Shown one piece after another: positions 1 to 64,000 of a DNA stretch of 64,000 nt (its first letter is position 1; each line of letters begins with the position of its first letter). The position numbers were made by a program, and so were the translations under genes. Source of the stretch: Modestobacter sp. VKM Ac-2984 (GTDB taxonomy: Bacteria > Actinomycetota > Actinomycetes > Mycobacteriales > Geodermatophilaceae); NCBI RefSeq assembly GCF_026967985.1, contig NZ_JAPVBJ010000010.1, positions 62,001 to 126,000 of the forward strand, in the 5' to 3' direction. The notes under the pieces were generated by a model that made no database searches, had not been told where the DNA came from, and saw nothing but the letters and a program-made list of their open reading frames with translations.

Positions 1-2
1 GC

Positions 3-1010
3 GCGGCTGCCTTCTACTCCGGTCCCGTCGCGCAGGAGCTGCTCGCGGGGTTGACCCGGCTGGGCAGCCGGCTCAGCGCCGCCGACCTCCGCGCCTTCGC
101 ACCCGAGACGGTGTCACCGCTGCACCGGGACCACGGCGACCACACCATCTGGACCAGCCCGCTCAACACCCAGGGCTACCAGCTCCTCCAGGTCCTCGGT
201 GCGCTGGCACACCTGCCCGAGGACGTCGACGTGGACGGCGCCGGTGCGGGCTCGCTGGCCGCGCTGTGGTCGCGGGCCAACCGCGACCGCGCGCGGCTGC
301 TGGCCGACCCCCGGTACGCGGACGTCGACGTGGAGGAGCTCCTCTCCGGCGACGCGCTCGCCGGGGCCGCGAAGGAGGCCGTGACCGCCGGTGCCACCGA
401 CGGCCCGACCGCCTTCGTCCAGCCCCGCGGGGACACGGTGGCCGTGGTGACCACCGACAGCGACGGCTACGCGGCGTGCCTGATCCTCAGCGTGTTCCAC
501 CCCTTCGGCTCCGGGCTGCTGGAGCCCACCACGGGGGTCGTCCTGCACAACCGCGGGGCCTACTTCTCCCTCGACCCGGCCAGCGCCAACTGCCTGGCCC
601 CGGGCAAGCGACCCGGTCACACGCTCATGCCGGTGATGGTCACCCGGGGCGACGAGCTCGCCTGGGTCGTCGGCACGATGGGCGGCAAGGCCCAGCCGCA
701 GATCCAGGCGCAGGTGCTCCGCGCGCTGTTCGCCGGCGCGTCCCCCGGGCAGGCCGTGGGCACCCCGCGCTGGGTCGTCGGCGGTCTGGGCGCCGGCGAG
801 CCGGAGGACCTCGTGCTGGTCGAGTCCGACGTGCCGGCCGTCGTCCAGGGCGCCATCGCCGGTCGCGGATACACGCTGCAGGAGTACGCGCCGCACAGCG
901 AGATGCTCGGGCACGCCCAGGTCATCCGGGTCGACGTCGATGGGTTCACCGCTGCCAGCGACCCCCGGTCCGACGGGCGCGCGATGGTCGTCCCGGTCCC
1001 CGCACGGTGA
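3..1010 (+). CDS. Gamma-glutamyltransferase family protein (5' end outside window)
   Basis: The reading frame is already open at base 3, so this is the C-terminal part of a longer gene. It matches the gamma-glutamyltranspeptidase family, which cleaves or transfers gamma-glutamyl groups from glutathione-like substrates and self-processes into two subunits. Seen in the sequence: a GDT motif (Thr codon near 433) in the position of the autoprocessing nucleophile, then FGSG near 510, LHNRG near 545 and PGKRPGHT near 602, the usual order in the small subunit. The LHNRG/PGKRP pattern resembles the YwrD-like branch. It ends in a GTGA overlap with the next gene, suggesting co-transcription. Substrate cannot be told from sequence. 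Confidence 0.85.
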   Translation, partial: AAAFYSGPVAQELLAGLTRLGSRLSAADLRAFAPETVSPLHRDHGDHTIWTSPLNTQGYQLLQVLGALAHLPEDVDVDGAGAGSLAALWSRANRDRARLLADPRYADVDVEELLSGDALAGAAKEAVTAGATDGPTAFVQPRGDTVAVVTTDSDGYAACLILSVFHPFGSGLLEPTTGVVLHNRGAYFSLDPASANCLAPGKRPGHTLMPVMVTRGDELAWVVGTMGGKAQPQIQAQVLRALFAGASPGQAVGTPRWVVGGLGAGEPEDLVLVESDVPAVVQGAIAGRGYTLQEYAPHSEMLGHAQVIRVDVDGFTAASDPRSDGRAMVVPVPAR

Positions 1011-1783
1011 ACCGTCGGGTGAGCCAGGGACGCCGGGCCCCCCGTCACCCCCTGCAGACCGCGGCCTTCCTGCTGACCTTCGGCACCGGCATGTTCGACG
1101 CGATCAGCTACCTGGGCCTGGACCGGGTGTTCACCGCGAACATGACCGGCAACATCGTCCTGCTGGGCATGGGGCTGACGACCGACCAGGACATCCCCGT
1201 GCGCCTGGCGGCGATCGCGCTCGCCGGGTTCGCCGTCGGTGCGCTGGCGGCCGCACGGTTCCTGCGCCGCCAACCGACCGGCCTGCAGGTGCCGCTCCGC
1301 TCACTGCTGCTCATCGGGGCGCTCGCCGTGCTGACCGCCGCCTCGGCGGTCGCCTTCCTCGTCGTGCCGGAGGTGCCGCGCGCGCTGCTGGTCGGCATCA
1401 CCGCGGCGTTGAGCGCCGGCATGGGCATGCAGGCGGTCGTGGCCAAGCGCTTCGGCGTCCCCGACGTGTCCACCGTCGTGCTGACCATGACCCTGACCAG
1501 CTGGATGAGCGAGTCCCGGCTCGGCGGCGGCACCGGCGTGCACTCGTTCCGCCGGGGCGGCGCCATCGTGCTCATGGCGGCCGGGGCGGCCGCCGGCGGT
1601 GGCCTCCTGCTCCTGGGCGACGCGGTGGCCCTCGCCGCCGCCGCTGCGGTCGTGCTCACCGCCCTCGCGCTGATGACCCGGAGCCATCTGGTGGCGCGCC
1701 GGACAGCGGTCGCCGGTCCGGGAACGACGCCGGTCCCGGACCGACAGCCGACCGCCGCCCGTAGCCCCGCCCAGGCGCCCTGA
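1007..1783 (+). CDS. DUF1275 (YoaK-like) membrane protein
   Basis: A 258-residue protein starting with GTG inside a GTGA overlap with the preceding stop; a second in-frame GTG lies at 1019. It has about six hydrophobic segments and the family signature: FxxGxxDAISYLGL near the N-terminus followed by FTANMTGN, and a GMGMQ segment in the second half. DUF1275 proteins are inner-membrane proteins of unknown function. The C-terminal tail after about residue 230 is polar and probably cytoplasmic. Translationally coupled to the gamma-glutamyltransferase gene, but no functional link is known. Confidence 0.8.
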   Translation: MNRRVSQGRRAPRHPLQTAAFLLTFGTGMFDAISYLGLDRVFTANMTGNIVLLGMGLTTDQDIPVRLAAIALAGFAVGALAAARFLRRQPTGLQVPLRSLLLIGALAVLTAASAVAFLVVPEVPRALLVGITAALSAGMGMQAVVAKRFGVPDVSTVVLTMTLTSWMSESRLGGGTGVHSFRRGGAIVLMAAGAAAGGGLLLLGDAVALAAAAAVVLTALALMTRSHLVARRTAVAGPGTTPVPDRQPTAARSPAQAP

Positions 1784-1885
1784 CCGGTCGGTCCGCGGAC
1801 GGCAGGTGTCGGGCGACAACGGCGCGGGAAGGCAGGATCGACCGCGACGGACGACGACCGCGTACGCCCGACCCGAAGGACCCTC

Positions 1886-2284
1886 GTGCCCCCCTCCCGT
1901 CCCCGCCTCCGCTCGGCAGCCCGGATCGCCCTCGGCGGCATGCTCGTCTTCGCCGGCACCAGCCACCTGACCTTCGCGCGGGAGGACTTCCGCGCCCAGG
2001 TGCCCCCGTGGGTCCCGATCGACACCGATGACGTGGTGCTCGCGTCCGGCGTCGTGGAGATCGGGCTGGGCGCGGCCCTCGCCGCCCTCCCCCGCGAGCA
2101 GCGCCGGATCGGGGCGTTCGCGGCGCTCTTCTTCACCGCGATCTTCCCGGGCAACATCGCGCAGTACACCGGACGGCGCGACGCCTTCGGCCTGGACACC
2201 GACCGCAAGCGGGCCCTCCGCCTGCTCGGTCAGCCGGTGCTCGTGGCCTGGGCCTGGTGGTCGACCCGCACCCGCACTCCCTGA
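1886..2284 (+). CDS. DoxX family small membrane protein
   Basis: A 132-residue protein with a GTG start. It shows the DoxX-like layout: an N-terminal arginine-rich stretch, a first hydrophobic segment with GGMLVFAGTSHL, a second around LASGVVEIGLGAAL, a third around FAALFFTAIFPGNIAQYT and a C-terminal segment ending WAWW. DoxX-like proteins are small membrane proteins, some linked to redox homeostasis; the role here is unknown. It is convergent with the aminotransferase gene to its right, about 30 bases away. No partner genes are nearby. Confidence 0.7.
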   Translation: MPPSRPRLRSAARIALGGMLVFAGTSHLTFAREDFRAQVPPWVPIDTDDVVLASGVVEIGLGAALAALPREQRRIGAFAALFFTAIFPGNIAQYTGRRDAFGLDTDRKRALRLLGQPVLVAWAWWSTRTRTP

Positions 2285-2317
2285 CCGCACCGGCCAGGGG
2301 GAGCCGGCCTTGCCTCC

Positions 2318-3655
2318 TCAGCGCCCCTGACCGGCTGCTGCAACGGGGCGGCTCCGGATCTCGTCCCCGCCGGGAGCGGTGAGGGCGCGCAGGGCCTCGC
2401 CCAGCGTGGCGACGTCCGCCAGCGGCGTGGCCGAGCTGCAGCTCACCCGCACCGCGCCCGGCAGCCGGTCGGTCCGGTCCGCCCGGGCGTCGTCGTGGAA
2501 CTGCTGCACCTGGCTCGGGGTGAGCCCGAACAGCCGGCTGAGGTAGGGGTGGGCGCAGAAGCACCCGCTGCGGACCCCGATGCCGTGCTCCCGGGCCAGC
2601 CGCTCCGCGACCTCCGCGTGCGGCATCCCGTCGATGACGAAGGCGGCCACGGGGAGCCGGTCGCCGGACGTCGGGCCCAGGCGGCGCAGCCCGGGAACGG
2701 TGGCGAGCTCGTCGTCCAGCGTCCGGACGAGCAGGTCCTCGTGGAACCGGTTCCGCCCCGCTGCGGCGAGCAGCTCCTCCGCGGCGGCGGCGAGGGCCAC
2801 GACGCCGACGACGTTGGGCGTGCCTGCGTCGTCCCGGTCGGGGGTGTCGGCCCAGACGACGTCGGTGTGCGAGACCGCCTTCACCGCCCCACCCCCGACG
2901 AGGAAGGGCTCGCCGTCGGCGAGGAGCCGTCGGTCGACGACCAGGCCGCCCGCGCCGAAGGGCGCGAACATCTTGTGCCCGGACCAGGCGAGGACGTCGA
3001 TCCCGAGAGCGGCCATGTCCACCGGGCGGTGCGGCACCAGCTGCGCACCGTCGACCACCACCAGCACACCCCGGTCCCGGGCCGCTGCGGCGATGCCGGC
3101 GAGGTCGGGCATCCAGCCGGTGACGTTGGACGCCCCGGAGACCGCCAGCACGCGTGGCGTGGGCCGCGCGTCGAGGGCGGCGACCACGGCGGCGACGTCG
3201 AAGGTCCCGGCCCGGTCGACGTCGACGACCCGCACCTGCGCGTGGCGCTGCCAGGGCAGCAGGTTGGCGTGGTGCTCGACCGCGGTGGTGACCACCACGT
3301 CGTCGCGGGTCAGGCCCAGTCGGAAGGCGGTCAGGTTGAGGGCCTCGGTGGTGTTCCGGGGGAACAGGGCCACGTGCGTGCCCGGATCGGCGCCCACGAA
3401 CCGGAGGAGGGTCTCGCGCGCCTGCTCGTACCGGGCGCTGGTGAACTGCGACTTCGCGCCGGCTCCCCGGTGGACGCTGGAGTACCACGGCAGGAACTCC
3501 TGCACGACACGGACGACGCCCGCCGAGGCCGACGTGGTGGCCGCGGCGTCGAGGTCGACGTACCGACGCTGCTCACCGCCGACGGAGATGCGCAGGTCGG
3601 CGCCGATGAGGGGGTCCACCTGGGCCACGTCTCCCGTTCCGCACGAGGGCGTCAT
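2318..3655 (-). CDS. Class V aminotransferase / cysteine desulfurase-like protein
   Basis: A PLP-dependent protein of the SufS/NifS fold group, about 445 residues. Seen: the [11 protein letters not shown] segment, VDGAQLVPH with the PLP-binding Asp, SGHKMFAPFG with the Schiff-base lysine, and RSGCFCAHPY where SufS enzymes carry the persulfide cysteine. It is not next to Fe-S genes; a true sufS lies at 58276-59613, so this may be a paralogue with another substrate (isopenicillin-epimerase-like or desulfurase-like). Start: ATG at 3655 has GGAG 10 bases upstream; ATG at 3661 and GTG at 3685 are alternatives. Confidence 0.75.
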   Translation of the reverse strand: MTPSCGTGDVAQVDPLIGADLRISVGGEQRRYVDLDAAATTSASAGVVRVVQEFLPWYSSVHRGAGAKSQFTSARYEQARETLLRFVGADPGTHVALFPRNTTEALNLTAFRLGLTRDDVVVTTAVEHHANLLPWQRHAQVRVVDVDRAGTFDVAAVVAALDARPTPRVLAVSGASNVTGWMPDLAGIAAAARDRGVLVVVDGAQLVPHRPVDMAALGIDVLAWSGHKMFAPFGAGGLVVDRRLLADGEPFLVGGGAVKAVSHTDVVWADTPDRDDAGTPNVVGVVALAAAAEELLAAAGRNRFHEDLLVRTLDDELATVPGLRRLGPTSGDRLPVAAFVIDGMPHAEVAERLAREHGIGVRSGCFCAHPYLSRLFGLTPSQVQQFHDDARADRTDRLPGAVRVSCSSATPLADVATLGEALRALTAPGGDEIRSRPVAAAGQGR

Positions 3656-3803
3656 GGCCATCGAGCTCCGGTCATGACGGGTCACCGCCGCAGGCGACCG
3701 CTCGGGAGCCTCTCACCGCGGACCCCCGACGACGGGTGACGACACCCCCACCGGCTGTGGTGACAGCCACTTCGCCCCGATCAGCGTGGGGACGGTTGGC
3801 GGC

Positions 3804-4502
3804 TCAGCTCGCGACCAGTACGAAGAAGACGAAGCTCAAGAAGGACGTGCGGCCGGTGAACTGGGGCGGCAGGAGCTCCGGCGGCGTGTCCGGCGACCAC
3901 GGCGGTTCACTGATGCGGGCGAGCTGGAAGCCCGCGTCCGCGAAGGCGTCCGTCATGGCGTGCAGCGGCCGGTGCCAGTACGTCAGCTCAGCCCGCTGGT
4001 CCCCGAAGGTGTACTCGTCCGTCCACTGGGTGAGGGCGAAGTAGTCGGTCTCCGGGTGCAGCATCTTGTAGAGGCTCGGGTGGTTGACCGACAGCATGAG
4101 CCGGCCACCCGGCCGGAGCACGCGACGCAGCTCGGCCAGCGGTGCGGACCAGTCACGCAGGTAGTGCAGGACGAGCGAGGCGGTGACGTCGTCGAAGCTG
4201 TCGTCGGCGAAGGGGAGCGGGGCCGACAGGTCGGCGACCTGGACGTCGGCGTCCGCACCGAGCCGCTCCCGCGCCAACTCGACCATGACCGCGCTGGAGT
4301 CGAAGCCCGTCACGACGGCACCCCGAGTGCGCAGCGCCGCAGCGAGCGGTCCGGAGCCACAGCCGGCATCGAGGACGCGGCGACCGCGGACGTCACCGAC
4401 GAGGTCGAGCATCGCGGGTCGCTCGTAGTGGGCGTTGATGAGGTTGCCGTCGTTCTCCGCCGAGTACGCCGCACCGAAACTGTCGTAGTCGTTGACCTTC
4501 AC
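3804..4502 (-). CDS. Class I SAM-dependent methyltransferase
   Basis: A 232-residue Rossmann-fold methyltransferase. Motif I is VLDAGCGSGPLA (about residues 43-54), followed by an acidic motif II (VTGFDSS), an ADLSAPLPF segment and post-motif LVLHYLRDW with the family's LRRVLRPGGRL strand. The N-terminus (YDSFGAAYSAEN) resembles ubiquinone/menaquinone-type or small-molecule methyltransferases. The C-terminal 40 residues are hydrophobic-aromatic. Substrate unknown. The gene stands alone: upstream lies a decayed gene, downstream the class V aminotransferase is 149 bases away on the same strand. Confidence 0.85.
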   Translation of the reverse strand: MKVNDYDSFGAAYSAENDGNLINAHYERPAMLDLVGDVRGRRVLDAGCGSGPLAAALRTRGAVVTGFDSSAVMVELARERLGADADVQVADLSAPLPFADDSFDDVTASLVLHYLRDWSAPLAELRRVLRPGGRLMLSVNHPSLYKMLHPETDYFALTQWTDEYTFGDQRAELTYWHRPLHAMTDAFADAGFQLARISEPPWSPDTPPELLPPQFTGRTSFLSFVFFVLVAS

Positions 4503-4550
4503 GTGCGGCCTCGCCTCCAGTGACTGATCGAGCGGTCAACGTATCCGGGC

Positions 4551-4983
4551 TCAGGCAGGCTCGACGACGACCTCGCCCTCGATGCGACCGGCGGCGGCTC
4601 CACAGCGCGAGTGTGTGCTGCGGACCTCCACAGATGACGTCCGTGGGCCCCGGCATCGGCGGAGGCCCACGGCGCCGCCGACGAACACCTCCTCGGCCAG
4701 CGGACTTCCGGCCAGCCGGGTCGGCCGCTGGATGCGGCCGGGGTCGTGCGGCTCGTCCGCCTGCACCTCCGTGCTCGAGATGGACACGAACGCCGGGTGG
4801 GCCGCGAGGTCCGCGCACCAGCTCCGCCGACCCGGAAGGGCGCCCAGGTAGGCGGTCCCCACGCGCCTGCGGCGCCAGATGTCGATCCGCCGAGGGCGAC
4901 CGGTGGGCGCCCCCGGTCGTGGTGACACGGCTGAACACGGCTGCCGCACGGCGGGCGTCGGACCGGGCGGGCCGCACCACCAC
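4551..4983 (-). pseudogene. Decayed deazaflavin (F420)-dependent nitroreductase-like gene
   Basis: No single frame covers this stretch, but on the minus strand pieces of one family appear in order across frames. Frame A has AAAVFSRVTTTG (near 4955-4920); frame B continues RRIDIWRRR, GTAYLGALPGRRSW and LAAHPAF (near 4890-4770); frame A again gives ADPAGRK (near 4715). This order (TTTGRRSGxxRxIxIW, then Y-G-W-LxxxP, then DPxxRR) is that of the DUF385/deazaflavin-dependent nitroreductase family. At least two indels are needed, so I call it a pseudogene. The identification rests on short motifs and is moderate. Confidence 0.45.
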
Positions 4984-4987
4984 GAGG

Positions 4988-5992
4988 TCAGCGGTCGGAG
5001 AGATCGCTCGTCCTGGCGCTGCCGGTCGACCTTCTCAGGATCAGCTCCGAGGGGACGACGAGCTGTGGCGCCTGCTCCCGGTACTGGTCCATCGAGGTCA
5101 ACAGGAGCTCGACGGCGGCTCGTCCGACGTCGGCGTGCGCACCACCCAGGGTCGTCAGGGTGGGTGTACAGAGATCGGCGGCGAAGATGTCGTCGAAGCC
5201 GACCACGCTCACATCGGCCGGTACTCGGACCCCGCGATCGGCCAGGCGCCGCAGGACCCCGATGGCGAGCAGGTCGTTGTGCGCGATGGCCGCGGTCGCA
5301 TCGGTCGTCAGCGCCGCATCGGCAGCGGCGCCGCCACTGGCCACCGTGGGGGTGAAGGGACCCATGCGCCGGGCGTGCACGCCCAGCTCGGCCGCGGCCG
5401 CCCGGATGGCGGCCCACCGGCTCGCCGCCATCCAGGAGTTCTGCGGGCCCGCGAGGTAGACGACCGACTCGTGCCCGAGCGAGGCCAGGTGGGACACCAT
5501 CTGCCGGCACCCCTCGGCGTGCTCGAGCACGACGCTGGCGAGGCCGGGCACACGACGGTTGACCACGACCACCTTCTGGGTGGCAGCGAGTTGCAGCAGG
5601 TTCTCCGCGGGCTGCCGACTGGCCGCGAGGAGGAAGCCGTCGACGGACCGGGTCAGCCGCTGGATCTGTTCGAGTTCGATCCGGGGTGACTCCTCGGCGT
5701 TGACCAGCACGAGGGTGTAGCCGGAGGCCTTGGCTCGCAGTTCGGCACCGCGGATCAGCTCGAAGAAGTGCGGGTTGGTGATGTCGGAGACCACCATCGC
5801 CACCGTCTGGGTCCGGCGGGACACCAGCGCACGCGCATGCGGGTTCGGCTGGTAGCCGAGGCGTCTGGCCGTCTCCAGCACGTGCTCCCGGGTGGCCGCA
5901 CGGACCCGGTCTGGGGCGCTGAATGCCCGCGACACGGTCGACGTCGAGACGTCGGCGGCCTGGGCGACGTCATAGATGGTCGAGCTCCTCAT
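4988..5992 (-). CDS. LacI family transcriptional regulator
   Basis: A 334-residue LacI/GalR regulator. The N-terminal HTH is clear (TIYDVAQAADVSTSTVSRAF, about residues 5-24), followed by the hinge region (LGYQPNPHARAL) and a periplasmic-binding-protein-like effector domain ending with the family's VSVVGFDDI and LTTLGGAHADVG segments. It is divergent from the TRAP transporter/dehydrogenase operon with 128 bases between them, so it very likely controls that operon in response to a substrate or intermediate. A pair of TTCTGCAAC repeats in the gap is the likely operator. Confidence 0.9.
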   Translation of the reverse strand: MRSSTIYDVAQAADVSTSTVSRAFSAPDRVRAATREHVLETARRLGYQPNPHARALVSRRTQTVAMVVSDITNPHFFELIRGAELRAKASGYTLVLVNAEESPRIELEQIQRLTRSVDGFLLAASRQPAENLLQLAATQKVVVVNRRVPGLASVVLEHAEGCRQMVSHLASLGHESVVYLAGPQNSWMAASRWAAIRAAAAELGVHARRMGPFTPTVASGGAAADAALTTDATAAIAHNDLLAIGVLRRLADRGVRVPADVSVVGFDDIFAADLCTPTLTTLGGAHADVGRAAVELLLTSMDQYREQAPQLVVPSELILRRSTGSARTSDLSDR

Positions 5993-6019
5993 GCGGACAT
6001 CACAGTCCGGTCACGAGAT

Positions 6020-6038
6020 TTCTGCAACATTCTGCAAC
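6020..6038. promoter_or_regulatory. Tandem TTCTGCAAC repeats, candidate LacI-type operator
   Basis: Two identical 9-base repeats lie at 6020-6028 and 6030-6038, spaced 10 bases start to start, about one helical turn. They sit between the divergent LacI gene and the TRAP operon. Read on the minus strand each contains GTTGCAGAA, similar to half-sites used by LacI-type regulators. Binding is inferred. Confidence 0.45.
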
Positions 6039-6120
6039 CCTTTGCCACGCCCCCTCAGCCCTTCGTACGGTCCCCCGGTGTTGTGACGGGCAGCACAAGG
6101 GCTGCGGAGAAGGGCTGGCG

Positions 6121-6657
6121 ATGACAGCAACTGACGGCCGACCACCTGCACGGTGGAAGTCGTGGATCGTGGTGGTCACGCGCGTGGAGCTGGCGCTGGC
6201 CGCCACTGCGCTGGCGGTGCTGTTCGTGCTGGTCCTCGTGCAGGCCGCCCAGCGCTACCTGCCGGTCGGCGGCTGGTCGTGGACCGGCGAGCTGGCGCGG
6301 TTCTGTCTGGTGTGGGTCACGTTCACGGTGGCCGGGGTGCTGGTCACCACCGACTCCCACATCGCGCTGCAGCTGGTCGACAACGTCAAGAACCCGAAGG
6401 TCGTCCGGTTCGTGCGGGTCCTGGCCAGTGCGATCGTCGCCGTCATCGGCGCCGGCTTCGCAGCCGAGGCGTGGGAGCTGATGTCCACGCAGGGGCAGCT
6501 CAAGTCGCCGTCCCTGCGCATGCCGCTGACCTTCCTGTACCTCTTCCCCTTCCTCGGCTTCCTCAGCACCGCCATCCGGGGCGCCGTGGCCGCGGTGGTC
6601 TTCGCCGTCCGCGGCGTGCCGGCTCCGGTCGGGACGACGGAGGTGCGGCCGGCATGA
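6121..6657 (+). CDS. TRAP transporter small permease (DctQ-like)
   Basis: A 178-residue membrane protein with four hydrophobic segments, the normal DctQ architecture. The GWSWTGELARFCLVWVTF segment (W-x-E-E/L-R-x-x-x-W-x-x-F pattern) is characteristic of the family, and H/D residues follow in TTDSHIALQLV. DctQ is the small membrane subunit of sodium-driven TRAP uptake systems and works with DctM and DctP, both encoded just downstream. The ATG start is preceded by GAGAAGGG. It overlaps dctM by 4 bases (ATGA). Confidence 0.85.
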   Translation: MTATDGRPPARWKSWIVVVTRVELALAATALAVLFVLVLVQAAQRYLPVGGWSWTGELARFCLVWVTFTVAGVLVTTDSHIALQLVDNVKNPKVVRFVRVLASAIVAVIGAGFAAEAWELMSTQGQLKSPSLRMPLTFLYLFPFLGFLSTAIRGAVAAVVFAVRGVPAPVGTTEVRPA

Positions 6658-7928
6658 GCCTCCTGCTGCTGACCATCGCGATCGTCGCCCTGCTCTTCAT
6701 CCGGGTCCCGGTGGCGTTCGCGTTCCTCGGCCCCTCGCTGGCCTACATGCTGCTCACCGGGCAGTCCCTCGGCCTCAGCCTCCGGCTGATCGTGAACGCG
6801 ACGGCGAGCTTCCCGCTGCTCGCCGTGCCGCTGTTCATCCTGCTCGGCGTCATCGCCAACCGGGGCGGCATCGCCGACCGGCTCTTCGACTTCGCCCTGG
6901 CGCTGCTGGGCCGGGTGCGCGGCGGCCTGGGCTACGTGAGCGTCGGCGTCAGCCTCGGCTTCTCCTGGATGAGCGGCTCGGCAGTGGCCGACGCCGCCGC
7001 CCTGGGCAAGATCCAGATCCCGGCCATGGTGCGCAACGGCTACCCGCTCCGCTTCGGCCTGGGCGTCACCGGTGCCGCCTCGCTGATCGCCCCGGTGATG
7101 CCGCCGAGCATCCCAGCGGTCATCTTCGCCGGACTGGCCGCGGTCTCGACCGGTGGGCTCTTCGCCGCCTCCGTGGTGCCGGCGCTGCTGATGGCCTTCG
7201 GCCTGTGCGTCGTCGTCTTCTTCCTGGTGCGAAAGCAGCCGGACATCATCCGGACCGACTTCTCGATGCGCCAGCTGGTCGTCACCGGACGACGGGTGAT
7301 CGGCCCGATCCTCGCCCCGGTGATCATCCTGGGCGGCATCCTGGGCGGCTTCTTCACGCCCACCGAGGCCGCCGCCGTCGGCGTTGCCTACATGCTGCTG
7401 CTCTGCCTGGCCTACCGGAGCCTGAAGGTCCGGGAACTGCCCAAGGTGCTCACCGAGACGGTCACGACGACCGGGGCGATCATGCTGATCGTCTCCTCCG
7501 CGTCGCTGCTCGGCTACATCCTGGCCCGCGAGCGGGTCCCCCAGATGCTGGCCGAGAACGTCTTCGGGTTCACCGAGAACGCCACGGTCTTCCTGCTGAT
7601 GACGGCGATCCTGATGCTCGTCCTGGGCACGGTGGTGGACCCGACCGCCGTCCTGGTGCTGGTGGTGCCGATCCTGCTGCCGATCAGCGCGAGCTTCGGC
7701 GTCGACCCGATCGTGCTCGGTGTGCTGATGATCGTCGCGCTGATGATCGGGCTGCTCACCCCGCCGGTCGGCACCGTGCTCTACGTCCTCAGCTCGGTGG
7801 CCGAGACGAAGGTCAGCGAGGTCTTCCGCGGTTGCCTGCCGTTCATCGTCCCCCTCGTGGTGATCCTCGGCCTGATCATCGCCTTCCCCGACGCCGTCCT
7901 CTGGCTGCCGGGGGTGCTGGGCCTGTGA
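6654..7928 (+). CDS. TRAP transporter large permease (DctM-like)
   Basis: A 424-residue, highly hydrophobic protein with about 12 membrane segments. It shows the DctM pattern: LFIRVPVAFAFLGPS at the N-terminus, PLLAVPLFILLG, then GSAVADAAALGKIQIPAM, PVMPPSIPAVIFAGLA, FFTPTEAAAVGVAY and LTPPVGTVLYV near the end. It is the transport subunit of the TRAP system, starts in an ATGA overlap with dctQ and ends in a GTGA overlap with the dehydrogenase gene. The neighbours suggest a quinate/shikimate-like anion as cargo. Confidence 0.9.
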   Translation: MSLLLLTIAIVALLFIRVPVAFAFLGPSLAYMLLTGQSLGLSLRLIVNATASFPLLAVPLFILLGVIANRGGIADRLFDFALALLGRVRGGLGYVSVGVSLGFSWMSGSAVADAAALGKIQIPAMVRNGYPLRFGLGVTGAASLIAPVMPPSIPAVIFAGLAAVSTGGLFAASVVPALLMAFGLCVVVFFLVRKQPDIIRTDFSMRQLVVTGRRVIGPILAPVIILGGILGGFFTPTEAAAVGVAYMLLLCLAYRSLKVRELPKVLTETVTTTGAIMLIVSSASLLGYILARERVPQMLAENVFGFTENATVFLLMTAILMLVLGTVVDPTAVLVLVVPILLPISASFGVDPIVLGVLMIVALMIGLLTPPVGTVLYVLSSVAETKVSEVFRGCLPFIVPLVVILGLIIAFPDAVLWLPGVLGL

Positions 7929-8890
7929 CCGGCTCCGCACCGCAGACGGGCGCACCCGCCCCCCGCCGGTCCTTCCTCGCCGGGCTCCTCGGGCAGGGCA
8001 TCGGGCCGTCGCTCTCTCCCGAGCTGCACGAACGGGAGGGCGCCCGGCAGGGCCTGCGCTACACCTACAAGACCGTCGAGCTGCCGGACGACGCCCTGCA
8101 GCCGGACCACCTGCGGCGCCTGCTGCGCGCCGCGGTCGAGCTCGGCTTCGACGGGCTCAACGTCACCCACCCGGTCAAGCAGGTGATGGCACCGCTCGTC
8201 GACGAGCTGGCTCCGGAGGCCGCCGCCATCGGCGCGATCAACACGATCGTGATCGAGGACGGCCACACCCGGGGTCACAACACCGACGTGACCGGCTTCG
8301 CCGCGGCCCTGCGCGCCGGGCTGCCCGACGTCCCGCTGCAGCGCGTCGTGCTGATCGGTGCCGGCGGCGCCGGGGGCGCCGTCGCCCACGCCCTCGCCAG
8401 CCAGGGCGTCGAACAGCTGTCGGTGGTCGACCGCGACGCGGCGCGTGCCGAACAGCTGATCGGCGCGCTGGCGGCAGCCGGCAACCAGGTGTCGACGGAG
8501 GTCTGCGCGCCGGAGGAGCTGCCCGGCCTGCTGGCCGGCGCATCGGGTCTGGTGAACGCCACCCCGATGGGGATGGCCGCCCACCCCGGCACCCCGGTGC
8601 CCGCCGGCCTGCTGCGCCCGGACCTCTGGGTCGCCGACATCGTCTACCGACCGCTGCTGACCGAGCTCGTGCGGGAGGCGACCGCCCTGGGGTGCCGGGT
8701 GATGACCGGCGCCGGGATGGCCGTGAACCAGGCCGCCGACTCCTTCGAGCTCTTCATCGGCCGGGCTGCGGCTCGGCCGGCCATGTTCGCCGACTTCGAC
8801 GAGCTCGTCGCCGCCGAGGTCAACGGCGACGACCCGTCGCCCGGCGACACAGCACCAGACACCCCGACCGCCCACCCGACCGAGCACTGA
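7925..8890 (+). CDS. Shikimate/quinate dehydrogenase (AroE family)
   Basis: A 321-residue AroE-family protein. Seen: SxS substrate-binding residues (GPSLSPELH, Ser29 and Ser31), the catalytic Lys85 in NVTHPVKQ, Asp121 in HNTDVTGF, the dinucleotide-binding loop GAGGAGGA (about 145-152), NATPMGM, and the C-terminal MAVNQAADSFELF. It oxidises or reduces shikimate or quinate with a nicotinamide cofactor. Its place between TRAP transporter genes and next to dehydroquinase argues for a catabolic quinate/shikimate dehydrogenase rather than the aromatic-biosynthesis enzyme. The start is the GTG in the GTGA overlap. The last 30 residues are an acidic, proline/threonine-rich tail. Confidence 0.85.
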   Translation: MTGSAPQTGAPAPRRSFLAGLLGQGIGPSLSPELHEREGARQGLRYTYKTVELPDDALQPDHLRRLLRAAVELGFDGLNVTHPVKQVMAPLVDELAPEAAAIGAINTIVIEDGHTRGHNTDVTGFAAALRAGLPDVPLQRVVLIGAGGAGGAVAHALASQGVEQLSVVDRDAARAEQLIGALAAAGNQVSTEVCAPEELPGLLAGASGLVNATPMGMAAHPGTPVPAGLLRPDLWVADIVYRPLLTELVREATALGCRVMTGAGMAVNQAADSFELFIGRAAARPAMFADFDELVAAEVNGDDPSPGDTAPDTPTAHPTEH

Positions 8891-8913
8891 GAATCCCAAC
8901 GAAGGGAAAGACC

Positions 8914-9945
8914 ATGCCCAACCGTCCCCTCCCCAGGCGCCCGCTCCTCGCGGCCTCCGCCCTCCTCCCCCTCCTGCTCGCCACCGCCTGCGGCGGCGGC
9001 GACGACGCCGGCGGCGGGGACGCCGGTGGCGGCGGCGAGGTGGAGCTGACGCTCGCGCACAGCTACACCGAGCAGCAGCCGCAGCACCGGTGCGGTGCCC
9101 AGGTCATCGCTGACGAGCTCGAGGCCGCCGATGTCGGCGTGACCGTGGAGATCTTCCCGAGCAGCCAGCTCGGCGGCGACGCCGACCGCATCCAGTCGGT
9201 GATCTCCGGTGACATCGACCTCGACATCCAGGGCGCCTCGGCGCTCGGGGCGGTCTACGAGCCGATGAGCGTCGTCGACGCGGCGTACGCCTTCGACGAC
9301 GGCGAGCACCTCGCCCGGTTCTTCGGCAGTGAGGCGTCCGACGAGCTGACCCAGGGGTTCGCCGACTCCACCGGCGCCAGCGTGCTCGGCGCCTGGTCCG
9401 CCGGCGCCCGGCACTTCACCGCCGGCCAGGCGATCCGCGAACCCGCCGACCTGGAAGGCCTGCGGATGCGGTTCCCCAACTCGCCGCAGTACCTGATGAA
9501 CGCCCGCGCCCTGGGCGCGGACCCGACCGAGGTGGCCTACGAGGAGCTGTACCTGGCTCTGCAGCAGGGCATCGTCGACGGTCAGGAGAACCCGATCGTC
9601 AACATCGACGCCCAGAACCTCGGCGAGGTGCAGGACTACCTGAGCCTGTCCGCCCACCAGGAGAACTCCAACCTGGTCATCGCCGGCCCGGGGGTCGAGG
9701 AGTTGTCCGACGAGCAGCGGGAGGCGCTCGACGCCGCGGTCGCGGCAGCCGTCGAGCAGGTGCCCGAGTGCGTCGCGGAGGACGAGGAGCAGGTCCTCGA
9801 GGAGTGGACCTCCGGCGGTGAGTTCGAGGTCGTGGAGGACGTGGACGTCGACGCCTTCCGCACCCAGGCCGAGGAGTACCTGCGGGCCAACCTGAGCGAG
9901 GAGCAGCTCAGCGTCTACGAGGCCATCCGCGACTCGGCCGAGTGA
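8914..9945 (+). CDS. TRAP transporter solute-binding lipoprotein (DctP-like)
   Basis: A 343-residue protein with a lipoprotein signal (ALLPLLLATACGGG; lipid-modified Cys near residue 27), a glycine/acidic linker, and the DctP fold: LTLAHSYTEQQPQH, FPSSQLGGDADRIQSV, GLRMRFPNSPQYLMNARALGA (split here by family positions), the conserved ELYLALQQGIVDGQENP, and a long acidic C-terminal helix region. It captures the ligand outside the membrane and hands it to DctQM. GAAGGGAAAG lies just before the ATG. It overlaps the next gene by four bases. Confidence 0.88.
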   Translation: MPNRPLPRRPLLAASALLPLLLATACGGGDDAGGGDAGGGGEVELTLAHSYTEQQPQHRCGAQVIADELEAADVGVTVEIFPSSQLGGDADRIQSVISGDIDLDIQGASALGAVYEPMSVVDAAYAFDDGEHLARFFGSEASDELTQGFADSTGASVLGAWSAGARHFTAGQAIREPADLEGLRMRFPNSPQYLMNARALGADPTEVAYEELYLALQQGIVDGQENPIVNIDAQNLGEVQDYLSLSAHQENSNLVIAGPGVEELSDEQREALDAAVAAAVEQVPECVAEDEEQVLEEWTSGGEFEVVEDVDVDAFRTQAEEYLRANLSEEQLSVYEAIRDSAE

Positions 9946-10979
9946 CCGACCCTCTCCGCACCGACCCCCGGGGCGACTCCGCACAGGAGCGCCCCGGGGC
10001 GGTGGTGCAGACCTTCCGGGGCCCGGTGCACCCTGACCAGCTCGGGTCGACCCTGGTGCACGAGCACCTCTTCGTCAGCAGCCCGGAACTCGACCTCAAC
10101 CACCCGCACCCGGAGTGGGAGCCGGCCACCGCCGTCGACCGGGCCGTCACCGCCCTGACCCGGCTGCGCGACCTCGGCGTCCGCACGGTGGTCGACCTGA
10201 CCGTGCTGGGCCTCGGCCGGGACGTCGCCCGGCTGGTGCCCGTGGCCGACCGCGCCCCGGTGCACCTGATCGCCTCGACCGGCTACTACACCGCCAACGT
10301 GCTGCCGCCCTTCTTCCGCACCCACGGGCCGGGGCTGCTCGTCGCCGGCCCCGACCCGCTGATCGAGTTCTTCCTGCACGACATCGAGGAGGGCATCGCC
10401 GGCACCGGCGTCCGGGCCGGGATGCTCAAGGTCGTCACCGACGAGGAGGGCATCACCGAGGACGTCGCCCGGGTGATGACCGCGGCCGCAGTGGCCCACC
10501 AGCAGACCGGCGTCCCGATCACCACCCACAGCCGGCCCGCCCTGCGCAACGGACTCGACCAGCAGGCGTTCCTGCGGAAGCGCGGCGTGCCGCTCGACCG
10601 TGTGGTCATCGGCCACTCCGGGGACACCGAGGACCTCACCTACCTCCGGGTGCTGATGGACGCCGGCTCGACCATCGGCATGGACCGGTTCGGCATGGAG
10701 CACGTGCTGCCCGATGTGCGCCGGGTCGCCACCGTGCTGGCGCTGCTGCGGCTCGGGTACGCCGACCGGATGGTGCTCTCGCACGACGCGGCCTGCTTCA
10801 GTCGGGTCACGCCACCGTCGTGGCGCGCCGTCCACGCCCCGCACTGGCGGTTCGAGAACATCCCGACCCGGATCGTCCCGATGCTGCTCGCCGGCGGGGC
10901 CACCGAGGACGACGTCCACCAGATGACGGTGGTCAACCCGGCTCGACTGCTCACACCGGACCACGAGAGGACGCCGTGA
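9942..10979 (+). CDS. Phosphotriesterase-family metal-dependent hydrolase
   Basis: A 345-residue amidohydrolase-superfamily protein of the phosphotriesterase (PTE) group. All metal ligands are visible: His40 and His42 in HEHLF, Lys163 in GMLKVVTD (the carboxylated lysine), His196 in TTHSRPA, His225 in IGHSGDTED and Asp282 in SHDAACF. PTE-family members hydrolyse lactones or esters far more often than phosphotriesters. Sandwiched between the TRAP binding protein and dehydroquinase, it may open a lactone or ester form of the imported acid; that is inference. GTG start in a GTGA overlap. Confidence 0.85.
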
Positions 10980-11434
10980 ACTCGGTGCTCGTGCTCAACG
11001 GCCCGAACCTCGACCTGCTCGGCACCCGGAAGCCCGAGGTGTACGGCTCGGCCACGCTGGCCGACGTCGAACAGCTGTGCCGGGTGCGAGCCGCGGAGCT
11101 GGGGCTGGACGTGCAGTTCCGGCAGTCCAACCACGAGGGCCAGCTCATCGACTGGGTCCACGAGTGGGGCAGGCGCGTCCGCGACGGGCAGGCGATCGGC
11201 GCCGTCTACAACCCCGGCGCACACGCCCACACGTCCATCGCCCTGCGGGACGCGATCGAGGGGGTGGAGCTGCCGGTGGTCGAGGTGCACATCTCGAACG
11301 TGCACGCCCGCGAGCAGTTCCGGCACCACTCCTACATCTCCCCGGTGGCCCGGGGCGTCGTCGTCGGACTCGGCGTCCTCGGGTATCCCCTGGCGCTGAC
11401 CGGCCTCGCCGAGCTGACCCGCCAGCCGCGCTGA
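10976..11434 (+). CDS. aroQ: Type II 3-dehydroquinate dehydratase
   Basis: A 152-residue type II dehydroquinase, the usual family length. It shows [20 protein letters not shown] with the catalytic Tyr23 and Arg18, [20 protein letters not shown] (most homologues have Tyr where this has the first His), [17 protein letters not shown] and the C-terminal GLGVLGY. It converts 3-dehydroquinate to 3-dehydroshikimate. The position at the end of this operon, facing the QuiC-type gene, suggests a catabolic role here. GTG start in a GTGA overlap with the hydrolase gene. Confidence 0.92.
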
Positions 11435-11450
11435 CCCGGGCCCCTGGAGG

Positions 11451-12245
11451 TCAGCCGGCGGTCAGCCGGCGGGCGCGCGCCCGGGGGTGCTCGAGCATCT
11501 CGTCGACCAGGCCGTGCAGGTGCTGCAGCCGCGCGGCGGGGTCGTCGGTGAGCAGGCCGACGGAGTCGTCCCCGCCGAGCGCGACCGGGACGTGCGGCGG
11601 GAGGGTGGCGAGCAGCCCGGCCGCGGCCTCGCCGCCCTGCTCGACCTGACGAGCGCTGAGCCGGACGTAGCCGAGGGACTCACCGAGCACGTCGACGGCC
11701 GCCTCGACCTCGGCCGGTGAACAGCTGCCCACCGGCACATCCAGGACGACCCCGCCGCCGCTCGGCCGCACGACGGTCGCCGCGTCGGCGAGCAGGTCCG
11801 GGCGGTCGACCGGCAACGGCGCGAGCAGCGGCAGGAGCCGGTACGGCCGGGCCTGCTCGACCAGCCGACCGAAGACCTCGACCCGCTCGGCGACAGCTCG
11901 TCCGGCCGGGTCGTCCGCACTGAACCGGGCGGTCACGTACCGGGCCCCGAACCGGGCCCCGAAGTCCAGCACCCGCCCGTGGGTGGCGTGCACGTGGTCG
12001 TCGGGCAGGGTGCCGTCGAGCTGCACGCGGCCGACGTCGAGCGCCGTCACCCGGGTCTCGAGCAGCTCGTCGACGAGCCGGAGGAGGTTGCGCTCGCCCG
12101 CCCCGCCGGACCACCAGGGCTCGACCTCGGCCACGGCCCCGACGTGCAGGCCGATCGAGTCCCAGCCACTGCCGGCCAGCAGCTCGGTGAGCTCGACGGG
12201 ACTGCGCGGGTGCACCACCGACTGGTGCACGGCCAACCGGTTCAC
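11451..12245 (-). CDS. TIM-barrel sugar isomerase/epimerase-like protein
   Basis: A 264-residue protein weakly resembling the xylose-isomerase-like TIM-barrel family: SIGLHVGAV near the N-terminus, ALDVGRVQLDG, FGARFGARYVTARFSADD, a central VVLDVPVGSCSP strand and a final HLHGLVDEMLEHPR helix. Several usual metal ligands are not obvious, so activity is uncertain. It starts 4 bases inside the end of the dehydroshikimate dehydratase gene and is convergent with aroQ. The context suggests a step in, or accessory to, the same quinate/shikimate pathway. Confidence 0.6.
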   Translation of the reverse strand: MNRLAVHQSVVHPRSPVELTELLAGSGWDSIGLHVGAVAEVEPWWSGGAGERNLLRLVDELLETRVTALDVGRVQLDGTLPDDHVHATHGRVLDFGARFGARYVTARFSADDPAGRAVAERVEVFGRLVEQARPYRLLPLLAPLPVDRPDLLADAATVVRPSGGGVVLDVPVGSCSPAEVEAAVDVLGESLGYVRLSARQVEQGGEAAAGLLATLPPHVPVALGGDDSVGLLTDDPAARLQHLHGLVDEMLEHPRARARRLTAG

Positions 12246-14170
12246 GACACGTCCGTCCTCTCGACTCCGGTGCGCCGGACCGGCGTCACCGCCTGCGGTG
12301 AACGCTGACGGCGATGGGCGGCCATCCGCACCGGCGCATCGGCGTTCCCGTACCCGTCATAGCCTCCCAGCCGCTGGACCACCATGACGAAGAGCCGGTC
12401 GCCCAGCACCTCGGTCGCCAGGTGCAGGCAGGCGCCGTCCGGGTCCTCCTCGTACATCAGCCCGTGCTCCCGGACGGCCGCCAGGAGGTCGGCCGGGAGG
12501 TCGAACCGGGCCTCGAGGTCGTCGGCGTAGTTCTCCGGCAGCCGCAGCAACGGGGCGCCGGCGGCCCGCAGCCGCTCCGCCGTGGCCACGACGTCGTCGG
12601 TGGCGAAGGCGAGGTACTGCGGCTCGGGCACCCGGGGCGCCCAGCCGCCGCGGCGCAGCGACGAGGCCGAGAGCGTCAGCCGCACCGCCCGGTCGGGCCC
12701 GGTCACCGCCCGGGTGCGCACCAGGCCGAAGGGGGCGGCCAGCTCGGTCACCTGCTGCGGCTCCAGGCCCAGCACAGCCCGGTAGAACAGCCCGGCCTCG
12801 TCGAAGGAGTCGAACGGCTGGGTCAGGGCCACGTGGTCGATACCGGTCAGGCCGGCGCCCGGGGCGGGTGTGACTCCGGTGGGCAGGAAGTCCGCCGGCC
12901 AGCCGTCGGGCACCGTGCGGGTGAAGAAGACCTCCGTGCCGTCCGGAGCGGCGACCGCGGACAACTCCGCCTCCGCCGCGCCGCGGGTGCGGGGCAGCAC
13001 CGGGGCGCTCATCGCCTCGGCGCGGACCGCCGAGCGCACCGGGTCACTGCTCTCCAGGCCGAGGGCGGAGACCACCGCCTCCCCGAGTGCCCCGGGCCGG
13101 ACGACGGACCCGTTGAGCAGCACCCGCGCCGCCCCCTGTTCCCACAGCTGCACCGGCTTGGAGCGGTGCTGGCCGCTGTGGGTGAACCCGAGGGTCGTCA
13201 GCACCTCCCCGACCTGCGGCCCGGAGACCCCGTCGACGGCCAGCTCGGTGAACGACCACCCGGACAGCGCCGGCGGGGCCGGCGGCGGGCAGAGACCAGA
13301 GGCCGGATCCGCCAGCGCGAGCGCCTCCTCGAGCCACTGCAGCGAGCGCATGGCGTCGACCGCGGTGCGAGCCGGGTCGGACTGCCGGTAGACGTCGTTG
13401 AAGACCTCCAGCGACCACGGCCCGCGGTACCCGGTGGCGAGGACGGCGCCGAGGAAGCCGGGCAGGTCGAAGGCGCCCTGCCCGGGGAAGAGGCGGTGGT
13501 GCCGGCTCCACTGCAGCACGTCCATGGTCAGCTGCGGGGCGTCGGCCAGCTGCAGGAAGAACACCTTCTCCCCCGGGACGGCCGCGAAGCCGCGGGGGTC
13601 ACCGCCGCGGGAGAGGACGTGGAAGCTGTCCAGGCACAACCCCAGCGCCGCGGAGTCGGCCCGGCGGACGGCGTCCCAGGACGCCTCCCAGGTCGACACG
13701 TGCCGGCCCCAGGCGAGCGCCTCGTAGGCGATCCGCAGTCCGCGCCCCTCGGCCCGGGCCGCCGCGGTCGACAGCTGCTCGGCGAGCTGGTCGGCGTCGG
13801 CGACGGCGTCCGGCGCGACCGAGGAGCACACCAGCACGGTGTCCACGCCGAGCGCGCTCATCACGTCGAACTTCCGTTCCGCGCGCCGCAGGTTGGCGGC
13901 GAACCGCGTGGGGTCGGTCGAGTCCAGGTCGCGGAACGGCTGGTAGAGGTCGATCGACAAACCGAGGTCGGCGCAGCGTGCGGCCAGCTCGGCCGGCGAC
14001 CAGGGAGAGGCGATCAGGTCGGGCTCGAACACCTCGACGCCGTCGAAGCCCGCGGCCGCCGCCGCGGTGAGCTTGTCCTCCAGCGTCCCCGACAGGCAGA
14101 CGGTGGCGATCCCACGGCGGGGGTGCACGGCGCCCGCGCCGGCGGGGTGCGGTGGACGAGCTGGTGGCAT
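12242..14170 (-). CDS. quiC: 3-dehydroshikimate dehydratase, TIM barrel-VOC fusion (QuiC-like)
   Basis: A 642-residue two-domain protein. Residues about 20-285 are a xylose-isomerase-type TIM barrel with candidate metal ligands Glu150 (YEALAWG), Asp181 and His184 (LDSFHVL), Gln207 (FFLQLAD) and Glu255 (SLEVFND). Residues about 300-620 are two VOC modules like 4-hydroxyphenylpyruvate dioxygenase, with GIDHVALTQPF and the C-terminal FVMVVQRLGGYDGYG. This fusion is known from bacterial QuiC enzymes that turn 3-dehydroshikimate into protocatechuate. It completes the route from quinate/shikimate using the facing operon. ATG start at 14170; transcription probably runs on into the TIM-barrel gene. 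Confidence 0.85.
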   Translation of the reverse strand: MPPARPPHPAGAGAVHPRRGIATVCLSGTLEDKLTAAAAAGFDGVEVFEPDLIASPWSPAELAARCADLGLSIDLYQPFRDLDSTDPTRFAANLRRAERKFDVMSALGVDTVLVCSSVAPDAVADADQLAEQLSTAAARAEGRGLRIAYEALAWGRHVSTWEASWDAVRRADSAALGLCLDSFHVLSRGGDPRGFAAVPGEKVFFLQLADAPQLTMDVLQWSRHHRLFPGQGAFDLPGFLGAVLATGYRGPWSLEVFNDVYRQSDPARTAVDAMRSLQWLEEALALADPASGLCPPPAPPALSGWSFTELAVDGVSGPQVGEVLTTLGFTHSGQHRSKPVQLWEQGAARVLLNGSVVRPGALGEAVVSALGLESSDPVRSAVRAEAMSAPVLPRTRGAAEAELSAVAAPDGTEVFFTRTVPDGWPADFLPTGVTPAPGAGLTGIDHVALTQPFDSFDEAGLFYRAVLGLEPQQVTELAAPFGLVRTRAVTGPDRAVRLTLSASSLRRGGWAPRVPEPQYLAFATDDVVATAERLRAAGAPLLRLPENYADDLEARFDLPADLLAAVREHGLMYEEDPDGACLHLATEVLGDRLFVMVVQRLGGYDGYGNADAPVRMAAHRRQRSPQAVTPVRRTGVERTDVS

Positions 14171-14189
14171 GGACCCTGTCCTCTTATGT

Positions 14190-14213
14190 ACCAAGTGGTG
14201 AGTTGTGGACCAC
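14190..14213. promoter_or_regulatory. Short palindromes between quiC and tetR genes, candidate operator
   Basis: ACCAAGTGGT (14190-14199) and GTGGACCAC (14205-14213) are each near-perfect dyads, built from the same ACCA/TGGT-type half-sites. They lie 20-43 bases upstream of the quiC start, in the gap shared with the divergent TetR gene. A TetR or LacI operator is a reasonable guess. Confidence 0.35.
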
Positions 14214-14335
14214 CCGACCACATCGGACGGCAGGGCGCCAGTCCCCCCGCCGGACCGGAGGCCCGGTCGCCGGGGTCCTCTCCGAGCCGGCGTTGCATAG
14301 GCTCCGCCGCACGTCCACCCAGGCAGGAGGAGACC

Positions 14336-15016
14336 GTGACCGCGCGCCGACCGGAGAGCGAGCCGCCCACCGACGCCGCCGCGGCGCGCCCGGTGGAGCG
14401 CACCCGCGACGCCGACCGGACCCGGGCGGAGATCCTCGCCGTCGCCACCGCTGAGTTCGCCGACCGCGGGTACGCCGGAGCCCGGGTCAACGAGATCGCC
14501 GAGAAGCTGAGCACGACCAAACGGATGATCTACTACTACTTCGGCGGCAAGGAGCAGCTCTACGTCGCGGTGCTCGAGCAGGCCTACGGCCGGATCCGGG
14601 CGCTGGAGCAGCAGGTGGACGTCGAGCACCTGGAGCCGGTGGCGGCGATCCGCGAGCTGGCCGGGCTCACCTTCGACCACCATGAGGCGCACCCCGAGTT
14701 CATCCGGCTGGTGAGCATCGAGAACATCCACCGGGCCGAGCACCTGGCCGGTTCGCCGGCGCTGGCCGGCCTGGCCGCGCCCGCCGTCGACGTGCTGGCC
14801 GCCATCCTGCAGCGCGGCCGGGCCGAGGGGGTGTTCCGGGACGACGTGGACGCGCTCGACGTGCACCAGGTGATCAGCGCGTTCTGCGTCTTCCGGACCG
14901 CCAACCGGCACACGTTCCGGGTCATCTTCGACCGCGACATGCTCGACCCGGCGACCCGTGACCACCAGCGGAGGCTGCTCGGCGACCTGGTCGTCGCCCA
15001 CCTCACCACACGCTGA
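14336..15016 (+). CDS. TetR family transcriptional regulator
   Basis: A 226-residue TetR regulator. After a disordered 25-residue head comes the HTH: ILAVATAEFADRGYAGARV, then VNEIAEKLSTTKRMIYYYFGGKEQLY, the standard TetR DNA-binding core. The C-terminal ligand domain resembles those with a TetR_C segment (HPEFIRLVSIENIHRAEHL). It is divergent from quiC and upstream of the PRISE reductase gene, so it probably regulates one or both. GTG start with AGGCAGGAGGAG 5-16 bases upstream. Confidence 0.9.
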   Translation: MTARRPESEPPTDAAAARPVERTRDADRTRAEILAVATAEFADRGYAGARVNEIAEKLSTTKRMIYYYFGGKEQLYVAVLEQAYGRIRALEQQVDVEHLEPVAAIRELAGLTFDHHEAHPEFIRLVSIENIHRAEHLAGSPALAGLAAPAVDVLAAILQRGRAEGVFRDDVDALDVHQVISAFCVFRTANRHTFRVIFDRDMLDPATRDHQRRLLGDLVVAHLTTR

Positions 15017-15118
15017 GCCCCGGGCGGTGCGACGCTCGGCAGGACACGTGCACCGGACCCGGCGACTCCTCGCCGGGCCGTCCGACGGCGTGCACGACCT
15101 ACAGGGGACACCGAACAC

Positions 15119-16198
15119 GTGACTGCAACTGCTGGACCGCGACAGGCGCTCGTCGTGGGCGCCACGGGGATCGTCGGCCAGAACCTCGCCGAGCGACTGA
15201 CCGCACAGGGCTGGGACGTCCACGGGCTCTCCCGCAGCGGGCGGGCCCCCGGCCCGGGCGTGCACCCCGTCCAGGCGGACCTGGCGGACCCGGCCGGCCT
15301 GTCCGCCGCACTGGAGGGCCTGTCCCCCGAGCTCGTCGCGATCACCGCCTGGACCCGGCAGGCCACGGAGGCGGAGAACATCGCGGTCAACGGCGCCGCC
15401 GTCCGCAACGTGCTCCAGGCGCTGGAGCCGGCCGGGTCGGTGCGGCACGCCGCGCTGATGACCGGGCTGAAGCACTACCTCGGCCCGTTCGAGGCCTACG
15501 CGCAGGGCGAGATGCCGGACACGCCCTTCCACGAGGACGAGCCCCGCCTGGACGCGCCGAACTTCTACTACGCGCAGGAGGACGAGCTCTTCGCCGCCGC
15601 CGCCCGCGCCGGGTTCACCTGGAGCGTCCACCGCTCGCACACGGTGTTCGGCTTCGCCGTGGGCAACGCGATGAACATGGTGCTGACGCTGTCGGCCTAC
15701 GCCGCGATCTGCAAGCAGACCGGGCGGCCGTTCGTCTTCCCCGGGTCGAGCACCCAGTGGAACAGCGTGACCGACGTGACCGACGCCGACCTGCTGGCCG
15801 ACCAGATCATCTGGGCCGCAGCTTCCGAAACGGGACGCGACCAGGCCTTCAACACCGCCAACGGCGACGTCTTCCGGTGGCGCTGGCTGTGGCCGCAGAT
15901 CGCCGCCCACTTCGGCCTGGAGTGGGAGGGCTACGCAGGACGGGTCCGCCCGCTCACCGAGAGCATGGCCGGCACCGAGGACGTCTGGGCCGGCATCGCT
16001 GCCGAGCACGGGCTGGTCGAGCCCGACCTCGGCCGGATCGCCTCCTGGTGGCACACCGACAGCGACCTGGGACGGGAGATCGAGGTGCTGACCGACATGA
16101 ACAAGAGCCGCAAGGCCGGTTTCACCCAGAGCCGGGACAGCCGCGACAGCTTCTTCCGCTACGTCGAGCGGTACCGCGCGGCCCGCATCATCCCCTGA
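15119..16198 (+). CDS. PRISE-type NAD(P)H-dependent reductase (SDR superfamily)
   Basis: A 359-residue extended SDR. It has the N-terminal dinucleotide fold ALVVGATGIVGQNL and the diagnostic PRISE (progesterone 5-beta-reductase / iridoid synthase-like) motif MTGLKHYLGPFE, with NFYYAQEDEL carrying the catalytic Tyr and HRSHTVFGFAVGNAMN following. These enzymes reduce activated C=C bonds in enones. In bacteria the group is often next to aromatic or cyclohexane catabolic genes, as here. GTG start; CAGGGGACA is about 10 bases upstream. Substrate unknown. Confidence 0.8.
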   Translation: MTATAGPRQALVVGATGIVGQNLAERLTAQGWDVHGLSRSGRAPGPGVHPVQADLADPAGLSAALEGLSPELVAITAWTRQATEAENIAVNGAAVRNVLQALEPAGSVRHAALMTGLKHYLGPFEAYAQGEMPDTPFHEDEPRLDAPNFYYAQEDELFAAAARAGFTWSVHRSHTVFGFAVGNAMNMVLTLSAYAAICKQTGRPFVFPGSSTQWNSVTDVTDADLLADQIIWAAASETGRDQAFNTANGDVFRWRWLWPQIAAHFGLEWEGYAGRVRPLTESMAGTEDVWAGIAAEHGLVEPDLGRIASWWHTDSDLGREIEVLTDMNKSRKAGFTQSRDSRDSFFRYVERYRAARIIP

Positions 16199-16500
16199 CG
16201 CCGGCTGTCCGGAGTCGCATCTGCACCGCTGTCGTCCGGGTCGGTGGCCACAGGTCGTGCTGGAGACCCCGGCGATCAGCAGCACGACCCGGCCGGCCAC
16301 GGGGAAGACGAGCGGGCCGGCGCACGACGACGTCCCCGCGGTGACGGTGTCGACGGAGGCCCCGGGGTGCGGCGCCCGACCGACCCGGACGCCTGGCGAT
16401 CCCGCCGGCCGGGCCAGGCGGCTGGAATCGGCGGACGGTGGGAAGCACCGACACCGGTCGCGGTGTTGTCCTGCCGTACTCGACAGAGAGGCAGGAACCC
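16199..16500. other. 302-base gap without a confident gene
   Basis: No frame here looks like a whole gene. On the minus strand a stretch around 16390-16250 reads with normal-looking composition (including VFPVAGRVVLLIAG) but has no start and no recognisable family, so it could be a remnant or chance. The last 60 bases should carry the msrA promoter; GAGAGGCAGGA ahead of the ATG at 16501 is the ribosome-binding site. Confidence 0.4.
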
Positions 16501-17016
16501 ATGACCACGGAGACCGCGATCCTCGCCGGCGGCTGCTTCTGGGGCGCCCAGGAACTGCTGCGCAAGCGCCCGGGGGTGGTCTCGACCCGCGTCGGCTACT
16601 CGGGCGGCGACACCCCGAACGCCACGTACCGGGACCACGGTGACCACGCCGAGGCGGTCGAGATCCTCTTCGACCCGGCTGTGATCTCGTTCCGGGAGCT
16701 GCTGGAGTTCTTCTTCCAGATCCACGACCCGTCGACGAGGGACCGGCAGGGCAACGACGTCGGTCGCAGTTACCGCTCGGCGGTCTACTACACCAGCGAC
16801 GAGCAGCAGCGCGTCGCGCTCGACACGATCGCCGACGTCGACGCCTCGGGCATCTGGCCCGGCGAGGTCGTCACCGAGGTCGAGCCGGCCGGCCCGTTCT
16901 GGGAGGCCGAGGACGAGCACCAGGACTACCTGCAGAGGATCCCGTTCGGGTACACGTGCCACTACGTGCGGCCCGACTGGGTGCTCCCGCGCCGCGAGGC
17001 CCAGGCCACCCGCTGA
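16501..17016 (+). CDS. msrA: Peptide-methionine (S)-S-oxide reductase
   Basis: A 171-residue MsrA, the standard length. It carries the active site GGCFWGAQE with Cys at about residue 12, [16 protein letters not shown], the [18 protein letters not shown] signature, RSAVYY and [12 protein letters not shown]. It repairs methionine-S-sulfoxide in proteins using thioredoxin. A C-terminal CHYVRP segment could hold a resolving cysteine. It stands alone on its strand. ATG start with GAGGCAGGA upstream. Confidence 0.95.
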
Positions 17017-17022
17017 GACGAG

Positions 17023-17055
17023 CTCGACGAGGAGCTGGTCCCCGACCTCGTCGAG
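17023..17055 (+). terminator. Inverted repeat after msrA, possible terminator
   Basis: CTCGACGAGG (17023-17032) and CCTCGTCGAG (17046-17055) form a perfect 10-base stem with a 13-base loop, starting 7 bases after the msrA stop. There is no T-run after it, which is common in high-GC actinobacteria. The rest of the gap to 17225 shows no sure gene; a 35-codon minus-strand ORF (17208-17101) is unremarkable. Confidence 0.35.
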
Positions 17056-17225
17056 AACTCCCAGAGTCCGGTCGCCGCGCGTGAGCTGACTCCGTGTCGC
17101 TCAGCCGCGTCCCGGACCGGTGCCCTGCACCAGGTCCGCGGACGCGGCGGACACGGCGATCGCGTTCTTGGCGGCTGCGGCGACGTCCTGGCGGTCGGTC
17201 CAGGCCATCCGCGCCGAGTCTCGGG

Positions 17226-18260
17226 CTACGGGGACGACGACTCGCTCCCCCGGCTACGCGCATCGAGGAGTCCGACGAAAGCCGTTGCGACGAGGGCGAC
17301 GGTGCGGTCGTCGTCCTGAGCGAGTTGGCGCAAGACCGCGAGCGCGGAGGGCCCGGACAGCTCGACCAGCGCCTGCATCAGGCGGATGCGCACCGAGGGG
17401 TCCTGGGGGTGCGCGGCGAGTTCGTCGACCAGCGAGGTCATGATCCCGTCTGCGCACTCGGCGTCCTGGTACAGCGCCCCCAGGACCTCCGCCGCCTCGA
17501 TGTCGTCCGCACCCTCGACCACCATCCCGACGAGCGTCGGCAGCGCGGCGGTGACGCCTCGCCTGCCCAGCGCCAGAGCGGCGTGCCCGCGCACCGTGGG
17601 GTCCGGGTCCCCGAGCGCCTCGACCAGGACCTCCGTCGCGCCCGGGGCCGCGGACGACGTCCCGATCGCCGACACCGCGCGCCGCCGTACCTCGACGTCT
17701 CCCGACCGGACGCCGGCGGCCAACGCCGCGACGCCGTCGCCGCCCGATCGGGCCAGGGCCCAGCGAAGGGCACCGGCGACATGGGGATCGGACTCGGCCA
17801 GCACCGCTCCGGCCAGCAGGTCTGCGGAGGTCGACGCGTCCTCCGGCCGGGCCAGGACGGCCTGCTGCCTGCGGGCTGCGCTGGTCGAGTGCAGCCCCTG
17901 CATGAGCTCGACGATGCGCAGCGCGCCCTGCCACCCCGTCGGCGACGACGCATCGATCGCGCGGAGCCGCTCGAGCAGCTCGCGGTCTCGCTCCACGCGT
18001 TCTTCCGTCCACTCGATGAGGTCGCCGACCAGGGCGGACGGGGTGAAGGCCGGGTCGTCCAGGGCGCGACCGACCTGCTCGAGCGAGAGCCCCAGCGATC
18101 GCAGGCTCTCCACGTGGAAGATCCGGCGGACGTCGTCGGCGGCGTACTCGCGGTAGCCGCCGACGGTGCGACCGGACGGCCGCACCAGTCCGAGGGCGTC
18201 GTAGTGCCGGAGCATCCGGCTGCTCACCCCGGAGCGCCGGGCCACCTCGCCGATCAGCAT
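17226..18260 (-). CDS. MerR-type regulator fused to HEAT repeats
   Basis: A 344-residue protein. Residues 1-70 are a MerR HTH (LIGEVARRSGVSSRMLRHYDALGLV, then GGYREYAADDVRRI), followed by a helical dimerisation segment (LGLSLEQVGRALDD). From about residue 120 on it is a run of HEAT-like repeats (for example LLAGAVLAESDPHVAGALRWAL, AAGVRSGDVEVRRRAVSAIG, LVEALGDPDPTVRGHAALALG). The alpha-solenoid probably replaces a ligand domain and may bind protein or peptide. Its ATG lies 7 bases inside the end of a second HEAT-repeat gene, so the two form an operon behind a MerR-type operator at 19038-19058. Confidence 0.85.
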   Translation of the reverse strand: MLIGEVARRSGVSSRMLRHYDALGLVRPSGRTVGGYREYAADDVRRIFHVESLRSLGLSLEQVGRALDDPAFTPSALVGDLIEWTEERVERDRELLERLRAIDASSPTGWQGALRIVELMQGLHSTSAARRQQAVLARPEDASTSADLLAGAVLAESDPHVAGALRWALARSGGDGVAALAAGVRSGDVEVRRRAVSAIGTSSAAPGATEVLVEALGDPDPTVRGHAALALGRRGVTAALPTLVGMVVEGADDIEAAEVLGALYQDAECADGIMTSLVDELAAHPQDPSVRIRLMQALVELSGPSALAVLRQLAQDDDRTVALVATAFVGLLDARSRGSESSSP

Positions 18261-19009
18261 CCCGTTGCCTCCGCTGCCTCGACGGGCTCCGTCGATTCGG
18301 GAGTGTCCACGGTCCCGGCGGGTCCCGAGGCTGCCTCGTCGGCGAGAGCGGCTCGTTCCGGGCCCAGTCTGAGCACCCGCCGCGCCTCGTCGAGAGCTGC
18401 GTCGAACCCGGACTCCGGGTCCTCCAGGAGCAGCGCGGTGGCCCGGGCGTGCGCAGCCATCCCTGGATCAGCGCTCACTGCCGCCTCCTCCAGGGCCGGC
18501 TGGACCACGTCGCCGAGCGAGAGGAGAGCCCGGCTCAGACTGAGCTGCACCGTCCGGTCTCCACGCCCGAGCTGGGTGACCAGTTCTGTGACCAGGTCCT
18601 CCTCGTCGTCCTCGGGAACGAGGAGGACAGCCACCCGCCAGGCCGTCCGGGCCACCTCGTCGTCGGCGTCACGCAGCAGGTACCGCGTGATCCAGGCCCA
18701 CGTGCTCTCGTCGCCTATCTTCGACAGCGTGTGCAGGGCCTGGCTGCGCGCCTGCGCGTGCCCGGAGTCGAGCTCCCGCCGGAGCCGGGGCAGGACCAGC
18801 TCCGGCGGAAGGCGGGTCAGCGCCCAGGACAGCATGTCCCGCACGAAGAAGTCCGACTCGATCGCGCACCGCTGGACGAGCGCCTCCAGGAAGCCGGGGT
18901 CGGGCTCCGCGCCCATCGCCAGAGCCCCCCGGAGCCGGACCGAGGCGTCCGTCGCGGCCAGGGCACCGACCACCCGGACGTGCTGCGGTTCCTCGTTCGT
19001 CGCATGCAT
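18254..19009 (-). CDS. HEAT-repeat protein, partner of the MerR-HEAT regulator
   Basis: A 251-residue all-helical protein made of HEAT-like units: VRVVGALAATDASVRLRGALAMG, FFVRDMLSWALTRLP, ELDSGHAQARSQALHTLSKIG, DADDEVARTAWRVAVLL and LGRGDRTVQLSLSRALLSLG. The C-terminal tail is acidic and low-complexity. ATG at 19009 has AGGAGG about 7 bases upstream; an upstream in-frame start would run into the operator. Overlapping expression with the MerR-HEAT gene suggests the two solenoids work together, but the role is unknown. Confidence 0.75.
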   Translation of the reverse strand: MHATNEEPQHVRVVGALAATDASVRLRGALAMGAEPDPGFLEALVQRCAIESDFFVRDMLSWALTRLPPELVLPRLRRELDSGHAQARSQALHTLSKIGDESTWAWITRYLLRDADDEVARTAWRVAVLLVPEDDEEDLVTELVTQLGRGDRTVQLSLSRALLSLGDVVQPALEEAAVSADPGMAAHARATALLLEDPESGFDAALDEARRVLRLGPERAALADEAASGPAGTVDTPESTEPVEAAEATGC

Positions 19010-19037
19010 CACGACCACCTCCTGCGCTGCAGTGGGC

Positions 19038-19058
19038 ACCTTGTCACCGTGTCAAGGT
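19038..19058 (-). promoter_or_regulatory. MerR-type operator/promoter of the HEAT-repeat operon
   Basis: A 21-base near-perfect palindrome: half-sites ACCTTGTCAC (19038-19047) and GTGTCAAGGT (19049-19058), one mismatched pair. On the minus strand TTGACC at 19061-19056 is a good -35 box, followed by a long spacer of about 19 bases to a poor -10 box, the layout of MerR-controlled promoters. The HEAT gene start is 29 bases downstream. This implies autoregulation of the operon by its MerR-HEAT product. Confidence 0.6.
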
Positions 19059-19081
19059 CAAGCACCGATCGGCGACCACGC

Positions 19082-19704
19082 GGCTCGGCGGAGTCTCCGG
19101 AAAGCCGTACGGGACGGTCAACGCACGGCTGGCCTCGTTCCTGTCCGCCCGGCACCCAGCAGTCGAGGTGGTCCCGGCGGATGCTGCCGACCTCGGCACG
19201 GTGCTCTCCGAACGCGGCATCGCGCACGCCGACGTCATCGTCAGCGGCCTGCCGTGGGCTGCCTTCCCATCGCAGCAGCAAGGGCTGCTGCTCGACGCGG
19301 TGCTCACCGGTCTGTCATCCGATGGCGTTCTCACGACGTTCGCCTACGTCCACAGCCGGTGGACGCCGGCCGCCCGACGGTTCCGCCGGGAGCTGGAGGC
19401 ACGCTTCGACGAGGTCGTCGTCGGCCGCACCGTGTGGCGGAACCTCCCTCCGGCCCTCGTCTACTACGCACGTCGGCCCGTCACAGCGGGGGCCAGCCGC
19501 CGCACGATGTCGGGACGGCCACCACGCGAGCCCAGGAGCGCGACCACCGCACCGCGTGGACCACGCGTCGCGGAGGGAGATGGTCCGGCCGTCAGGCGCT
19601 GGCCTGCGCTGCCAACACCCGGGCGGCCTCGCGTTCGGCCTCGGTGTTGGCCACACCCGCCCGGGAGCCGGCGAGCTTGGCGCGGATGTGCTCCCCCACG
19701 GTGA
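19082..19704 (+). pseudogene. 5'-truncated phospholipid/rRNA-type methyltransferase
   Basis: In one plus-strand frame the sequence reads TVNARLASFLSARHPAVEVV, ADAADLGTVL, HADVIVSGLPWAAFP, DGVLTTFAYVHSRW and VWRNLPPALVYYARR. This is the C-terminal two thirds of a class I methyltransferase of the PmtA/KsgA-like group (SGLPW and VWRNLPPAxVY are diagnostic). The N-terminal SAM-binding GxGxG motif that should precede it is missing: upstream bases are the operator and leader of the HEAT operon. GTG at 19168 could start a 178-residue product, but it would lack motif I. The end runs over the convergent oxygenase gene. Confidence 0.6.
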
Positions 19705-20638
19705 TCGGCGGATACGGCGACCCGTCGCCCACGCAGGTCGGCAGCGTCTCGATGACGGCGTCGATGTTGCCGTCGTGGAAGAACGCCGCGCTGCGCCGCC
19801 GCTGGATGCTGCCGTCCACGATCGGCGGCTTGACCCGGTGCAGGGTCGACATCCAGCGCTCGTTCGTCCATCGCGCCATCAGGTCACCCAGGTTGATCAG
19901 CAGCGCACCGTCGGCCGGCTGGACGTCGTGCCAGGCCCCGTCGCGCCCCAGCACCTGCAGCCCCGCGACCTGGTCGGCCCAGAGCACGGTGACGATGCCG
20001 TAGTCGGTGTGCTCCCCCATGCCGGTCAGATCGCCGTCGAGTTCGAGCGCGCCGGGCTCCAGGGCGTAGTTGTTCATCCTCAGCACGTCGAGGCTGTGGT
20101 CGGTGTAGCGCTCGAAGAAGCCGTCCGGCAGGCCGAGCGCGTCGGCGAACATCGTCGTCAGGGTCCGCGCCACCCGGGAGGCCTCGTCGGAGTAGGCGGA
20201 GACGGCACCGCGGAACGACGAGGCCTCGGCCGGCCAGACGTTCTCCGGGTAGTCGGCCTCGGGCAGGTCGAGTTCCGGGAAGTCCGACACCGCAGCCCCG
20301 ACGTTGAACGCCTCGAAGAAGTCGTGCATGCGGTTGGACGGCGCGAGCCCGAGGCTGAGGCTGAGCGACTCCGTCTTGGGAGGGGCGTAGCCCCGGTTGA
20401 TCTCCGGCGGCGTCCGGTACTGCTCCTTGACCTCCAGCGGGAGGAGGAAGAACTCGTCGAGGGCGGCCGCGAACGCGTCGGTGACGGCGGTCGGGATGCC
20501 GTGACCGAGAACCTGGACGAAGCCCACGGTGCGGGCTGCCTCGTCGAAGGCCGCCGCCGTGGCTGCGCGCTCCTCCGGGGTGCCGGCGCCGACGTAGGAG
20601 GAGATGTCGACGGTCGGGACGTGGAACGCGGTGGTCAT
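19592..20638 (-). CDS. 2-oxoglutarate/Fe(II)-dependent oxygenase, isopenicillin-N-synthase-like
   Basis: A 348-residue oxygenase. The N-terminal DIOX segment is VPTVDISSY with GFVQVLGHGIP; the iron ligands are His210 and Asp212 (GEHTDYG) and His267 (STLHRVKPP), with the 2-oxoglutarate-binding Arg/Ser pair in RRSAAFF. It hydroxylates or demethylates a small molecule using 2-oxoglutarate and oxygen. It is the last gene of an operon whose upstream members are an adenosine-deaminase-like enzyme and an NMT1-type importer, so the substrate is probably a nucleobase or nucleoside derivative. Overlaps the deaminase gene by 4 bases. Confidence 0.85.
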   Translation of the reverse strand: MTTAFHVPTVDISSYVGAGTPEERAATAAAFDEAARTVGFVQVLGHGIPTAVTDAFAAALDEFFLLPLEVKEQYRTPPEINRGYAPPKTESLSLSLGLAPSNRMHDFFEAFNVGAAVSDFPELDLPEADYPENVWPAEASSFRGAVSAYSDEASRVARTLTTMFADALGLPDGFFERYTDHSLDVLRMNNYALEPGALELDGDLTGMGEHTDYGIVTVLWADQVAGLQVLGRDGAWHDVQPADGALLINLGDLMARWTNERWMSTLHRVKPPIVDGSIQRRRSAAFFHDGNIDAVIETLPTCVGDGSPYPPITVGEHIRAKLAGSRAGVANTEAEREAARVLAAQASA

Positions 20639-21726
20639 GCTCGGCCCTTCGGGACGGGTGGGGGTGCATCGGGGGTGGTGGACACGACGGCCTCGACCCG
20701 CGCGAGCAGGTCGGCCTTGTCCGTCTCGTCGAGCCAGCAGGCCTCGACGGCGTTGCGGGTGAACGCGGCGAGCTGGTCGCGGCGGTAGCCGAGAGCGTGC
20801 GCGAGCACGCGGTAGTCGTGGGTCGGGTCGGTGCCGAACATCGGTGGGTCGTCGCTGTCGATGGTCACGCAGAGCCCGGCGTCGACCATCTCCGCGATCC
20901 GGCGGTGGCTGCCGTCCCCGCTGCCGGAGTAGCGACCGATGTCGGAGCTGACCGGAGTGCAGGTGAACGGCACCCGCTCCGCCACGCACCGCGCGGTGAG
21001 GACCGGGTCGTCCACCACGTGGTAGCCGTGGTCGACCCGGCTGCAGCCGAGCTGGTCGAGCAGGACCTCGACGTGCTGCGGCGGGCCGGACTCCGAGTGC
21101 GCCGTCCGCTGCAGGCCGTGCCGCGCCGCCAGCCGGTAGGCCTCGACGAAACGGCCCGGCGGCCCGTTGACCTCTGCGTAGTCGAGCCCGATGCCGAGCA
21201 CGTCCTCGGCGCGGTGCTCCACCACCTGCTCGACCAGCTCGACGGCGGCGGCGCCGCTGCGCTCCCGGCAGAGGCCGACGAGGAAGGCGGCCCGGACGCC
21301 GGTGTCGACCTCCGCGTCCCGGGCCCCGGCGAGGACGCCCTCCAGGATCCGGCGGTACGGCACCCCTGGGTGGCCCGGCGGGCTCAGGTGCACCTCCCGG
21401 TAGAGCACCCCGTGGTCTGCGCCGCCGGTGGTCAGGGACTCGTAGGTGACCTGGCGGAAGTCGTCGACGTCGCGGATCAGCGAGCCGACGACATCCAGCA
21501 CGCGGAGGAACTCCCCGAGGTCGGCGTAGCTGTGGTGGTCGTACAGCTGCTCGGCGGACCGGCCGAGGGCGACGCCGTGCTTCCGAGCGAGGTCGATCAC
21601 CGTCTGCGGGGCCACGCTGCCGATGAGGTGGCAGTGCAGGCTGATCTTCGGCAGGGCGGCGACCATCGCGTCGATGGCCGGGTCGGCCGGCACGGGCGTG
21701 GAGTGCACCCTGGTCGCGAGGCTCAC
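20635..21726 (-). CDS. Adenosine deaminase family protein
   Basis: A 363-residue amidohydrolase. Zinc ligands His31 and His33 are in SLHCHLIGS; the central TAHSES supplies the third histidine and the catalytic Glu (most family members have HAGE), then RVDHGYH and DSDDPPMFGT with the last Asp pair. The family deaminates adenosine or adenine-like bases; the HSES variant leaves the exact substrate open. GTG start in a GTGA overlap with the permease gene upstream, so it is co-translated with the importer. Confidence 0.85.
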   Translation of the reverse strand: MSLATRVHSTPVPADPAIDAMVAALPKISLHCHLIGSVAPQTVIDLARKHGVALGRSAEQLYDHHSYADLGEFLRVLDVVGSLIRDVDDFRQVTYESLTTGGADHGVLYREVHLSPPGHPGVPYRRILEGVLAGARDAEVDTGVRAAFLVGLCRERSGAAAVELVEQVVEHRAEDVLGIGLDYAEVNGPPGRFVEAYRLAARHGLQRTAHSESGPPQHVEVLLDQLGCSRVDHGYHVVDDPVLTARCVAERVPFTCTPVSSDIGRYSGSGDGSHRRIAEMVDAGLCVTIDSDDPPMFGTDPTHDYRVLAHALGYRRDQLAAFTRNAVEACWLDETDKADLLARVEAVVSTTPDAPPPVPKGRA

Positions 21727-22562
21727 CGCTGACCCACCGCGCGCCCGAACCGGCTGAGCACTGCCGTCTCCAGCAGTTGGGCGAGGAGGTAGAGCAGCAG
21801 CGCGGTCAGGGTGATGGCCACGACCAACGCCCAGACGCGGGTGTTCTGTGAACGGTTGGCGGCGGACACGACGGCGTAACCGATGCCCTTCCCGGTCGCC
21901 AGCCACTCGGCGAGGAGCGCGCCGGTCAGGGCACCGGGCACCGCGATCCGCACGGAGGCGAAGAGCGCGGGCAGCGCGGACGGGAAACCCACCTTGAGCA
22001 GCACGGTCGACGGCGACCCGCCGTAGACGAGCACCAGGTCCCGCATCTGCGGGGTGACCGAGCGCAGCCCCGCCACGATGTTCACCAGGGCTGGGAAGAG
22101 GACGACGATCGCGCTCATCAGCGCGACGACGGCGTAGCCGCGGCCGACGAGCAGGATCAGGATGGGCGCCAGCGCGATGAGCGGGACGGTCTGCAGCACC
22201 ACCGCGGCCGGCATCACCGCCCCCTCGAGCAGCTTGCACCGGACGACGACCGCCGCCAGCACGATCGCGGTCAGCATGCCGGCGGCGAACCCGACGGCGG
22301 CGTCGATCAACGTCTGCTGCAACAGCGTCCAGATCTCCGCGCGCAGCTCGGCCGACTCCGCGTCCCCGAAGAGACTGGTCCACACCTCCGCCGGGGTCTT
22401 GCCGACGTACGTCGAGACGTCCCAGACCCGCAGCGCGGCGATCCAGAGGAGCACCACCACACCCAGCACGAGCACGGTGGTGGCCACCTGGCGGAGCACG
22501 GAGCGAAGCAGCGACCCGGTCCCGCCGGTGACCCGGTCGGTACCGGGCAGCATCGTGCTCAC
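21723..22562 (-). CDS. ABC transporter permease (NMT1/SsuC type)
   Basis: A 279-residue membrane protein with six hydrophobic segments and the BPD_transp_1 signature. The EAA-like loop is GGSPSTVLLKVGFPSALPALFASVRIAVPGA, the contact site for the ATPase. It pairs with the second permease encoded directly upstream as a heterodimer. GTG start in a GTGA overlap at 22562; ATG at 22553 is an alternative. Confidence 0.85.
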   Translation of the reverse strand: MSTMLPGTDRVTGGTGSLLRSVLRQVATTVLVLGVVVLLWIAALRVWDVSTYVGKTPAEVWTSLFGDAESAELRAEIWTLLQQTLIDAAVGFAAGMLTAIVLAAVVVRCKLLEGAVMPAAVVLQTVPLIALAPILILLVGRGYAVVALMSAIVVLFPALVNIVAGLRSVTPQMRDLVLVYGGSPSTVLLKVGFPSALPALFASVRIAVPGALTGALLAEWLATGKGIGYAVVSAANRSQNTRVWALVVAITLTALLLYLLAQLLETAVLSRFGRAVGQR

Positions 22563-23347
22563 GAGGCCGCGCCCTTCGACCACGGCGTGACCACCCGGCC
22601 GACCAGACCCAGGACGGCGTAGACCGCCCCGGCCACCAGTGCGCAGCCGATCCCCACCGCCCACGCCTGCTCGACGTCGACGTTCTGCTGGGCGATCTTG
22701 AGGATGAGCGCGACGCCGCGCTGCACTCCGCCGACGTACTCGCCGAGGATCGCGCCGAGGAAGGCAGCCGGCGCGCCGATCCGCATGGCGGCGAGGATCG
22801 AGGGCAGGGCCGAGATCAGCTGCACCTTCTGCAGCTGCCGGACCCGGCCGCCACCGAAGACCCGCACCACGTCGAGGCTGGCCCGATCGGCGGAGCGGAG
22901 CCCGAGCACGGTGCCGACGACCGTGGTGAAGAAGACCGCCAGGGCGGCGAGTGCTGTGGCGGTGCCGGAGCGCTCGCCCTCGTCCGGGTTGCCGATGACG
23001 ATGAACAGCACCGGGGCGATGGCGACCAGGGGCACGCAGTAGCTCATCACCGCCACCTGCATCAGGACCGGCTCGGCGACGGGGAACAGCAGCACCAGCG
23101 ACGCGACGACGAGCCCGGCCAGGGTGCCGTAGAGGAAGCCGACCGAGGCCTCCTGGAGCGTCATCCCGAAGTGCAGCGACCAGAAGCCCCAGCCGGCCTG
23201 GACCGCGGTGGTGAACACGCCGTCCGGGGTCGGCACCCGGGCGCCGGACAGCACGGTGAGCGCGGCCAGCCACCACACGGCGACCAACGCGAGGATGCCG
23301 ACCGCGCTGGTGCGCAGGGAGCGGATGGACTCACGCGAGAGGTGCAC
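22559..23347 (-). CDS. ABC transporter permease (NMT1/SsuC type)
   Basis: A 262-residue permease with six hydrophobic segments and the EAA-like loop in the FGGGRVRQLQKVQLISALPS region followed by ILAAMRIGAPAAFLGAILGE. It is homologous in layout to the next gene and the two likely form the channel together. GTG start 2 bases after the end of the ATPase gene on this strand; ends in a GTGA overlap. Confidence 0.85.
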   Translation of the reverse strand: MHLSRESIRSLRTSAVGILALVAVWWLAALTVLSGARVPTPDGVFTTAVQAGWGFWSLHFGMTLQEASVGFLYGTLAGLVVASLVLLFPVAEPVLMQVAVMSYCVPLVAIAPVLFIVIGNPDEGERSGTATALAALAVFFTTVVGTVLGLRSADRASLDVVRVFGGGRVRQLQKVQLISALPSILAAMRIGAPAAFLGAILGEYVGGVQRGVALILKIAQQNVDVEQAWAVGIGCALVAGAVYAVLGLVGRVVTPWSKGAAS

Positions 23348-23349
23348 GC

Positions 23350-24189
23350 TCAGCCCTCACCCGGCACGGCGGACGCCCCGCCGAACAGCAGCTCCGAGGC
23401 CCGGTCGTGCAGGGCGTGGAACTCCGGTGTCCGCATCAGGTCGGGGGTCCGCGGTCGGGGCAGGTCGACCTGCAGGACCTCCTGGACCCGCCCGGGGCGC
23501 GCGCTCATCACGGCGACCTGGTCGGAGAGGAAGACCGCCTCCGAGATGCTGTGGGTGACCATCAGCGTGGTCGCCGGCTTCTCCGTCCAGATCCGCAGCA
23601 GCTCCACGTTGAGCCGCTGCCGTGTCATGTCGTCCAGCGCGCCGAACGGCTCGTCGAGCAGCAGGACCGACGGGGTGACGACCAGCGCACGGGCGATCGA
23701 CACGCGCTGGCGCATGCCGCCCGACAGCTGGGCCGGCTTCGCCTTCTCGAAGCCCTCCAGGCCGACCAGCTTGATCAGCTCGCCCACCAGCGCGTCGTCC
23801 GGCTTCTGCCCCGAGACCTCGAAGGGCAGCCGGATGTTGGACAACACCGACCGCCACGGCAGCAGGGCGGAGTCCTGGAAGGCGATCCCCAGCTCATTGC
23901 CGCGGCGCAGCTGCAGCGGCGTCCGGCCCTCCACGAGCGCCGAGCCGGACGTCGGCTCCTCCAACCCCGCGAGGATCCGCAGGATCGTGGACTTGCCGCA
24001 GCCGGACGGGCCGAGCAGCGACAGGAAGCTGCCCTTGTCCGTCCACAGGGTGGCGTCCTCCAGGGCGGCCACCGTCCGGCGACCGACCCGGAAGGTCTTG
24101 CTCAGGTGGTCGATCCGCACGCCGGTGCCGATCGAGGGAGCTGCGCCCCCGGTACCAGCGCTCGTCGACGCCTCTGCAACCTGGGCCAT
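23350..24189 (-). CDS. ABC transporter ATP-binding protein (SsuB/TauB type)
   Basis: A 279-residue ATPase with Walker [11 protein letters not shown]-loop [12 protein letters not shown], signature [13 protein letters not shown], Walker [13 protein letters not shown] and the H-loop [14 protein letters not shown]. The sequence is of the nitrate/sulfonate/taurine/thiamine-precursor class, which fits the adjacent permeases and NMT1-like binding protein. Second gene of the operon, 29 bases after the binding-protein gene. Confidence 0.92.
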
Positions 24190-24218
24190 GTCGAACGTCT
24201 CCGTCGCGTCCGGCCGGG

Positions 24219-25277
24219 TCAGGAGGGCAGCTCGGTGAGCTCGGGCTTCTCCTCGAGCAGCTCCTCGAGCAGCGACAGGTCGAAGAGGTCGGCGGCCTCG
24301 AGGTCGATGCCGGCCGCCTCGAGCGTGGTCATGTTCTGCTCGATCAGCTCGTCGGAGATGGTGAACAGGCCGTTCGCCTCGACGTCGGGTGTGACGATCA
24401 GGCCGGCCTGCACCTCCGACTGCTCGAGCTCCTTCTGCATGTTCAGCTGCAGATCGCTGCCGTACTCCTCGACCGCCATCCGCGCGCCCTCCGCGGGGTC
24501 GGCGAGCGCGTCCTGCCAGCCGAGGATCTCCGCCTCGAGGAACGCCTTCACCTTCTCCGGCTCCTCCGCGATCATGCGGTCGGTGGTGATGACCGACTCG
24601 GCGACGAAGGGCAGCCCGTTGTCGGCGAAGGGCAGGTTGGTCACCTCGATGCCCAGCGACTGGACGGTGATGGACTCGTTGGTCAGGTAGGCCAGGAAGC
24701 CGTCGACCTCGCCGTCGACGAGCGGTGCCGGGTCGTACTCGACGGGGACCTTCTGCACGTCGGCCGGGTCGATGCCGTTCACCTCGAGCAGTGCGTCGAA
24801 GAGCGTCTCGTTGCCGCCGGCCTGCACGCCGATCGTCTTGCCGATCAGGTCCTGGGGCGTCGCGATGTTCCCACCGTCCGCGCGCGAGAGGATCGTGAAC
24901 GGGTTCTTCTGGAACTTGGTGCCCACGATCTTGAGCGGCGCGTCCTCCTCGGCGATGACCTGGGCGGTGGAGACGGCGTTGCTGAGGCCGAAGTCGGCGT
25001 CCTCGGTGGCGACGAGCGTCTCGATGGCGCCCGGACCGGGGTCCATCGTCACCGAGCCGAACCCGGCGTCCTGGTAGTAGCCCTGGCTGTCGGCGAAGAA
25101 CTCACCGGCGAACTCGGCGTTCTTGATCCACGACAACTGGAGCGTGAGGTCGCCGAGGTCACCCTCCCCGCCGCTGGCGGCTGCGGACTCGCCGTCGTCG
25201 GACCCGCATGCGGTGAGAACGAGGGCGGCGGCGGTCAGCAGTGCTCCGGTGCGCACGGTGCGGTGGCGGAAGGTCAT
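24219..25277 (-). CDS. NMT1/SsuA-like ABC substrate-binding lipoprotein
   Basis: A 352-residue protein with a lipoprotein signal ([11 protein letters not shown]; Cys near residue 24) and an NMT1-type fold: [15 protein letters not shown], a GYYQDAGF segment, [36 protein letters not shown] and [11 protein letters not shown]. Related proteins bind pyrimidine precursors of thiamine, riboflavin or alkylsulfonates. The operon partners (adenosine-deaminase-like enzyme, 2-oxoglutarate oxygenase) point to a purine- or pyrimidine-like ligand. It is the first gene of the operon, with a 288-base gap upstream. The C-terminal 40 residues are strongly acidic. Confidence 0.85.
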
Positions 25278-25565
25278 GAGGTGCTCCGTATCTCAGCCAC
25301 ACCCTCGGCGGGGTGGGGTGCCGTCCCGGCATGGGGTCGGGCTGAAGCTAGGAGCGGGTCGTTTCGCCGTTCAGCCCCTGGTGTTTCGCGTCGGTTAACC
25401 CATTCGCCCAGCGGCGGATGCGCTGGTCGACCGGCGGCAGCGACCTGTCGATCGGACCACCCAGGTGAGCACGAGCGGCACTCCGGCCGTCGGCGACGGA
25501 GCGTCACCGGTTCGGCTCCCGCGGGAGGAGCCCCGACGAGGTGTGGGGCAGGGCAAGCTGACCCC

Positions 25566-27302
25566 GTGCAGCACATCGGGATCGACCTCGCCTGGGGGCT
25601 CAAGCAGCCCACCGGCCTCGCCGTGCTCGACGACGCCGGCCGGCTGGTGCACGTCTGCGCGGTGCGTACCGACGAGCAGATCGAGACCGCGCTGGCACCG
25701 TTCACCGTCGGCCCGTGCATCGTGGCGATCGACGCCCCGCTGGTGGTCACCAACGCCACCGGCAACCGGGCCGCCGAGCGGGCGCTGAACGCCGACTTCG
25801 CGAGGTTCCAGGCCGGGACGTACCCGACGAACACCGGGAAACCAGAGTTCACCGATGGTGACACCCGGGCCGGGCGGATCGGCCGGCGCCTGCGGCTGGA
25901 CCTCGATCCCCGCTCGGGCCGCGACCGCCGTGGGATCGAGGTCTACCCGCACGCGGCGACGGTGGCGCTGTTCCGGCTGGGCCGCACGCTGAAGTACAAC
26001 AACAAGCCGGGCCGGGTGCTCGAGCAGATGCGCGCGGAGCTGCTGCTGCTCATCGACCTGCTGGGCGCGGTGGTCGAGCTCGACCTCGGAGCACCGTTCG
26101 CCGGGCTGCGCCAGCAGGTGCAGGCCGCCACCCGCAAGAGCGAGCTGCGGGTGGCGGAGGACCAGGTCGACGCCGTGGTGTGCGCCTACGTGGGATGGAT
26201 CGCCGTCCGGCGCCCGGATGAGGTGACCACCTACGGCGACGCGGCTGGCGGCGCCATCGTGACCCCGACCCTGCCGCCGGACCTGCAGCCCGGCCCCTGG
26301 GTCGCCGCACCCGCGGCCGACCCGGTGCAGCAGGCTATCCAGGCGTACGCCGACGGCCGGCCCGAGACCCTGGTCGCCGGGGCGCAGGCGCTCGCACTCG
26401 TCACCGGGGTGCTCGACGACGCGGGGATCAACTACCTGTCGGTGACCGGGCGGACCAAGACCATCGCCTCGTTCGCGGAGAAGGCGGCCCGCACGGTCGA
26501 CGGCGTGCTCGCCTACCCGGATCCGGCGCGGGAGATCACCGACCAGATCGGCGTGCGGGTGATCACCTACGTGCAGAGCGACGTGGAGGCGGTCGCCGAG
26601 CTGCTGGCCGCGCAGGTGCGGGTGCTCGACGACCGCGACATGGGTCGGCGGACCGCGCAGCAGGGCCGGTTCGGCTACGCCAGCCGGCACCTGCTGATCG
26701 GCGTGGACCCGGGCCGGGTGGCCGAGCTGCCGGAGCTGGTCGGGCGCGTGGTCCAGGTGCAGGTGCGCACGGTGCTGCAGCACGCGTGGGCCGAGTTCGA
26801 GCACGACATCCGCTACAAGGGCACGGTGCCGGCCGAGCACGCCTCCGAGTTCGACCGCCGGTTCACCCTGGCCGCCGGGCTGCTGGAGCTGGCCGACCAG
26901 GAGTTCACCGCGATCCGCGAGCGCCTCCGGGCACCGGTTCCCGCCGACGAGGTCGACGACACCGACCCCGACGACCCCCGGATCGCGCCCCGCGAGCTGG
27001 CTGCGTTCCTGGCCGGGCAGTACGCCGACGCCGGCTGGTCGCGTCCGGACCACTACACCTGGATCTCCGGCCTGCTCCTGGAGCTGGGCGTGACCAGCCT
27101 GGTGGAGCTGGGCGAGGTGCTGCGCGGCGCCGACGACAGCGGCATCCCCGCCCGGATGGACTACCGCTATCCCCCGGGTGCCGTGCGCCGGCTGGACGAC
27201 ACGCTGTTGGCCGGCTTCGGGCAGCGGTACGTGGAGCTGCACGGCAATGCCGACCGGCGGGCCGCGCTGACCACCCGGCTGCAGCGGCTCACCGGCGGCT
27301 GA
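25566..27302 (+). CDS. DUF429 - RelA/SpoT (ppGpp synthetase) fusion protein
   Basis: A 578-residue two-domain protein. Residues 1-220 match DUF429, an RNase H-like-fold family (HIGIDLAWG, VAIDAPLVV, then AEDQVDAVVCAYVGW). Residues about 285-470 match the RelA/SpoT synthetase domain: GRTKTIASFAEKA, DQIGVRVITYV, GYASRHLLIGV and VQVQVRTVLQHAWAEFEHD followed by IRYKG. The second domain makes (p)ppGpp-type alarmones from GTP/GDP and ATP in relatives; no HD hydrolase domain is visible, so it would be synthesis-only. The GTG start at 25566 is chosen because DUF429 begins there. No toxin/antitoxin-type neighbour is evident. Confidence 0.85.
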   Translation: MQHIGIDLAWGLKQPTGLAVLDDAGRLVHVCAVRTDEQIETALAPFTVGPCIVAIDAPLVVTNATGNRAAERALNADFARFQAGTYPTNTGKPEFTDGDTRAGRIGRRLRLDLDPRSGRDRRGIEVYPHAATVALFRLGRTLKYNNKPGRVLEQMRAELLLLIDLLGAVVELDLGAPFAGLRQQVQAATRKSELRVAEDQVDAVVCAYVGWIAVRRPDEVTTYGDAAGGAIVTPTLPPDLQPGPWVAAPAADPVQQAIQAYADGRPETLVAGAQALALVTGVLDDAGINYLSVTGRTKTIASFAEKAARTVDGVLAYPDPAREITDQIGVRVITYVQSDVEAVAELLAAQVRVLDDRDMGRRTAQQGRFGYASRHLLIGVDPGRVAELPELVGRVVQVQVRTVLQHAWAEFEHDIRYKGTVPAEHASEFDRRFTLAAGLLELADQEFTAIRERLRAPVPADEVDDTDPDDPRIAPRELAAFLAGQYADAGWSRPDHYTWISGLLLELGVTSLVELGEVLRGADDSGIPARMDYRYPPGAVRRLDDTLLAGFGQRYVELHGNADRRAALTTRLQRLTGG

Positions 27303-27333
27303 CCGACGGCCGGCTGTACCCGGAGGGCCGGGG

Positions 27334-28188
27334 TCAGCCGATCGGGAAACGGTCGGTGCCGAGGACGGCGAGCAAGGCCAGCTTCTCGGCGTCCTCGGTG
27401 CCCGGGGTCGCGGTGAAGACGAGCAGAGACTGCCCTTGGTCGGGGTCCAGCAAGGTCTGGCAGTGCAGGTCGAGTCGGCCCAGTTGCGGGTGCACGAACC
27501 GTTTGGCGTCGCTCCACCGCAGCCCGACCTCGTGCCGGTCCCAGAGCTCGGCGAACTCGGCGCTGTCCCGCCGCAACGTGGCGACCACCTGCGCCGCCCG
27601 CGAGTCCGCGCCGTCCCGGGCCGCTGCCGCGCGGAGCTGGGAGACCTGCACCCGGCCGTTGAGCTCGTGGTCGTCGAGCAGGTACCGCGCGCGCTCACCG
27701 TGGTCGGTGAACCACCGGTAGGTCGCACTGCGCGCCAGGCCGGCGTGCTGCGTCTGCTCACCGAGCAGGGCGACGGCCGCCGGGGTCTGCAGCAGCGTCT
27801 CGCCGGCCGGCCCGATCACCTGGGCAGGGGTGTCAGCGAGGCGGTCGAGCACCCGCAGCAGAGCCGGGCCCACGTGCTGGCCGCGCAGCTCCCGGCACGC
27901 CGGCCGGTGCCCGCAGAGCAGGAACAGGTGGTCGCGCTCGGCCAGTGTCAGCCGCAGGCCACGGGCCAGCGCGGCGGCCATCTGCGCCGAGGGCTGCGGG
28001 CCGTCGCCGCGCTCGAGGCGGGCAACGTAGTCCACCGACATCGCGCACAGCTCGGCGACGTCCTCGCGCCGGAGCCCCGGGGTGCGCCGGCGCACCCTTG
28101 GGACCAGCCCGACGTCCTCCGGGCTCAGTGCTTCCCTGCGCGCGCGCAGGAAGTCACCGAGCGCTGCCCGGTCCACCGACCGCCCCAT
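27334..28188 (-). CDS. XRE/MmyB-type transcriptional regulator
   Basis: A 284-residue regulator. The N-terminal HTH is LGDFLRARREALSPEDVGL, TPGLRREDVAELCAMSVDYVARLERGDGPQPS, as in the MmyB-type XRE regulators, followed by the PAS-like MmyB ligand domain with the usual YRWFTDHGERARYLL and HPQLGRLDLHCQTLLDPDQGQSLLVFTA segments. Such regulators are typically divergent from an SDR gene, exactly as here, and control it in response to a small or fatty-acid-like ligand. ATG start at 28188. Confidence 0.88.
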   Translation of the reverse strand: MGRSVDRAALGDFLRARREALSPEDVGLVPRVRRRTPGLRREDVAELCAMSVDYVARLERGDGPQPSAQMAAALARGLRLTLAERDHLFLLCGHRPACRELRGQHVGPALLRVLDRLADTPAQVIGPAGETLLQTPAAVALLGEQTQHAGLARSATYRWFTDHGERARYLLDDHELNGRVQVSQLRAAAARDGADSRAAQVVATLRRDSAEFAELWDRHEVGLRWSDAKRFVHPQLGRLDLHCQTLLDPDQGQSLLVFTATPGTEDAEKLALLAVLGTDRFPIG

Positions 28189-28232
28189 GGTCCTCCTGTC
28201 GTCGCCCCCATCGTCGCGGCCGGCAGCGTCCT

Positions 28233-28259
28233 CAGCCACTGACTGCTGATCAGTGGCTG
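28233..28259. promoter_or_regulatory. 10-base perfect inverted repeat, candidate operator of the regulator/SDR pair
   Basis: CAGCCACTGA (28233-28242) and TCAGTGGCTG (28250-28259) are perfect inverted repeats with a 7-base spacer, centred in the divergent gap between the MmyB-type regulator (start 28188) and the SDR (start 28330). A dimeric HTH regulator binding here could control both promoters. Confidence 0.55.
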
Positions 28260-28329
28260 GGCGTGTCCTTTCTGCTGCGCCCGCGCTGCCGTGCACTGAT
28301 GCCGTCGGCACGATCGAGGAGGAGTTCAG

Positions 28330-29196
28330 ATGAGCGAGTGGACGGCGGCAGACCTGCCGGACTCGACCGGGCGCACGGTGCTGGTCACCGGCGCGGGCCG
28401 GGGCATCGGCTGGGTGACCGCGCGGGAGCTGGGCCGGGCCGGCGCCCGGGTGGTGCTGGGGGTCCGCGACCCGGACAGGGCCCGGGCCGCGGTCGCCGGG
28501 CTGGCCGGCGAGTTCGACGTCCGCCGGTTGGACGTGTCGGACCTGTCGTCGGTCCGGGAGTTCGCCGCGGCGTGGACCGGGCCGCTGGACGTGCTGGTGA
28601 ACAACGCCGGGGTCATGGACACCCCTGCCGCGCGGACGGCGGACGGCCTCGAGCGGCAGACCGCGACCAACTACACCGGCCCCTTCGTGCTGACGAACCT
28701 GCTGCTGCCGCACGTCACCGGTCGGGTGGTCAGCGTGACCAGCCAGCTGCACCGTCTGGGGAAGGTGGACGTCGCCGACCTGGACTGGAGGACGCGGACC
28801 TACCGACCGATGCAGGCCTACCGGGACTCCAAGCTCGCCCAGGTCCTCTTCTCCCTGGAGCTGCAGCGCCGCTTCACCGCGATCAGCAGCCCGGTCCGCT
28901 CGGTGCTGGCCCACCCGGGCATCGCCCACACCGGCCTGGTCGACCACTCCAGCCAGAAGCTCGTCTTGCGCCTGGGAGGCCCGCTGCTCAACGACGTCGA
29001 GCACGGCGCCCTGCCGACGCTGTTCGCCGCGACCCAGGACGTGCGGGGCAACGCCTACGTCGGGCCCGACGGCCTCGGCAGCGTCAAGGGCCACCCGACG
29101 GTGCGCCGCCAGGCGCGGAAGGGGCTGGACGAGGAGACCGCCCGCGCCCTGTGGGCGGCCACCGAGGCCCTGACCGGTGTCCGGGCCGAGTTCTAG
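28330..29196 (+). CDS. Short-chain dehydrogenase/reductase
   Basis: A 288-residue classical/retinol-dehydrogenase-like SDR with TGAGRGIG (cofactor loop), DVLVNNAGVMD, the SVTSQLHR active-site Ser region and a YRDSK active-site Tyr/Lys pair. Many actinobacterial genomes pair this SDR with an MmyB-type regulator. ATG start with AGGAGGAG just upstream. Ends 80 bases before the truncated oxidoreductase copy. Confidence 0.9.
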   Translation: MSEWTAADLPDSTGRTVLVTGAGRGIGWVTARELGRAGARVVLGVRDPDRARAAVAGLAGEFDVRRLDVSDLSSVREFAAAWTGPLDVLVNNAGVMDTPAARTADGLERQTATNYTGPFVLTNLLLPHVTGRVVSVTSQLHRLGKVDVADLDWRTRTYRPMQAYRDSKLAQVLFSLELQRRFTAISSPVRSVLAHPGIAHTGLVDHSSQKLVLRLGGPLLNDVEHGALPTLFAATQDVRGNAYVGPDGLGSVKGHPTVRRQARKGLDEETARALWAATEALTGVRAEF

Positions 29197-29277
29197 GTGT
29201 GCTGACCGGGCAGGTCGGTCGCAAGCACTGCCGACCTCGGCACTGCGGACCTCTGGGCCGCGCCTAGCCTCACCTGC

Positions 29278-29414
29278 ATGCGATCAGTGCAGATCACCCG
29301 TTTCGGCGGCCCCGAGGTCATGGACATCGTCGAACTGCCCGATCCCACCCCTGGAGACGGCGAGCAGCTCTTCGACATCTCCTCCTCCGGCGTCAACTTC
29401 GCCGACACCCACCA
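29278..29414. repeat. Left copy of a 137-base segment flanking the cassette
   Basis: The 137 bases from the ATG are collinear, with no gaps, with 33129-33265. I count 14 mismatches (about 90% identity); the first 24 bases around CATGCGATCAGTGCAG are identical. About 25 bases upstream of each ATG are also similar. Homology stops sharply at 29414 on the left copy. Confidence 0.9.
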
Positions 29415-29433
29415 CCCGGCGTCGGCCAACTAA
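29278..29433 (+). pseudogene. Truncated 5' end of a quinone oxidoreductase gene
   Basis: A 51-codon ORF (MRSVQITRFGGPEVMDIVEL onward) that matches the start of the intact oxidoreductase at 33129. After NFADTHH the homology ends and the frame closes at TAA (29431-29433). It has lost the catalytic and cofactor-binding parts, so it is a remnant rather than a working gene. It marks the left end of the inserted cassette and may be the old chromosomal copy, cut when the insert arrived with its own version of the gene start. Confidence 0.85.
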
Positions 29434-29562
29434 TCTGTCCGCAGAAGTTGGTCTGCGACGTCCTGCCGGCCAGGGGCTCGACGTGACGACCAGCCGCCTT
29501 CCTGCCAATCTGTCCCTTTGCTGGCATCCTCAAGGGCAGTCACGAATGGGGGGCAGACACTG

Positions 29563-30033
29563 GTGCGTCACGAGGATGACCCAGCGGAGTACGCCCGCCG
29601 TATTGAAGCAAAACTGTCCCCCGATCACATTCGCGCGACGCTTGCCTTCTCTGGCCTATACCAACTCACGCACGAGCAGATCAAGCGCACTGTGCTCGAT
29701 GACGTGAAGAGCTTCTTTGGCTACAGCCCATTGCGCGACGGTATGTGGCTCCTCGGCGAGTCCGGTAAACGGGACTACGATGCGTCAGTCCTGTCGCGAG
29801 CACCCAAGCGCCCCTTCCAAGCTTCCCTGCTCTGGCTCGAGGACATGGAAGCGATCACCACCGAGCAGAGGAAGAGGCTCGATGCGATATATGCGCATCG
29901 ACACGACCTCACGCATGAGCTCGTCAGGTACCTCGTGGACGTCGACACTGAACCGGACGTCGATCTGTTCCAGGAAGCGCTGGAGATCCTCCTGTCGATC
30001 CACCAATCTGGATTCAGGTGGAGAAGGACATAG
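29563..30033 (+). CDS. HEPN-like protein with RxxxxH motif (likely frameshifted at its end)
   Basis: A 156-residue, mostly helical protein with no family I can name with certainty. Near the C-terminus it carries AHRHDLTHEL: Arg113, four residues, His118, the RxxxxH pattern of HEPN ribonucleases, inside a helix followed by LVRYLVD. Preceding segments are SPDHIRATLAFSGLYQLTHEQI and a long variable middle. GTG at 29563 is preferred because GGGGGG lies about 10 bases upstream; TTG at 29518 is possible. The frame stops at 30033 inside what looks like a longer protein (see the next entry). First gene of the lower-GC cassette. Confidence 0.6.
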   Translation: MRHEDDPAEYARRIEAKLSPDHIRATLAFSGLYQLTHEQIKRTVLDDVKSFFGYSPLRDGMWLLGESGKRDYDASVLSRAPKRPFQASLLWLEDMEAITTEQRKRLDAIYAHRHDLTHELVRYLVDVDTEPDVDLFQEALEILLSIHQSGFRWRRT

Positions 30034-30146
30034 GCAGCTTCGACGAACACGGCGACGTCCCGATCGAGGACGTGGCCCCCCTTTCCATCGCCTTCCTGCA
30101 CACGTGCATCGACGCTTACGTCGCTGGGTTTCCCGACCACAGCTGA
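30018..30146 (+). CDS. 42-codon ORF, probable shifted C-terminus of the HEPN-like gene
   Basis: In the frame one base behind the HEPN-like gene, the sequence continues WIQVEKDIGSFDEHG and ends CIDAYVAGFPDHS with a proper stop at 30146. Joining the two by a single-base change near 30008 gives LLSIHQSWIQVEKDIG, a smooth helical run, so I read this as the original C-terminus separated by an indel (or sequencing error, or programmed shift). A GTG at 30018 could also make it a separate 42-residue protein. Confidence 0.45.
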   Translation: MEKDIGSFDEHGDVPIEDVAPLSIAFLHTCIDAYVAGFPDHS

Positions 30147-30189
30147 CGAGCAACTGGCGACGAGTCCTGCGCGTCGACAGACTGGATGC

Positions 30190-31413
30190 ATGAACACAGT
30201 GGGTGATTCGCGCCTCCGACAGCGGTTGGTCGGCCTGCGGGATGAGGTAGCCGAATCGGCGCCAGCGTTCACGCTCGCCGCCGACTCGGTCGCCGACGCC
30301 CTTCTCAACTACCTGGACGTTGTTTACGACGGCGAGCCCAGTCCCGCGGAAAGCTTTCCTACCATCTTCAGTCAAGGGTGCAACGACCTTCTTGATCTGT
30401 TGGCTGCGGCCATCGCCGGTCATGGCCGTCCAGCGATGCGGGCCGCGCGCGCGGTGTTCGAGTCGGCGATCGCCTTCCTCGACGTCACCACGGACGGCAG
30501 CGCGGACAAGCGATACATGGACCATCTGTGGGTCACGGCCTATCTGGAGTCCGGCCTGTCACTCGGTGAAGACTTGCTAACGCCGGAAGAGCGGGCCGCT
30601 GAGGAGGATCGTCGCCGGTGCTACCGGGCAAGCGCCGAAGAGACGTACGCGGAGCTGGTGTCGGATGAGGGCTACGGCAGACGTTTCGTCAACGGGTGGG
30701 CCCGAGGCGACCTCGCAGGCCGGGCCCGCGCGCACGGTCACGAGCATCTGTACGCGCCGTACAAGGTGGCATCTGGCGTCATCCACGCCGGTGCCGGTGG
30801 CGGGTACGGCACCGAAAACCTGATCGGTGGCCGACAGATCGTTCGGACCGGACCAGCGTTGGCGATCTGCCCTCTGGCCGCGATCTATGGGCTCAGGAGT
30901 TTCCGCCTCATGGTTCCTGCCCGAGAGCAGGATGCTGGTCATCCGTTGACGATCCTGCTGGTCGAAGCTCTGGATGACTTGGAGGAGGCGTGGCCAGCCT
31001 ACCGCCGGGCCATGATGGATCTGGATGCACGCACGTGGCCTACCGATCCGCCCGAGCAAGGTCTGATTGCCGTGGCTCACGTATCGGTTGACGGATCCGT
31101 AGCCTGGTACGTCGCGAACCAGCGAAGCAAGCACCTTGCCCTCACGAGCGCCCCCGCCCGACTCCCAGTGGGCTTCGACCTCCTCGTACGAGCCACCAAA
31201 GAGGCCGACAGTCCTCTTGGAGCCTCCGCATTCTTCATGATCGATGGATTGTTAGCGACCGTGCCCGCTGAGCCGACTTGGACAGAGCTCGAAGAGCTGT
31301 CGCCAGGCGCGATCATGATGCGCGTCGAACTTCCTGGCGACCGCCCTGGAGAAGGGCCACCTAAGAGCAGGGCGGGGTCTCATGAGCATCTACGCGAAGA
31401 CGGCCATGACTGA
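30190..31413 (+). CDS. DUF5677-like protein of unknown function
   Basis: A 407-residue soluble protein. Residues about 60-260 resemble DUF5677 as I know it: a helix with RAARAVFESAIAFLDVT, a DKRYMDHLWVTAYLESG segment, and later LYAPYKVASGVIHAGAGG, where the spaced R..E and conserved H recall HEPN-related helical folds. The remaining C-terminal part (about 290-400) is a mixed alpha/beta region I do not recognise, and the extreme C-terminus is charged. ATG start 43 bases after the shifted HEPN tail, same strand, so the two were probably one transcript. Composition is that of the cassette. Confidence 0.6.
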   Translation: MNTVGDSRLRQRLVGLRDEVAESAPAFTLAADSVADALLNYLDVVYDGEPSPAESFPTIFSQGCNDLLDLLAAAIAGHGRPAMRAARAVFESAIAFLDVTTDGSADKRYMDHLWVTAYLESGLSLGEDLLTPEERAAEEDRRRCYRASAEETYAELVSDEGYGRRFVNGWARGDLAGRARAHGHEHLYAPYKVASGVIHAGAGGGYGTENLIGGRQIVRTGPALAICPLAAIYGLRSFRLMVPAREQDAGHPLTILLVEALDDLEEAWPAYRRAMMDLDARTWPTDPPEQGLIAVAHVSVDGSVAWYVANQRSKHLALTSAPARLPVGFDLLVRATKEADSPLGASAFFMIDGLLATVPAEPTWTELEELSPGAIMMRVELPGDRPGEGPPKSRAGSHEHLREDGHD

Positions 31414-31501
31414 ACTCGTGCTGGGCGGCTTGATCGACTCTCTGATCGACACTTCCCTCGGAGCCCTACGTCCGACCAGCGAGGAGTGTCGCAGGGCCTG
31501 A
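31382..31501 (+). CDS. Possible 39-residue small protein
   Basis: ATG at 31382 opens a 40-codon frame overlapping the end of the DUF5677-like gene by 32 bases. The product would begin MSIYAKTAMTELVLGGLIDS and be mildly amphipathic. There is no clear ribosome-binding site and no known relative; it may be a leftover. It meets the convergent small gene head-to-tail 3 bases later. Confidence 0.25.
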   Translation: MSIYAKTAMTELVLGGLIDSLIDTSLGALRPTSEECRRA

Positions 31502-31504
31502 GGA

Positions 31505-31867
31505 CTATTCGTTGGCCGGTGACGGCTGTGGCAGCTCCCAGACCCGCTGGAAGTCCTCGGCGACGAGCGGCCAGATCCGCTGACGCCCCGTCTCGATCGA
31601 GTCGAGTTCGTCGGCCAGGGCACCGAGGACGACAAAGTCGTGCGGAATCACCCTGCCGGCCCGGTCTCGCCGGCCTCCCGGGTCCGGAAAGCGCAGCGCC
31701 ACCATCTCGGGCTGCGCCTCGGTCGCAGTCACACGACGGCATGCCTCCGGCGAGTCTTCAAGACCGGAGAAGGCGGCGTCGTAAAGCACCAGCGGATCCC
31801 CGGAGGCGTCATTCCGGAGGAACCGAAAACCCCACGCACGGCCGCGCGTGGCCCAGATCAGGCTCAA
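31505..31867 (-). CDS. Small hypothetical protein, partner of the cassette GTPase
   Basis: A 120-residue protein of no family known to me. It begins LIWATRGRAWGFRFLR and has LVLYDAAFSGLE, then VVLGALADELDSIETGRQRIWPLVAEDFQRVWELP: an N-terminal beta region followed by helices. Its start is 4 bases inside the end of the GTPase gene (ATGA), so the two are co-translated and probably interact. Small adaptors of this kind are common beside TRAFAC GTPases in conflict systems; that role is inferred. Confidence 0.6.
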   Translation of the reverse strand: MSLIWATRGRAWGFRFLRNDASGDPLVLYDAAFSGLEDSPEACRRVTATEAQPEMVALRFPDPGGRRDRAGRVIPHDFVVLGALADELDSIETGRQRIWPLVAEDFQRVWELPQPSPANE

Positions 31868-33012
31868 CGGAGACTCCTGAGCAGGATCCGCTCCTTTTCG
31901 CCCCGGTCGAGGTCCATCCCGAAGCGGGTCAGCGTGGCTCGCAGGTGGTCCTGCTTGGCCAGCGCCTCTGAGTTGACCTCCTTGAGTTTGTCCCCAGTCA
32001 ACCCGGCCGCTTCGGCCAAGCTGGGTCCGACGATGTTCAGCACGAGCCCCACGACCCCGAGGAACTTGCTCTTGGTCCCGACCAACGCAGCAGCCAGGGG
32101 GCCAGCGCCGCGCAGCAGCATCTCGACCACCTTCCCCTGAAGCTCCTTGGTCTGGGCCCAGTGAATGTGGCGCTCGAAGGGCAGCATGGCGGCCAGGGGC
32201 AGGACCATGTCGACACCGATCCGCTCGCTGACCTCGATCCTTTCTGCGCCGAACTTCGCTGACGAGAGCAGCACGAAGTCCTCGCCGACGGACAGCGCGT
32301 CCTTGGCCTCCACCAGTCCGGCGAGCTCCTGGCGCAGTGCATCAAGGTCATCGGTTGCCTTCTCGATGACGAGATCTCTGAACGCGAACACGTCTAGGTC
32401 TGGCAACAGATCGGATTTCGACAGCCCCAGCACCCAGATACGCGGGAACTCTATGAGCGGCTTCCCGTCCTCGAGCAGGTCGTCCCTGAGGGACAGCAAC
32501 CCGTTGAGGAAGTTGGCGAACAGCGACTTCAGGTATCGCTCCTCCTGCCCGGCGTTCTCCACCAACCGCTGAGCGTCCACCAGCAAGAGTGCGACATCCG
32601 AGCCCAACAGGGACTTGAAAGTGTCGACTCGGCGCTGTGCCTCCTCGGGCCCGCTCACGTCTTGCTCGAACCACTCCCCCGGGTAGTCGTGCCAGACAAG
32701 GCGCAGGGCGTCGAACGGCTTGTCCTTCATCGCCTTAGTGCCGGACCCGTCCTTCAGCTTGATCGAGAAGGAGTAGGACGTCCCGGTGAAGCGGTTGGGA
32801 GCGGGCAACTGCGCTGAGTTTTTCATGCCGAGGTAGTTCCGGTGCAGCCGAGCGCCTTGGCCGATGTCGTCGGCCACGACGTGGAAGAGACTCTGCTTCC
32901 GGTACTGGGGCTCTTGGGTCGCTCCGTAGAACGAGGAGATCAGGACCGTCTTGCCGCTGCCGCCCTCACCGAACACCGCAATGTGCTGCTCCAGCGCTCT
33001 GCTCACGTCCAT
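31864..33012 (-). CDS. TRAFAC-type P-loop GTPase
   Basis: A 382-residue GTPase. G1 is GEGGSGKT (residues 15-22), G3 is HDYPGEW with Asp109 and Gly112, and G4 is SKSD (198-201); a SSAKFG segment fits G5. This DYPGEW form is typical of the TRAFAC-clade GTPases found in bacterial conflict loci (such as the double-GTPase group), rather than translation factors or Era. A hydrophobic stretch at about 305-342 (LAAALVG, FLGVVGLVLNIVG) could touch the membrane. First gene of a two-gene operon facing the HEPN/DUF5677 genes. ATG start at 33012. Confidence 0.8.
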   Translation of the reverse strand: MDVSRALEQHIAVFGEGGSGKTVLISSFYGATQEPQYRKQSLFHVVADDIGQGARLHRNYLGMKNSAQLPAPNRFTGTSYSFSIKLKDGSGTKAMKDKPFDALRLVWHDYPGEWFEQDVSGPEEAQRRVDTFKSLLGSDVALLLVDAQRLVENAGQEERYLKSLFANFLNGLLSLRDDLLEDGKPLIEFPRIWVLGLSKSDLLPDLDVFAFRDLVIEKATDDLDALRQELAGLVEAKDALSVGEDFVLLSSAKFGAERIEVSERIGVDMVLPLAAMLPFERHIHWAQTKELQGKVVEMLLRGAGPLAAALVGTKSKFLGVVGLVLNIVGPSLAEAAGLTGDKLKEVNSEALAKQDHLRATLTRFGMDLDRGEKERILLRSLR

Positions 33013-33018
33013 GCGCGG

Positions 33019-33046
33019 AGCGTAGACACCATCGTCGTCGGGTCAC
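33019..33046 (-). promoter_or_regulatory. Candidate promoter of the GTPase operon (leaderless)
   Basis: On the minus strand GTGACC (33046-33041) and TACGCT (33024-33019) are separated by 16 bases and match weak -35 and good -10 boxes. The -10 box ends 6 bases before the GTPase ATG, so the transcript would be nearly leaderless, a common actinobacterial arrangement. Confidence 0.35.
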
Positions 33047-33128
33047 CGTCCACAGGCCCGCCGCATGTCCCAAGCAGGCGCCCCTCCCATGCCACCACCC
33101 GCATAGCCGCCTCTCTAACCTCCCTTTC

Positions 33129-33265
33129 ATGCGATCAGTGCAGATCACCCGCTTCGGCGGCCCCGACGTCATGGACATCGTCGACCTGCCCGACCCCACC
33201 CCTGGGGACGGCGAGCAGCTGTTCAACATCAGCTCGGCGGGGGTGAACTTCGCCGACACCCACCA
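33129..33265. repeat. Right copy of the 137-base segment flanking the cassette
   Basis: Gap-free match to 29278-29414 with 14 mismatches, mostly at third codon positions. This copy forms the start of the intact oxidoreductase gene. The divergence excludes a recent duplication at this site and fits a segment brought from a related strain or species. Confidence 0.9.
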
Positions 33266-34100
33266 GACCGAGGACAGCTACCTCGCCAAGCAGGAGCTGC
33301 CGCTGATCCCGGGGGCCGAGTTCGTCGGCACCCCGGCCGGTGGCGGCCAGCGCGTGGTGGGCTTGCTGCCCGGCGGCGGCTACGCGCAGCAGGTCGCCGC
33401 GCACCCGCGGCTGACCTGGCCGGTGCCGGACGGGGTGACCGACGAGCAGGCGCTGGCCGTCGTCCTGCAGGGCGCCACCGCCTGGCACCTGCTGCGCACC
33501 TCCGCGCACCTGGCCGAGGGCGAGTCCGTCGTCGTCATCGCCGGCGCCGGCGGGGTCGGCACCCTGGCGATCCAGCTGGCCAAGCGCTGGGGCGCCGGCC
33601 GGGTGATCGCCACCGCCTCCAGCCCGGAGAAGCGGGAGCTCGCCGCGTCCCTCGGCGCCGACGCCACCGTCGACCCGGCGCTGGCGAACGACGACCCGAA
33701 GGCCTTCACCGCCGCCCTCCGCGAGGCCAACGGCGGCAGACGAGTCGACATCGTGCTGGAGATGACCGGCGGCAACGTGTTCGACGGGTCGCTGTCGGCG
33801 CTGGCGCCCTTCGGCCGGCTGGTCGCCTACGGCATGGCCGGGCGCGAGGCCCCCGCCACGGTCGCCGTCCCCGCGCTGATGGGCACCAGCCGGGCGGTCA
33901 TCGGGTTCTGGCTGGCGCACTGCATGACCCGGCCGGAGATGATGGACGCCGCGATGACCGACCTGCTGGCGATGGTCGCCGACGGCAGCCTGAAGCCCGT
34001 CTCCGGCGGCCGCTACCCGCTGACCGCCGTCCGCGAGGCCCACCAGGACCTCCTCGCCCGCCGCACCACCGGCAAGCTCGTCCTCGACCCGAACCGCTGA
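33129..34100 (+). CDS. Quinone oxidoreductase-like zinc-free alcohol dehydrogenase (MDR)
   Basis: A 323-residue medium-chain dehydrogenase/reductase of the quinone-oxidoreductase (zeta-crystallin-like) type. Seen: SSAGVNFADTHQ, PGAEFVGTPAGG, AVVLQGATAWHLL, the NADPH loop IAGAGGVGTLAIQLAK, then DIVLEMTGGNVF and a C-terminal GRYPLTAVREAHQDLL. Zinc-binding residues of true alcohol dehydrogenases are absent. The first 45 codons are the right copy of the flanking repeat, so the gene start came with, or was restored by, the cassette. It ends next to a strong terminator. Confidence 0.9.
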   Translation: MRSVQITRFGGPDVMDIVDLPDPTPGDGEQLFNISSAGVNFADTHQTEDSYLAKQELPLIPGAEFVGTPAGGGQRVVGLLPGGGYAQQVAAHPRLTWPVPDGVTDEQALAVVLQGATAWHLLRTSAHLAEGESVVVIAGAGGVGTLAIQLAKRWGAGRVIATASSPEKRELAASLGADATVDPALANDDPKAFTAALREANGGRRVDIVLEMTGGNVFDGSLSALAPFGRLVAYGMAGREAPATVAVPALMGTSRAVIGFWLAHCMTRPEMMDAAMTDLLAMVADGSLKPVSGGRYPLTAVREAHQDLLARRTTGKLVLDPNR

Positions 34101-34105
34101 GCACC

Positions 34106-34137
34106 GGTCCCTCCCCGGGCGCACCCGGGGAGGGACC
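34106..34137. terminator. Strong bidirectional terminator hairpin
   Basis: GGTCCCTCCCCGGG (34106-34119) and CCCGGGGAGGGACC (34124-34137) form a perfect 14-base stem with the 4-base loop CGCA. It sits exactly between the convergent oxidoreductase and VWA genes and touches the VWA stop codon, so it can end both transcripts. Confidence 0.85.
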
Positions 34138-35093
34138 TACAGCAGCCGGTTGGTCCAGAGCAGGGACGCGACGACGCCGAGGAACGCGAACAGCACGCCG
34201 CCGCGGACGAACCACGGGCTGATGTCCTGCGGCTCGGTGGTGTAGCCGATCTGGCTGCCCAGGTCCTCGAAGACCTCCGACAGCTCCGCAGCGCTGGCGG
34301 CCTCGCTGTAGCTGCCGTCGGTCTCCTCGGCGATCTGCTCCAGCGTGGCCCGGTCGACCGGCACCGGCACCCGCTCGCCGTTGATGTCCAGCGTCCCGTA
34401 GTCGGTGCCGAACGCGATCGTGGAGACCGGCACCGAGGCGTCGATCGCGGCGTCGATCGCCTGGGTCGCCTCCCGGCCCACGGTGCTGTACCCGTCAGAC
34501 AGCAGCACGATCCGGGCCGGCGGCGCCTCCATCCCCTCCGAGGCCAGCGTCGCCTGGTAGTTCGTGATGGCGGTGAGCGAGGTGAAGATCGCGTCCCCGA
34601 TCGCCGTCGCCTCGGCGAGTTCGAGGTTCTCGATCGCGGTGCGCACCTCCTCCCGGTCCGTCGTCGGGGTGACCAGGGTGGCCGCCGTCCCGGCGAAGGC
34701 GACCAGCCCCAGGTTGATCCGCTCCGGCAGCACCTCCACGAACTCCTCGGCCGCCAGCTGCATGGCCTGGAAGCGGTCGGGCTCGACGTCGGTCGCGCGC
34801 ATCGACAGCGAGACGTCGACGGCCATGATCACCGTCGCGCGCTCCCGCGGCACCCGGACCTCGGTGCTCGGCTGCGCCAGCGAGGCGACCAGCACCGCGA
34901 GCCCCAGGGCGACGAGCCCGAACGCGACGTGCCGGCGCCACCCGGCCCGCTTGGGCACGAGCGAGCCGAGCAGGGCCACGTTGGTGAAGCGCGCGGCGTA
35001 CTTGGCGCGGCGCCGCTGCAGCAGCACGTAGAGGCCGACGAGGGCCACCACCGCCAGCAGCCCGGCCAGCCACCACGGGGACTGGAAGGTCAT
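34137..35093 (-). CDS. VWA-domain membrane protein (BatA-like)
   Basis: A 318-residue protein with two N-terminal membrane segments (residues about 7-25 and 55-75), a von Willebrand A domain with MIDAS motif DVSLSM (Asp-x-Ser-x-Ser), ATAIGDAIFTSLTA and VLLSDGYSTVG, and one C-terminal membrane helix. It belongs to MoxR-DUF58-VWA systems, chaperone-like complexes thought to insert metals or mature cell-envelope proteins. ATG at 35093 overlaps the DUF58 gene end by 4 bases. Confidence 0.9.
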   Translation of the reverse strand: MTFQSPWWLAGLLAVVALVGLYVLLQRRRAKYAARFTNVALLGSLVPKRAGWRRHVAFGLVALGLAVLVASLAQPSTEVRVPRERATVIMAVDVSLSMRATDVEPDRFQAMQLAAEEFVEVLPERINLGLVAFAGTAATLVTPTTDREEVRTAIENLELAEATAIGDAIFTSLTAITNYQATLASEGMEAPPARIVLLSDGYSTVGREATQAIDAAIDASVPVSTIAFGTDYGTLDINGERVPVPVDRATLEQIAEETDGSYSEAASAAELSEVFEDLGSQIGYTTEPQDISPWFVRGGVLFAFLGVVASLLWTNRLL

Positions 35094-36064
35094 CGGGAAG
35101 CCCCTCCGCTGCCGGCGCGCCGGCGGTCGGCGACGTAGCGGACGACGTCGGTCAGCCAGTCGCGGTCGGTCTGCAGTCTCAGGTGCCCGGCACCGGCCCG
35201 GCGCAGGGCCGCGGCGATCTCGCGCCGCTGGGCGGCGGCGCCCTCGGCGAACCGGCGGCGCACCTCCGCGTTCCCGGTGGGCACCTCGAGCGTCTGGCCG
35301 GTCTCCGGGTCGACGACGGTCAGCAACCCCACGTCGGCCAGCTCCAGTTCCCGCGGGTCGACGACCTCGATGGCCAGCAGGTCGTGCCGGGCCGACAGCC
35401 CCCGCAGCGGGCGCTCCCAGTCCGCGGTGCTCTGCGCGTCCGAGCCGAGGAAGTCCGAGATGACGACGACGAGGCCACGCCGCCGCGGCGGGCGGCGCAG
35501 CGACTCCAGTGCGCTGGCGAGGTCGCCGCGCCGGCCGGCCGCGGCCCGCGGGGTGGCGACGACGGACCGCAGCAGCCGGTCCGCGGCCAGCCGCCCGGGG
35601 CTGGCCGGGTACCGGTCGACCCGCTCGCCGGTGGTGACGACGGCGCCCAGCCGGTTGCCGCCGCGCACGGTCAGGTGGCTGACCGCCGCGAGGCCGGCGA
35701 TCGCCAGGTCCCGCTTCTCGCACTCGGCGGTGCCGAAGTCGAGGCTGGCGGAGAGGTCGAGGACCACCCAGGTCTCCAGCTCCCGGTCGGCAATCGTCTC
35801 CCGGACGTGCGGCACCTGGGTGCGCGCGGTCACCGGCCAGTCCATCCGCCGGACGTCGTCCCCGGGGTGGTAGGTGCGGGAGTCACCGGCCTCGCTGCCC
35901 GAGCCGGGCACCAGCCCCAGGTGGTCGCCCTGCAGCAGCCCGTCCAGCCGACGGCGGACGGTGAGCTCGAGGCGGCGCAGCAGCACCGCCGAGTTGCTGC
36001 CGGGGCCGAAGTGCGGCGGGGCGCCGTCGCCCGGCGCCCGGCCGGTGGGGTCCGGGCCGGTCAC
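35090..36064 (-). CDS. DUF58 domain protein of the MoxR system
   Basis: A 324-residue soluble protein with the DUF58 core: PGDDVRRMDWPVTARTQ, then a degenerate VWA-like fold (VVLDLSASLDFG) and VISDFLGSD. In MoxR loci the DUF58 protein works with the AAA ATPase and VWA partner. It lies between them, overlapping both by 4 bases, which indicates one operon. The GxDxRxxDW-type motif (GDDVRRMDW) is the most conserved part. Confidence 0.9.
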   Translation of the reverse strand: MTGPDPTGRAPGDGAPPHFGPGSNSAVLLRRLELTVRRRLDGLLQGDHLGLVPGSGSEAGDSRTYHPGDDVRRMDWPVTARTQVPHVRETIADRELETWVVLDLSASLDFGTAECEKRDLAIAGLAAVSHLTVRGGNRLGAVVTTGERVDRYPASPGRLAADRLLRSVVATPRAAAGRRGDLASALESLRRPPRRRGLVVVISDFLGSDAQSTADWERPLRGLSARHDLLAIEVVDPRELELADVGLLTVVDPETGQTLEVPTGNAEVRRRFAEGAAAQRREIAAALRRAGAGHLRLQTDRDWLTDVVRYVADRRRAGSGGASR

Positions 36065-37224
36065 ACCGGCTGCGGGCCGAAGCCGCCGTCGGCACGACCG
36101 CCGCCCTGCGGAGCACCGTTCGGACTGCCCTGCGACGGACCGAAGGACGAGGCGCCGAAGCCGGGCACCGACGGCCCGCCGGGGGAACCGGGCCCGTAGC
36201 CGGCGGCGCGCTGCCGCGGGGTGACCTGCGGCAGCGGCACGCTCTGCACCACCCGCTTGACGATGTGGTCGGCCGGCACGCCGTCGGCCAGCGCGTCGTA
36301 GGAGAGCACCAGCCGGTGCCGCAGCACGTCACCGGTCACGTCCAGCACGTCCTGCGGCAGCACGTAGTCGCGGCCGCGGATCAGCGCCAGAGCACGGCTG
36401 GAGGCGATCAGGCCCAGCGAGGCGCGCGGGCTCGCGCCGTAGGAGACCCAGTTCGCGACGTCGGGCATCCCGTGCTCGTTCGGCGCCCGGGTCGCCACCA
36501 CCAGCCGGACGACGTAGTCGACGAGCGCGTGGTGCACGAACACCTCCGACGCGGTGCGCTGCAGCCGGCGCACGTCCTCGGGCCCCAGCACCGGCTGGGC
36601 CTCCGGCGGGGTCGAGCCCATCCGGTAGATGATCTCGCGCTCCTCCTCCGGGCTCGGGTAGTCGACGAGCACCTTGAGCAGGAAGCGGTCGCGCTGGGCC
36701 TCTGGGAGCGGGTAGACGCCCTCGTTCTCGATCGGGTTCTGGGTGGCCAGCACCAGGAAGGGGTCGGGCAGCGGGTGGGTGACGCCGCCGATGGAGACCT
36801 GCCGCTCGGCCATGACCTCCAGCAGCGCCGACTGCACCTTGGCCGGGGCCCGGTTGATCTCGTCGGCGAGCAGGAAGTTGGCGAAGACCGGCCCCAGCTC
36901 GGTGGCGAAGGTGTCCTGGCCGGACTTGTAGATGCGGGTGCCGATGATGTCGGCCGGCACCAGGTCGGGGGTGAACTGCAGCCGGGAGAACTTCCCGCCG
37001 ACGACGGTCGCGAGGGTCTCCACGGCGAGGGTCTTCGCGACGCCGGGCACGCCCTCGAGGAGCACGTGCCCCCGGGCCAGCAGGCCCACGAGCATCCGCT
37101 CGACCAACCGGTCCTGGCCGACGATGACCCGCTTGATCTCGAAGAGCGCACGCTCCAGGCGCGCGGCGTCGACCGAGGGCGGGGTGGGCTGTTCGGGGGC
37201 GGGCGAGCTGCCTGCGGCGGTCAC
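36061..37224 (-). CDS. MoxR-family AAA+ ATPase
   Basis: A 387-residue MoxR ATPase: Walker A GVPGVAKT (about residues 59-66), Walker B LLADEINRAP, a sensor 1 ATQNPIENEG and the C-terminal lid with QDVLDVTGDVLRHRLVLSY. The last 60 residues are Gly/Pro/Ser-rich and variable. It is the engine of the MoxR-DUF58-VWA system. GTG start; a 210-base gap separates it from the NlpC/P60 gene and contains a hairpin. Confidence 0.93.
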   Translation of the reverse strand: MTAAGSSPAPEQPTPPSVDAARLERALFEIKRVIVGQDRLVERMLVGLLARGHVLLEGVPGVAKTLAVETLATVVGGKFSRLQFTPDLVPADIIGTRIYKSGQDTFATELGPVFANFLLADEINRAPAKVQSALLEVMAERQVSIGGVTHPLPDPFLVLATQNPIENEGVYPLPEAQRDRFLLKVLVDYPSPEEEREIIYRMGSTPPEAQPVLGPEDVRRLQRTASEVFVHHALVDYVVRLVVATRAPNEHGMPDVANWVSYGASPRASLGLIASSRALALIRGRDYVLPQDVLDVTGDVLRHRLVLSYDALADGVPADHIVKRVVQSVPLPQVTPRQRAAGYGPGSPGGPSVPGFGASSFGPSQGSPNGAPQGGGRADGGFGPQPV

Positions 37225-37349
37225 GCGTCGAGTGTCCTACACCTGGCTGTGCGACCACGGGGCCTGCACGGTCCGGTCGCCGAGGACACCCCGTCCACAG
37301 GCGTCGTCGCCCCTGCCCGCAGACCGGCCGGGCTGCTAGCCTGACGCTC

Positions 37350-37383
37350 GCGTCGGGCAGCTCCCCCCGTGGCTGCCCGACGC
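37350..37383 (-). terminator. Hairpin downstream of the NlpC/P60 gene
   Basis: GCGTCGGGCAGC (37350-37361) pairs perfectly with GCTGCCCGACGC (37372-37383) around a 10-base loop. It lies 50 bases past the stop of the NlpC/P60 gene. A short T-rich CTTTCT follows on the plus strand, none on the minus, so it may be a terminator without a U-tract or a bidirectional one. Confidence 0.5.
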
Positions 37384-37433
37384 CTTTCTGCGCCGGCCGC
37401 CCCCGCTCCGACGGCCCCTCCCCGCCGCCCGCC

Positions 37434-38861
37434 TCAGCCGGTGGGGCGCACCGCGCCGAAGTAGTCGCTGCCGAACCACATGGTGCTGATCCGCACCACG
37501 TCACCGCTCTGCGGCGCCTGGATGACCTTGTTGCCGCCCAGGTACAGGGCCACGTGGTAGATCGAGTTGTAGTTGCTGCCGCTCCCCCAGAACACCAGGT
37601 CGCCGGCCTGCAGGTCGTTGCGGCCCACCGTCCGGTCGCTGAAGCGGGCCCACTGCGCCCGGCTGGTGCCCCCGATGGCGATCCCCGCCTGGGCGTAGGC
37701 GTACTCGGTCAGCCCCGAGCAGTCGAAGCCCCAGATGTGGGTGTCCGGCGGGATGCCCCAGCTGGGACCGCGGCTGCCGCCACCACCCCAGGAGTAGGGC
37801 AGGCCTTGCTGGGTCTTCGCCGCCGCGATGGCGGTCTGCACGGCCGACCCGGACGGCGCGCCGGCGTTGTTCGGCACCGGGGCCGGGGCCGGGGCGGGCT
37901 TGGGCGCCGCCACCGGGGCGGGCGCGGGCCTGGGCACCGGAGCCGGTGCAGGAGCGGGCGCCGGCGCCGGCGCCGGGGCAGGGGCAGGCACCGAGCTGCC
38001 GCCGCCCGAGGAGGACGTCGAGCCGCCGGAGGACGACGAGGGCGCTGGGGCCGGAGCAGGTGCCGGTGCCGCTGCCCGCTGAGCAGCCGCTCGCTCCTCG
38101 GCCGCCCGGCGCGCACCCTCCAGGCCGTACAGCGTCTGCTGCGCCTGCTCGAGGTCTGCCTCCACGGCATCCTGCTGTGCGACCAGCGCGACGGCCTGCT
38201 CGCGGGCGGCGACCTCCTGCTCCTGTGCGGACGCCAGCAGCTGCGCTGCCTCGGTCTTCAGCGTCTCGGCCTCGCCCACCGCCTGCTGGGCGGTCTGCTC
38301 GGCGACGGTCGCCTGCTCCTGCAGCACGGTGAGCTCGGCGACGACGTCGACCCGGTGCTCCCCCACCGCAGCGAGCAGCGCAGCGCGCTCGATCAGCTCC
38401 CCCGGGCCACCGGCCGTCATCAGCGCACGCGCCCCGGAGCTGGTGCTGCCCTGCTTGTAGCTGTCCCGAGCGAAGGCGGCGACCTCGCCCTTGCCCACCG
38501 CCACCTCGGCGGCGGCCTGGCCCGCCGCTGCCTGGGCGGCGTCGGCGGCGGCGCGCGCCTCGTCGTGGTCGCCCTGCCGCTGCTCGTAGTCCTGCAACGC
38601 CAGCAGCGACCCGATCCGGGCCTGGTCGACCGCGGCCTGGGCACCGGCGAGCTGACCGGTGATGGCCCCGACCTGGGCTGCAGCCTCCTCACGGGCGCGC
38701 TGCGCTGCGGAGATCTCACCGTCGCTCGGGGCGGCGAGGGCCGTCCCGGGGGCGCCCACGAGGCACGCGGCGACGACGGTGCCGGCGGCGAGCGCACGCT
38801 GCACCCAGCGGGCACCCGTCCGTCGTCCTGTGCTGACCTGCGTACCGACCTGTGCGTGCAC
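37434..38861 (-). CDS. Secreted NlpC/P60 peptidoglycan endopeptidase
   Basis: A 475-residue secreted protein: signal peptide (VQRALAAGTVVAACLVGAPG, cleavage near ALAA), a long coiled-coil region (about 50-265) rich in Ala/Gln/Glu, a Pro/Ala-rich and Ser/Gly-rich linker, and a C-terminal NlpC/P60 domain with catalytic Cys in FDCSGLTEYAYAQAG and His in YHVALYLG. It cuts peptide stems in the cell wall, like RipA-type enzymes that separate daughter cells. GTG at 38861 is chosen because GGAGGAG lies 8 bases upstream; an ATG at 38930 would put 23 odd residues before the signal peptide. Confidence 0.88.
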   Translation of the reverse strand: MHAQVGTQVSTGRRTGARWVQRALAAGTVVAACLVGAPGTALAAPSDGEISAAQRAREEAAAQVGAITGQLAGAQAAVDQARIGSLLALQDYEQRQGDHDEARAAADAAQAAAGQAAAEVAVGKGEVAAFARDSYKQGSTSSGARALMTAGGPGELIERAALLAAVGEHRVDVVAELTVLQEQATVAEQTAQQAVGEAETLKTEAAQLLASAQEQEVAAREQAVALVAQQDAVEADLEQAQQTLYGLEGARRAAEERAAAQRAAAPAPAPAPAPSSSSGGSTSSSGGGSSVPAPAPAPAPAPAPAPAPVPRPAPAPVAAPKPAPAPAPVPNNAGAPSGSAVQTAIAAAKTQQGLPYSWGGGGSRGPSWGIPPDTHIWGFDCSGLTEYAYAQAGIAIGGTSRAQWARFSDRTVGRNDLQAGDLVFWGSGSNYNSIYHVALYLGGNKVIQAPQSGDVVRISTMWFGSDYFGAVRPTG

Positions 38862-38924
38862 GAACCCGACTCCTCCGTTGCCCGGCGCCAGGTGGTGCGG
38901 CGACGCCGGTCTCGACCAGTCCCG

Positions 38925-38944
38925 GCACACCCCTCGGGGTGTGC
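38925..38944. promoter_or_regulatory. Perfect 9-base palindrome upstream of the NlpC/P60 gene
   Basis: GCACACCCC (38925-38933) and GGGGTGTGC (38936-38944) form a perfect inverted repeat with a 2-base centre, 64 bases upstream of the GTG start. It could be an operator or an attenuator hairpin in the leader. The leader does not show c-di-AMP (ydaO) riboswitch motifs I would recognise. Confidence 0.4.
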
Positions 38945-39040
38945 TCTCGCGGGGTCATCGACCGGATCGGGTGAACGGCTGAGGATCGTCGGAGGGACCT
39001 CCCCCGTCGGGGTGAGGCGGTGCGGGCACGCACGGTCACC

Positions 39041-39058
39041 GCCCCCCTGGGAGGGGGC
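39041..39058 (-). terminator. Hairpin just after the acyl-CoA ligase gene
   Basis: GCCCCC (39041-39046) and GGGGGC (39053-39058) flank a 6-base loop, starting 5 bases after the stop codon of the ligase gene on the minus strand. Compact GC-only hairpin, plausible terminator. Confidence 0.45.
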
Positions 39059-39063
39059 CTCCC

Positions 39064-40602
39064 TCAGTTCACCTGGCGCTCGGAGTCGGCCCAGAAGGAC
39101 TCGCGCAGCTTGAACTTCTGGATCTTGCCGGTGGCGGTGCGCGGGATGCCGTCGCGGAACTCCACCCGCTTGGGTGCCTTGTAGCCGGCCAGCGTCGTCC
39201 GGCAGTGGGCGATGATGTCCGCCTCGGAGGCGGTGGCGCCCTCGGCCAGCACGACCAGCGCGGTCACCATCTCCCCCCACCGGTCGTCGGGCACGCCGAT
39301 CACCGCGACCTCGGCGACGGCGGGGTGGCTGAAGACGGCGTCCTCCACCTCGATGGAGGAGACGTTCTCCCCGCCGGAGATGATCACGTCCTTCTTCCGG
39401 TCGGAGATGGTGAGGAAGCCGGCGTCGTCGACGGTGCCGCCGTCGCCGGTGTGGAACCAGCCGCCGTCGAGGGCGTCGGCGGAGGCGTCCGGGTTCTCCC
39501 AGTAGCCGGCCAGCACGGTGTTGCCCTGCGCCAGCACCTCGCCGGACTCGCTCGTGCCGATCCGGGTGCCCAGCGCCGGCACCCCCGCCCGGGACAGCGC
39601 CTTCGCCCGGGTCTGCACGTCCATCTCGTCGTACTCGGCCCGGGGCCGGTTGATCGTCAGCAGCGGCGCGGTCTCGGTGAGCCCGTAGATCTGGTTGAAC
39701 TCCCAGCCCAGCTCCTCCTCCACCCGGGCGATCGTGCGCGAGGGCGGCGGCGCCCCGGCGACCACGATCCGCACCCGGTCCCGCCCGGGCACCTCGCCGT
39801 CCCAGTCGGCGGCCGCCTCGAGCACGGCGTTCCAGACGGCGGGTGCACCGGCCATCAGCGTGACGCCGTGCCGCTCGACCCGGCGGAGGATCTCGGCGCC
39901 GTCGACCTTGCGCAGCGCGACCTGCGTGGCCCCCATGCCGGCCGCCGTGTAGGGCAGCCCCCAGCCGTTGCAGTGGAACATCGGCAGCGTGTGCAGGTAG
40001 ACGTCGCGGTCGCTGACCTGCATGTGCAGGCCGAACGTGGTGGCGTTGACCCAGAGGTTGCGGTGGGTCATCTGCACGCCCTTGGGCCGCGCCGTCGTCC
40101 CGCTGGTGTAGTTGATCGTCGCGGTGGCGTCCTCGTCCGGTGCGGACCACGGTCGCGGCTCCACGTCGTGCCGGAGCAGCCCGGACTCGTACTCCTCACC
40201 CAGCAGGAACCGGTGCGGGACGTCGATGCCCGACAGCTGCGACTCCACCTCCGGGTCGGCCAGCAGCACGCGGGCGCCGCAGTGCTCGACGATGTAGGCG
40301 AAGTCCGCCGGTGCCAGCCGGAAGTTGACCGGCACGAGCACCCGGCCGAACGAGGGGACGGCGTAGAGCAGTTCCAGCAGCCGAGCCGAGTTGTGGCTGA
40401 CCACCGCCACCCGCTCCCCCTCGCCGACGCCCAGCGCGTCCAGCCCGGCGGCGACCGCCCGGGCCCGTCGGGCCACGTCGCGGTAGGTCAGGTCGCCCAG
40501 CGAGGGCGCCGGCTGGCTCGGCTCGTCGACGACACCGAGCCGGTCGCCGTAGACCAGCTCCGCCCGGTCGAGGAAGTCACGGGTGGTCAAGGGCACGCGC
40601 AT
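39064..40602 (-). CDS. AMP-dependent fatty acyl-CoA ligase
   Basis: A 512-residue member of the ANL superfamily. Motifs: INYTSGTTARPKG (ATP-binding P-loop type), the YGLTETAP segment, GWFHTGDGGTVDDAGF and DRKKDVIISGGENVSSIEVE, then the catalytic lysine region GKIQKFKLRE. It activates a carboxylic acid with ATP and CoA; the HMQVSDRDVYLHTLPMFHCNGW region resembles medium/long-chain acyl-CoA synthetases. Ends close to a hairpin. GTG/ATG start in good context. Confidence 0.92.
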   Translation of the reverse strand: MRVPLTTRDFLDRAELVYGDRLGVVDEPSQPAPSLGDLTYRDVARRARAVAAGLDALGVGEGERVAVVSHNSARLLELLYAVPSFGRVLVPVNFRLAPADFAYIVEHCGARVLLADPEVESQLSGIDVPHRFLLGEEYESGLLRHDVEPRPWSAPDEDATATINYTSGTTARPKGVQMTHRNLWVNATTFGLHMQVSDRDVYLHTLPMFHCNGWGLPYTAAGMGATQVALRKVDGAEILRRVERHGVTLMAGAPAVWNAVLEAAADWDGEVPGRDRVRIVVAGAPPPSRTIARVEEELGWEFNQIYGLTETAPLLTINRPRAEYDEMDVQTRAKALSRAGVPALGTRIGTSESGEVLAQGNTVLAGYWENPDASADALDGGWFHTGDGGTVDDAGFLTISDRKKDVIISGGENVSSIEVEDAVFSHPAVAEVAVIGVPDDRWGEMVTALVVLAEGATASEADIIAHCRTTLAGYKAPKRVEFRDGIPRTATGKIQKFKLRESFWADSERQVN

Positions 40603-40699
40603 GCCGGGCTCCCCGGTGCCGGGGCCGGCTGCGGTGCCGGCCGCTGTCCGAACGTGGTCGGCGTCACGCTAACGGGCCGGGGGCGCTCCCACGAGCCGC

Positions 40700-41434
40700 T
40701 CAGTCCGCGGCGGCCAGCAACCGGGGCAGGACGGTGCCGATCGGCTCCCGCACGACGAGGTCCGCGAGCCCGTCGTAGGGGGTCGGCTCGGCGTTGACGA
40801 TGACCACCCGGGCGCCGGAGGCGGCGGCCACCTCGACCAGCCCGGCCGCCGGGTGCACCCCCAGGGAGGTGCCGACGGCCAGGAAGACGTCGCAGTCGGC
40901 GGCGGCCTGCGCGGCGGCGTCGAGCACGTCGGCGTCCAGCGCCTGGCCGAAGCTGATCGTCGCGGACTTGAGGATCCCGCCGCAGTCGGCGCAGGCCGGG
41001 TCGGGCTCGCCGGCGTCCACCCGGGCCAGCGCCGCCGTCATCGGCGTCCGCGCAGCGCAGGACAGGCACTCCACCTCGCGGACCGTGCCGTGCAGCTCCA
41101 GCACCGCGCTGCTGCCGGCGGCGGTGTGCAGCCCGTCGACGTTCTGGGTGAGCAGCGCCCGCAGCCGGCCCTGTCGCTCCAGGTCGACCAGCGCGGCGTG
41201 GCCGGCGTTGGGCCGCGCGTCGGGGGCGGTGTCCCGGCGCATCAGCCAGGCCCGGCGGCGGATCTCCGGGTCGGCCACGTAGTACGAGAAGGTGACCAGC
41301 TTCTCCGCGTCCGGGTCGCGGGTCCAGACGCCGTTGGGGCCGCGGTAGTCGGGGATACCGCTGTCGGTCGAGATGCCCGCGCCGGTGAGCACGCAGATCC
41401 GGTGCGCCGCGCGGAGCCAGTCGGGAGCGGTCAC
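40700..41434 (-). CDS. Sir2-family NAD-dependent protein deacylase
   Basis: A 244-residue sirtuin: LTGAGISTDSGIPDYRG, TQNVDGLHTAAG with the NAD-binding pocket, the catalytic His in LHGTV, the zinc-binding Cys pairs CLSC and CADC, GQALD, and the C-terminal VGTSLGVHPAAGL. It removes acyl groups from lysine with NAD. Often near acyl-CoA ligase genes, whose activity sirtuins control; here the ligase is directly downstream on the same strand, 97 bases away. Confidence 0.93.
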   Translation of the reverse strand: MTAPDWLRAAHRICVLTGAGISTDSGIPDYRGPNGVWTRDPDAEKLVTFSYYVADPEIRRRAWLMRRDTAPDARPNAGHAALVDLERQGRLRALLTQNVDGLHTAAGSSAVLELHGTVREVECLSCAARTPMTAALARVDAGEPDPACADCGGILKSATISFGQALDADVLDAAAQAAADCDVFLAVGTSLGVHPAAGLVEVAAASGARVVIVNAEPTPYDGLADLVVREPIGTVLPRLLAAAD

Positions 41435-41443
41435 CTCCCCAGG

Positions 41444-42439
41444 CTAGGCAGCCACCGCCTCCCGCTGCGGCGCGCCGGCCTCGGCCGGCAGGGGCGGTCG
41501 CCGGACCGCGCGGGACGCCGCCGCGACCAGCCGCGGCACCAGCAGCCACACCGCGACGGCGTAGACCGCCCCGAGCAGCGTGTCGACCACGTAGTGCTCC
41601 CCGGACCACACCAGCACGACCGGCATCGCCACCGCGTACGCCGCCAGCGCCATCCGCTGCCAGACCCGGTGCGCGACCGGCAACAGCACCAGCGCCGTCA
41701 GGACGGCGAAGGCGGTGTGCAGCGAGGGCACCGCCGCCACCTGGTTCACCTGGCCCTGCCCGGAGGAGAGCAGGGCGCCGGCCTTGTCCAGCCCCAGCAC
41801 GGCCCAGCCGGAGTTGCTCAGCCGGTCCACCTGCGCGATGACGCCGTCCTTCGCGGCCAGCCAGGGCGGCGCCGCCGGGTACAGCACGTAGGTGACCAGC
41901 CCGGCCGCCGACAGCCCCACCACCAACCGGGCGTAGGCGGCCCAGCGGGCCCGGTCGCGCAGCCAGAGGACGCCGAGCACCACCGGCGTCACCACGAAGT
42001 GGCTGCTGTAGACCAGCGACGCGACCACCGTCCACCACGCGGCGCCCCAGTGGTCCTGCAGCCACACCGTGGGCAGCACGCCACCGGCGAGCCACCGGTC
42101 GGCCGTCGCGAGCTCACCGACGGCCACCGGCATGCCCAGCCCGTCGGCGAACCCGCGGCTGAGGTCGTAGAGCAGCAGGACCCCGGCCAGCGGCAGCCAG
42201 TCGGCGAGCAGCCGGAGGAGGGCGGGCCACCCCCGGCCCAGGGACTGCACGGCCAACACCGCGACCACCCAGCCCAGCAGCACCAGGCGGTCGGTCGGCA
42301 GGCCGGTGACGACGCAGGTGGCGAGGAAGGTGGCCAGCAGCCCACCGGTCCCCAGCAGACGGGCGCCGCGGTACCGGTCGGCCGGGACCGGCAGCTCGAC
42401 TGCGGACGTCGTCGTCCCAGTGGTGTCCGCGAGGGTCAT
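41444..42439 (-). CDS. PAP2-type membrane phosphatase/phosphotransferase-like protein
   Basis: A 331-residue integral membrane protein with about seven hydrophobic segments. The PAP2-like residues are visible: AAVPSLHTAFAVL (histidine in SLH) and WSGEHYVVDTLLGAV with the second histidine. The pattern (inositolphosphotransferase/Aur1-like) suggests transfer or hydrolysis of lipid head groups. It is divergent from the aconitase gene, with a 270-base gap containing no other clear gene. Confidence 0.85.
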   Translation of the reverse strand: MTLADTTGTTTSAVELPVPADRYRGARLLGTGGLLATFLATCVVTGLPTDRLVLLGWVVAVLAVQSLGRGWPALLRLLADWLPLAGVLLLYDLSRGFADGLGMPVAVGELATADRWLAGGVLPTVWLQDHWGAAWWTVVASLVYSSHFVVTPVVLGVLWLRDRARWAAYARLVVGLSAAGLVTYVLYPAAPPWLAAKDGVIAQVDRLSNSGWAVLGLDKAGALLSSGQGQVNQVAAVPSLHTAFAVLTALVLLPVAHRVWQRMALAAYAVAMPVVLVWSGEHYVVDTLLGAVYAVAVWLLVPRLVAAASRAVRRPPLPAEAGAPQREAVAA

Positions 42440-42709
42440 GGCGCGGCACGCTAGGTGACCCGGTGCACGCGTGGGGGCCGCCGGTGCACGGCGCGCCGCG
42501 GGCCCGGGTCTCCCGGGGCTGCGGTGGCTGGCCGGACACCTGAGGTCGCCGGCGCTCCCTGCGCCGACCGCCGTCCGTCGCCGAAGTGCTCACCGAGGGT
42601 GAGGAAAGGGTGGCCTTGCTGCGCATACCCGGCCGGGTGCTGGGATGATCGGGGGTGGCACATCGAGGCGCAGGACGCGCGCAGGACCAGCGAGGGTGAG
42701 GCGCAAGCA

Positions 42710-45570
<2,861 letters not shown>

Positions 45571-45571
<1 letters not shown>

Positions 45572-46332
45572 TGGACCTGGGCCTGGGCGGTCGCGGACTC
45601 CTGCTCACCGGCGCGAGCCGGGGGCTGGGGTTCGCGACCGCCCGGGCCCTCGTCGACGACGGGGCCCGCGTGCTGATCAGCTCCCGGTCCCCCGAGTCGG
45701 TCGACGCCGCCGTCGCCTCGCTCGGCGGGGCACCGGCCGCGTCCGGGCTGGCCGCCGACCTGGCCGACCCCTCGGCTGCCGAGGAGCTGGTCGGCGCGGC
45801 CGTCGACCGGCTGGGCCGGGTCGACGGCGCGCTCATCTCCGTCGGCGGGCCGGCACCGGGCAGCGTGCTCGAGGTCTCGGAGGACGCCTGGCGGGCCGGG
45901 GTCGAGAGCGTCCTGCTCGGGCCGCTCCGGCTGATCCGGGCACTCGTGCCGCACCTGTCCACCGACGCCGCCATCGGGCTGGTGCTCTCCACCTCGGTGC
46001 GCCAGCCGATCGGGCACCTGGCCATCTCCAACGGCCTGCGGCCCGGGTTGGCGATGACCACCAAGGCGCTGGCCGACGAGCTCGGGCCGCGCGGCATCCG
46101 GGTGTTCGGGCTGCTGCCCGGCACGATCGCGACCGACCGGGTCACCGAGATCGAGGCGGCCTCCGGCGACCCGGCTGCCGCCCGCACCCGCACCGAGGCG
46201 TCCATCCCGCTGCGCCGGGTCGGCCGTCCCGAGGAGTTCGGCGCGGTCGCCGCCTTCGCCCTCTCCCCCGCCGCCTCCTACGTCACCGGCACCATGCTGG
46301 CCGTCGACGGCGGCATCACCCGCGCACTGTGA
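45571..46332 (+). CDS. Short-chain dehydrogenase/reductase
   Basis: A 253-residue classical SDR with TGASRGLGFA (cofactor loop), ISVGGPAPG in the place of NNAG, and YVTGTMLAVDGGITRAL, the usual SDR C-terminus. The catalytic tetrad is not classical: the position where YxxxK normally lies reads SNGLRPGLAMTTK, so it has lost the usual Tyr and may use an unusual mechanism or be a non-catalytic member. GTG start overlapping aconitase by one base. Confidence 0.85.
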
Positions 46333-46387
46333 CGCTCTCCCGCCACCACTGGTCGCTGACGACGGTCTCGATGCCCAGGAGGCAGCC

Positions 46388-47095
46388 ATGAACGACCTCT
46401 CGCAGCCCGTGCTGGTCGCCTGCGCCCACGGCACCCGCAACCCCACCGGTCGGCGGCTGATCGGGCAGCTCGCACTCGCCGCCCGCGCGCTGCGGCCCGG
46501 GCTCACCACCACGGCCGCCTTCGTCGACGTGCAGCCGCCCACCGTCGTCGACGTCGTCCGCGGGCTGGGCGAGTCGGCCACCCCGGCCGTCGTCGTCCCG
46601 CTGCTGCTGTCCGGCGGCTACCACGTGCACGTCGACATCGCCGGTGCCGTCGCCGACCACCCGTCGGCGGTGGCCGCCCGGCCGCTGGGGCCCGACGCCC
46701 GGCTGGTGGGCGTGCTCACCGACCGGCTGGTCGCCGCCGGTGCGGACCGTGACGACCCGGCCACCGCGATCGTGCTGGCCGCCGCCGGCTCCAGCGACAA
46801 GCGCTCGGTGCAGGACGTCGAGGACACCGCCGCGCTGCTCCAGCGCGACTGGGTCGGCCCGGTCACCACCGGCTACGGATCGGCCGCCCGGCCCACCGTG
46901 CCCGACGCGGTCGCCGCCGCACGGGAGGCGGGCGCCCAGCGGGTGGTGGTCGCCGCCTACCTGCTCGCGCCCGGGCACTTCCACGACAAGCTCCAGGGGG
47001 CCGGCGCCGATTGCGTCACGGCGCCATTGCTGCCCGACGAGCGGATCGCCGCCGTCCTGCTCGACCGGTACGACGCGGCCCTCACCCCCGCCTGA
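46388..47095 (+). CDS. Sirohydrochlorin chelatase-like (CbiX) protein
   Basis: A 235-residue protein of the CbiX/SirB class, with two repeated halves. The first half has VACAHGTRNP and LLLSGGYHVHVDI; the second has AAAGSSDKRSVQDV and VAAYLLAPGHFHDKL. The histidines in AHGT and in GYHVH/GHFH are the metal-handling positions. Such enzymes insert iron or cobalt into sirohydrochlorin on the way to siroheme or cobalamin. No siroheme or cobalamin neighbour is present in the window. ATG with AGGAGGCAGCC upstream. Confidence 0.85.
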   Translation: MNDLSQPVLVACAHGTRNPTGRRLIGQLALAARALRPGLTTTAAFVDVQPPTVVDVVRGLGESATPAVVVPLLLSGGYHVHVDIAGAVADHPSAVAARPLGPDARLVGVLTDRLVAAGADRDDPATAIVLAAAGSSDKRSVQDVEDTAALLQRDWVGPVTTGYGSAARPTVPDAVAAAREAGAQRVVVAAYLLAPGHFHDKLQGAGADCVTAPLLPDERIAAVLLDRYDAALTPA

Positions 47096-47102
47096 CCCGG
47101 CG

Positions 47103-47489
47103 TCACTGCAGGGCGAGCACCAGGCAGACGACGGTCAGCGCCAGCGCCACCGGCGTCATCACCAGGCGCTCCGGGACGCTGCGCGAGACGCCGTTCATCA
47201 GCACCCCGACGGCGAAGTACGCCGTCAGCACCCAGATGGCCACGTCGGCCACGCCGCGCGGCAGGACGTCCAGCGCTCCGGCCACCTGCAGCAGCAGCGC
47301 GGCGACGAGCCCGTAGACCACGATCGACACCGCGCTGCCGATCCGGAGGCCCGTCGGCAGAACGACGTGCTGACCGCCCCAGGCGAACCGGCCCAGTGGG
47401 GCGCCGGCGATCAGCGACACCTGGAAGACGGCCAGGCCGCCGAGCAACGCGACGCCGACGACGGCAGCGACCATGATCACCCGGCGCAC
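47103..47489 (-). CDS. Small membrane protein of unknown function
   Basis: A 128-residue protein with four hydrophobic segments (about 5-22, 52-70, 80-98, 108-126) and a short loop between them; polar loops contain WGGQHVV and MNGVSRSVPERLV. I do not recognise a family with confidence. GTG at 47489 gives a basic MRR start before the first membrane helix; ATG at 47474 is an alternative. It faces the chelatase gene, 7 bases apart at the stops. Confidence 0.6.
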   Translation of the reverse strand: MRRVIMVAAVVGVALLGGLAVFQVSLIAGAPLGRFAWGGQHVVLPTGLRIGSAVSIVVYGLVAALLLQVAGALDVLPRGVADVAIWVLTAYFAVGVLMNGVSRSVPERLVMTPVALALTVVCLVLALQ

Positions 47490-47531
47490 GCTACCGACCC
47501 GAGACGATCTCCCACGGCTTCGGCCACCCCG

Positions 47532-47569
47532 TCAGGGGCCAAAGTCGCGATCTTGGCCCTTCAGGGGCC
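47532..47569 (-). terminator. Palindromic element after the rhodanese gene
   Basis: A 24-base imperfect palindrome at 47536-47559 (arms GGGCCAAAG and TCTTGGCCC around TCGCGA) lies 2 bases past the rhodanese stop codon. It is flanked by a direct repeat TCAGGGGCC at 47532-47540 and 47561-47569. It could act as the terminator of the rhodanese operon; a dispersed intergenic repeat is another possibility. Confidence 0.5.
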
Positions 47570-48385
47570 GGTGGCGACCGGGCGATCCGGGTCGTTCGAC
47601 CACTGCGACCAGGAGCCGGGCCACAGGGCGGCCTCGACGCCGGCCTCGGCGAGCGCGGCCACCTGGTGTGCCGCGGTGACGCCGGAGCCGCAGTAGACGC
47701 CCACCGTCGCCCCCGGCCGGACGCCCAGCGCGGCGAACCGGTCGGTCAGTACAGCCGCTGTAGCGAACGATCCGTCGGGGTCGAGGTTCTCCGTGGTGGG
47801 TGCGCTGACCGCCCCCGGCACGTGGCCGGCCCGCGGGTCGACCGGCTCGACCTCGCCGCGGTACCGCTCGCCGGCCCGGGCGTCCAGCAGCACTCCACCG
47901 GCCATGGGCAGGGCAGCCGCCTCGTCAGCGGTCAGCACGGGCATCCCGCCGCCGGTCAGCACCACGTCGCCGGGATCGCGGACGACGTCGCCGCGCTCGA
48001 GCTCACCCCCGGCCGCGGTCCAGGCGGTGAGCCCACCATCGAGGATCGTGACCTCGGTCAGCCCGCCCCAGCGGAGCAGCCACCAGGCCCGGGCCGCCGC
48101 CAGGCCACCGGTCGCGTCGTAGACGACCACCCGCGAGCCGGTGGAGACGCCCCACCGCCGGGCAGCTGCTTGCAGTGCCTGTACCGACGGGAGCGGATGG
48201 CGACCGGCCGCCGATGAGGCGCCCTCGGCGAGCTCGGTCGGCAAGTCGACGAAGACGGCGCCCGGCAGGTGGCCGGCCAGGTACTGATCCCGGCCGTCGG
48301 ACCTCCCGAGCGCCCAGCGGACGTCGAGCAGGACGACGTCCGCGGTGCGGCCGAGCAGCTGCGCCGCCGCGGTCAGCACGGTCAC
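47561..48385 (-). CDS. sseA: Sulfurtransferase (3-mercaptopyruvate/thiosulfate type)
   Basis: A 274-residue protein with two rhodanese domains. The C-terminal active loop is YCGSGVTA, with the persulfide-forming Cys; this CGSGVT form is that of 3-mercaptopyruvate sulfurtransferases (thiosulfate enzymes have CRxGxT). The N-terminal domain has LDVRWALG and AGHLPGAVFVDLPTELAE but no active-site Cys. It handles sulfane sulfur transfer to cyanide or thiols. GTG start in a GTGA overlap with the SnoaL-like gene. Confidence 0.88.
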   Translation of the reverse strand: MTVLTAAAQLLGRTADVVLLDVRWALGRSDGRDQYLAGHLPGAVFVDLPTELAEGASSAAGRHPLPSVQALQAAARRWGVSTGSRVVVYDATGGLAAARAWWLLRWGGLTEVTILDGGLTAWTAAGGELERGDVVRDPGDVVLTGGGMPVLTADEAAALPMAGGVLLDARAGERYRGEVEPVDPRAGHVPGAVSAPTTENLDPDGSFATAAVLTDRFAALGVRPGATVGVYCGSGVTAAHQVAALAEAGVEAALWPGSWSQWSNDPDRPVATGP

Positions 48386-48849
48386 CGCGCGACCTCGTGC
48401 CGCGCTGCCTCCAGTTCCGCGGTCAGCGCGGTGAGCGCGTCGGCCCGGCCGCCGTAACGGGCCGGGGTGCTCTGCAGCAGGGCGATCTTCCACCGTCCCG
48501 CCTCCTCGACCGCGGTGAGCGCGTGGACCATGTGCAGCGCCGGATCGACGGCGTCCTTGCCGGGGGGCACCATCCCGGCCACCGCGTGCAGCACCACGAC
48601 GCGGTCGGTCAGCTTGCGCACCGAGCGCACGACGCCGACGAAGGTGGGGGTGGCGTGCTCGGTGAACATCCGGCGCATGTCGGCGGCGATGCTGAGCCGG
48701 CCGCTGCGCAGGGTGCCGTCGAGGTCGATGACCTCGCCGTCGTCGGCGAAGACCGAGGACACCGTGACGCCGCTGCGCTGGTTCCATCCCGCCAGGTACC
48801 GCGCGTACAGCGCCCGGATCTGGGTGTCCTGCGGATGACCTGCGCTCAA
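48382..48849 (-). CDS. SnoaL/DUF4440-like (SgcJ/EcaC) protein
   Basis: A 155-residue alpha+beta barrel protein of the NTF2-like superfamily. Features: IRALYARYLAGWNQRSG, VFADDGEVIDLDG, MFTEHATPTFVGVV and a C-terminal beta region MVHALTAVEEAGRWKIALLQSTPAR. The family covers many small enzymes and binding proteins; the substrate is not evident. It overlaps the rhodanese gene by 4 bases and probably shares its transcript. Confidence 0.75.
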   Translation of the reverse strand: MSAGHPQDTQIRALYARYLAGWNQRSGVTVSSVFADDGEVIDLDGTLRSGRLSIAADMRRMFTEHATPTFVGVVRSVRKLTDRVVVLHAVAGMVPPGKDAVDPALHMVHALTAVEEAGRWKIALLQSTPARYGGRADALTALTAELEAARHEVAR

Positions 48850-48964
48850 GGGAGTGCTCCTGCGGGTGGTACGAGTGGGTCGAGAGTGACCGTAGTGTGC
48901 CCGCCCCGCCGGGGCCGACCCCGTGCCCTCGAGCCGCGGTCCGACCTCGGTCCGGATGGGCCGC

Positions 48965-49240
48965 TCAGAAGGCGGCGAGGGGTTCGGCCACGAACCCGCC
49001 GTCCCGCTGCGACACGTGCCAGACCCGGACGTCCTTGCCGCCGATCTCGTCCTTCTCGTGGAAGCGGACCCGATCGTCGAGCCGCACCCCGTGGCCGCGG
49101 ACCAGCAGCGGCCCGCCGCTGTCGACGGTGAACTCGGCGTCCCCGAGGAAGAGCTCCAGGGACGGGACGTCGCCGGCCGGCGGCACGGTCACCGGGCACG
49201 GCCGGCCGGAGGCGACGGATGGCGGCGGCTGGATGGTCAT
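48965..49240 (-). CDS. Small hypothetical protein
   Basis: A 91-residue protein with no family I recognise. It begins MTIQPPPSVASG and carries LELFLGDAEFTVDSGGPLLVRGHGVRLDDRV, a beta-rich core with a GHGV turn. No signal or membrane segment. It stands alone between the SnoaL-like and ABC exporter genes, on their strand. Coding statistics look normal but confidence is limited. Confidence 0.5.
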   Translation of the reverse strand: MTIQPPPSVASGRPCPVTVPPAGDVPSLELFLGDAEFTVDSGGPLLVRGHGVRLDDRVRFHEKDEIGGKDVRVWHVSQRDGGFVAEPLAAF

Positions 49241-49371
49241 GGTGGGCCTCCCACGGCTCGGGTGACGGGCGCCGTCGGGGGGAACGTGCCACGGGCGGGA
49301 CGAGTGCGCAGTCCCCGCCGGCCGTCACCGGCACGGCCACCACAGTGCGTACGCCGCCCCGGACGCACCGC

Positions 49372-51267
49372 TCATCCGACCTGGACGGCCCGGTCCTCCC
49401 CGGCCGGGGCGAACTGGGTGCGGTAGAGGTCTGCGTAGTGGCCGCCGGCGGCCAGCAGCTCTTCGTGCGTCCCGCGCTCGACGATCCGGCCGTCGTCGAC
49501 CACCAGGATCTGGTCGGCGCCGCGGATGGTGGACAGCCGGTGCGCGATCACCAGGGAGGTGCGCCCGGCCAGCGCCGCGTCGAGCGCGTGCTGCACGGCC
49601 ACCTCGGACTCGCTGTCCAGGTGGGCGGTCGCCTCGTCGAGGATCACGATGCCCGGCGCCTTCAGCAGCACCCGCGCGATCGCCAGCCGCTGCTTCTCCC
49701 CGCCGGACATCCGGTGGCCGCGGTCGCCGACCACGGTGTCCAGCCCGTCGGGCAGGGAGTGCACCAGGGCGGCGATCCGGGCGCCGGTGAGCGCCGACCA
49801 CAGCTCGTCCTCGGTGGCGTCGGGCTTCGCGTACCGGAGGTTGGCCCGGATGGTGTCGTGGAACAGGTGGGCGTCCTGGCTGACCACGCCGATCGCGTCG
49901 CGCAGCGAGGCGGTGGTGGCCTGCCGGACGTCGACCCCGCCGACCCGCACGGCGCCCTCGGTGACGTCGTAGAGGCGGGACACCAGCGCGGCCATCGTCG
50001 ACTTCCCCGCGCCGGAGGTGCCGACCAGGGCGACCAGCTGACCCGGTTCGGCCCGGAAGGAGATGTCGTGCAGCACCTCGGCCGGCAGCCCGTGCTCGGG
50101 GACGGCGACGTCCTCCAGCGACGCCAGCGACACCTCCGCCGCCGACGGGTAGCGGAAGGAGACCGACTCGAACTCCAGGGACCGGTCGTCGGCCGGGACC
50201 GGCACCGCGTCGGGGGCCTCGGCGATCATCGGGGCCAGGTCCAGCACCTCGAACACCCGGTCGAAGCTGACCAGCGCGCTCATCACGTCGACCCGGACGT
50301 TGGCCAGCGCCGTCAGCGGCCCGTAGAGCCGCGCGAGCAGCAGCGCCAGGGCGACGACGTCACCGGCGGACAGCTGCCCGGTGAACGCCAGCCAGCCACC
50401 CAGCCCGTAGACCAGGGCGGTGGCCAGCGCGGCGACCAGGGTGAGGGCGGTGAAGAAGGTGCGGCCGTACATCGCCGACAGCACGCCGATGTCGCGCACC
50501 CGGGACGCCCGGCCGCGGAAGGAGTCCGCCTCGACCTCGGGCCGGCCGAACAGCTTGACCAGCAGCGCCCCGGCGACGTTGAACCGCTCGGTCATCGTCG
50601 CGTTCATCGAGGCGTTGAGCCCGTAGGACTCCCGGGTGATCGTCTGCAGCTTCTTGCCGATCCGCTGGGCCGGCACCACGAACAGCGGCACCATCACGAT
50701 CGACAGCAGGGTGATCCGCCAGGAGAGGCTCAACATGACCCCGGCGGTCAGCACCAGGGCGATCACGTTGGAGACGACCCCGGACAGCGTGGAGGTGAAG
50801 GCCCGCTGCGCGCCGATGACGTCGTTGTTCAGCCGGCTGACCAGCGCGCCGGTCTGGGTGCGGGTGAAGAAGGCCACCGGCATCCGCTGCACGTGCTCGA
50901 ACACCCGGGTGCGCAGGTCGTAGATGACGCCCTCGCCGATCCGGGCGGAGTACCACCGCTGGACCAGCGAGCTCCCGGCGTCGAGCACGGCGAGCCCGGC
51001 GATGAACAGCGCGATCCGGACGATGTCGCCGGCCGTGCCGGTCAGGTTGGCGATCCGGTTGACGATGTCGCCGGCCAGCAGCGGGGTGACCACCCCGATC
51101 ACCGCGGAGAAGACGACCAGCGCCAGGAAGCCGATGAGCTCGCGCCGATAGGGACCGGCGATGCTCAGGATCCGGCGCACCGTGCCCTTGGGGACGCCGC
51201 GGGACGTGACCGACCTGTCGGTGCTGAACGACCGCATCGCCGCCATGGACGTCATCGGTGAGCTCAC
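49372..51267 (-). CDS. ABC exporter, membrane-ATPase half-transporter
   Basis: A 631-residue half-transporter: six membrane helices in residues about 40-335, then an ATPase domain with Walker A VGTSGAGKST, Q-loop VVSQDAHLF, signature MSGGEKQRLAIAR, Walker B VILDEATAHLD and H-loop VIAHRLST. It is of the MsbA/multidrug type (type IV exporter) and would work as a homodimer to pump lipids, peptides or drugs outward. It stands alone; 73 bases separate it from the enoyl-CoA hydratase gene. Confidence 0.92.
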   Translation of the reverse strand: MSSPMTSMAAMRSFSTDRSVTSRGVPKGTVRRILSIAGPYRRELIGFLALVVFSAVIGVVTPLLAGDIVNRIANLTGTAGDIVRIALFIAGLAVLDAGSSLVQRWYSARIGEGVIYDLRTRVFEHVQRMPVAFFTRTQTGALVSRLNNDVIGAQRAFTSTLSGVVSNVIALVLTAGVMLSLSWRITLLSIVMVPLFVVPAQRIGKKLQTITRESYGLNASMNATMTERFNVAGALLVKLFGRPEVEADSFRGRASRVRDIGVLSAMYGRTFFTALTLVAALATALVYGLGGWLAFTGQLSAGDVVALALLLARLYGPLTALANVRVDVMSALVSFDRVFEVLDLAPMIAEAPDAVPVPADDRSLEFESVSFRYPSAAEVSLASLEDVAVPEHGLPAEVLHDISFRAEPGQLVALVGTSGAGKSTMAALVSRLYDVTEGAVRVGGVDVRQATTASLRDAIGVVSQDAHLFHDTIRANLRYAKPDATEDELWSALTGARIAALVHSLPDGLDTVVGDRGHRMSGGEKQRLAIARVLLKAPGIVILDEATAHLDSESEVAVQHALDAALAGRTSLVIAHRLSTIRGADQILVVDDGRIVERGTHEELLAAGGHYADLYRTQFAPAGEDRAVQVG

Positions 51268-51340
51268 GACACGCCCCCTGCTGCTGGATCTGGCTGACCA
51301 CCGGGCCGAACAGCGGCGGCGGTCGTCCTGTTCCGCCCGG

Positions 51341-52114
51341 TCAGTCCCGTCCGGCCAGCGTGCGCAGCCGGCGCACCTGGGCGGCCCGCTCGGCGGCGTC
51401 CTGCTCCTCGGGGCCGTTGCGGACGGCGGAGCGGACCAGCGCCAGCGTCTCGCGGGCAGCGCCCACGTCCGGCCCGAGCAGGGCGGCGGTCAGGTCGGCG
51501 ACCGCTGCGTCGAGCTCCGCGGTCGGGACGGCGACGTTGGCCAGCCCGGTGGTCACGGCCTCCGCGGCACCGACCGCCCGGCCGGTCAGGCAGATCTCCA
51601 GGGCGCGGCTGTAGCCGACCAGCTCGACCAGCGTGCTGGTGCCGGTGAGGTCGGGCACCAGCCCCAGGCCCGCCTCGGGCAGCCGCAGCTGGGCGTCCTC
51701 GGTGAACACCCGCAGGTCGCAGGCGAGCGCCAGCTGGGCGCCGGCGCCGATGGCGTGCCCCCGCACCGCCGCGACCGAGACGACACCGGGCGAGCGCAGC
51801 CAGCGGAACGCCGCCTGGTAGCCCCGGATCCGCTCCTGGGCCGCCTCGGTGGGCAGGGAGCCCAGCTCGGCCAGCCCGCCGGGCACGCCGGGGTCGGCGC
51901 TGAAGAGCGTGCGGTCCAGGCCGGCGGAGAACGCCCGGCCCGCCCCGCGGACGACGACCACGCGCACGTCGTCGTCCAGGGACTCCCCGACGGCGCGCAG
52001 CGCCGCCCACGTGGCCGGGGTCTGCGCGTTGAGCTGGTCGGCCCGGTCGAGGGTCACGGTGAGGACGGCGCCCTCGCGCGCCGTCCTCACCCAGCCGTCG
52101 GGCTCACCGCTCAC
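51341..52114 (-). CDS. Enoyl-CoA hydratase/isomerase family protein
   Basis: A 257-residue crotonase-fold protein. The oxyanion-hole segments are AFSAGLD and AVRGHAIGAGAQLALACDLRV; the catalytic Glu positions are in LRLPEAGLGLVPD. It hydrates or isomerises enoyl-CoA esters, fatty-acid or amino-acid derived. GTG start in a GTGA overlap with the small HTH gene, so these two share a transcript, though a functional link is not known. Confidence 0.88.
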   Translation of the reverse strand: MSGEPDGWVRTAREGAVLTVTLDRADQLNAQTPATWAALRAVGESLDDDVRVVVVRGAGRAFSAGLDRTLFSADPGVPGGLAELGSLPTEAAQERIRGYQAAFRWLRSPGVVSVAAVRGHAIGAGAQLALACDLRVFTEDAQLRLPEAGLGLVPDLTGTSTLVELVGYSRALEICLTGRAVGAAEAVTTGLANVAVPTAELDAAVADLTAALLGPDVGAARETLALVRSAVRNGPEEQDAAERAAQVRRLRTLAGRD

Positions 52115-52341
52115 GCAGACTTCTTGGCGTTCCGGTTCGCCCCGCCCCGGCCCCGGAGCGTGGCGCCCGACTCCGACAGCAGACGGTGCACGAAGCCGTA
52201 GGAGCGGTTGGTGGACGTCGCCAGCGAGCGGATGCTCTCGCCGCTGTCGTACCGCTCCCGGAGCTCGCCGGCCAGCGACGTCCGGTCGTCCCCGGTGATC
52301 CTCTTGCCCTTGCTCAGGTCCGCAGTGCTCGAGTCGGCCAT
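52111..52341 (-). CDS. Conserved actinobacterial small HTH protein
   Basis: A 76-residue basic protein: after MADSSTADLSKGKRITG comes an HTH, LAGELRERYDSGESIRSLA, RSYGFVHRLLSESG, and a basic GRGGANRNAKK tail. Very similar short proteins are present in most Streptomyces-type actinobacteria as single genes; they are presumed DNA-binding but their role is unknown to me. ATG at 52341. Confidence 0.8.
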   Translation of the reverse strand: MADSSTADLSKGKRITGDDRTSLAGELRERYDSGESIRSLATSTNRSYGFVHRLLSESGATLRGRGGANRNAKKSA

Positions 52342-52527
52342 GACTCCCCTCCGTGTCAGGGGTGCTGCCGGCTCGCGCCGACACCTCCCGCTGATCCCCC
52401 GGCGCCGATGTCCCGGTGACCTCGGCGTCCCACTGGCCATGATCACCCAGGCGGGGAGGGTCGGCCACCGCAACAAGACCGCGCACCGCCGAACCGGAGG
52501 TCAGCGCGGAGCGACCCGGTACAGCCG

Positions 52528-54138
<1,611 letters not shown>

Positions 54139-54282
54139 GGTAGGCGCTCGCCCGCCATCAGCCGACCCCTTTCCCGGGTGACCTCCACGTCACCTGCCTC
54201 CTCGCCCCGCAGGTCGTCGACGCCGCCCGTAGCGTGACCGGCGGCAGCCGCACGCAGCCCGTCACCGGGGAGGAGGCCCACC

Positions 54283-56208
54283 GTGCCCACGCCGGAGGTC
54301 GAGTACCCGCCCCCGCTGGAGCAGCGCGTCCCGCCGCCCTCCGGGCCGGCGGACCCCGACGACGGACAGCCCGACCCGGGTCCCACCGACCCCGATGACA
54401 CGGGCCGGGACGACACCGGCCAGGACGACGCCGGCCTGGCCGACGCCGAGCCCAGCGACATCGAGCCCCAGCAGGTGCTGCTCGGCGCCGGCGTGGTGGC
54501 GGTGGTCGCCGCCGGTGCCGCCTCGCTCACCGACGCCGGCTCGGTCCCCGGGCTGCTCGTGGTCACCCTGCTCACCGTCGCCGCGACCCTGGGATCGCTG
54601 CGGGCAGGGCACCGCGGGCTGGGCAGCAGCGAGGAGGCGTTCGCCTCCGCCGCGGTGGTGCTCGCCGCCGTGGCCGCATGGTCGGCCGGGGACGGCCCCG
54701 GGGGCCCGACCGCGATCCTGCTGTCCCTGCTCGCCGCGGTGTTCGCCGTCCTCGGGCTGATCGCCCGGACGGCGGTGACCTGGCCGATCGCCGCCTGGGG
54801 AGCGGTGCAGGCCGCGGTGCTGAGCGGGCTGACCGGCTCCGGGCTGTCGCTGGCTCCGCACGCCACCGCCGTGCTGGCCACCGCCGTCGCCGGGCTCCTG
54901 ATCACGCTGGCGGTCCGCCGGGCCGTCGCCGTGGTCACCCTGGTCAGCGCCGCCGCCTGGTGGGTGACCGGGGTGGTGGAGGGCGCCGCCCAGGTGTGGA
55001 CCACGGAGTCGGTCGTCGCCGCCCTGGCGCCCTCGACGCTGATGCTGCTGGCGGCCGGCGCGCTGCTCGCGCTGGGCGGCCGAGCGGACCTGCGGCCCCT
55101 GCTCGGTCCCCCGGCGGCGGTGCCGGTGCTCGCCGGGATGGCGACCGGGGCCGCCCTCGCCGGGCTGCTGCAGGCGGCGGGACTGGCCGGGGTGCTGGCC
55201 AGTGGGTACCTGGGCGTGGCGCTCGCGACGGCGGTCGGTGCGGTGGCCTCCTCGGGACGGTCCGGCCTGCTCCGCCCGTCGGGCCTCGCCGCCGCCGCGG
55301 TGCTCACCGGGCTGGCCGTCGTCCAGCTGCTCGGATCGGGGCACTGGTCGGCGCTGGCCGGCCTCGTCGCGGTCGCCGCCGTCCCCGCGGTGGTGGTCGC
55401 CGCCCGGCGGCCCGGTGAGCGCCACTGGGCGCTGCCGGTCGTGGTGGGCTGCCTGGCCGCTGCCGTGCTGCTGACCGCGGCCGACGGCAGCCTCGGGTCC
55501 GCGCGGGCCGGCCAGCTGCTCGTGCTGCTGAGCCTGCTCACCCTCGCGGGCGCGACCGCGCTGCGCGGGCAGCGCCCAGAGCTGCCGTTGACCTGGGCGG
55601 CCGCGGTGGTCGCCGCCCTCGGGCTGGGGCACCTGGCCCGCACCGGGCACCTGACCGGCCTGGCCGTCGGGCTGGCCGTGGTCGGCGCGGGCTTCATCGC
55701 CTCCGGCACGGTCACCGACCGGGCGCGGGTCCGGGCCGGTGGGTGCACCGTGCTCGTCCTGGCGGCCTGGCTGGCTGCGGGCGCCGCCGGCATCGGCGTG
55801 CCGGAGGCGTACACGCTGCCGGCCGCGACGGTGCTGTGGCTGTACTCAGGACGACGGCTGGCCACCGGCTCGTCCTGGCGGACCTGGGGCCCGGGCCTGC
55901 TGGTGGCCTTCGTCCCGTCGGTCTGGCTGGCGGCCGTCGAGCCGGACCTGCTGCGACTGGTGCTGGTCGTCCTCGCCGCCACCCTCACCGCAACCGCGGG
56001 CAGCCACTGGCAGGTGCAGGCCCCGCTCGTGGTGGGCGCCGCGTCACTGACCGCGGTGGCCCTCGGGCGGCTGGTCGTCCACCTGCCGCTGACCGGCCTG
56101 CTCGCCGTCGGGGCAGCCGGCGCCGTCATGCTCGCCGCGGGGGCGGCCTACGAGGAGCGGCGGACGCGAGCCCGCGCAGCCCTCGCCCGCGTCGCCGACC
56201 TGCGCTGA
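54283..56208 (+). CDS. Large SCO7613-like membrane protein
   Basis: A 641-residue protein: an acidic, Pro/Asp/Thr-rich head of about 65 residues, then about 18 hydrophobic segments made largely of Ala/Val/Leu/Gly. I see no catalytic motif. It resembles the SCO7613 C-terminal-domain membrane proteins found across actinobacteria, whose function is unknown. GTG start with GGGAGGAGGCC 8 bases upstream. Divergent from the ABC-F gene across 144 bases. Confidence 0.7.
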   Translation: MPTPEVEYPPPLEQRVPPPSGPADPDDGQPDPGPTDPDDTGRDDTGQDDAGLADAEPSDIEPQQVLLGAGVVAVVAAGAASLTDAGSVPGLLVVTLLTVAATLGSLRAGHRGLGSSEEAFASAAVVLAAVAAWSAGDGPGGPTAILLSLLAAVFAVLGLIARTAVTWPIAAWGAVQAAVLSGLTGSGLSLAPHATAVLATAVAGLLITLAVRRAVAVVTLVSAAAWWVTGVVEGAAQVWTTESVVAALAPSTLMLLAAGALLALGGRADLRPLLGPPAAVPVLAGMATGAALAGLLQAAGLAGVLASGYLGVALATAVGAVASSGRSGLLRPSGLAAAAVLTGLAVVQLLGSGHWSALAGLVAVAAVPAVVVAARRPGERHWALPVVVGCLAAAVLLTAADGSLGSARAGQLLVLLSLLTLAGATALRGQRPELPLTWAAAVVAALGLGHLARTGHLTGLAVGLAVVGAGFIASGTVTDRARVRAGGCTVLVLAAWLAAGAAGIGVPEAYTLPAATVLWLYSGRRLATGSSWRTWGPGLLVAFVPSVWLAAVEPDLLRLVLVVLAATLTATAGSHWQVQAPLVVGAASLTAVALGRLVVHLPLTGLLAVGAAGAVMLAAGAAYEERRTRARAALARVADLR

Positions 56209-56290
56209 CACCGGTCGTTACAGCGACTGCAGCCCCTGTCACGCGGCGCCCGCCACGCATCCAGCCCGGCTGGTGGGCCACCCTGGGCCG

Positions 56291-56749
56291 ATGCACCTGA
56301 CCCGGTCGCGGCGACAGACCTGCGCCGGCGCCCTGGCCGTGTCCCTGGCGATCGGCGCCGGGGCCTGCGGAGAGCCGTCCTCGCCGTTCCTCGGCCCCTG
56401 GGAGGACGTCGACGGAACGCTCGGCCAGGAGGTGCTGACCGTGTACCGCGGGGAGGAGCACTGCGACCTGGAGGCGGCACTGTTCCTGCACCTCGCCGGG
56501 CCACCGGGCACGGGTGAGTGGCGCCAGTTCGTCCGGGACCCCGAGGGGGTCGTCTCCCCCACCCTCTCCGCTGCCTTCGACGGGGACGCGAGGCTGCCCG
56601 CCGACGCCGCCCCGACCGGGTACCGGACCGAGTCCGGGGTCCAGCTGTGGCTGCCGTCCGGAGACGCGCCGCGGCAGGTCTTCCTCGTGACCGCGCCCGA
56701 CGACGTCGAGGCGTGGCCGCTGGCGAGCCCGTCCGTGGGCTGCGACTGA
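56291..56749 (+). CDS. Putative secreted lipoprotein, hypothetical
   Basis: A 152-residue protein with a lipoprotein signal: SRRQTCAGALAVSLAIGAGAC, lipobox GAGAC, then a beta-rich body (LGPWEDVDGTL, VYRGEEHCDLEAALFLHLAG, DPEGVV, VFLVTAPDDVEAWPL). ATG at 56291 is preferred over 56273 because it starts the signal peptide directly. No known family. Convergent with the GNAT gene, 7 bases apart. Confidence 0.6.
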   Translation: MHLTRSRRQTCAGALAVSLAIGAGACGEPSSPFLGPWEDVDGTLGQEVLTVYRGEEHCDLEAALFLHLAGPPGTGEWRQFVRDPEGVVSPTLSAAFDGDARLPADAAPTGYRTESGVQLWLPSGDAPRQVFLVTAPDDVEAWPLASPSVGCD

Positions 56750-56756
56750 CCCGCGG

Positions 56757-57329
56757 TCAGGGGCCGAAGAGGACCTCGGCGCCGACCGGCCGCCAGCCCG
56801 CAGCGAGGAAGGACCGCAGCGAGGCGGTGTTGGCCGGAGCGACCTGCGCCCACAGCGGTTCGCCGTCGGGCACCAACGCCGGGGCCACAGCAGCCAGGGC
56901 CGTGCCCAGGCCTCGCCCGCGGGCGGCCGGGTGGACCTTCACGCTGACCTCCCACCGGCCGGCGACCCCCTGGCCGAGGACCAGCAGGGCGGTGCGGTCG
57001 GGCGTCGTCCACACGCGCACCCCGGTGCGGTGCCGCAGGGCGCGCCGCACCCGGGGGTGCTCCCCCGGCTCGACCTCGCCCAGCAGGATGCCGATGCGCT
57101 CCGGTGCCGGTGGGGCGGTCAGCAGGGCATCCAGCACGCCGGGTTCCGCACCCACCCGATCGGCCAGCGAGGACAGGAAGCGGGCGCCCAGCGGGGCCTC
57201 GACCGGTTCGTGCGCGACCTGAGCGGCCACCCAGGCAGGGGCGACGTCCGCGGCCACGACGTGCCAGCCGGTCCCCCCGACGACGAGTGCCGGCGCCCGC
57301 CGTCCGTCGAGGAGGGCAGGCGCCGGCAC
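56757..57329 (-). CDS. GNAT family N-acetyltransferase, N-terminus unclear
   Basis: A 190-residue protein as started at GTG 57329. The C-terminal acetyltransferase core is recognisable: WEVSVKVHPAARGRGLGTALAAVAP (acetyl-CoA loop R-G-x-G-x-A) and VAPANTASLRSFLAAGW. The frame stays open upstream to the TGA of sufT, reading LRTLLDQLAAG, PPADACVTTV with no ATG or GTG, so the real N-terminus may be lost, or the gene begins at a rare codon. Substrate unknown. Confidence 0.7.
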   Translation of the reverse strand: MPAPALLDGRRAPALVVGGTGWHVVAADVAPAWVAAQVAHEPVEAPLGARFLSSLADRVGAEPGVLDALLTAPPAPERIGILLGEVEPGEHPRVRRALRHRTGVRVWTTPDRTALLVLGQGVAGRWEVSVKVHPAARGRGLGTALAAVAPALVPDGEPLWAQVAPANTASLRSFLAAGWRPVGAEVLFGP

Positions 57330-57404
57330 GGTCGTGACGCATGCATCAGCCGGCGGGGTCTCCCCCGCGGCCAGCTGGTCCAGCAGCGTGCGCAGCTGCA
57401 GGAC

Positions 57405-57812
57405 TCAGACCCGGAAGCCGAGTGCGCGCAGCTGCTCGCGGCCGTCGTCGGTGATCTTGTCCGGGCCCCACGGCGGCATCCAGACCCAGTTGATCCGGAT
57501 GTCGCCGACCAGGCCGGGGCCAGGGCCGCCGGTGAGGGCCTGGCGGGCCTGGTCCTCGATCACGTCGGTGAGCGGGCAGGCCGCCGAGGTCAGCGTCATG
57601 TCGATGATCGCGACGTTCGCCTCGGTGTCGACGTCCATCCCGTAGACGAGCCCGAGGTCGACGACGTTGACCCCCAGCTCGGGGTCGACGACGTCGCGCA
57701 TGGCCTCTTCGAGGTCCTCGATCAGCGCGGACTTGCCGCCGTAGAGGCCGGCGTCCGGCGCCACGGTGGCGGTCGTGGTGTCGGTGGTGGTGTCAGGGGT
57801 GTTCTCGGTCAT
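57405..57812 (-). CDS. sufT: Fe-S assembly factor SufT (DUF59/MIP18-like)
   Basis: A 135-residue protein of the DUF59 family: EDLEEAMRDVVDPELGVNVVDLGLVYG, then TSAACPLTDVIEDQ with the conserved Cys, and WVWMPPWGPDKITDDGREQL. SufT helps maturation of Fe-S proteins, especially under high demand. It is the last gene of the suf operon. ATG at 57812 is 4 bases inside the sufU end. Confidence 0.9.
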   Translation of the reverse strand: MTENTPDTTTDTTTATVAPDAGLYGGKSALIEDLEEAMRDVVDPELGVNVVDLGLVYGMDVDTEANVAIIDMTLTSAACPLTDVIEDQARQALTGGPGPGLVGDIRINWVWMPPWGPDKITDDGREQLRALGFRV

Positions 57813-58275
57813 GCGTCGGCTCCTCCAGTGGGGGACGAGAGCGCGCGGGCGCTCGCGTCCTTCAGCGCCATCCAGCTCATCAGTGCGCACTTGACCCGCG
57901 CCGGGTACTTCGAGACGCCGGCGAACGCGACGGCGTCCTCCAGGTCGTCCTCGAGCTCCTCGGCCACGGTTGCGTTGCCCTTGCTCTGCATCAGCGTCAT
58001 GAACTGCTCGCCGGTGTGCATCGCCTCGGTCACGCTCTTGCCGATCACCAGGTCGTACATCGCCGAGACCGAGGCCTGGCTGATCGAGCAGCCCATGCCC
58101 TCGTAGGAGACGTCGGCGATGGTCTCGCCGTCCAGGTGCACCCGCAGGGTGACCTCGTCACCGCACGTCGGGTTGACGTGGTGCACCTCGGCCTGGAACG
58201 GGTCGCGCAGGCCGCGCCCGTGGGGGTTCCGGTAGTGGTCCAGGATGATGTCCTGGTACATCGACTGCAGCTGCA

Positions 58276-58276
<1 letters not shown>
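57809..58276 (-). CDS. sufU: Fe-S cluster assembly protein SufU
   Basis: A 155-residue SufU. It starts QSMYQDIILDHYRNPHGRG, has the zinc/sulfur-handling cysteines in NPTCGDEV, GMGCSISQASVSAMYD and ARVKCALMSW, and shows the SufU-specific insert (TGEQFMTLMQSKGN). SufU takes sulfur from SufS, acting as a Zn-dependent sulfur transferase. ATG directly touches the sufS stop (1-base overlap). Confidence 0.94.
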
Positions 58277-60443
<2,167 letters not shown>

Positions 60444-60475
60444 GGGGTTCTCGCTCCTCAGTTGCTTTGGCCAGG

Positions 60476-60817
60476 TCAGGGCTGCAGGGCGAGGGGGGCG
60501 TCGACGTCCACCAGGACGTCGTCACCCTCCACCCGGACCGGGTAGACGGGGACCGGCTCGGTGGCCGGGAGGTTCGTGGGCTGGCCGGTGCGCAGGTCGA
60601 AGCACGAGCCGTGCAGGGCGCACTCGATGGTGGGCGCCCCGTCGACGTCGTCGACGTCGCCGTCGGTCAGCGGGACGTCGGCGTGCGAGCAGACGTCCTG
60701 GATCGCGTAGATCTCACCGTCGAGCTGGACGACGGCGACGTCGATGTCGGCGAGCTCGACCCGCAGGGACCCGTCCTCGGGCACCTCGGACAGCGCGCAG
60801 ACGCGCTCGTACGTCAC
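60476..60817 (-). CDS. Rieske-type [2Fe-2S] ferredoxin of the suf operon
   Basis: A 113-residue Rieske protein with the two ligand pairs CSH (DVCSHADVPL) and CALHGSCFD, on either side of a loop rich in Asp. It is similar to NirD/BphF-like ferredoxins. Its position between sufD and sufC is usual in actinobacterial suf operons; it may supply electrons for cluster assembly. GTG start 4 bases inside the sufD end. Confidence 0.9.
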   Translation of the reverse strand: MTYERVCALSEVPEDGSLRVELADIDVAVVQLDGEIYAIQDVCSHADVPLTDGDVDDVDGAPTIECALHGSCFDLRTGQPTNLPATEPVPVYPVRVEGDDVLVDVDAPLALQP

Positions 60818-62130
60818 GCGTCGACCTCGACCGGCTGCTCCTCGAGGTCCGGCAGCGCGCCGAGGCGGGCCTCGATGGTGGACATCAGCCGGTCCTGGAG
60901 CTCGGGGACGCCGATGTGCTGCACGACGTCGGCGAAGAAGCCGCGCACCACGAGGCGACGGGCCGTCTCGGCGTCGATCCCCCGGGAGCACAGGTAGAAC
61001 AGCTGCTCGTCGTCGAACCGGCCGGTGGCGCTGGCGTGGCCGGCGCCGACGATCTCGCCGGTCTCGATCTCCAGGTTCGGCACCGAGTCGGCGCGGGCGC
61101 CGTCGGTGAGCACCAGGTTGCGGTTGAGCTCGTAGGTGTCGGTGCCGGTGGCGGCCGGACGGATCCGCACGTCACCGACCCAGACCGTGTGCGCCTTCTC
61201 GCCCTGCAGCGCGCCCTTGTAGACGACGTTGCTGCGGCAGTTCGGCGTGCCGTGGTCGACCCACAGCCGGTGCTCCTGGTGCTGGGTCTCGTCGGCGAAG
61301 TACACGCCGTAGAGGTCCACCGAGCCACCGGGACCGGCGTACTGCACGTTGCTGACCAGCCGGACCAGGTCGCCACCGAGGGTGACCACGACCTGCTTGA
61401 GGCTGGCGTCCCGGCCGACGACGGCGTCGAGCTGGCCGCCGTGCACCGTGCCCGGGGCCCAGTCCTGCACCGAGACGACGGTCAGCTGCGCACCGTCACC
61501 GAGCAGGAAGGCGACCCCACCGGAGTAGCGGGCCGAGCCGGAGTGGTCGAGGACGACGGTCGCCTGGGCGAACGCGCCGACCTCGACGACCAGCTGGCCC
61601 CAGACGACGTCCTCGCTGCCGGTGCCGGCCAGGCCCAGGGTGACCGGGCGGTCGAGCACGGCCTCCTTGGCGATCCGGAGCACGGCCGCGCCACCGCTGC
61701 GCTGACGGGTCAGCGCAGCGAGCCGGTCGACCGGCTCGGGCAGGCCCTTGAGCAGCGGGTCGCCGGCCTCGACCGAGGTCAGCTCGGCACCCTCGGGCAG
61801 ATCGCTCTGCCACGTCAGGGAGGCGTCGGACGGAGCGCCGTCCAGCAGCGCGCGGACGCGGCGCATCGGGGTGAAGCGCCACTCCTCCTCGCGGCCGGTC
61901 GGGGCGCCGAACGCCTCCGGGTCGGTGGAGGTGAACCGCTCGGCCGGCGAGCCGGTCGGGGCCGGCCCGCCGTGCGAGTGCGACCCGGGGGGCGTGTCGC
62001 CGGCGGTGCCGGTGCCGGCCGCCGGGGTGGTCGGCGGGCCGGCCTGGGCACCCACGCCGGGAGCGAAGAGCTCCCCGGCGAGGGTGGCCGAGTCGGTGGT
62101 CAGGGTGGTCTGGTCGTCAGTTGCCGACAT
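60814..62130 (-). CDS. sufD: Fe-S cluster scaffold protein SufD
   Basis: A 438-residue SufD. After a long Gly/Pro/Thr-rich head (to about residue 65) comes REEEWRFTPMRRV, a beta-helix core and the C-terminal domain with NLVLTDGARADSVPNLEIE, GAGHASATGRFDDEQLFYL, SRGIDAETARRLVVRGFF. It partners SufB and SufC in cluster assembly. ATG at 62130 overlaps the sufB stop by one base. Confidence 0.94.
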   Translation of the reverse strand: MSATDDQTTLTTDSATLAGELFAPGVGAQAGPPTTPAAGTGTAGDTPPGSHSHGGPAPTGSPAERFTSTDPEAFGAPTGREEEWRFTPMRRVRALLDGAPSDASLTWQSDLPEGAELTSVEAGDPLLKGLPEPVDRLAALTRQRSGGAAVLRIAKEAVLDRPVTLGLAGTGSEDVVWGQLVVEVGAFAQATVVLDHSGSARYSGGVAFLLGDGAQLTVVSVQDWAPGTVHGGQLDAVVGRDASLKQVVVTLGGDLVRLVSNVQYAGPGGSVDLYGVYFADETQHQEHRLWVDHGTPNCRSNVVYKGALQGEKAHTVWVGDVRIRPAATGTDTYELNRNLVLTDGARADSVPNLEIETGEIVGAGHASATGRFDDEQLFYLCSRGIDAETARRLVVRGFFADVVQHIGVPELQDRLMSTIEARLGALPDLEEQPVEVDA

Positions 62131-63569
62131 CAGCCGACGGCACCTTCCATCTGGAGCTCGATCAGGCGGTTGAGCTCGAGGGCGTACTCCATGGGCAGCT
62201 CCCGGGCGATGGGCTCGACGAAGCCGCGCACGACCATCGCCATCGCCTCGTCCTCGGAGAGCCCTCGGCTCATCAGGTAGAACAGCTGGTCGTCGCTGAC
62301 CCGCGAGACGGTCGCCTCGTGGCCCATCGACACGTCGTCCTCGCGGACGTCGACGTAGGGGTAGGTGTCCGAACGGCTGATCGTGTCGACCAGCAGCGCG
62401 TCGCACTTCACCGTCGAGCGGGAGCCGTAGGCGCCCTCGTCGACCTGGACCAGGCCGCGGTAGGAGGTACGGCCACCACCGCGGGCCACCGACTTCGACA
62501 CGATCGTCGAGGAGGTGTGCGGGGCGGCGTGCACCATCTTGGCGCCGGCGTCCTGGTGCTGGCCCTCGCCGGCGAAGGCGATGGACATGACCTCGCCCTT
62601 GGCGTGCTCACCGGTCATCCACACGGCCGGGTACTTCATCGTCACCTTGGAGCCGATGTTGCCGTCGACCCACTCCATGGTCGCGCCCTCGTGGGCCACG
62701 GCCCGCTTGGTGACCAGGTTGTAGACGTTGTTCGACCAGTTCTGGATGGTCGTGTACCGGCAGCGCGCGTTCTTCTTCACGATGATCTCGACGACCGCGG
62801 AGTGCAGCGAGTCGGTCTTGTAGATCGGCGCGGTGCAGCCCTCGACGTAGTGCACGTAGGCGCCCTCGTCGATGATCATGAGGGTGCGCTCGAACTGGCC
62901 CATGTTCTCGGTGTTGATCCGGAAGTAGGCCTGCAGCGGGATCTCCACGTGGACGCCCTTGGGCACGTAGATGAACGAGCCGCCCGACCACACCGCGGTG
63001 TTCAGCGCGGAGAACTTGTTGTCCCCGGCCGGGATGACCGACCCGAAGTACTCACGGAACAGCTCGGGCTGCTCGCGCAGCGCGGTGTCGGTGTCCAGGA
63101 ACAGGACGCCCTGCTCCTCGAGGTCCTCACGGATCTTGTGGTAGACGACCTCGGACTCGTACTGGGCCGCGACACCGGAGACCAGCCGCTGCTTCTCCGC
63201 CTCCGGGATGCCCAGCTTGTCGTAGGTGTTCTTGATGTCGTCGGGCAGGTCCTCCCACGAGGTGGCCTGCGCCTCGGTCGACCGCACGAAGTACTTGATG
63301 TTCTGGAAGTCGATGCCGGAGAGGTCCGAGCCCCAGTCGGGCATGGGCTTCTTGCCGAAGATCTTCAGCGCCTTCAGCCGGCGCTCGAGCATCCACTCGG
63401 GCTCGTTCTTGCGGCGCGAGATGTCGCGGACGACGTCCTCGTTGATGCCACGGGTGGCCGAGGCACCGGCGGCGTCGGTGTCGGACCAGCCGTACTTGTA
63501 ACGGCCGAGCGCGTCGATCGTCTCGTCCTGCGTCATCGGCGCGCTGGGCACCGGCTGCGTGGTGGTCAT
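62130..63569 (-). CDS. sufB: Fe-S cluster scaffold protein SufB
   Basis: A 479-residue SufB, full length. Features: [15 protein letters not shown] near the C-terminus, HYVEGCTAP with the conserved Cys, a long beta-helix core with [17 protein letters not shown], and [13 protein letters not shown]-like helix near residue 145. It is the main scaffold where the cluster forms. ATG in a 4-base overlap with the sufR stop, so the regulator and scaffold are one transcript. Confidence 0.95.
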
Positions 63570-64000
63570 GCGGGGGTCCTCTCCCGGTCGATCGAGGGGG
63601 TGGTGCGAGTGCTGGCGCCGGCGTTCGGGTCCATGTGCTCCGATGCCGTGGCGCGACCAGCAGGTACAGGGCGTGCAGGGGTGGCTTTGTTCCCGGCGCG
63701 GTGCCCAGCCCGGAGGGCGAGCTGCGCGGGGATGTGGGTGGTGCAGATCCCGTCGCCGTGGGCGATCGTGGCCAGCCGCTGGACGTGCGTGCCGACCAGC
63801 CGGCTGATCACCGCGGTCTCAGCCTCGCACAGCTGCGGGAACTCGGCTGCGACGTGGGCGACCGGACAGTGGTGCTGGCACAGCTGCCCGCCGCTGGAGA
63901 TCGCCGAGGCGGTCGCGGCGTAGCCCTCGGCGGTGAGCGCGACGGCGAGCACCTGCGCCCGGTCGACGTCCGCGGACCCGGCCTCCGCCTGCGCGAGCGC
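63566..64000 (-). CDS. sufR: SufR-type Fe-S transcriptional regulator (N-terminus outside window)
   Basis: Only the C-terminal part is present; the frame is open at base 64000. Visible is the cysteine cluster [23 protein letters not shown], matching the [4Fe-4S]-binding region of SufR-like ArsR/DeoR regulators, then CTTHIP and a basic, serine-rich tail. SufR senses the cell's cluster status and represses the suf operon it heads. First gene of the operon, read leftward. Confidence 0.88.

Follow-up and report, generated by a model that had tools for sequence, protein, structure and literature searches.

Several described systems share features with the locus reported here. SCC and pseudo-SCC elements are serial insertions at the 3′ end of rlmH made by Ccr serine recombinases, and some of these units are without recombinase genes. 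The SXT/R391 ICEs, large conjugative elements with their own integrase, insert at the 5′ end of prfC. The attC sites of integron cassettes are partly palindromic, with crossover in GTTRRRY. Cassette arrays without an integrase are termed CALINs, and in one survey the Actinobacteria are reported with no complete integron, one In0 and a few CALINs (PMC9024848). Islands and prophages at dusA insert at the 5′ end of a protein-coding gene, for which island sequence is substituted, the old end staying as a remnant; according to the main text, in which the word "tandem" is absent, these islands have short semiconserved att sequences and are defined by their own integrase (PMC4482086). The DO-GTPase conflict systems are described as small gene modules with a GTPase related to Pfam DO-GTPase2 (PMC7159879).

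The window, i.e. the whole stretch of 64,000 nt analysed, displays a gapless 151 nt direct repeat of a quinone oxidoreductase (qor) gene start with 88% identity (133 of 151 positions match; shuffling one copy 200 times gives 53 at most). Counted from the two ATGs, the repeat is 137 nt with exactly 14 mismatches, in agreement with an earlier sequence-only reading. That reading also described a 51-codon remnant on the left and a right copy starting the intact gene, and both are confirmed, the intact gene having 323 codons. Its proposal that the insert carries its own replacement gene start is supported as well. The GC content in 1-kb windows is 0.615–0.656 over 29.0–33.0 kb (insert about 0.64) vs. 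0.68–0.80 outside of the cassette, except for 0.65–0.68 near 62–63.5 kb and windows overlapping the cassette edge. Third-position GC is 0.71–0.86 in the four cassette genes compared with 0.91–0.98 in six neighbouring genes. Thus the insert has the lower GC previously ascribed to it, and its four proteins show no integrase or transposase match, as had also been stated. Features are listed in Table 1. The TAGCCT hexamer is the majority reading at the same spacing in 100 copies, with 56–72% agreement per position. The layout is found repeated in relatives, which is invisible from the window alone.

Table 1. Positions of the cassette, its attachment sequences and adjoining genes in the window
Feature	Position	Strand	Remarks
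DUF429-RelA/SpoT fusion gene	25263..27302	+	start probably about 25533
SDR gene	28330..29196	+	adjoins displaced start on left; common to G017 (98.8% nt)
Displaced left copy, qor promoter region and codons 1–46	29264..29414	+	remnant ORF 29278–29433
−10-like TAGCCT, left copy	29265–29270	+	7 nt before ATG
Core AACTTCGCCGACACCCACCA	29395..29414	+	junction after ...CACCA
Cassette arm	29415..29438	+	diverged form, outside motif rule; inverted-repeat partner of core in other copies
Core-to-core cassette, 3,851 nt	29415..33265	+	arm, cargo, promoter, replacement qor start
171-aa protein, RHDLTH motif	29518..30033	+	HEPN-like by motif only; outside conserved pair
407-aa DUF5677-related protein	30190..31413	+	below Pfam cut-off; outside conserved pair
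120-aa GTPase partner	31505..31867	−	no Pfam match
382-aa GTPase, DO-GTPase2-related	31864..33012	−	GEGGSGKT, DYPG, SKSD motifs read in sequence
Replacement right copy, promoter region and codons 1–46	33115..33265	+	putatively brought by cassette
TAACCT, right copy	33116–33121	+	within replacement copy
Intact qor, PIG3-like quinone oxidoreductase	33129..34100	+	putative insertion target; below NCBIfam cut-off

The cassette in the window is probably the newest unit of a serial array at the qor start (probability about 0.7, judged from sequence comparisons). At least two copies of the 46-codon start are present in 58 of 112 family genomes and 7 of 12 genera, with a maximum of 10 (threshold E ≤ 1e-9, hand count of the table). 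In the stretches examined, truncated copies (codons 1 to about 47) lie on the same strand upstream of one intact qor, with a median interval of 4.8 kb between start copies. The earlier interpretation is too narrow: throughout the Geodermatophilaceae, the start of qor serves as a site of serial insertion. Cassettes, each with a spare qor start, appear to be added one after another, as a way of stockpiling foreign genes. The cargo is mixed and consists of metabolic, regulatory and defence-like genes; the Pfam tallies cover the first 25 families per set, from a Pfam/PADLOC scan that left out 41 proteins (G002, G022) and 4 predicted proteins. The DUF429-RelA/SpoT fusion gene, a PADLOC phage-defence candidate (PDC-S44), is array cargo in other genomes. 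In five g1 genomes it is 94.4–95.4% identical to the gene of G032 (Blastococcus), whereas the neighbouring qor and VWA genes show 80.3–83.9% and 75.8–79.6% in the same comparison; cargo is thus shared between genera. A comparison across relatives had been proposed, and the arrangement does vary: G017, a closely related genome, shares the upstream genes but has a different 1.8-kb cassette at the qor spot of the window, and the GTPase gene is found in 2 of 23 genus genomes. One cassette common to G001 and G003 is 96.4% identical overall, with 93–100% identity in 45-nt windows inside both ends but not beyond; core-to-core identity at both ends comes from this one pair. The GC of newest (13) and older (30) cassettes is not significantly different (p = 0.12; 2 of 45 cassettes, from G015 and G020 pieces without the qor gene, left out).

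A local tandem duplication or an assembly error would also repeat one gene start, and the repeats are often in draft genomes. However, arrays are present in genomes of one or two contigs (G004, G008, G022), and the intervals differ in cargo, some of which recurs in other genomes and genera. Such an origin of the repeats is given practically no weight.

The truncated copies depart from the gene after ...CACCA, the junction reading CACCA/CC. Unrelated cargos have a 24-nt arm in common just past the core. Of 51 truncated copies, chosen for reaching the core, most go on into either of two related motifs (38 copies; A in 26, B in 12), as assigned by the analyst's own rule; the other 13 sites, that of the window included, are outside of this rule. 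Cassette sites are inverted repeats around a 6-nt spacer, with 7.12 of 13 positions matching vs. 3.67 (sd 0.17) in the control and 3.27 in intact genes. An inverted repeat with a 6-nt centre is the geometry of a tyrosine-recombinase site. The arm pattern was found in 0 of 394 class genomes; as it finds only 30 of 74 known sites, and the family contributes just two of these genomes, neither of which gives a match, this is no proof of absence elsewhere. The same trick may be used at other genes (lsr2 in Humibacillus).

In the mechanism proposed, the attachment site of a cassette would consist of the promoter, qor codons 1–46, the short core (CACCA) and the 24-nt arm. A cassette recombining with the chromosomal qor at this core would place its cargo upstream of the gene. 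The gene would gain the promoter and start of the cassette, and the old start would stay upstream as a remnant of about 50 codons. The new start would be targetable again, and cassettes would thus pile up with the youngest adjoining the gene. That a tyrosine recombinase acts in trans, that the intermediate is circular and that cassettes were inserted in this order are inferred parts of the scheme.

Comparisons of starts with gene bodies bear on this mechanism. Right of the core, 20 of the 325 pairs formed by 26 intact genes (the pairs share genomes) reach at least 93% identity over 150 nt. Mean identities in these 20 are 95.3% on the right, 78.4% in the 45 nt on the left, 85.9% over the start and 50.6% upstream. 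Truncated copies from different genus genomes (942 pairs) give 76.5% in the 45 nt on the left, 82.2% over the start and 51.3% upstream. Left of the core, close genes thus have starts that differ about as much as those of unrelated copies do, and their upstream DNA is unrelated. G004/G009 is the exception among the 20 pairs, its start (93%) matching as well as its gene. In these alignments the start travels with the upstream DNA rather than with the gene body.

RecA-type homologous recombination alone might take up incoming DNA from another array through crossovers in one of the diverged start copies to the left and in the gene body to the right, with spread and loss being free of any dedicated enzyme. 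The repeated 137-nt starts supply homology for this, and neither recombinase family was found in the arrays searched. The displaced starts of G000 (the genome of the window) and G017 look mosaic as well: identity is 96% left of the displaced start, and the displaced starts then differ mid-way, with 65–91% in 23-nt windows. This junction disagrees with the cassette model and has the pattern that homologous exchange or gene conversion would give. However, in 19 of the 20 close pairs the starts are as different as unrelated copies up to the core, the cassette common to G001 and G003 has the core as its boundary at either end, and homologous recombination has no need of a palindrome or of a 24-nt arm common to unrelated cargos. 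As the sole mechanism it is considered unlikely, but it may shuffle existing cassettes.

The serial-cassette reading calls for a recombinase, and searches for one gave the following. Phage_integrase (PF00589) shows none inside arrays among the matches listed for 23 genus genomes, and none in a complete list for 12 genomes. The Resolvase family (PF00239) gives no match in G000, and none of 26 listed matches from the genus genomes is inside an array. With an own profile on six-frame open reading frames of 34 stretches, there were 0 array matches at E ≤ 10, at a limited sensitivity (3 of 6 control loci detected). Two of 45 proteins of the G017, G018 and G019 arrays have a match to rve, the DDE "integrase core" family, as insertion sequences do. 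With no site-specific recombinase turning up in the arrays searched, the enzyme is presumed to act in trans. Twenty fetched integrase-match regions yield no family common to the sampled array genomes, just a few sets of two or three close homologues; apart from two Xer-like genes, none of those fetched is common.

Host XerC/XerD could also be considered, mobilising cassettes at a dif-like half-site in qor as they do with dif-using elements. G008 has an array, and its only two Phage_integrase genes are of the kinds that almost all genomes have, for which reason they are regarded as XerC/XerD. The dif spacer is 6 nt, as is the spacer of the cassette site, and the dif of the window genome, TTCGCCGATAATCGACATTATGTCAAGT, gives 13.97 against 69 sites vs. 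12.41 (sd 0.43) for 60 shuffles. But the first four letters of this dif vary among four genomes read, and the matching core letters are forced by the codons F-A-D-T, for which synonymous variants occur. The right arm is unlike dif by eye, the likeness being that of the left arm, and the G008 array may be old. Use of Xer is thus somewhat less likely still than homologous recombination alone.

Carriers of the start were looked for in plasmid and phage records. The start peptide matches 293 plasmid and 6 phage records, all at <60% identity, and among the matches listed (15 of 293 plasmid, 6 of 6 phage) these look like qor-like genes. Two exact matches in viral contigs lie within regions read as phage genes and were judged to be chance. 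No circular form and no precise empty site were seen.

The four cargo genes had been interpreted as a single compact defence unit, inserted once, which fits four genes of lower GC between two start copies. However, a comparison of gene neighbourhoods, as had been suggested, shows only the GTPase and the 120-aa partner as a recurring pair (80 of 81 loci); the 171-aa and DUF5677 proteins accompany the GTPase in 0 of 81. The cassette of G064 (taken as G. aquaeductus) contains the pair alone, and start copies are family-wide. The four-gene unit is thus rejected, and the reading as a whole is very improbable. The 171-aa protein does carry the RxxxxH motif on which its HEPN assignment was based, but there is no Pfam (E ≤ 1), PADLOC or convincing PDB match in support. 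The DUF5677 match is seen but at 23.9 bits is below the Pfam cut-off of 27.1. The assignment of a TRAFAC GTPase with a small partner fares better, as the GTPase passes the DO-GTPase2 cut-off, narrowly (28.4 vs. 27 bits) and with partial coverage, and the partner stands beside it at all loci but one. Neighbours at 80 GTPase loci were grouped by clustering, unnamed. Invariant residues of the partner are W5, R8, G9, W12, G13, P63, D68, G71, R72, I74 and W99 (53 sequences). PADLOC gives only weak HerA/mad8 matches to the GTPase, and a PDB search of the partner, the 171-aa protein and the GTPase gave nothing convincing.

Of the 9 family genomes possessing the GTPase, 6 have it between two start copies and a seventh has it just left of a copy; at loci elsewhere the flanking repeats are mixed. 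GTPase genes of different arrays are only 75–80% identical, thus recent spread of the module is unsupported. Plasmid records matching the GTPase number four (three Curtobacterium plasmids at 48.8% and one short match), with one each for the 171-aa protein (31%) and the DUF5677 protein (33%). The family relation and company of the GTPase pair make a defence role plausible, and conflict or phage defence is the leading candidate function for this conserved module, at somewhat less than even odds.

Whether the arrays represent a newly described cassette-accumulation platform in Actinobacteria, with a host gene start as the port, a recombinase in trans and ordered arrays with defence genes, is placed at about even odds. 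If so, high-GC Actinobacteria would have an integron-like gene collection at a fixed place, and the movement of small integrase-free cassettes would be accounted for. The repeated gene start would be a searchable landmark for mining defence and metabolic cargo, and the recombinase that reads the site becomes a testable question.

The literature searched yielded no description of integrase-free cassettes added serially in this way. With SCC the arrays share serial insertion at one gene and units without recombinase genes; however, the genome of the window has no Resolvase-family match, and the target is the 5′ part of qor. As with SXT/R391, the target gene receives a new start from the insertion, but the qor cassettes are small, in contrast to those large conjugative elements, and no integrase of their own is found in the arrays searched. 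Integrons and CALINs resemble the qor arrays in being rows of small cassettes that each bear a partly palindromic site. Unlike integrons, there is no PF00589 match in the arrays searched (12 genomes; 23 genomes among the matches listed), the junction is CACCA/CC rather than GTTRRRY, and the site holds 137 nt of host coding sequence plus a promoter. A TRAFAC-type GTPase in a small module recalls the DO-GTPase systems, but the cassette of the window has a single GTPase, accompanied by the 120-aa partner, and neither GAP1 nor another GTPase is seen in it. The dusA islands differ in that no tyrosine integrase is found in the qor arrays searched (12 genomes; 23 among the matches listed; 34 stretches), the target here is a PIG3-like quinone oxidoreductase and not dusA, and the qor arrays have a median interval of 4.8 kb, with as many as 10 start copies in a genome. 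Gene-start replacement itself is already known from dusA islands, and as in these, the qor cassette appears to replace the 5′ end of its target with its own copy.

The direct repeat described in the sequence-only reading is borne out, as 137 nt with 14 mismatches, and lies at the start (promoter region and codons 1–46) of a PIG3-like quinone oxidoreductase gene (qor), the insertion target in the window. The left copy is a remnant of 51 codons and the right copy opens the intact gene; the lower GC claimed for the insert is seen as well. A search of 23 genomes of the window's genus gave a full-length qor orthologue in most and, upstream of it on the same strand, many matches limited to codons 1 to about 47. 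Stretches of 19 genus genomes, including the window, hold 69 copies (18 intact, 51 truncated) whose BLAST match extends to the core, ...CACCA; shorter, decayed copies are excluded from this set. The 45 cassettes between copies have a median length of 4.8 kb (range 0.36–25 kb), and the longest may contain decayed start copies. Among 112 genomes of the family Geodermatophilaceae, the start (51-aa query, E-value ≤ 1e-9) is present in 105. At least two matches are found in 58, with a maximum of 10 and over 7 of 12 genera (hand count), a figure that includes extra matches, some of them on other contigs and at least one that looks like a second full-length gene.

Truncated copies leave the qor sequence after ...AACTTCGCCGACACCCACCA, where a 24-nt arm follows. 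The arm is about CCGGCTGTCGnCCAACTGACCTGA (type A) in 26 of the 51 and about CCGCCTGTCGTGAGAGGTACATCA (type B) in 12, while 13, the window's own copy included, match neither type by motif rule. Past the junction, the consensus of intact qor is GACCGAGGACAGCTACCTC. GC-rich and AT-rich synonymous forms of the core, AACTTCGCCGACACCCACCA and AATTTTGCGGATACACACCA, are situated side by side within single arrays; thus the exchange partners have little in common beyond CACCA. A 21-nt core-arm pattern with one mismatch, which recovers 25 of 74 known sites, is present in 22 of the 112 family genomes, not every match having been inspected individually. Genus matches to a 20-nt version (at most one mismatch) are all on array contigs. 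Among the 44 cassettes with predicted genes, 30 have an arm-adjoining gene that is oriented opposite to qor.

In 26 stretches with the gene body, the VWA gene is in place right of qor in 23 and MoxR in 20; gene content on the left differs between stretches. The start was compared in 34 stretches (24 genus, 10 other genera) with 100 copies covering it, 26 intact and 74 truncated. Of 325 pairs of intact qor, which are not independent as genomes recur among pairs, 20 have at least 93% identity in the 150 nt that follow the core on its right. Mean identity in these 20 pairs is 95.3% on that side, 78.4% for the 45 nt just before the core, 85.9% for the 137-nt start and 50.6% upstream of the start. 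For truncated copies, the last three values are 76.5, 82.2 and 51.3% between different genus genomes (942 pairs) and 80.6, 85.7 and 50.8% within one genome (93 pairs). The starts of close orthologues are about as different as any two copies, thus the qor start belongs with the upstream DNA. One of the 20 pairs, G004/G009, does not resolve whether the start goes with the upstream DNA. A cassette common to genomes G001 and G003 (96.4% identity overall) shows 93–96% identity past its left core and 98–100% before its right core; outside the cassette, identity is 76–78% (left start, final 90 nt) and 44%. In G018 and G030, from two genera, identity likewise sets in at the core.

Homologous exchange is retained as a real contributor in addition. 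The window's genome (G000) and G017 have an SDR gene and the sequence from it to the displaced start in common (96%), but the mid-part of the displaced starts is 65–91% alike in windows of 23 nt, and past these starts the cassettes diverge. Such mosaic starts do not fit core-bounded insertion; they would be expected if the copies undergo gene conversion, or if homologous recombination inserted the cassettes. At the window's insertion point, G017 carries a different cassette of 1.8 kb; thus the window's unit arrived after these two genomes had separated, or replaced an older one.

For insertion at the core, a candidate site is seen in the 74 truncated copies, where an inverted repeat spans the junction. 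The best of 220 placements consists of two 13-nt arms and a 6-nt spacer, ACCA/CC (slash, junction), a layout that core sites of tyrosine recombinases have. The mean score is 7.12 of 13 matches, against 3.67 (sd 0.17, maximum 4.26 in 200) for control arms 100–600 nt further right. Intact qor, the chromosomal target, gives 3.27 at the identical placement and has one good arm only. Most starts also display a TAnnnT-like element seven bases 5′ of the ATG, which suggests a leaderless transcript.

No Phage_integrase or Resolvase match was found in the fetched arrays among the genus matches listed, and of all Phage_integrase matches in 12 genomes none lies in such an array. Our own recombinase profile gave no match in a six-frame search of the arrays, with a limited sensitivity of three of six control loci detected. 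Two of 45 proteins from the G017, G018 and G019 arrays match the DDE rve family, as is typical of insertion sequences. The host XerC/XerD are treated as a lead for the mobilising enzymes. Genome G008 (two contigs, with an array) has only two Phage_integrase genes, taken for XerC/XerD. The pattern CCGATAATNNACATTATGTC, the actinobacterial dif, has exactly one match in each of the 23 genus genomes, and dif likeness to the 69 sites is above that of 60 shuffles, but this likeness is largely due to letters set by codons. Separately, a tyrosine recombinase frame lies downstream of qor in three genomes (Table); those of G004 and G036 are 86% identical.

Cassettes cross genera. A DUF429-RelA gene situated left of the window's cassette adjoins cores or sits between them elsewhere. 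In five genomes of the window's genus it shares 94.4–95.4% nucleotide identity with Blastococcus saxobsidens (G032), whereas qor shares 80.3–83.9% and VWA 75.8–79.6%; identity with G030 is 93.8–95.2%. By contrast, the array-borne GTPase genes of G000, G004, G032 and G073 show 75–80% identity to one another, below qor, thus recent movement of the GTPase module is unsupported.

The GTPase is found in 9 of the 112 family genomes. It lies between two start copies in six (G000, G004, G031, G032, Geodermatophilus aquaeductus G064 and G. poikilotrophus G073) and directly left of a start copy in G051. In G106 it is about 6 kb left of qor without a start copy nearby, and G103 has it on contig C196, the listed one of two start copies being on C22. 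The four cassette proteins had been proposed as one unit. This holds for the GTPase and its partner, which follows it in 80 of 81 loci (best 80 of 155 relatives in other genomes, and G004; the exception stops at a contig end), but not for the 171-aa and DUF5677 proteins, found in 0 of 81 (tblastn, E ≤ 1e-4, loci of 4–17 kb). No third gene is common to these loci; no further cluster is present in more than 8 of 80, and the cluster that reaches 8 appears to be a spurious reading frame. The GTPase pair is also flanked by duplicated gene starts at three loci elsewhere (Table).

The GTPase scores narrowly above the cut-off of Pfam DO-GTPase2. Work on conflict systems names this family and pairs it with GAP1 (PMC7159879); GAP1 is not seen in the window's cassette. 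A PADLOC scan of 167 of 208 mapped proteins from the other cassettes gave defence matches of one to three proteins each (RmrA/RmrT, IetA, AriA, MADS-3/8, CapP/CapH and the candidates PDC-S44 and PDC-S66) and more generic ones (WYL, Csa3, CasR, Cas3c). Many metabolic genes are also among the cargo (Pfam). No enrichment for defence is claimed from these counts.

Table. Positions of features in the window and in other genomes and loci
Source	Position	Feature	Remarks
Window	25263-27302	DUF429–RelA/SpoT fusion gene	PADLOC candidate PDC-S44; ~95% nt identity with arrays of another genus
Window	62001-63500	Another low-GC stretch	GC 0.65-0.68; close to window end
G018	C12:169063	20-nt pattern match	~42 kb from qor; no recognised start copy
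G004	C1:3676537	Tyrosine recombinase, 310-codon frame	~90-105 kb downstream of qor, same strand
G036	C17:441978	Tyrosine recombinase, 310-codon frame	As for G004
G046	C1:1867141	Tyrosine recombinase, 310-codon frame	As for G004
Humibacillus xanthopallidus L111	3497-3595, 9745-10068	33-codon lsr2-like start remnant and intact copy (gene named by reading of sequence), GTPase pair between	Layout as at qor, but at another gene; protein alignable to tyrosine recombinases left of remnant
Microbacterium sp. T32 L089	6340-6542, 9601-9803	203-nt duplicated start flanking GTPase pair; gene reads as response-regulator	Intact gene left, decayed copy right
Arthrobacter hankyongi L102	4563-5339, 9572-10349	778-nt, 95% direct repeat flanking GTPase pair	Covers start of gene reading as nuclease-like

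The qor start may be an undescribed actinobacterial platform for cassette accumulation, to which cassettes would be added serially by a recombinase acting in trans; we give this a probability of about one half, and the truncated-copy control supports the reading. Literature searches of open-access full texts, a scope that leaves most subscription journals and preprints outside, gave no paper recognisable by its title and opening abstract lines as describing a qor-start array. Islands at dusA are an established case in which an island replaces the 5′ end of a gene, and they carry an integrase (PMC4482086), whereas none was found in the qor arrays searched. Clusters of cassettes without an integrase are known as CALINs, and PMC9024848 reports no complete integrons from Actinobacteria.
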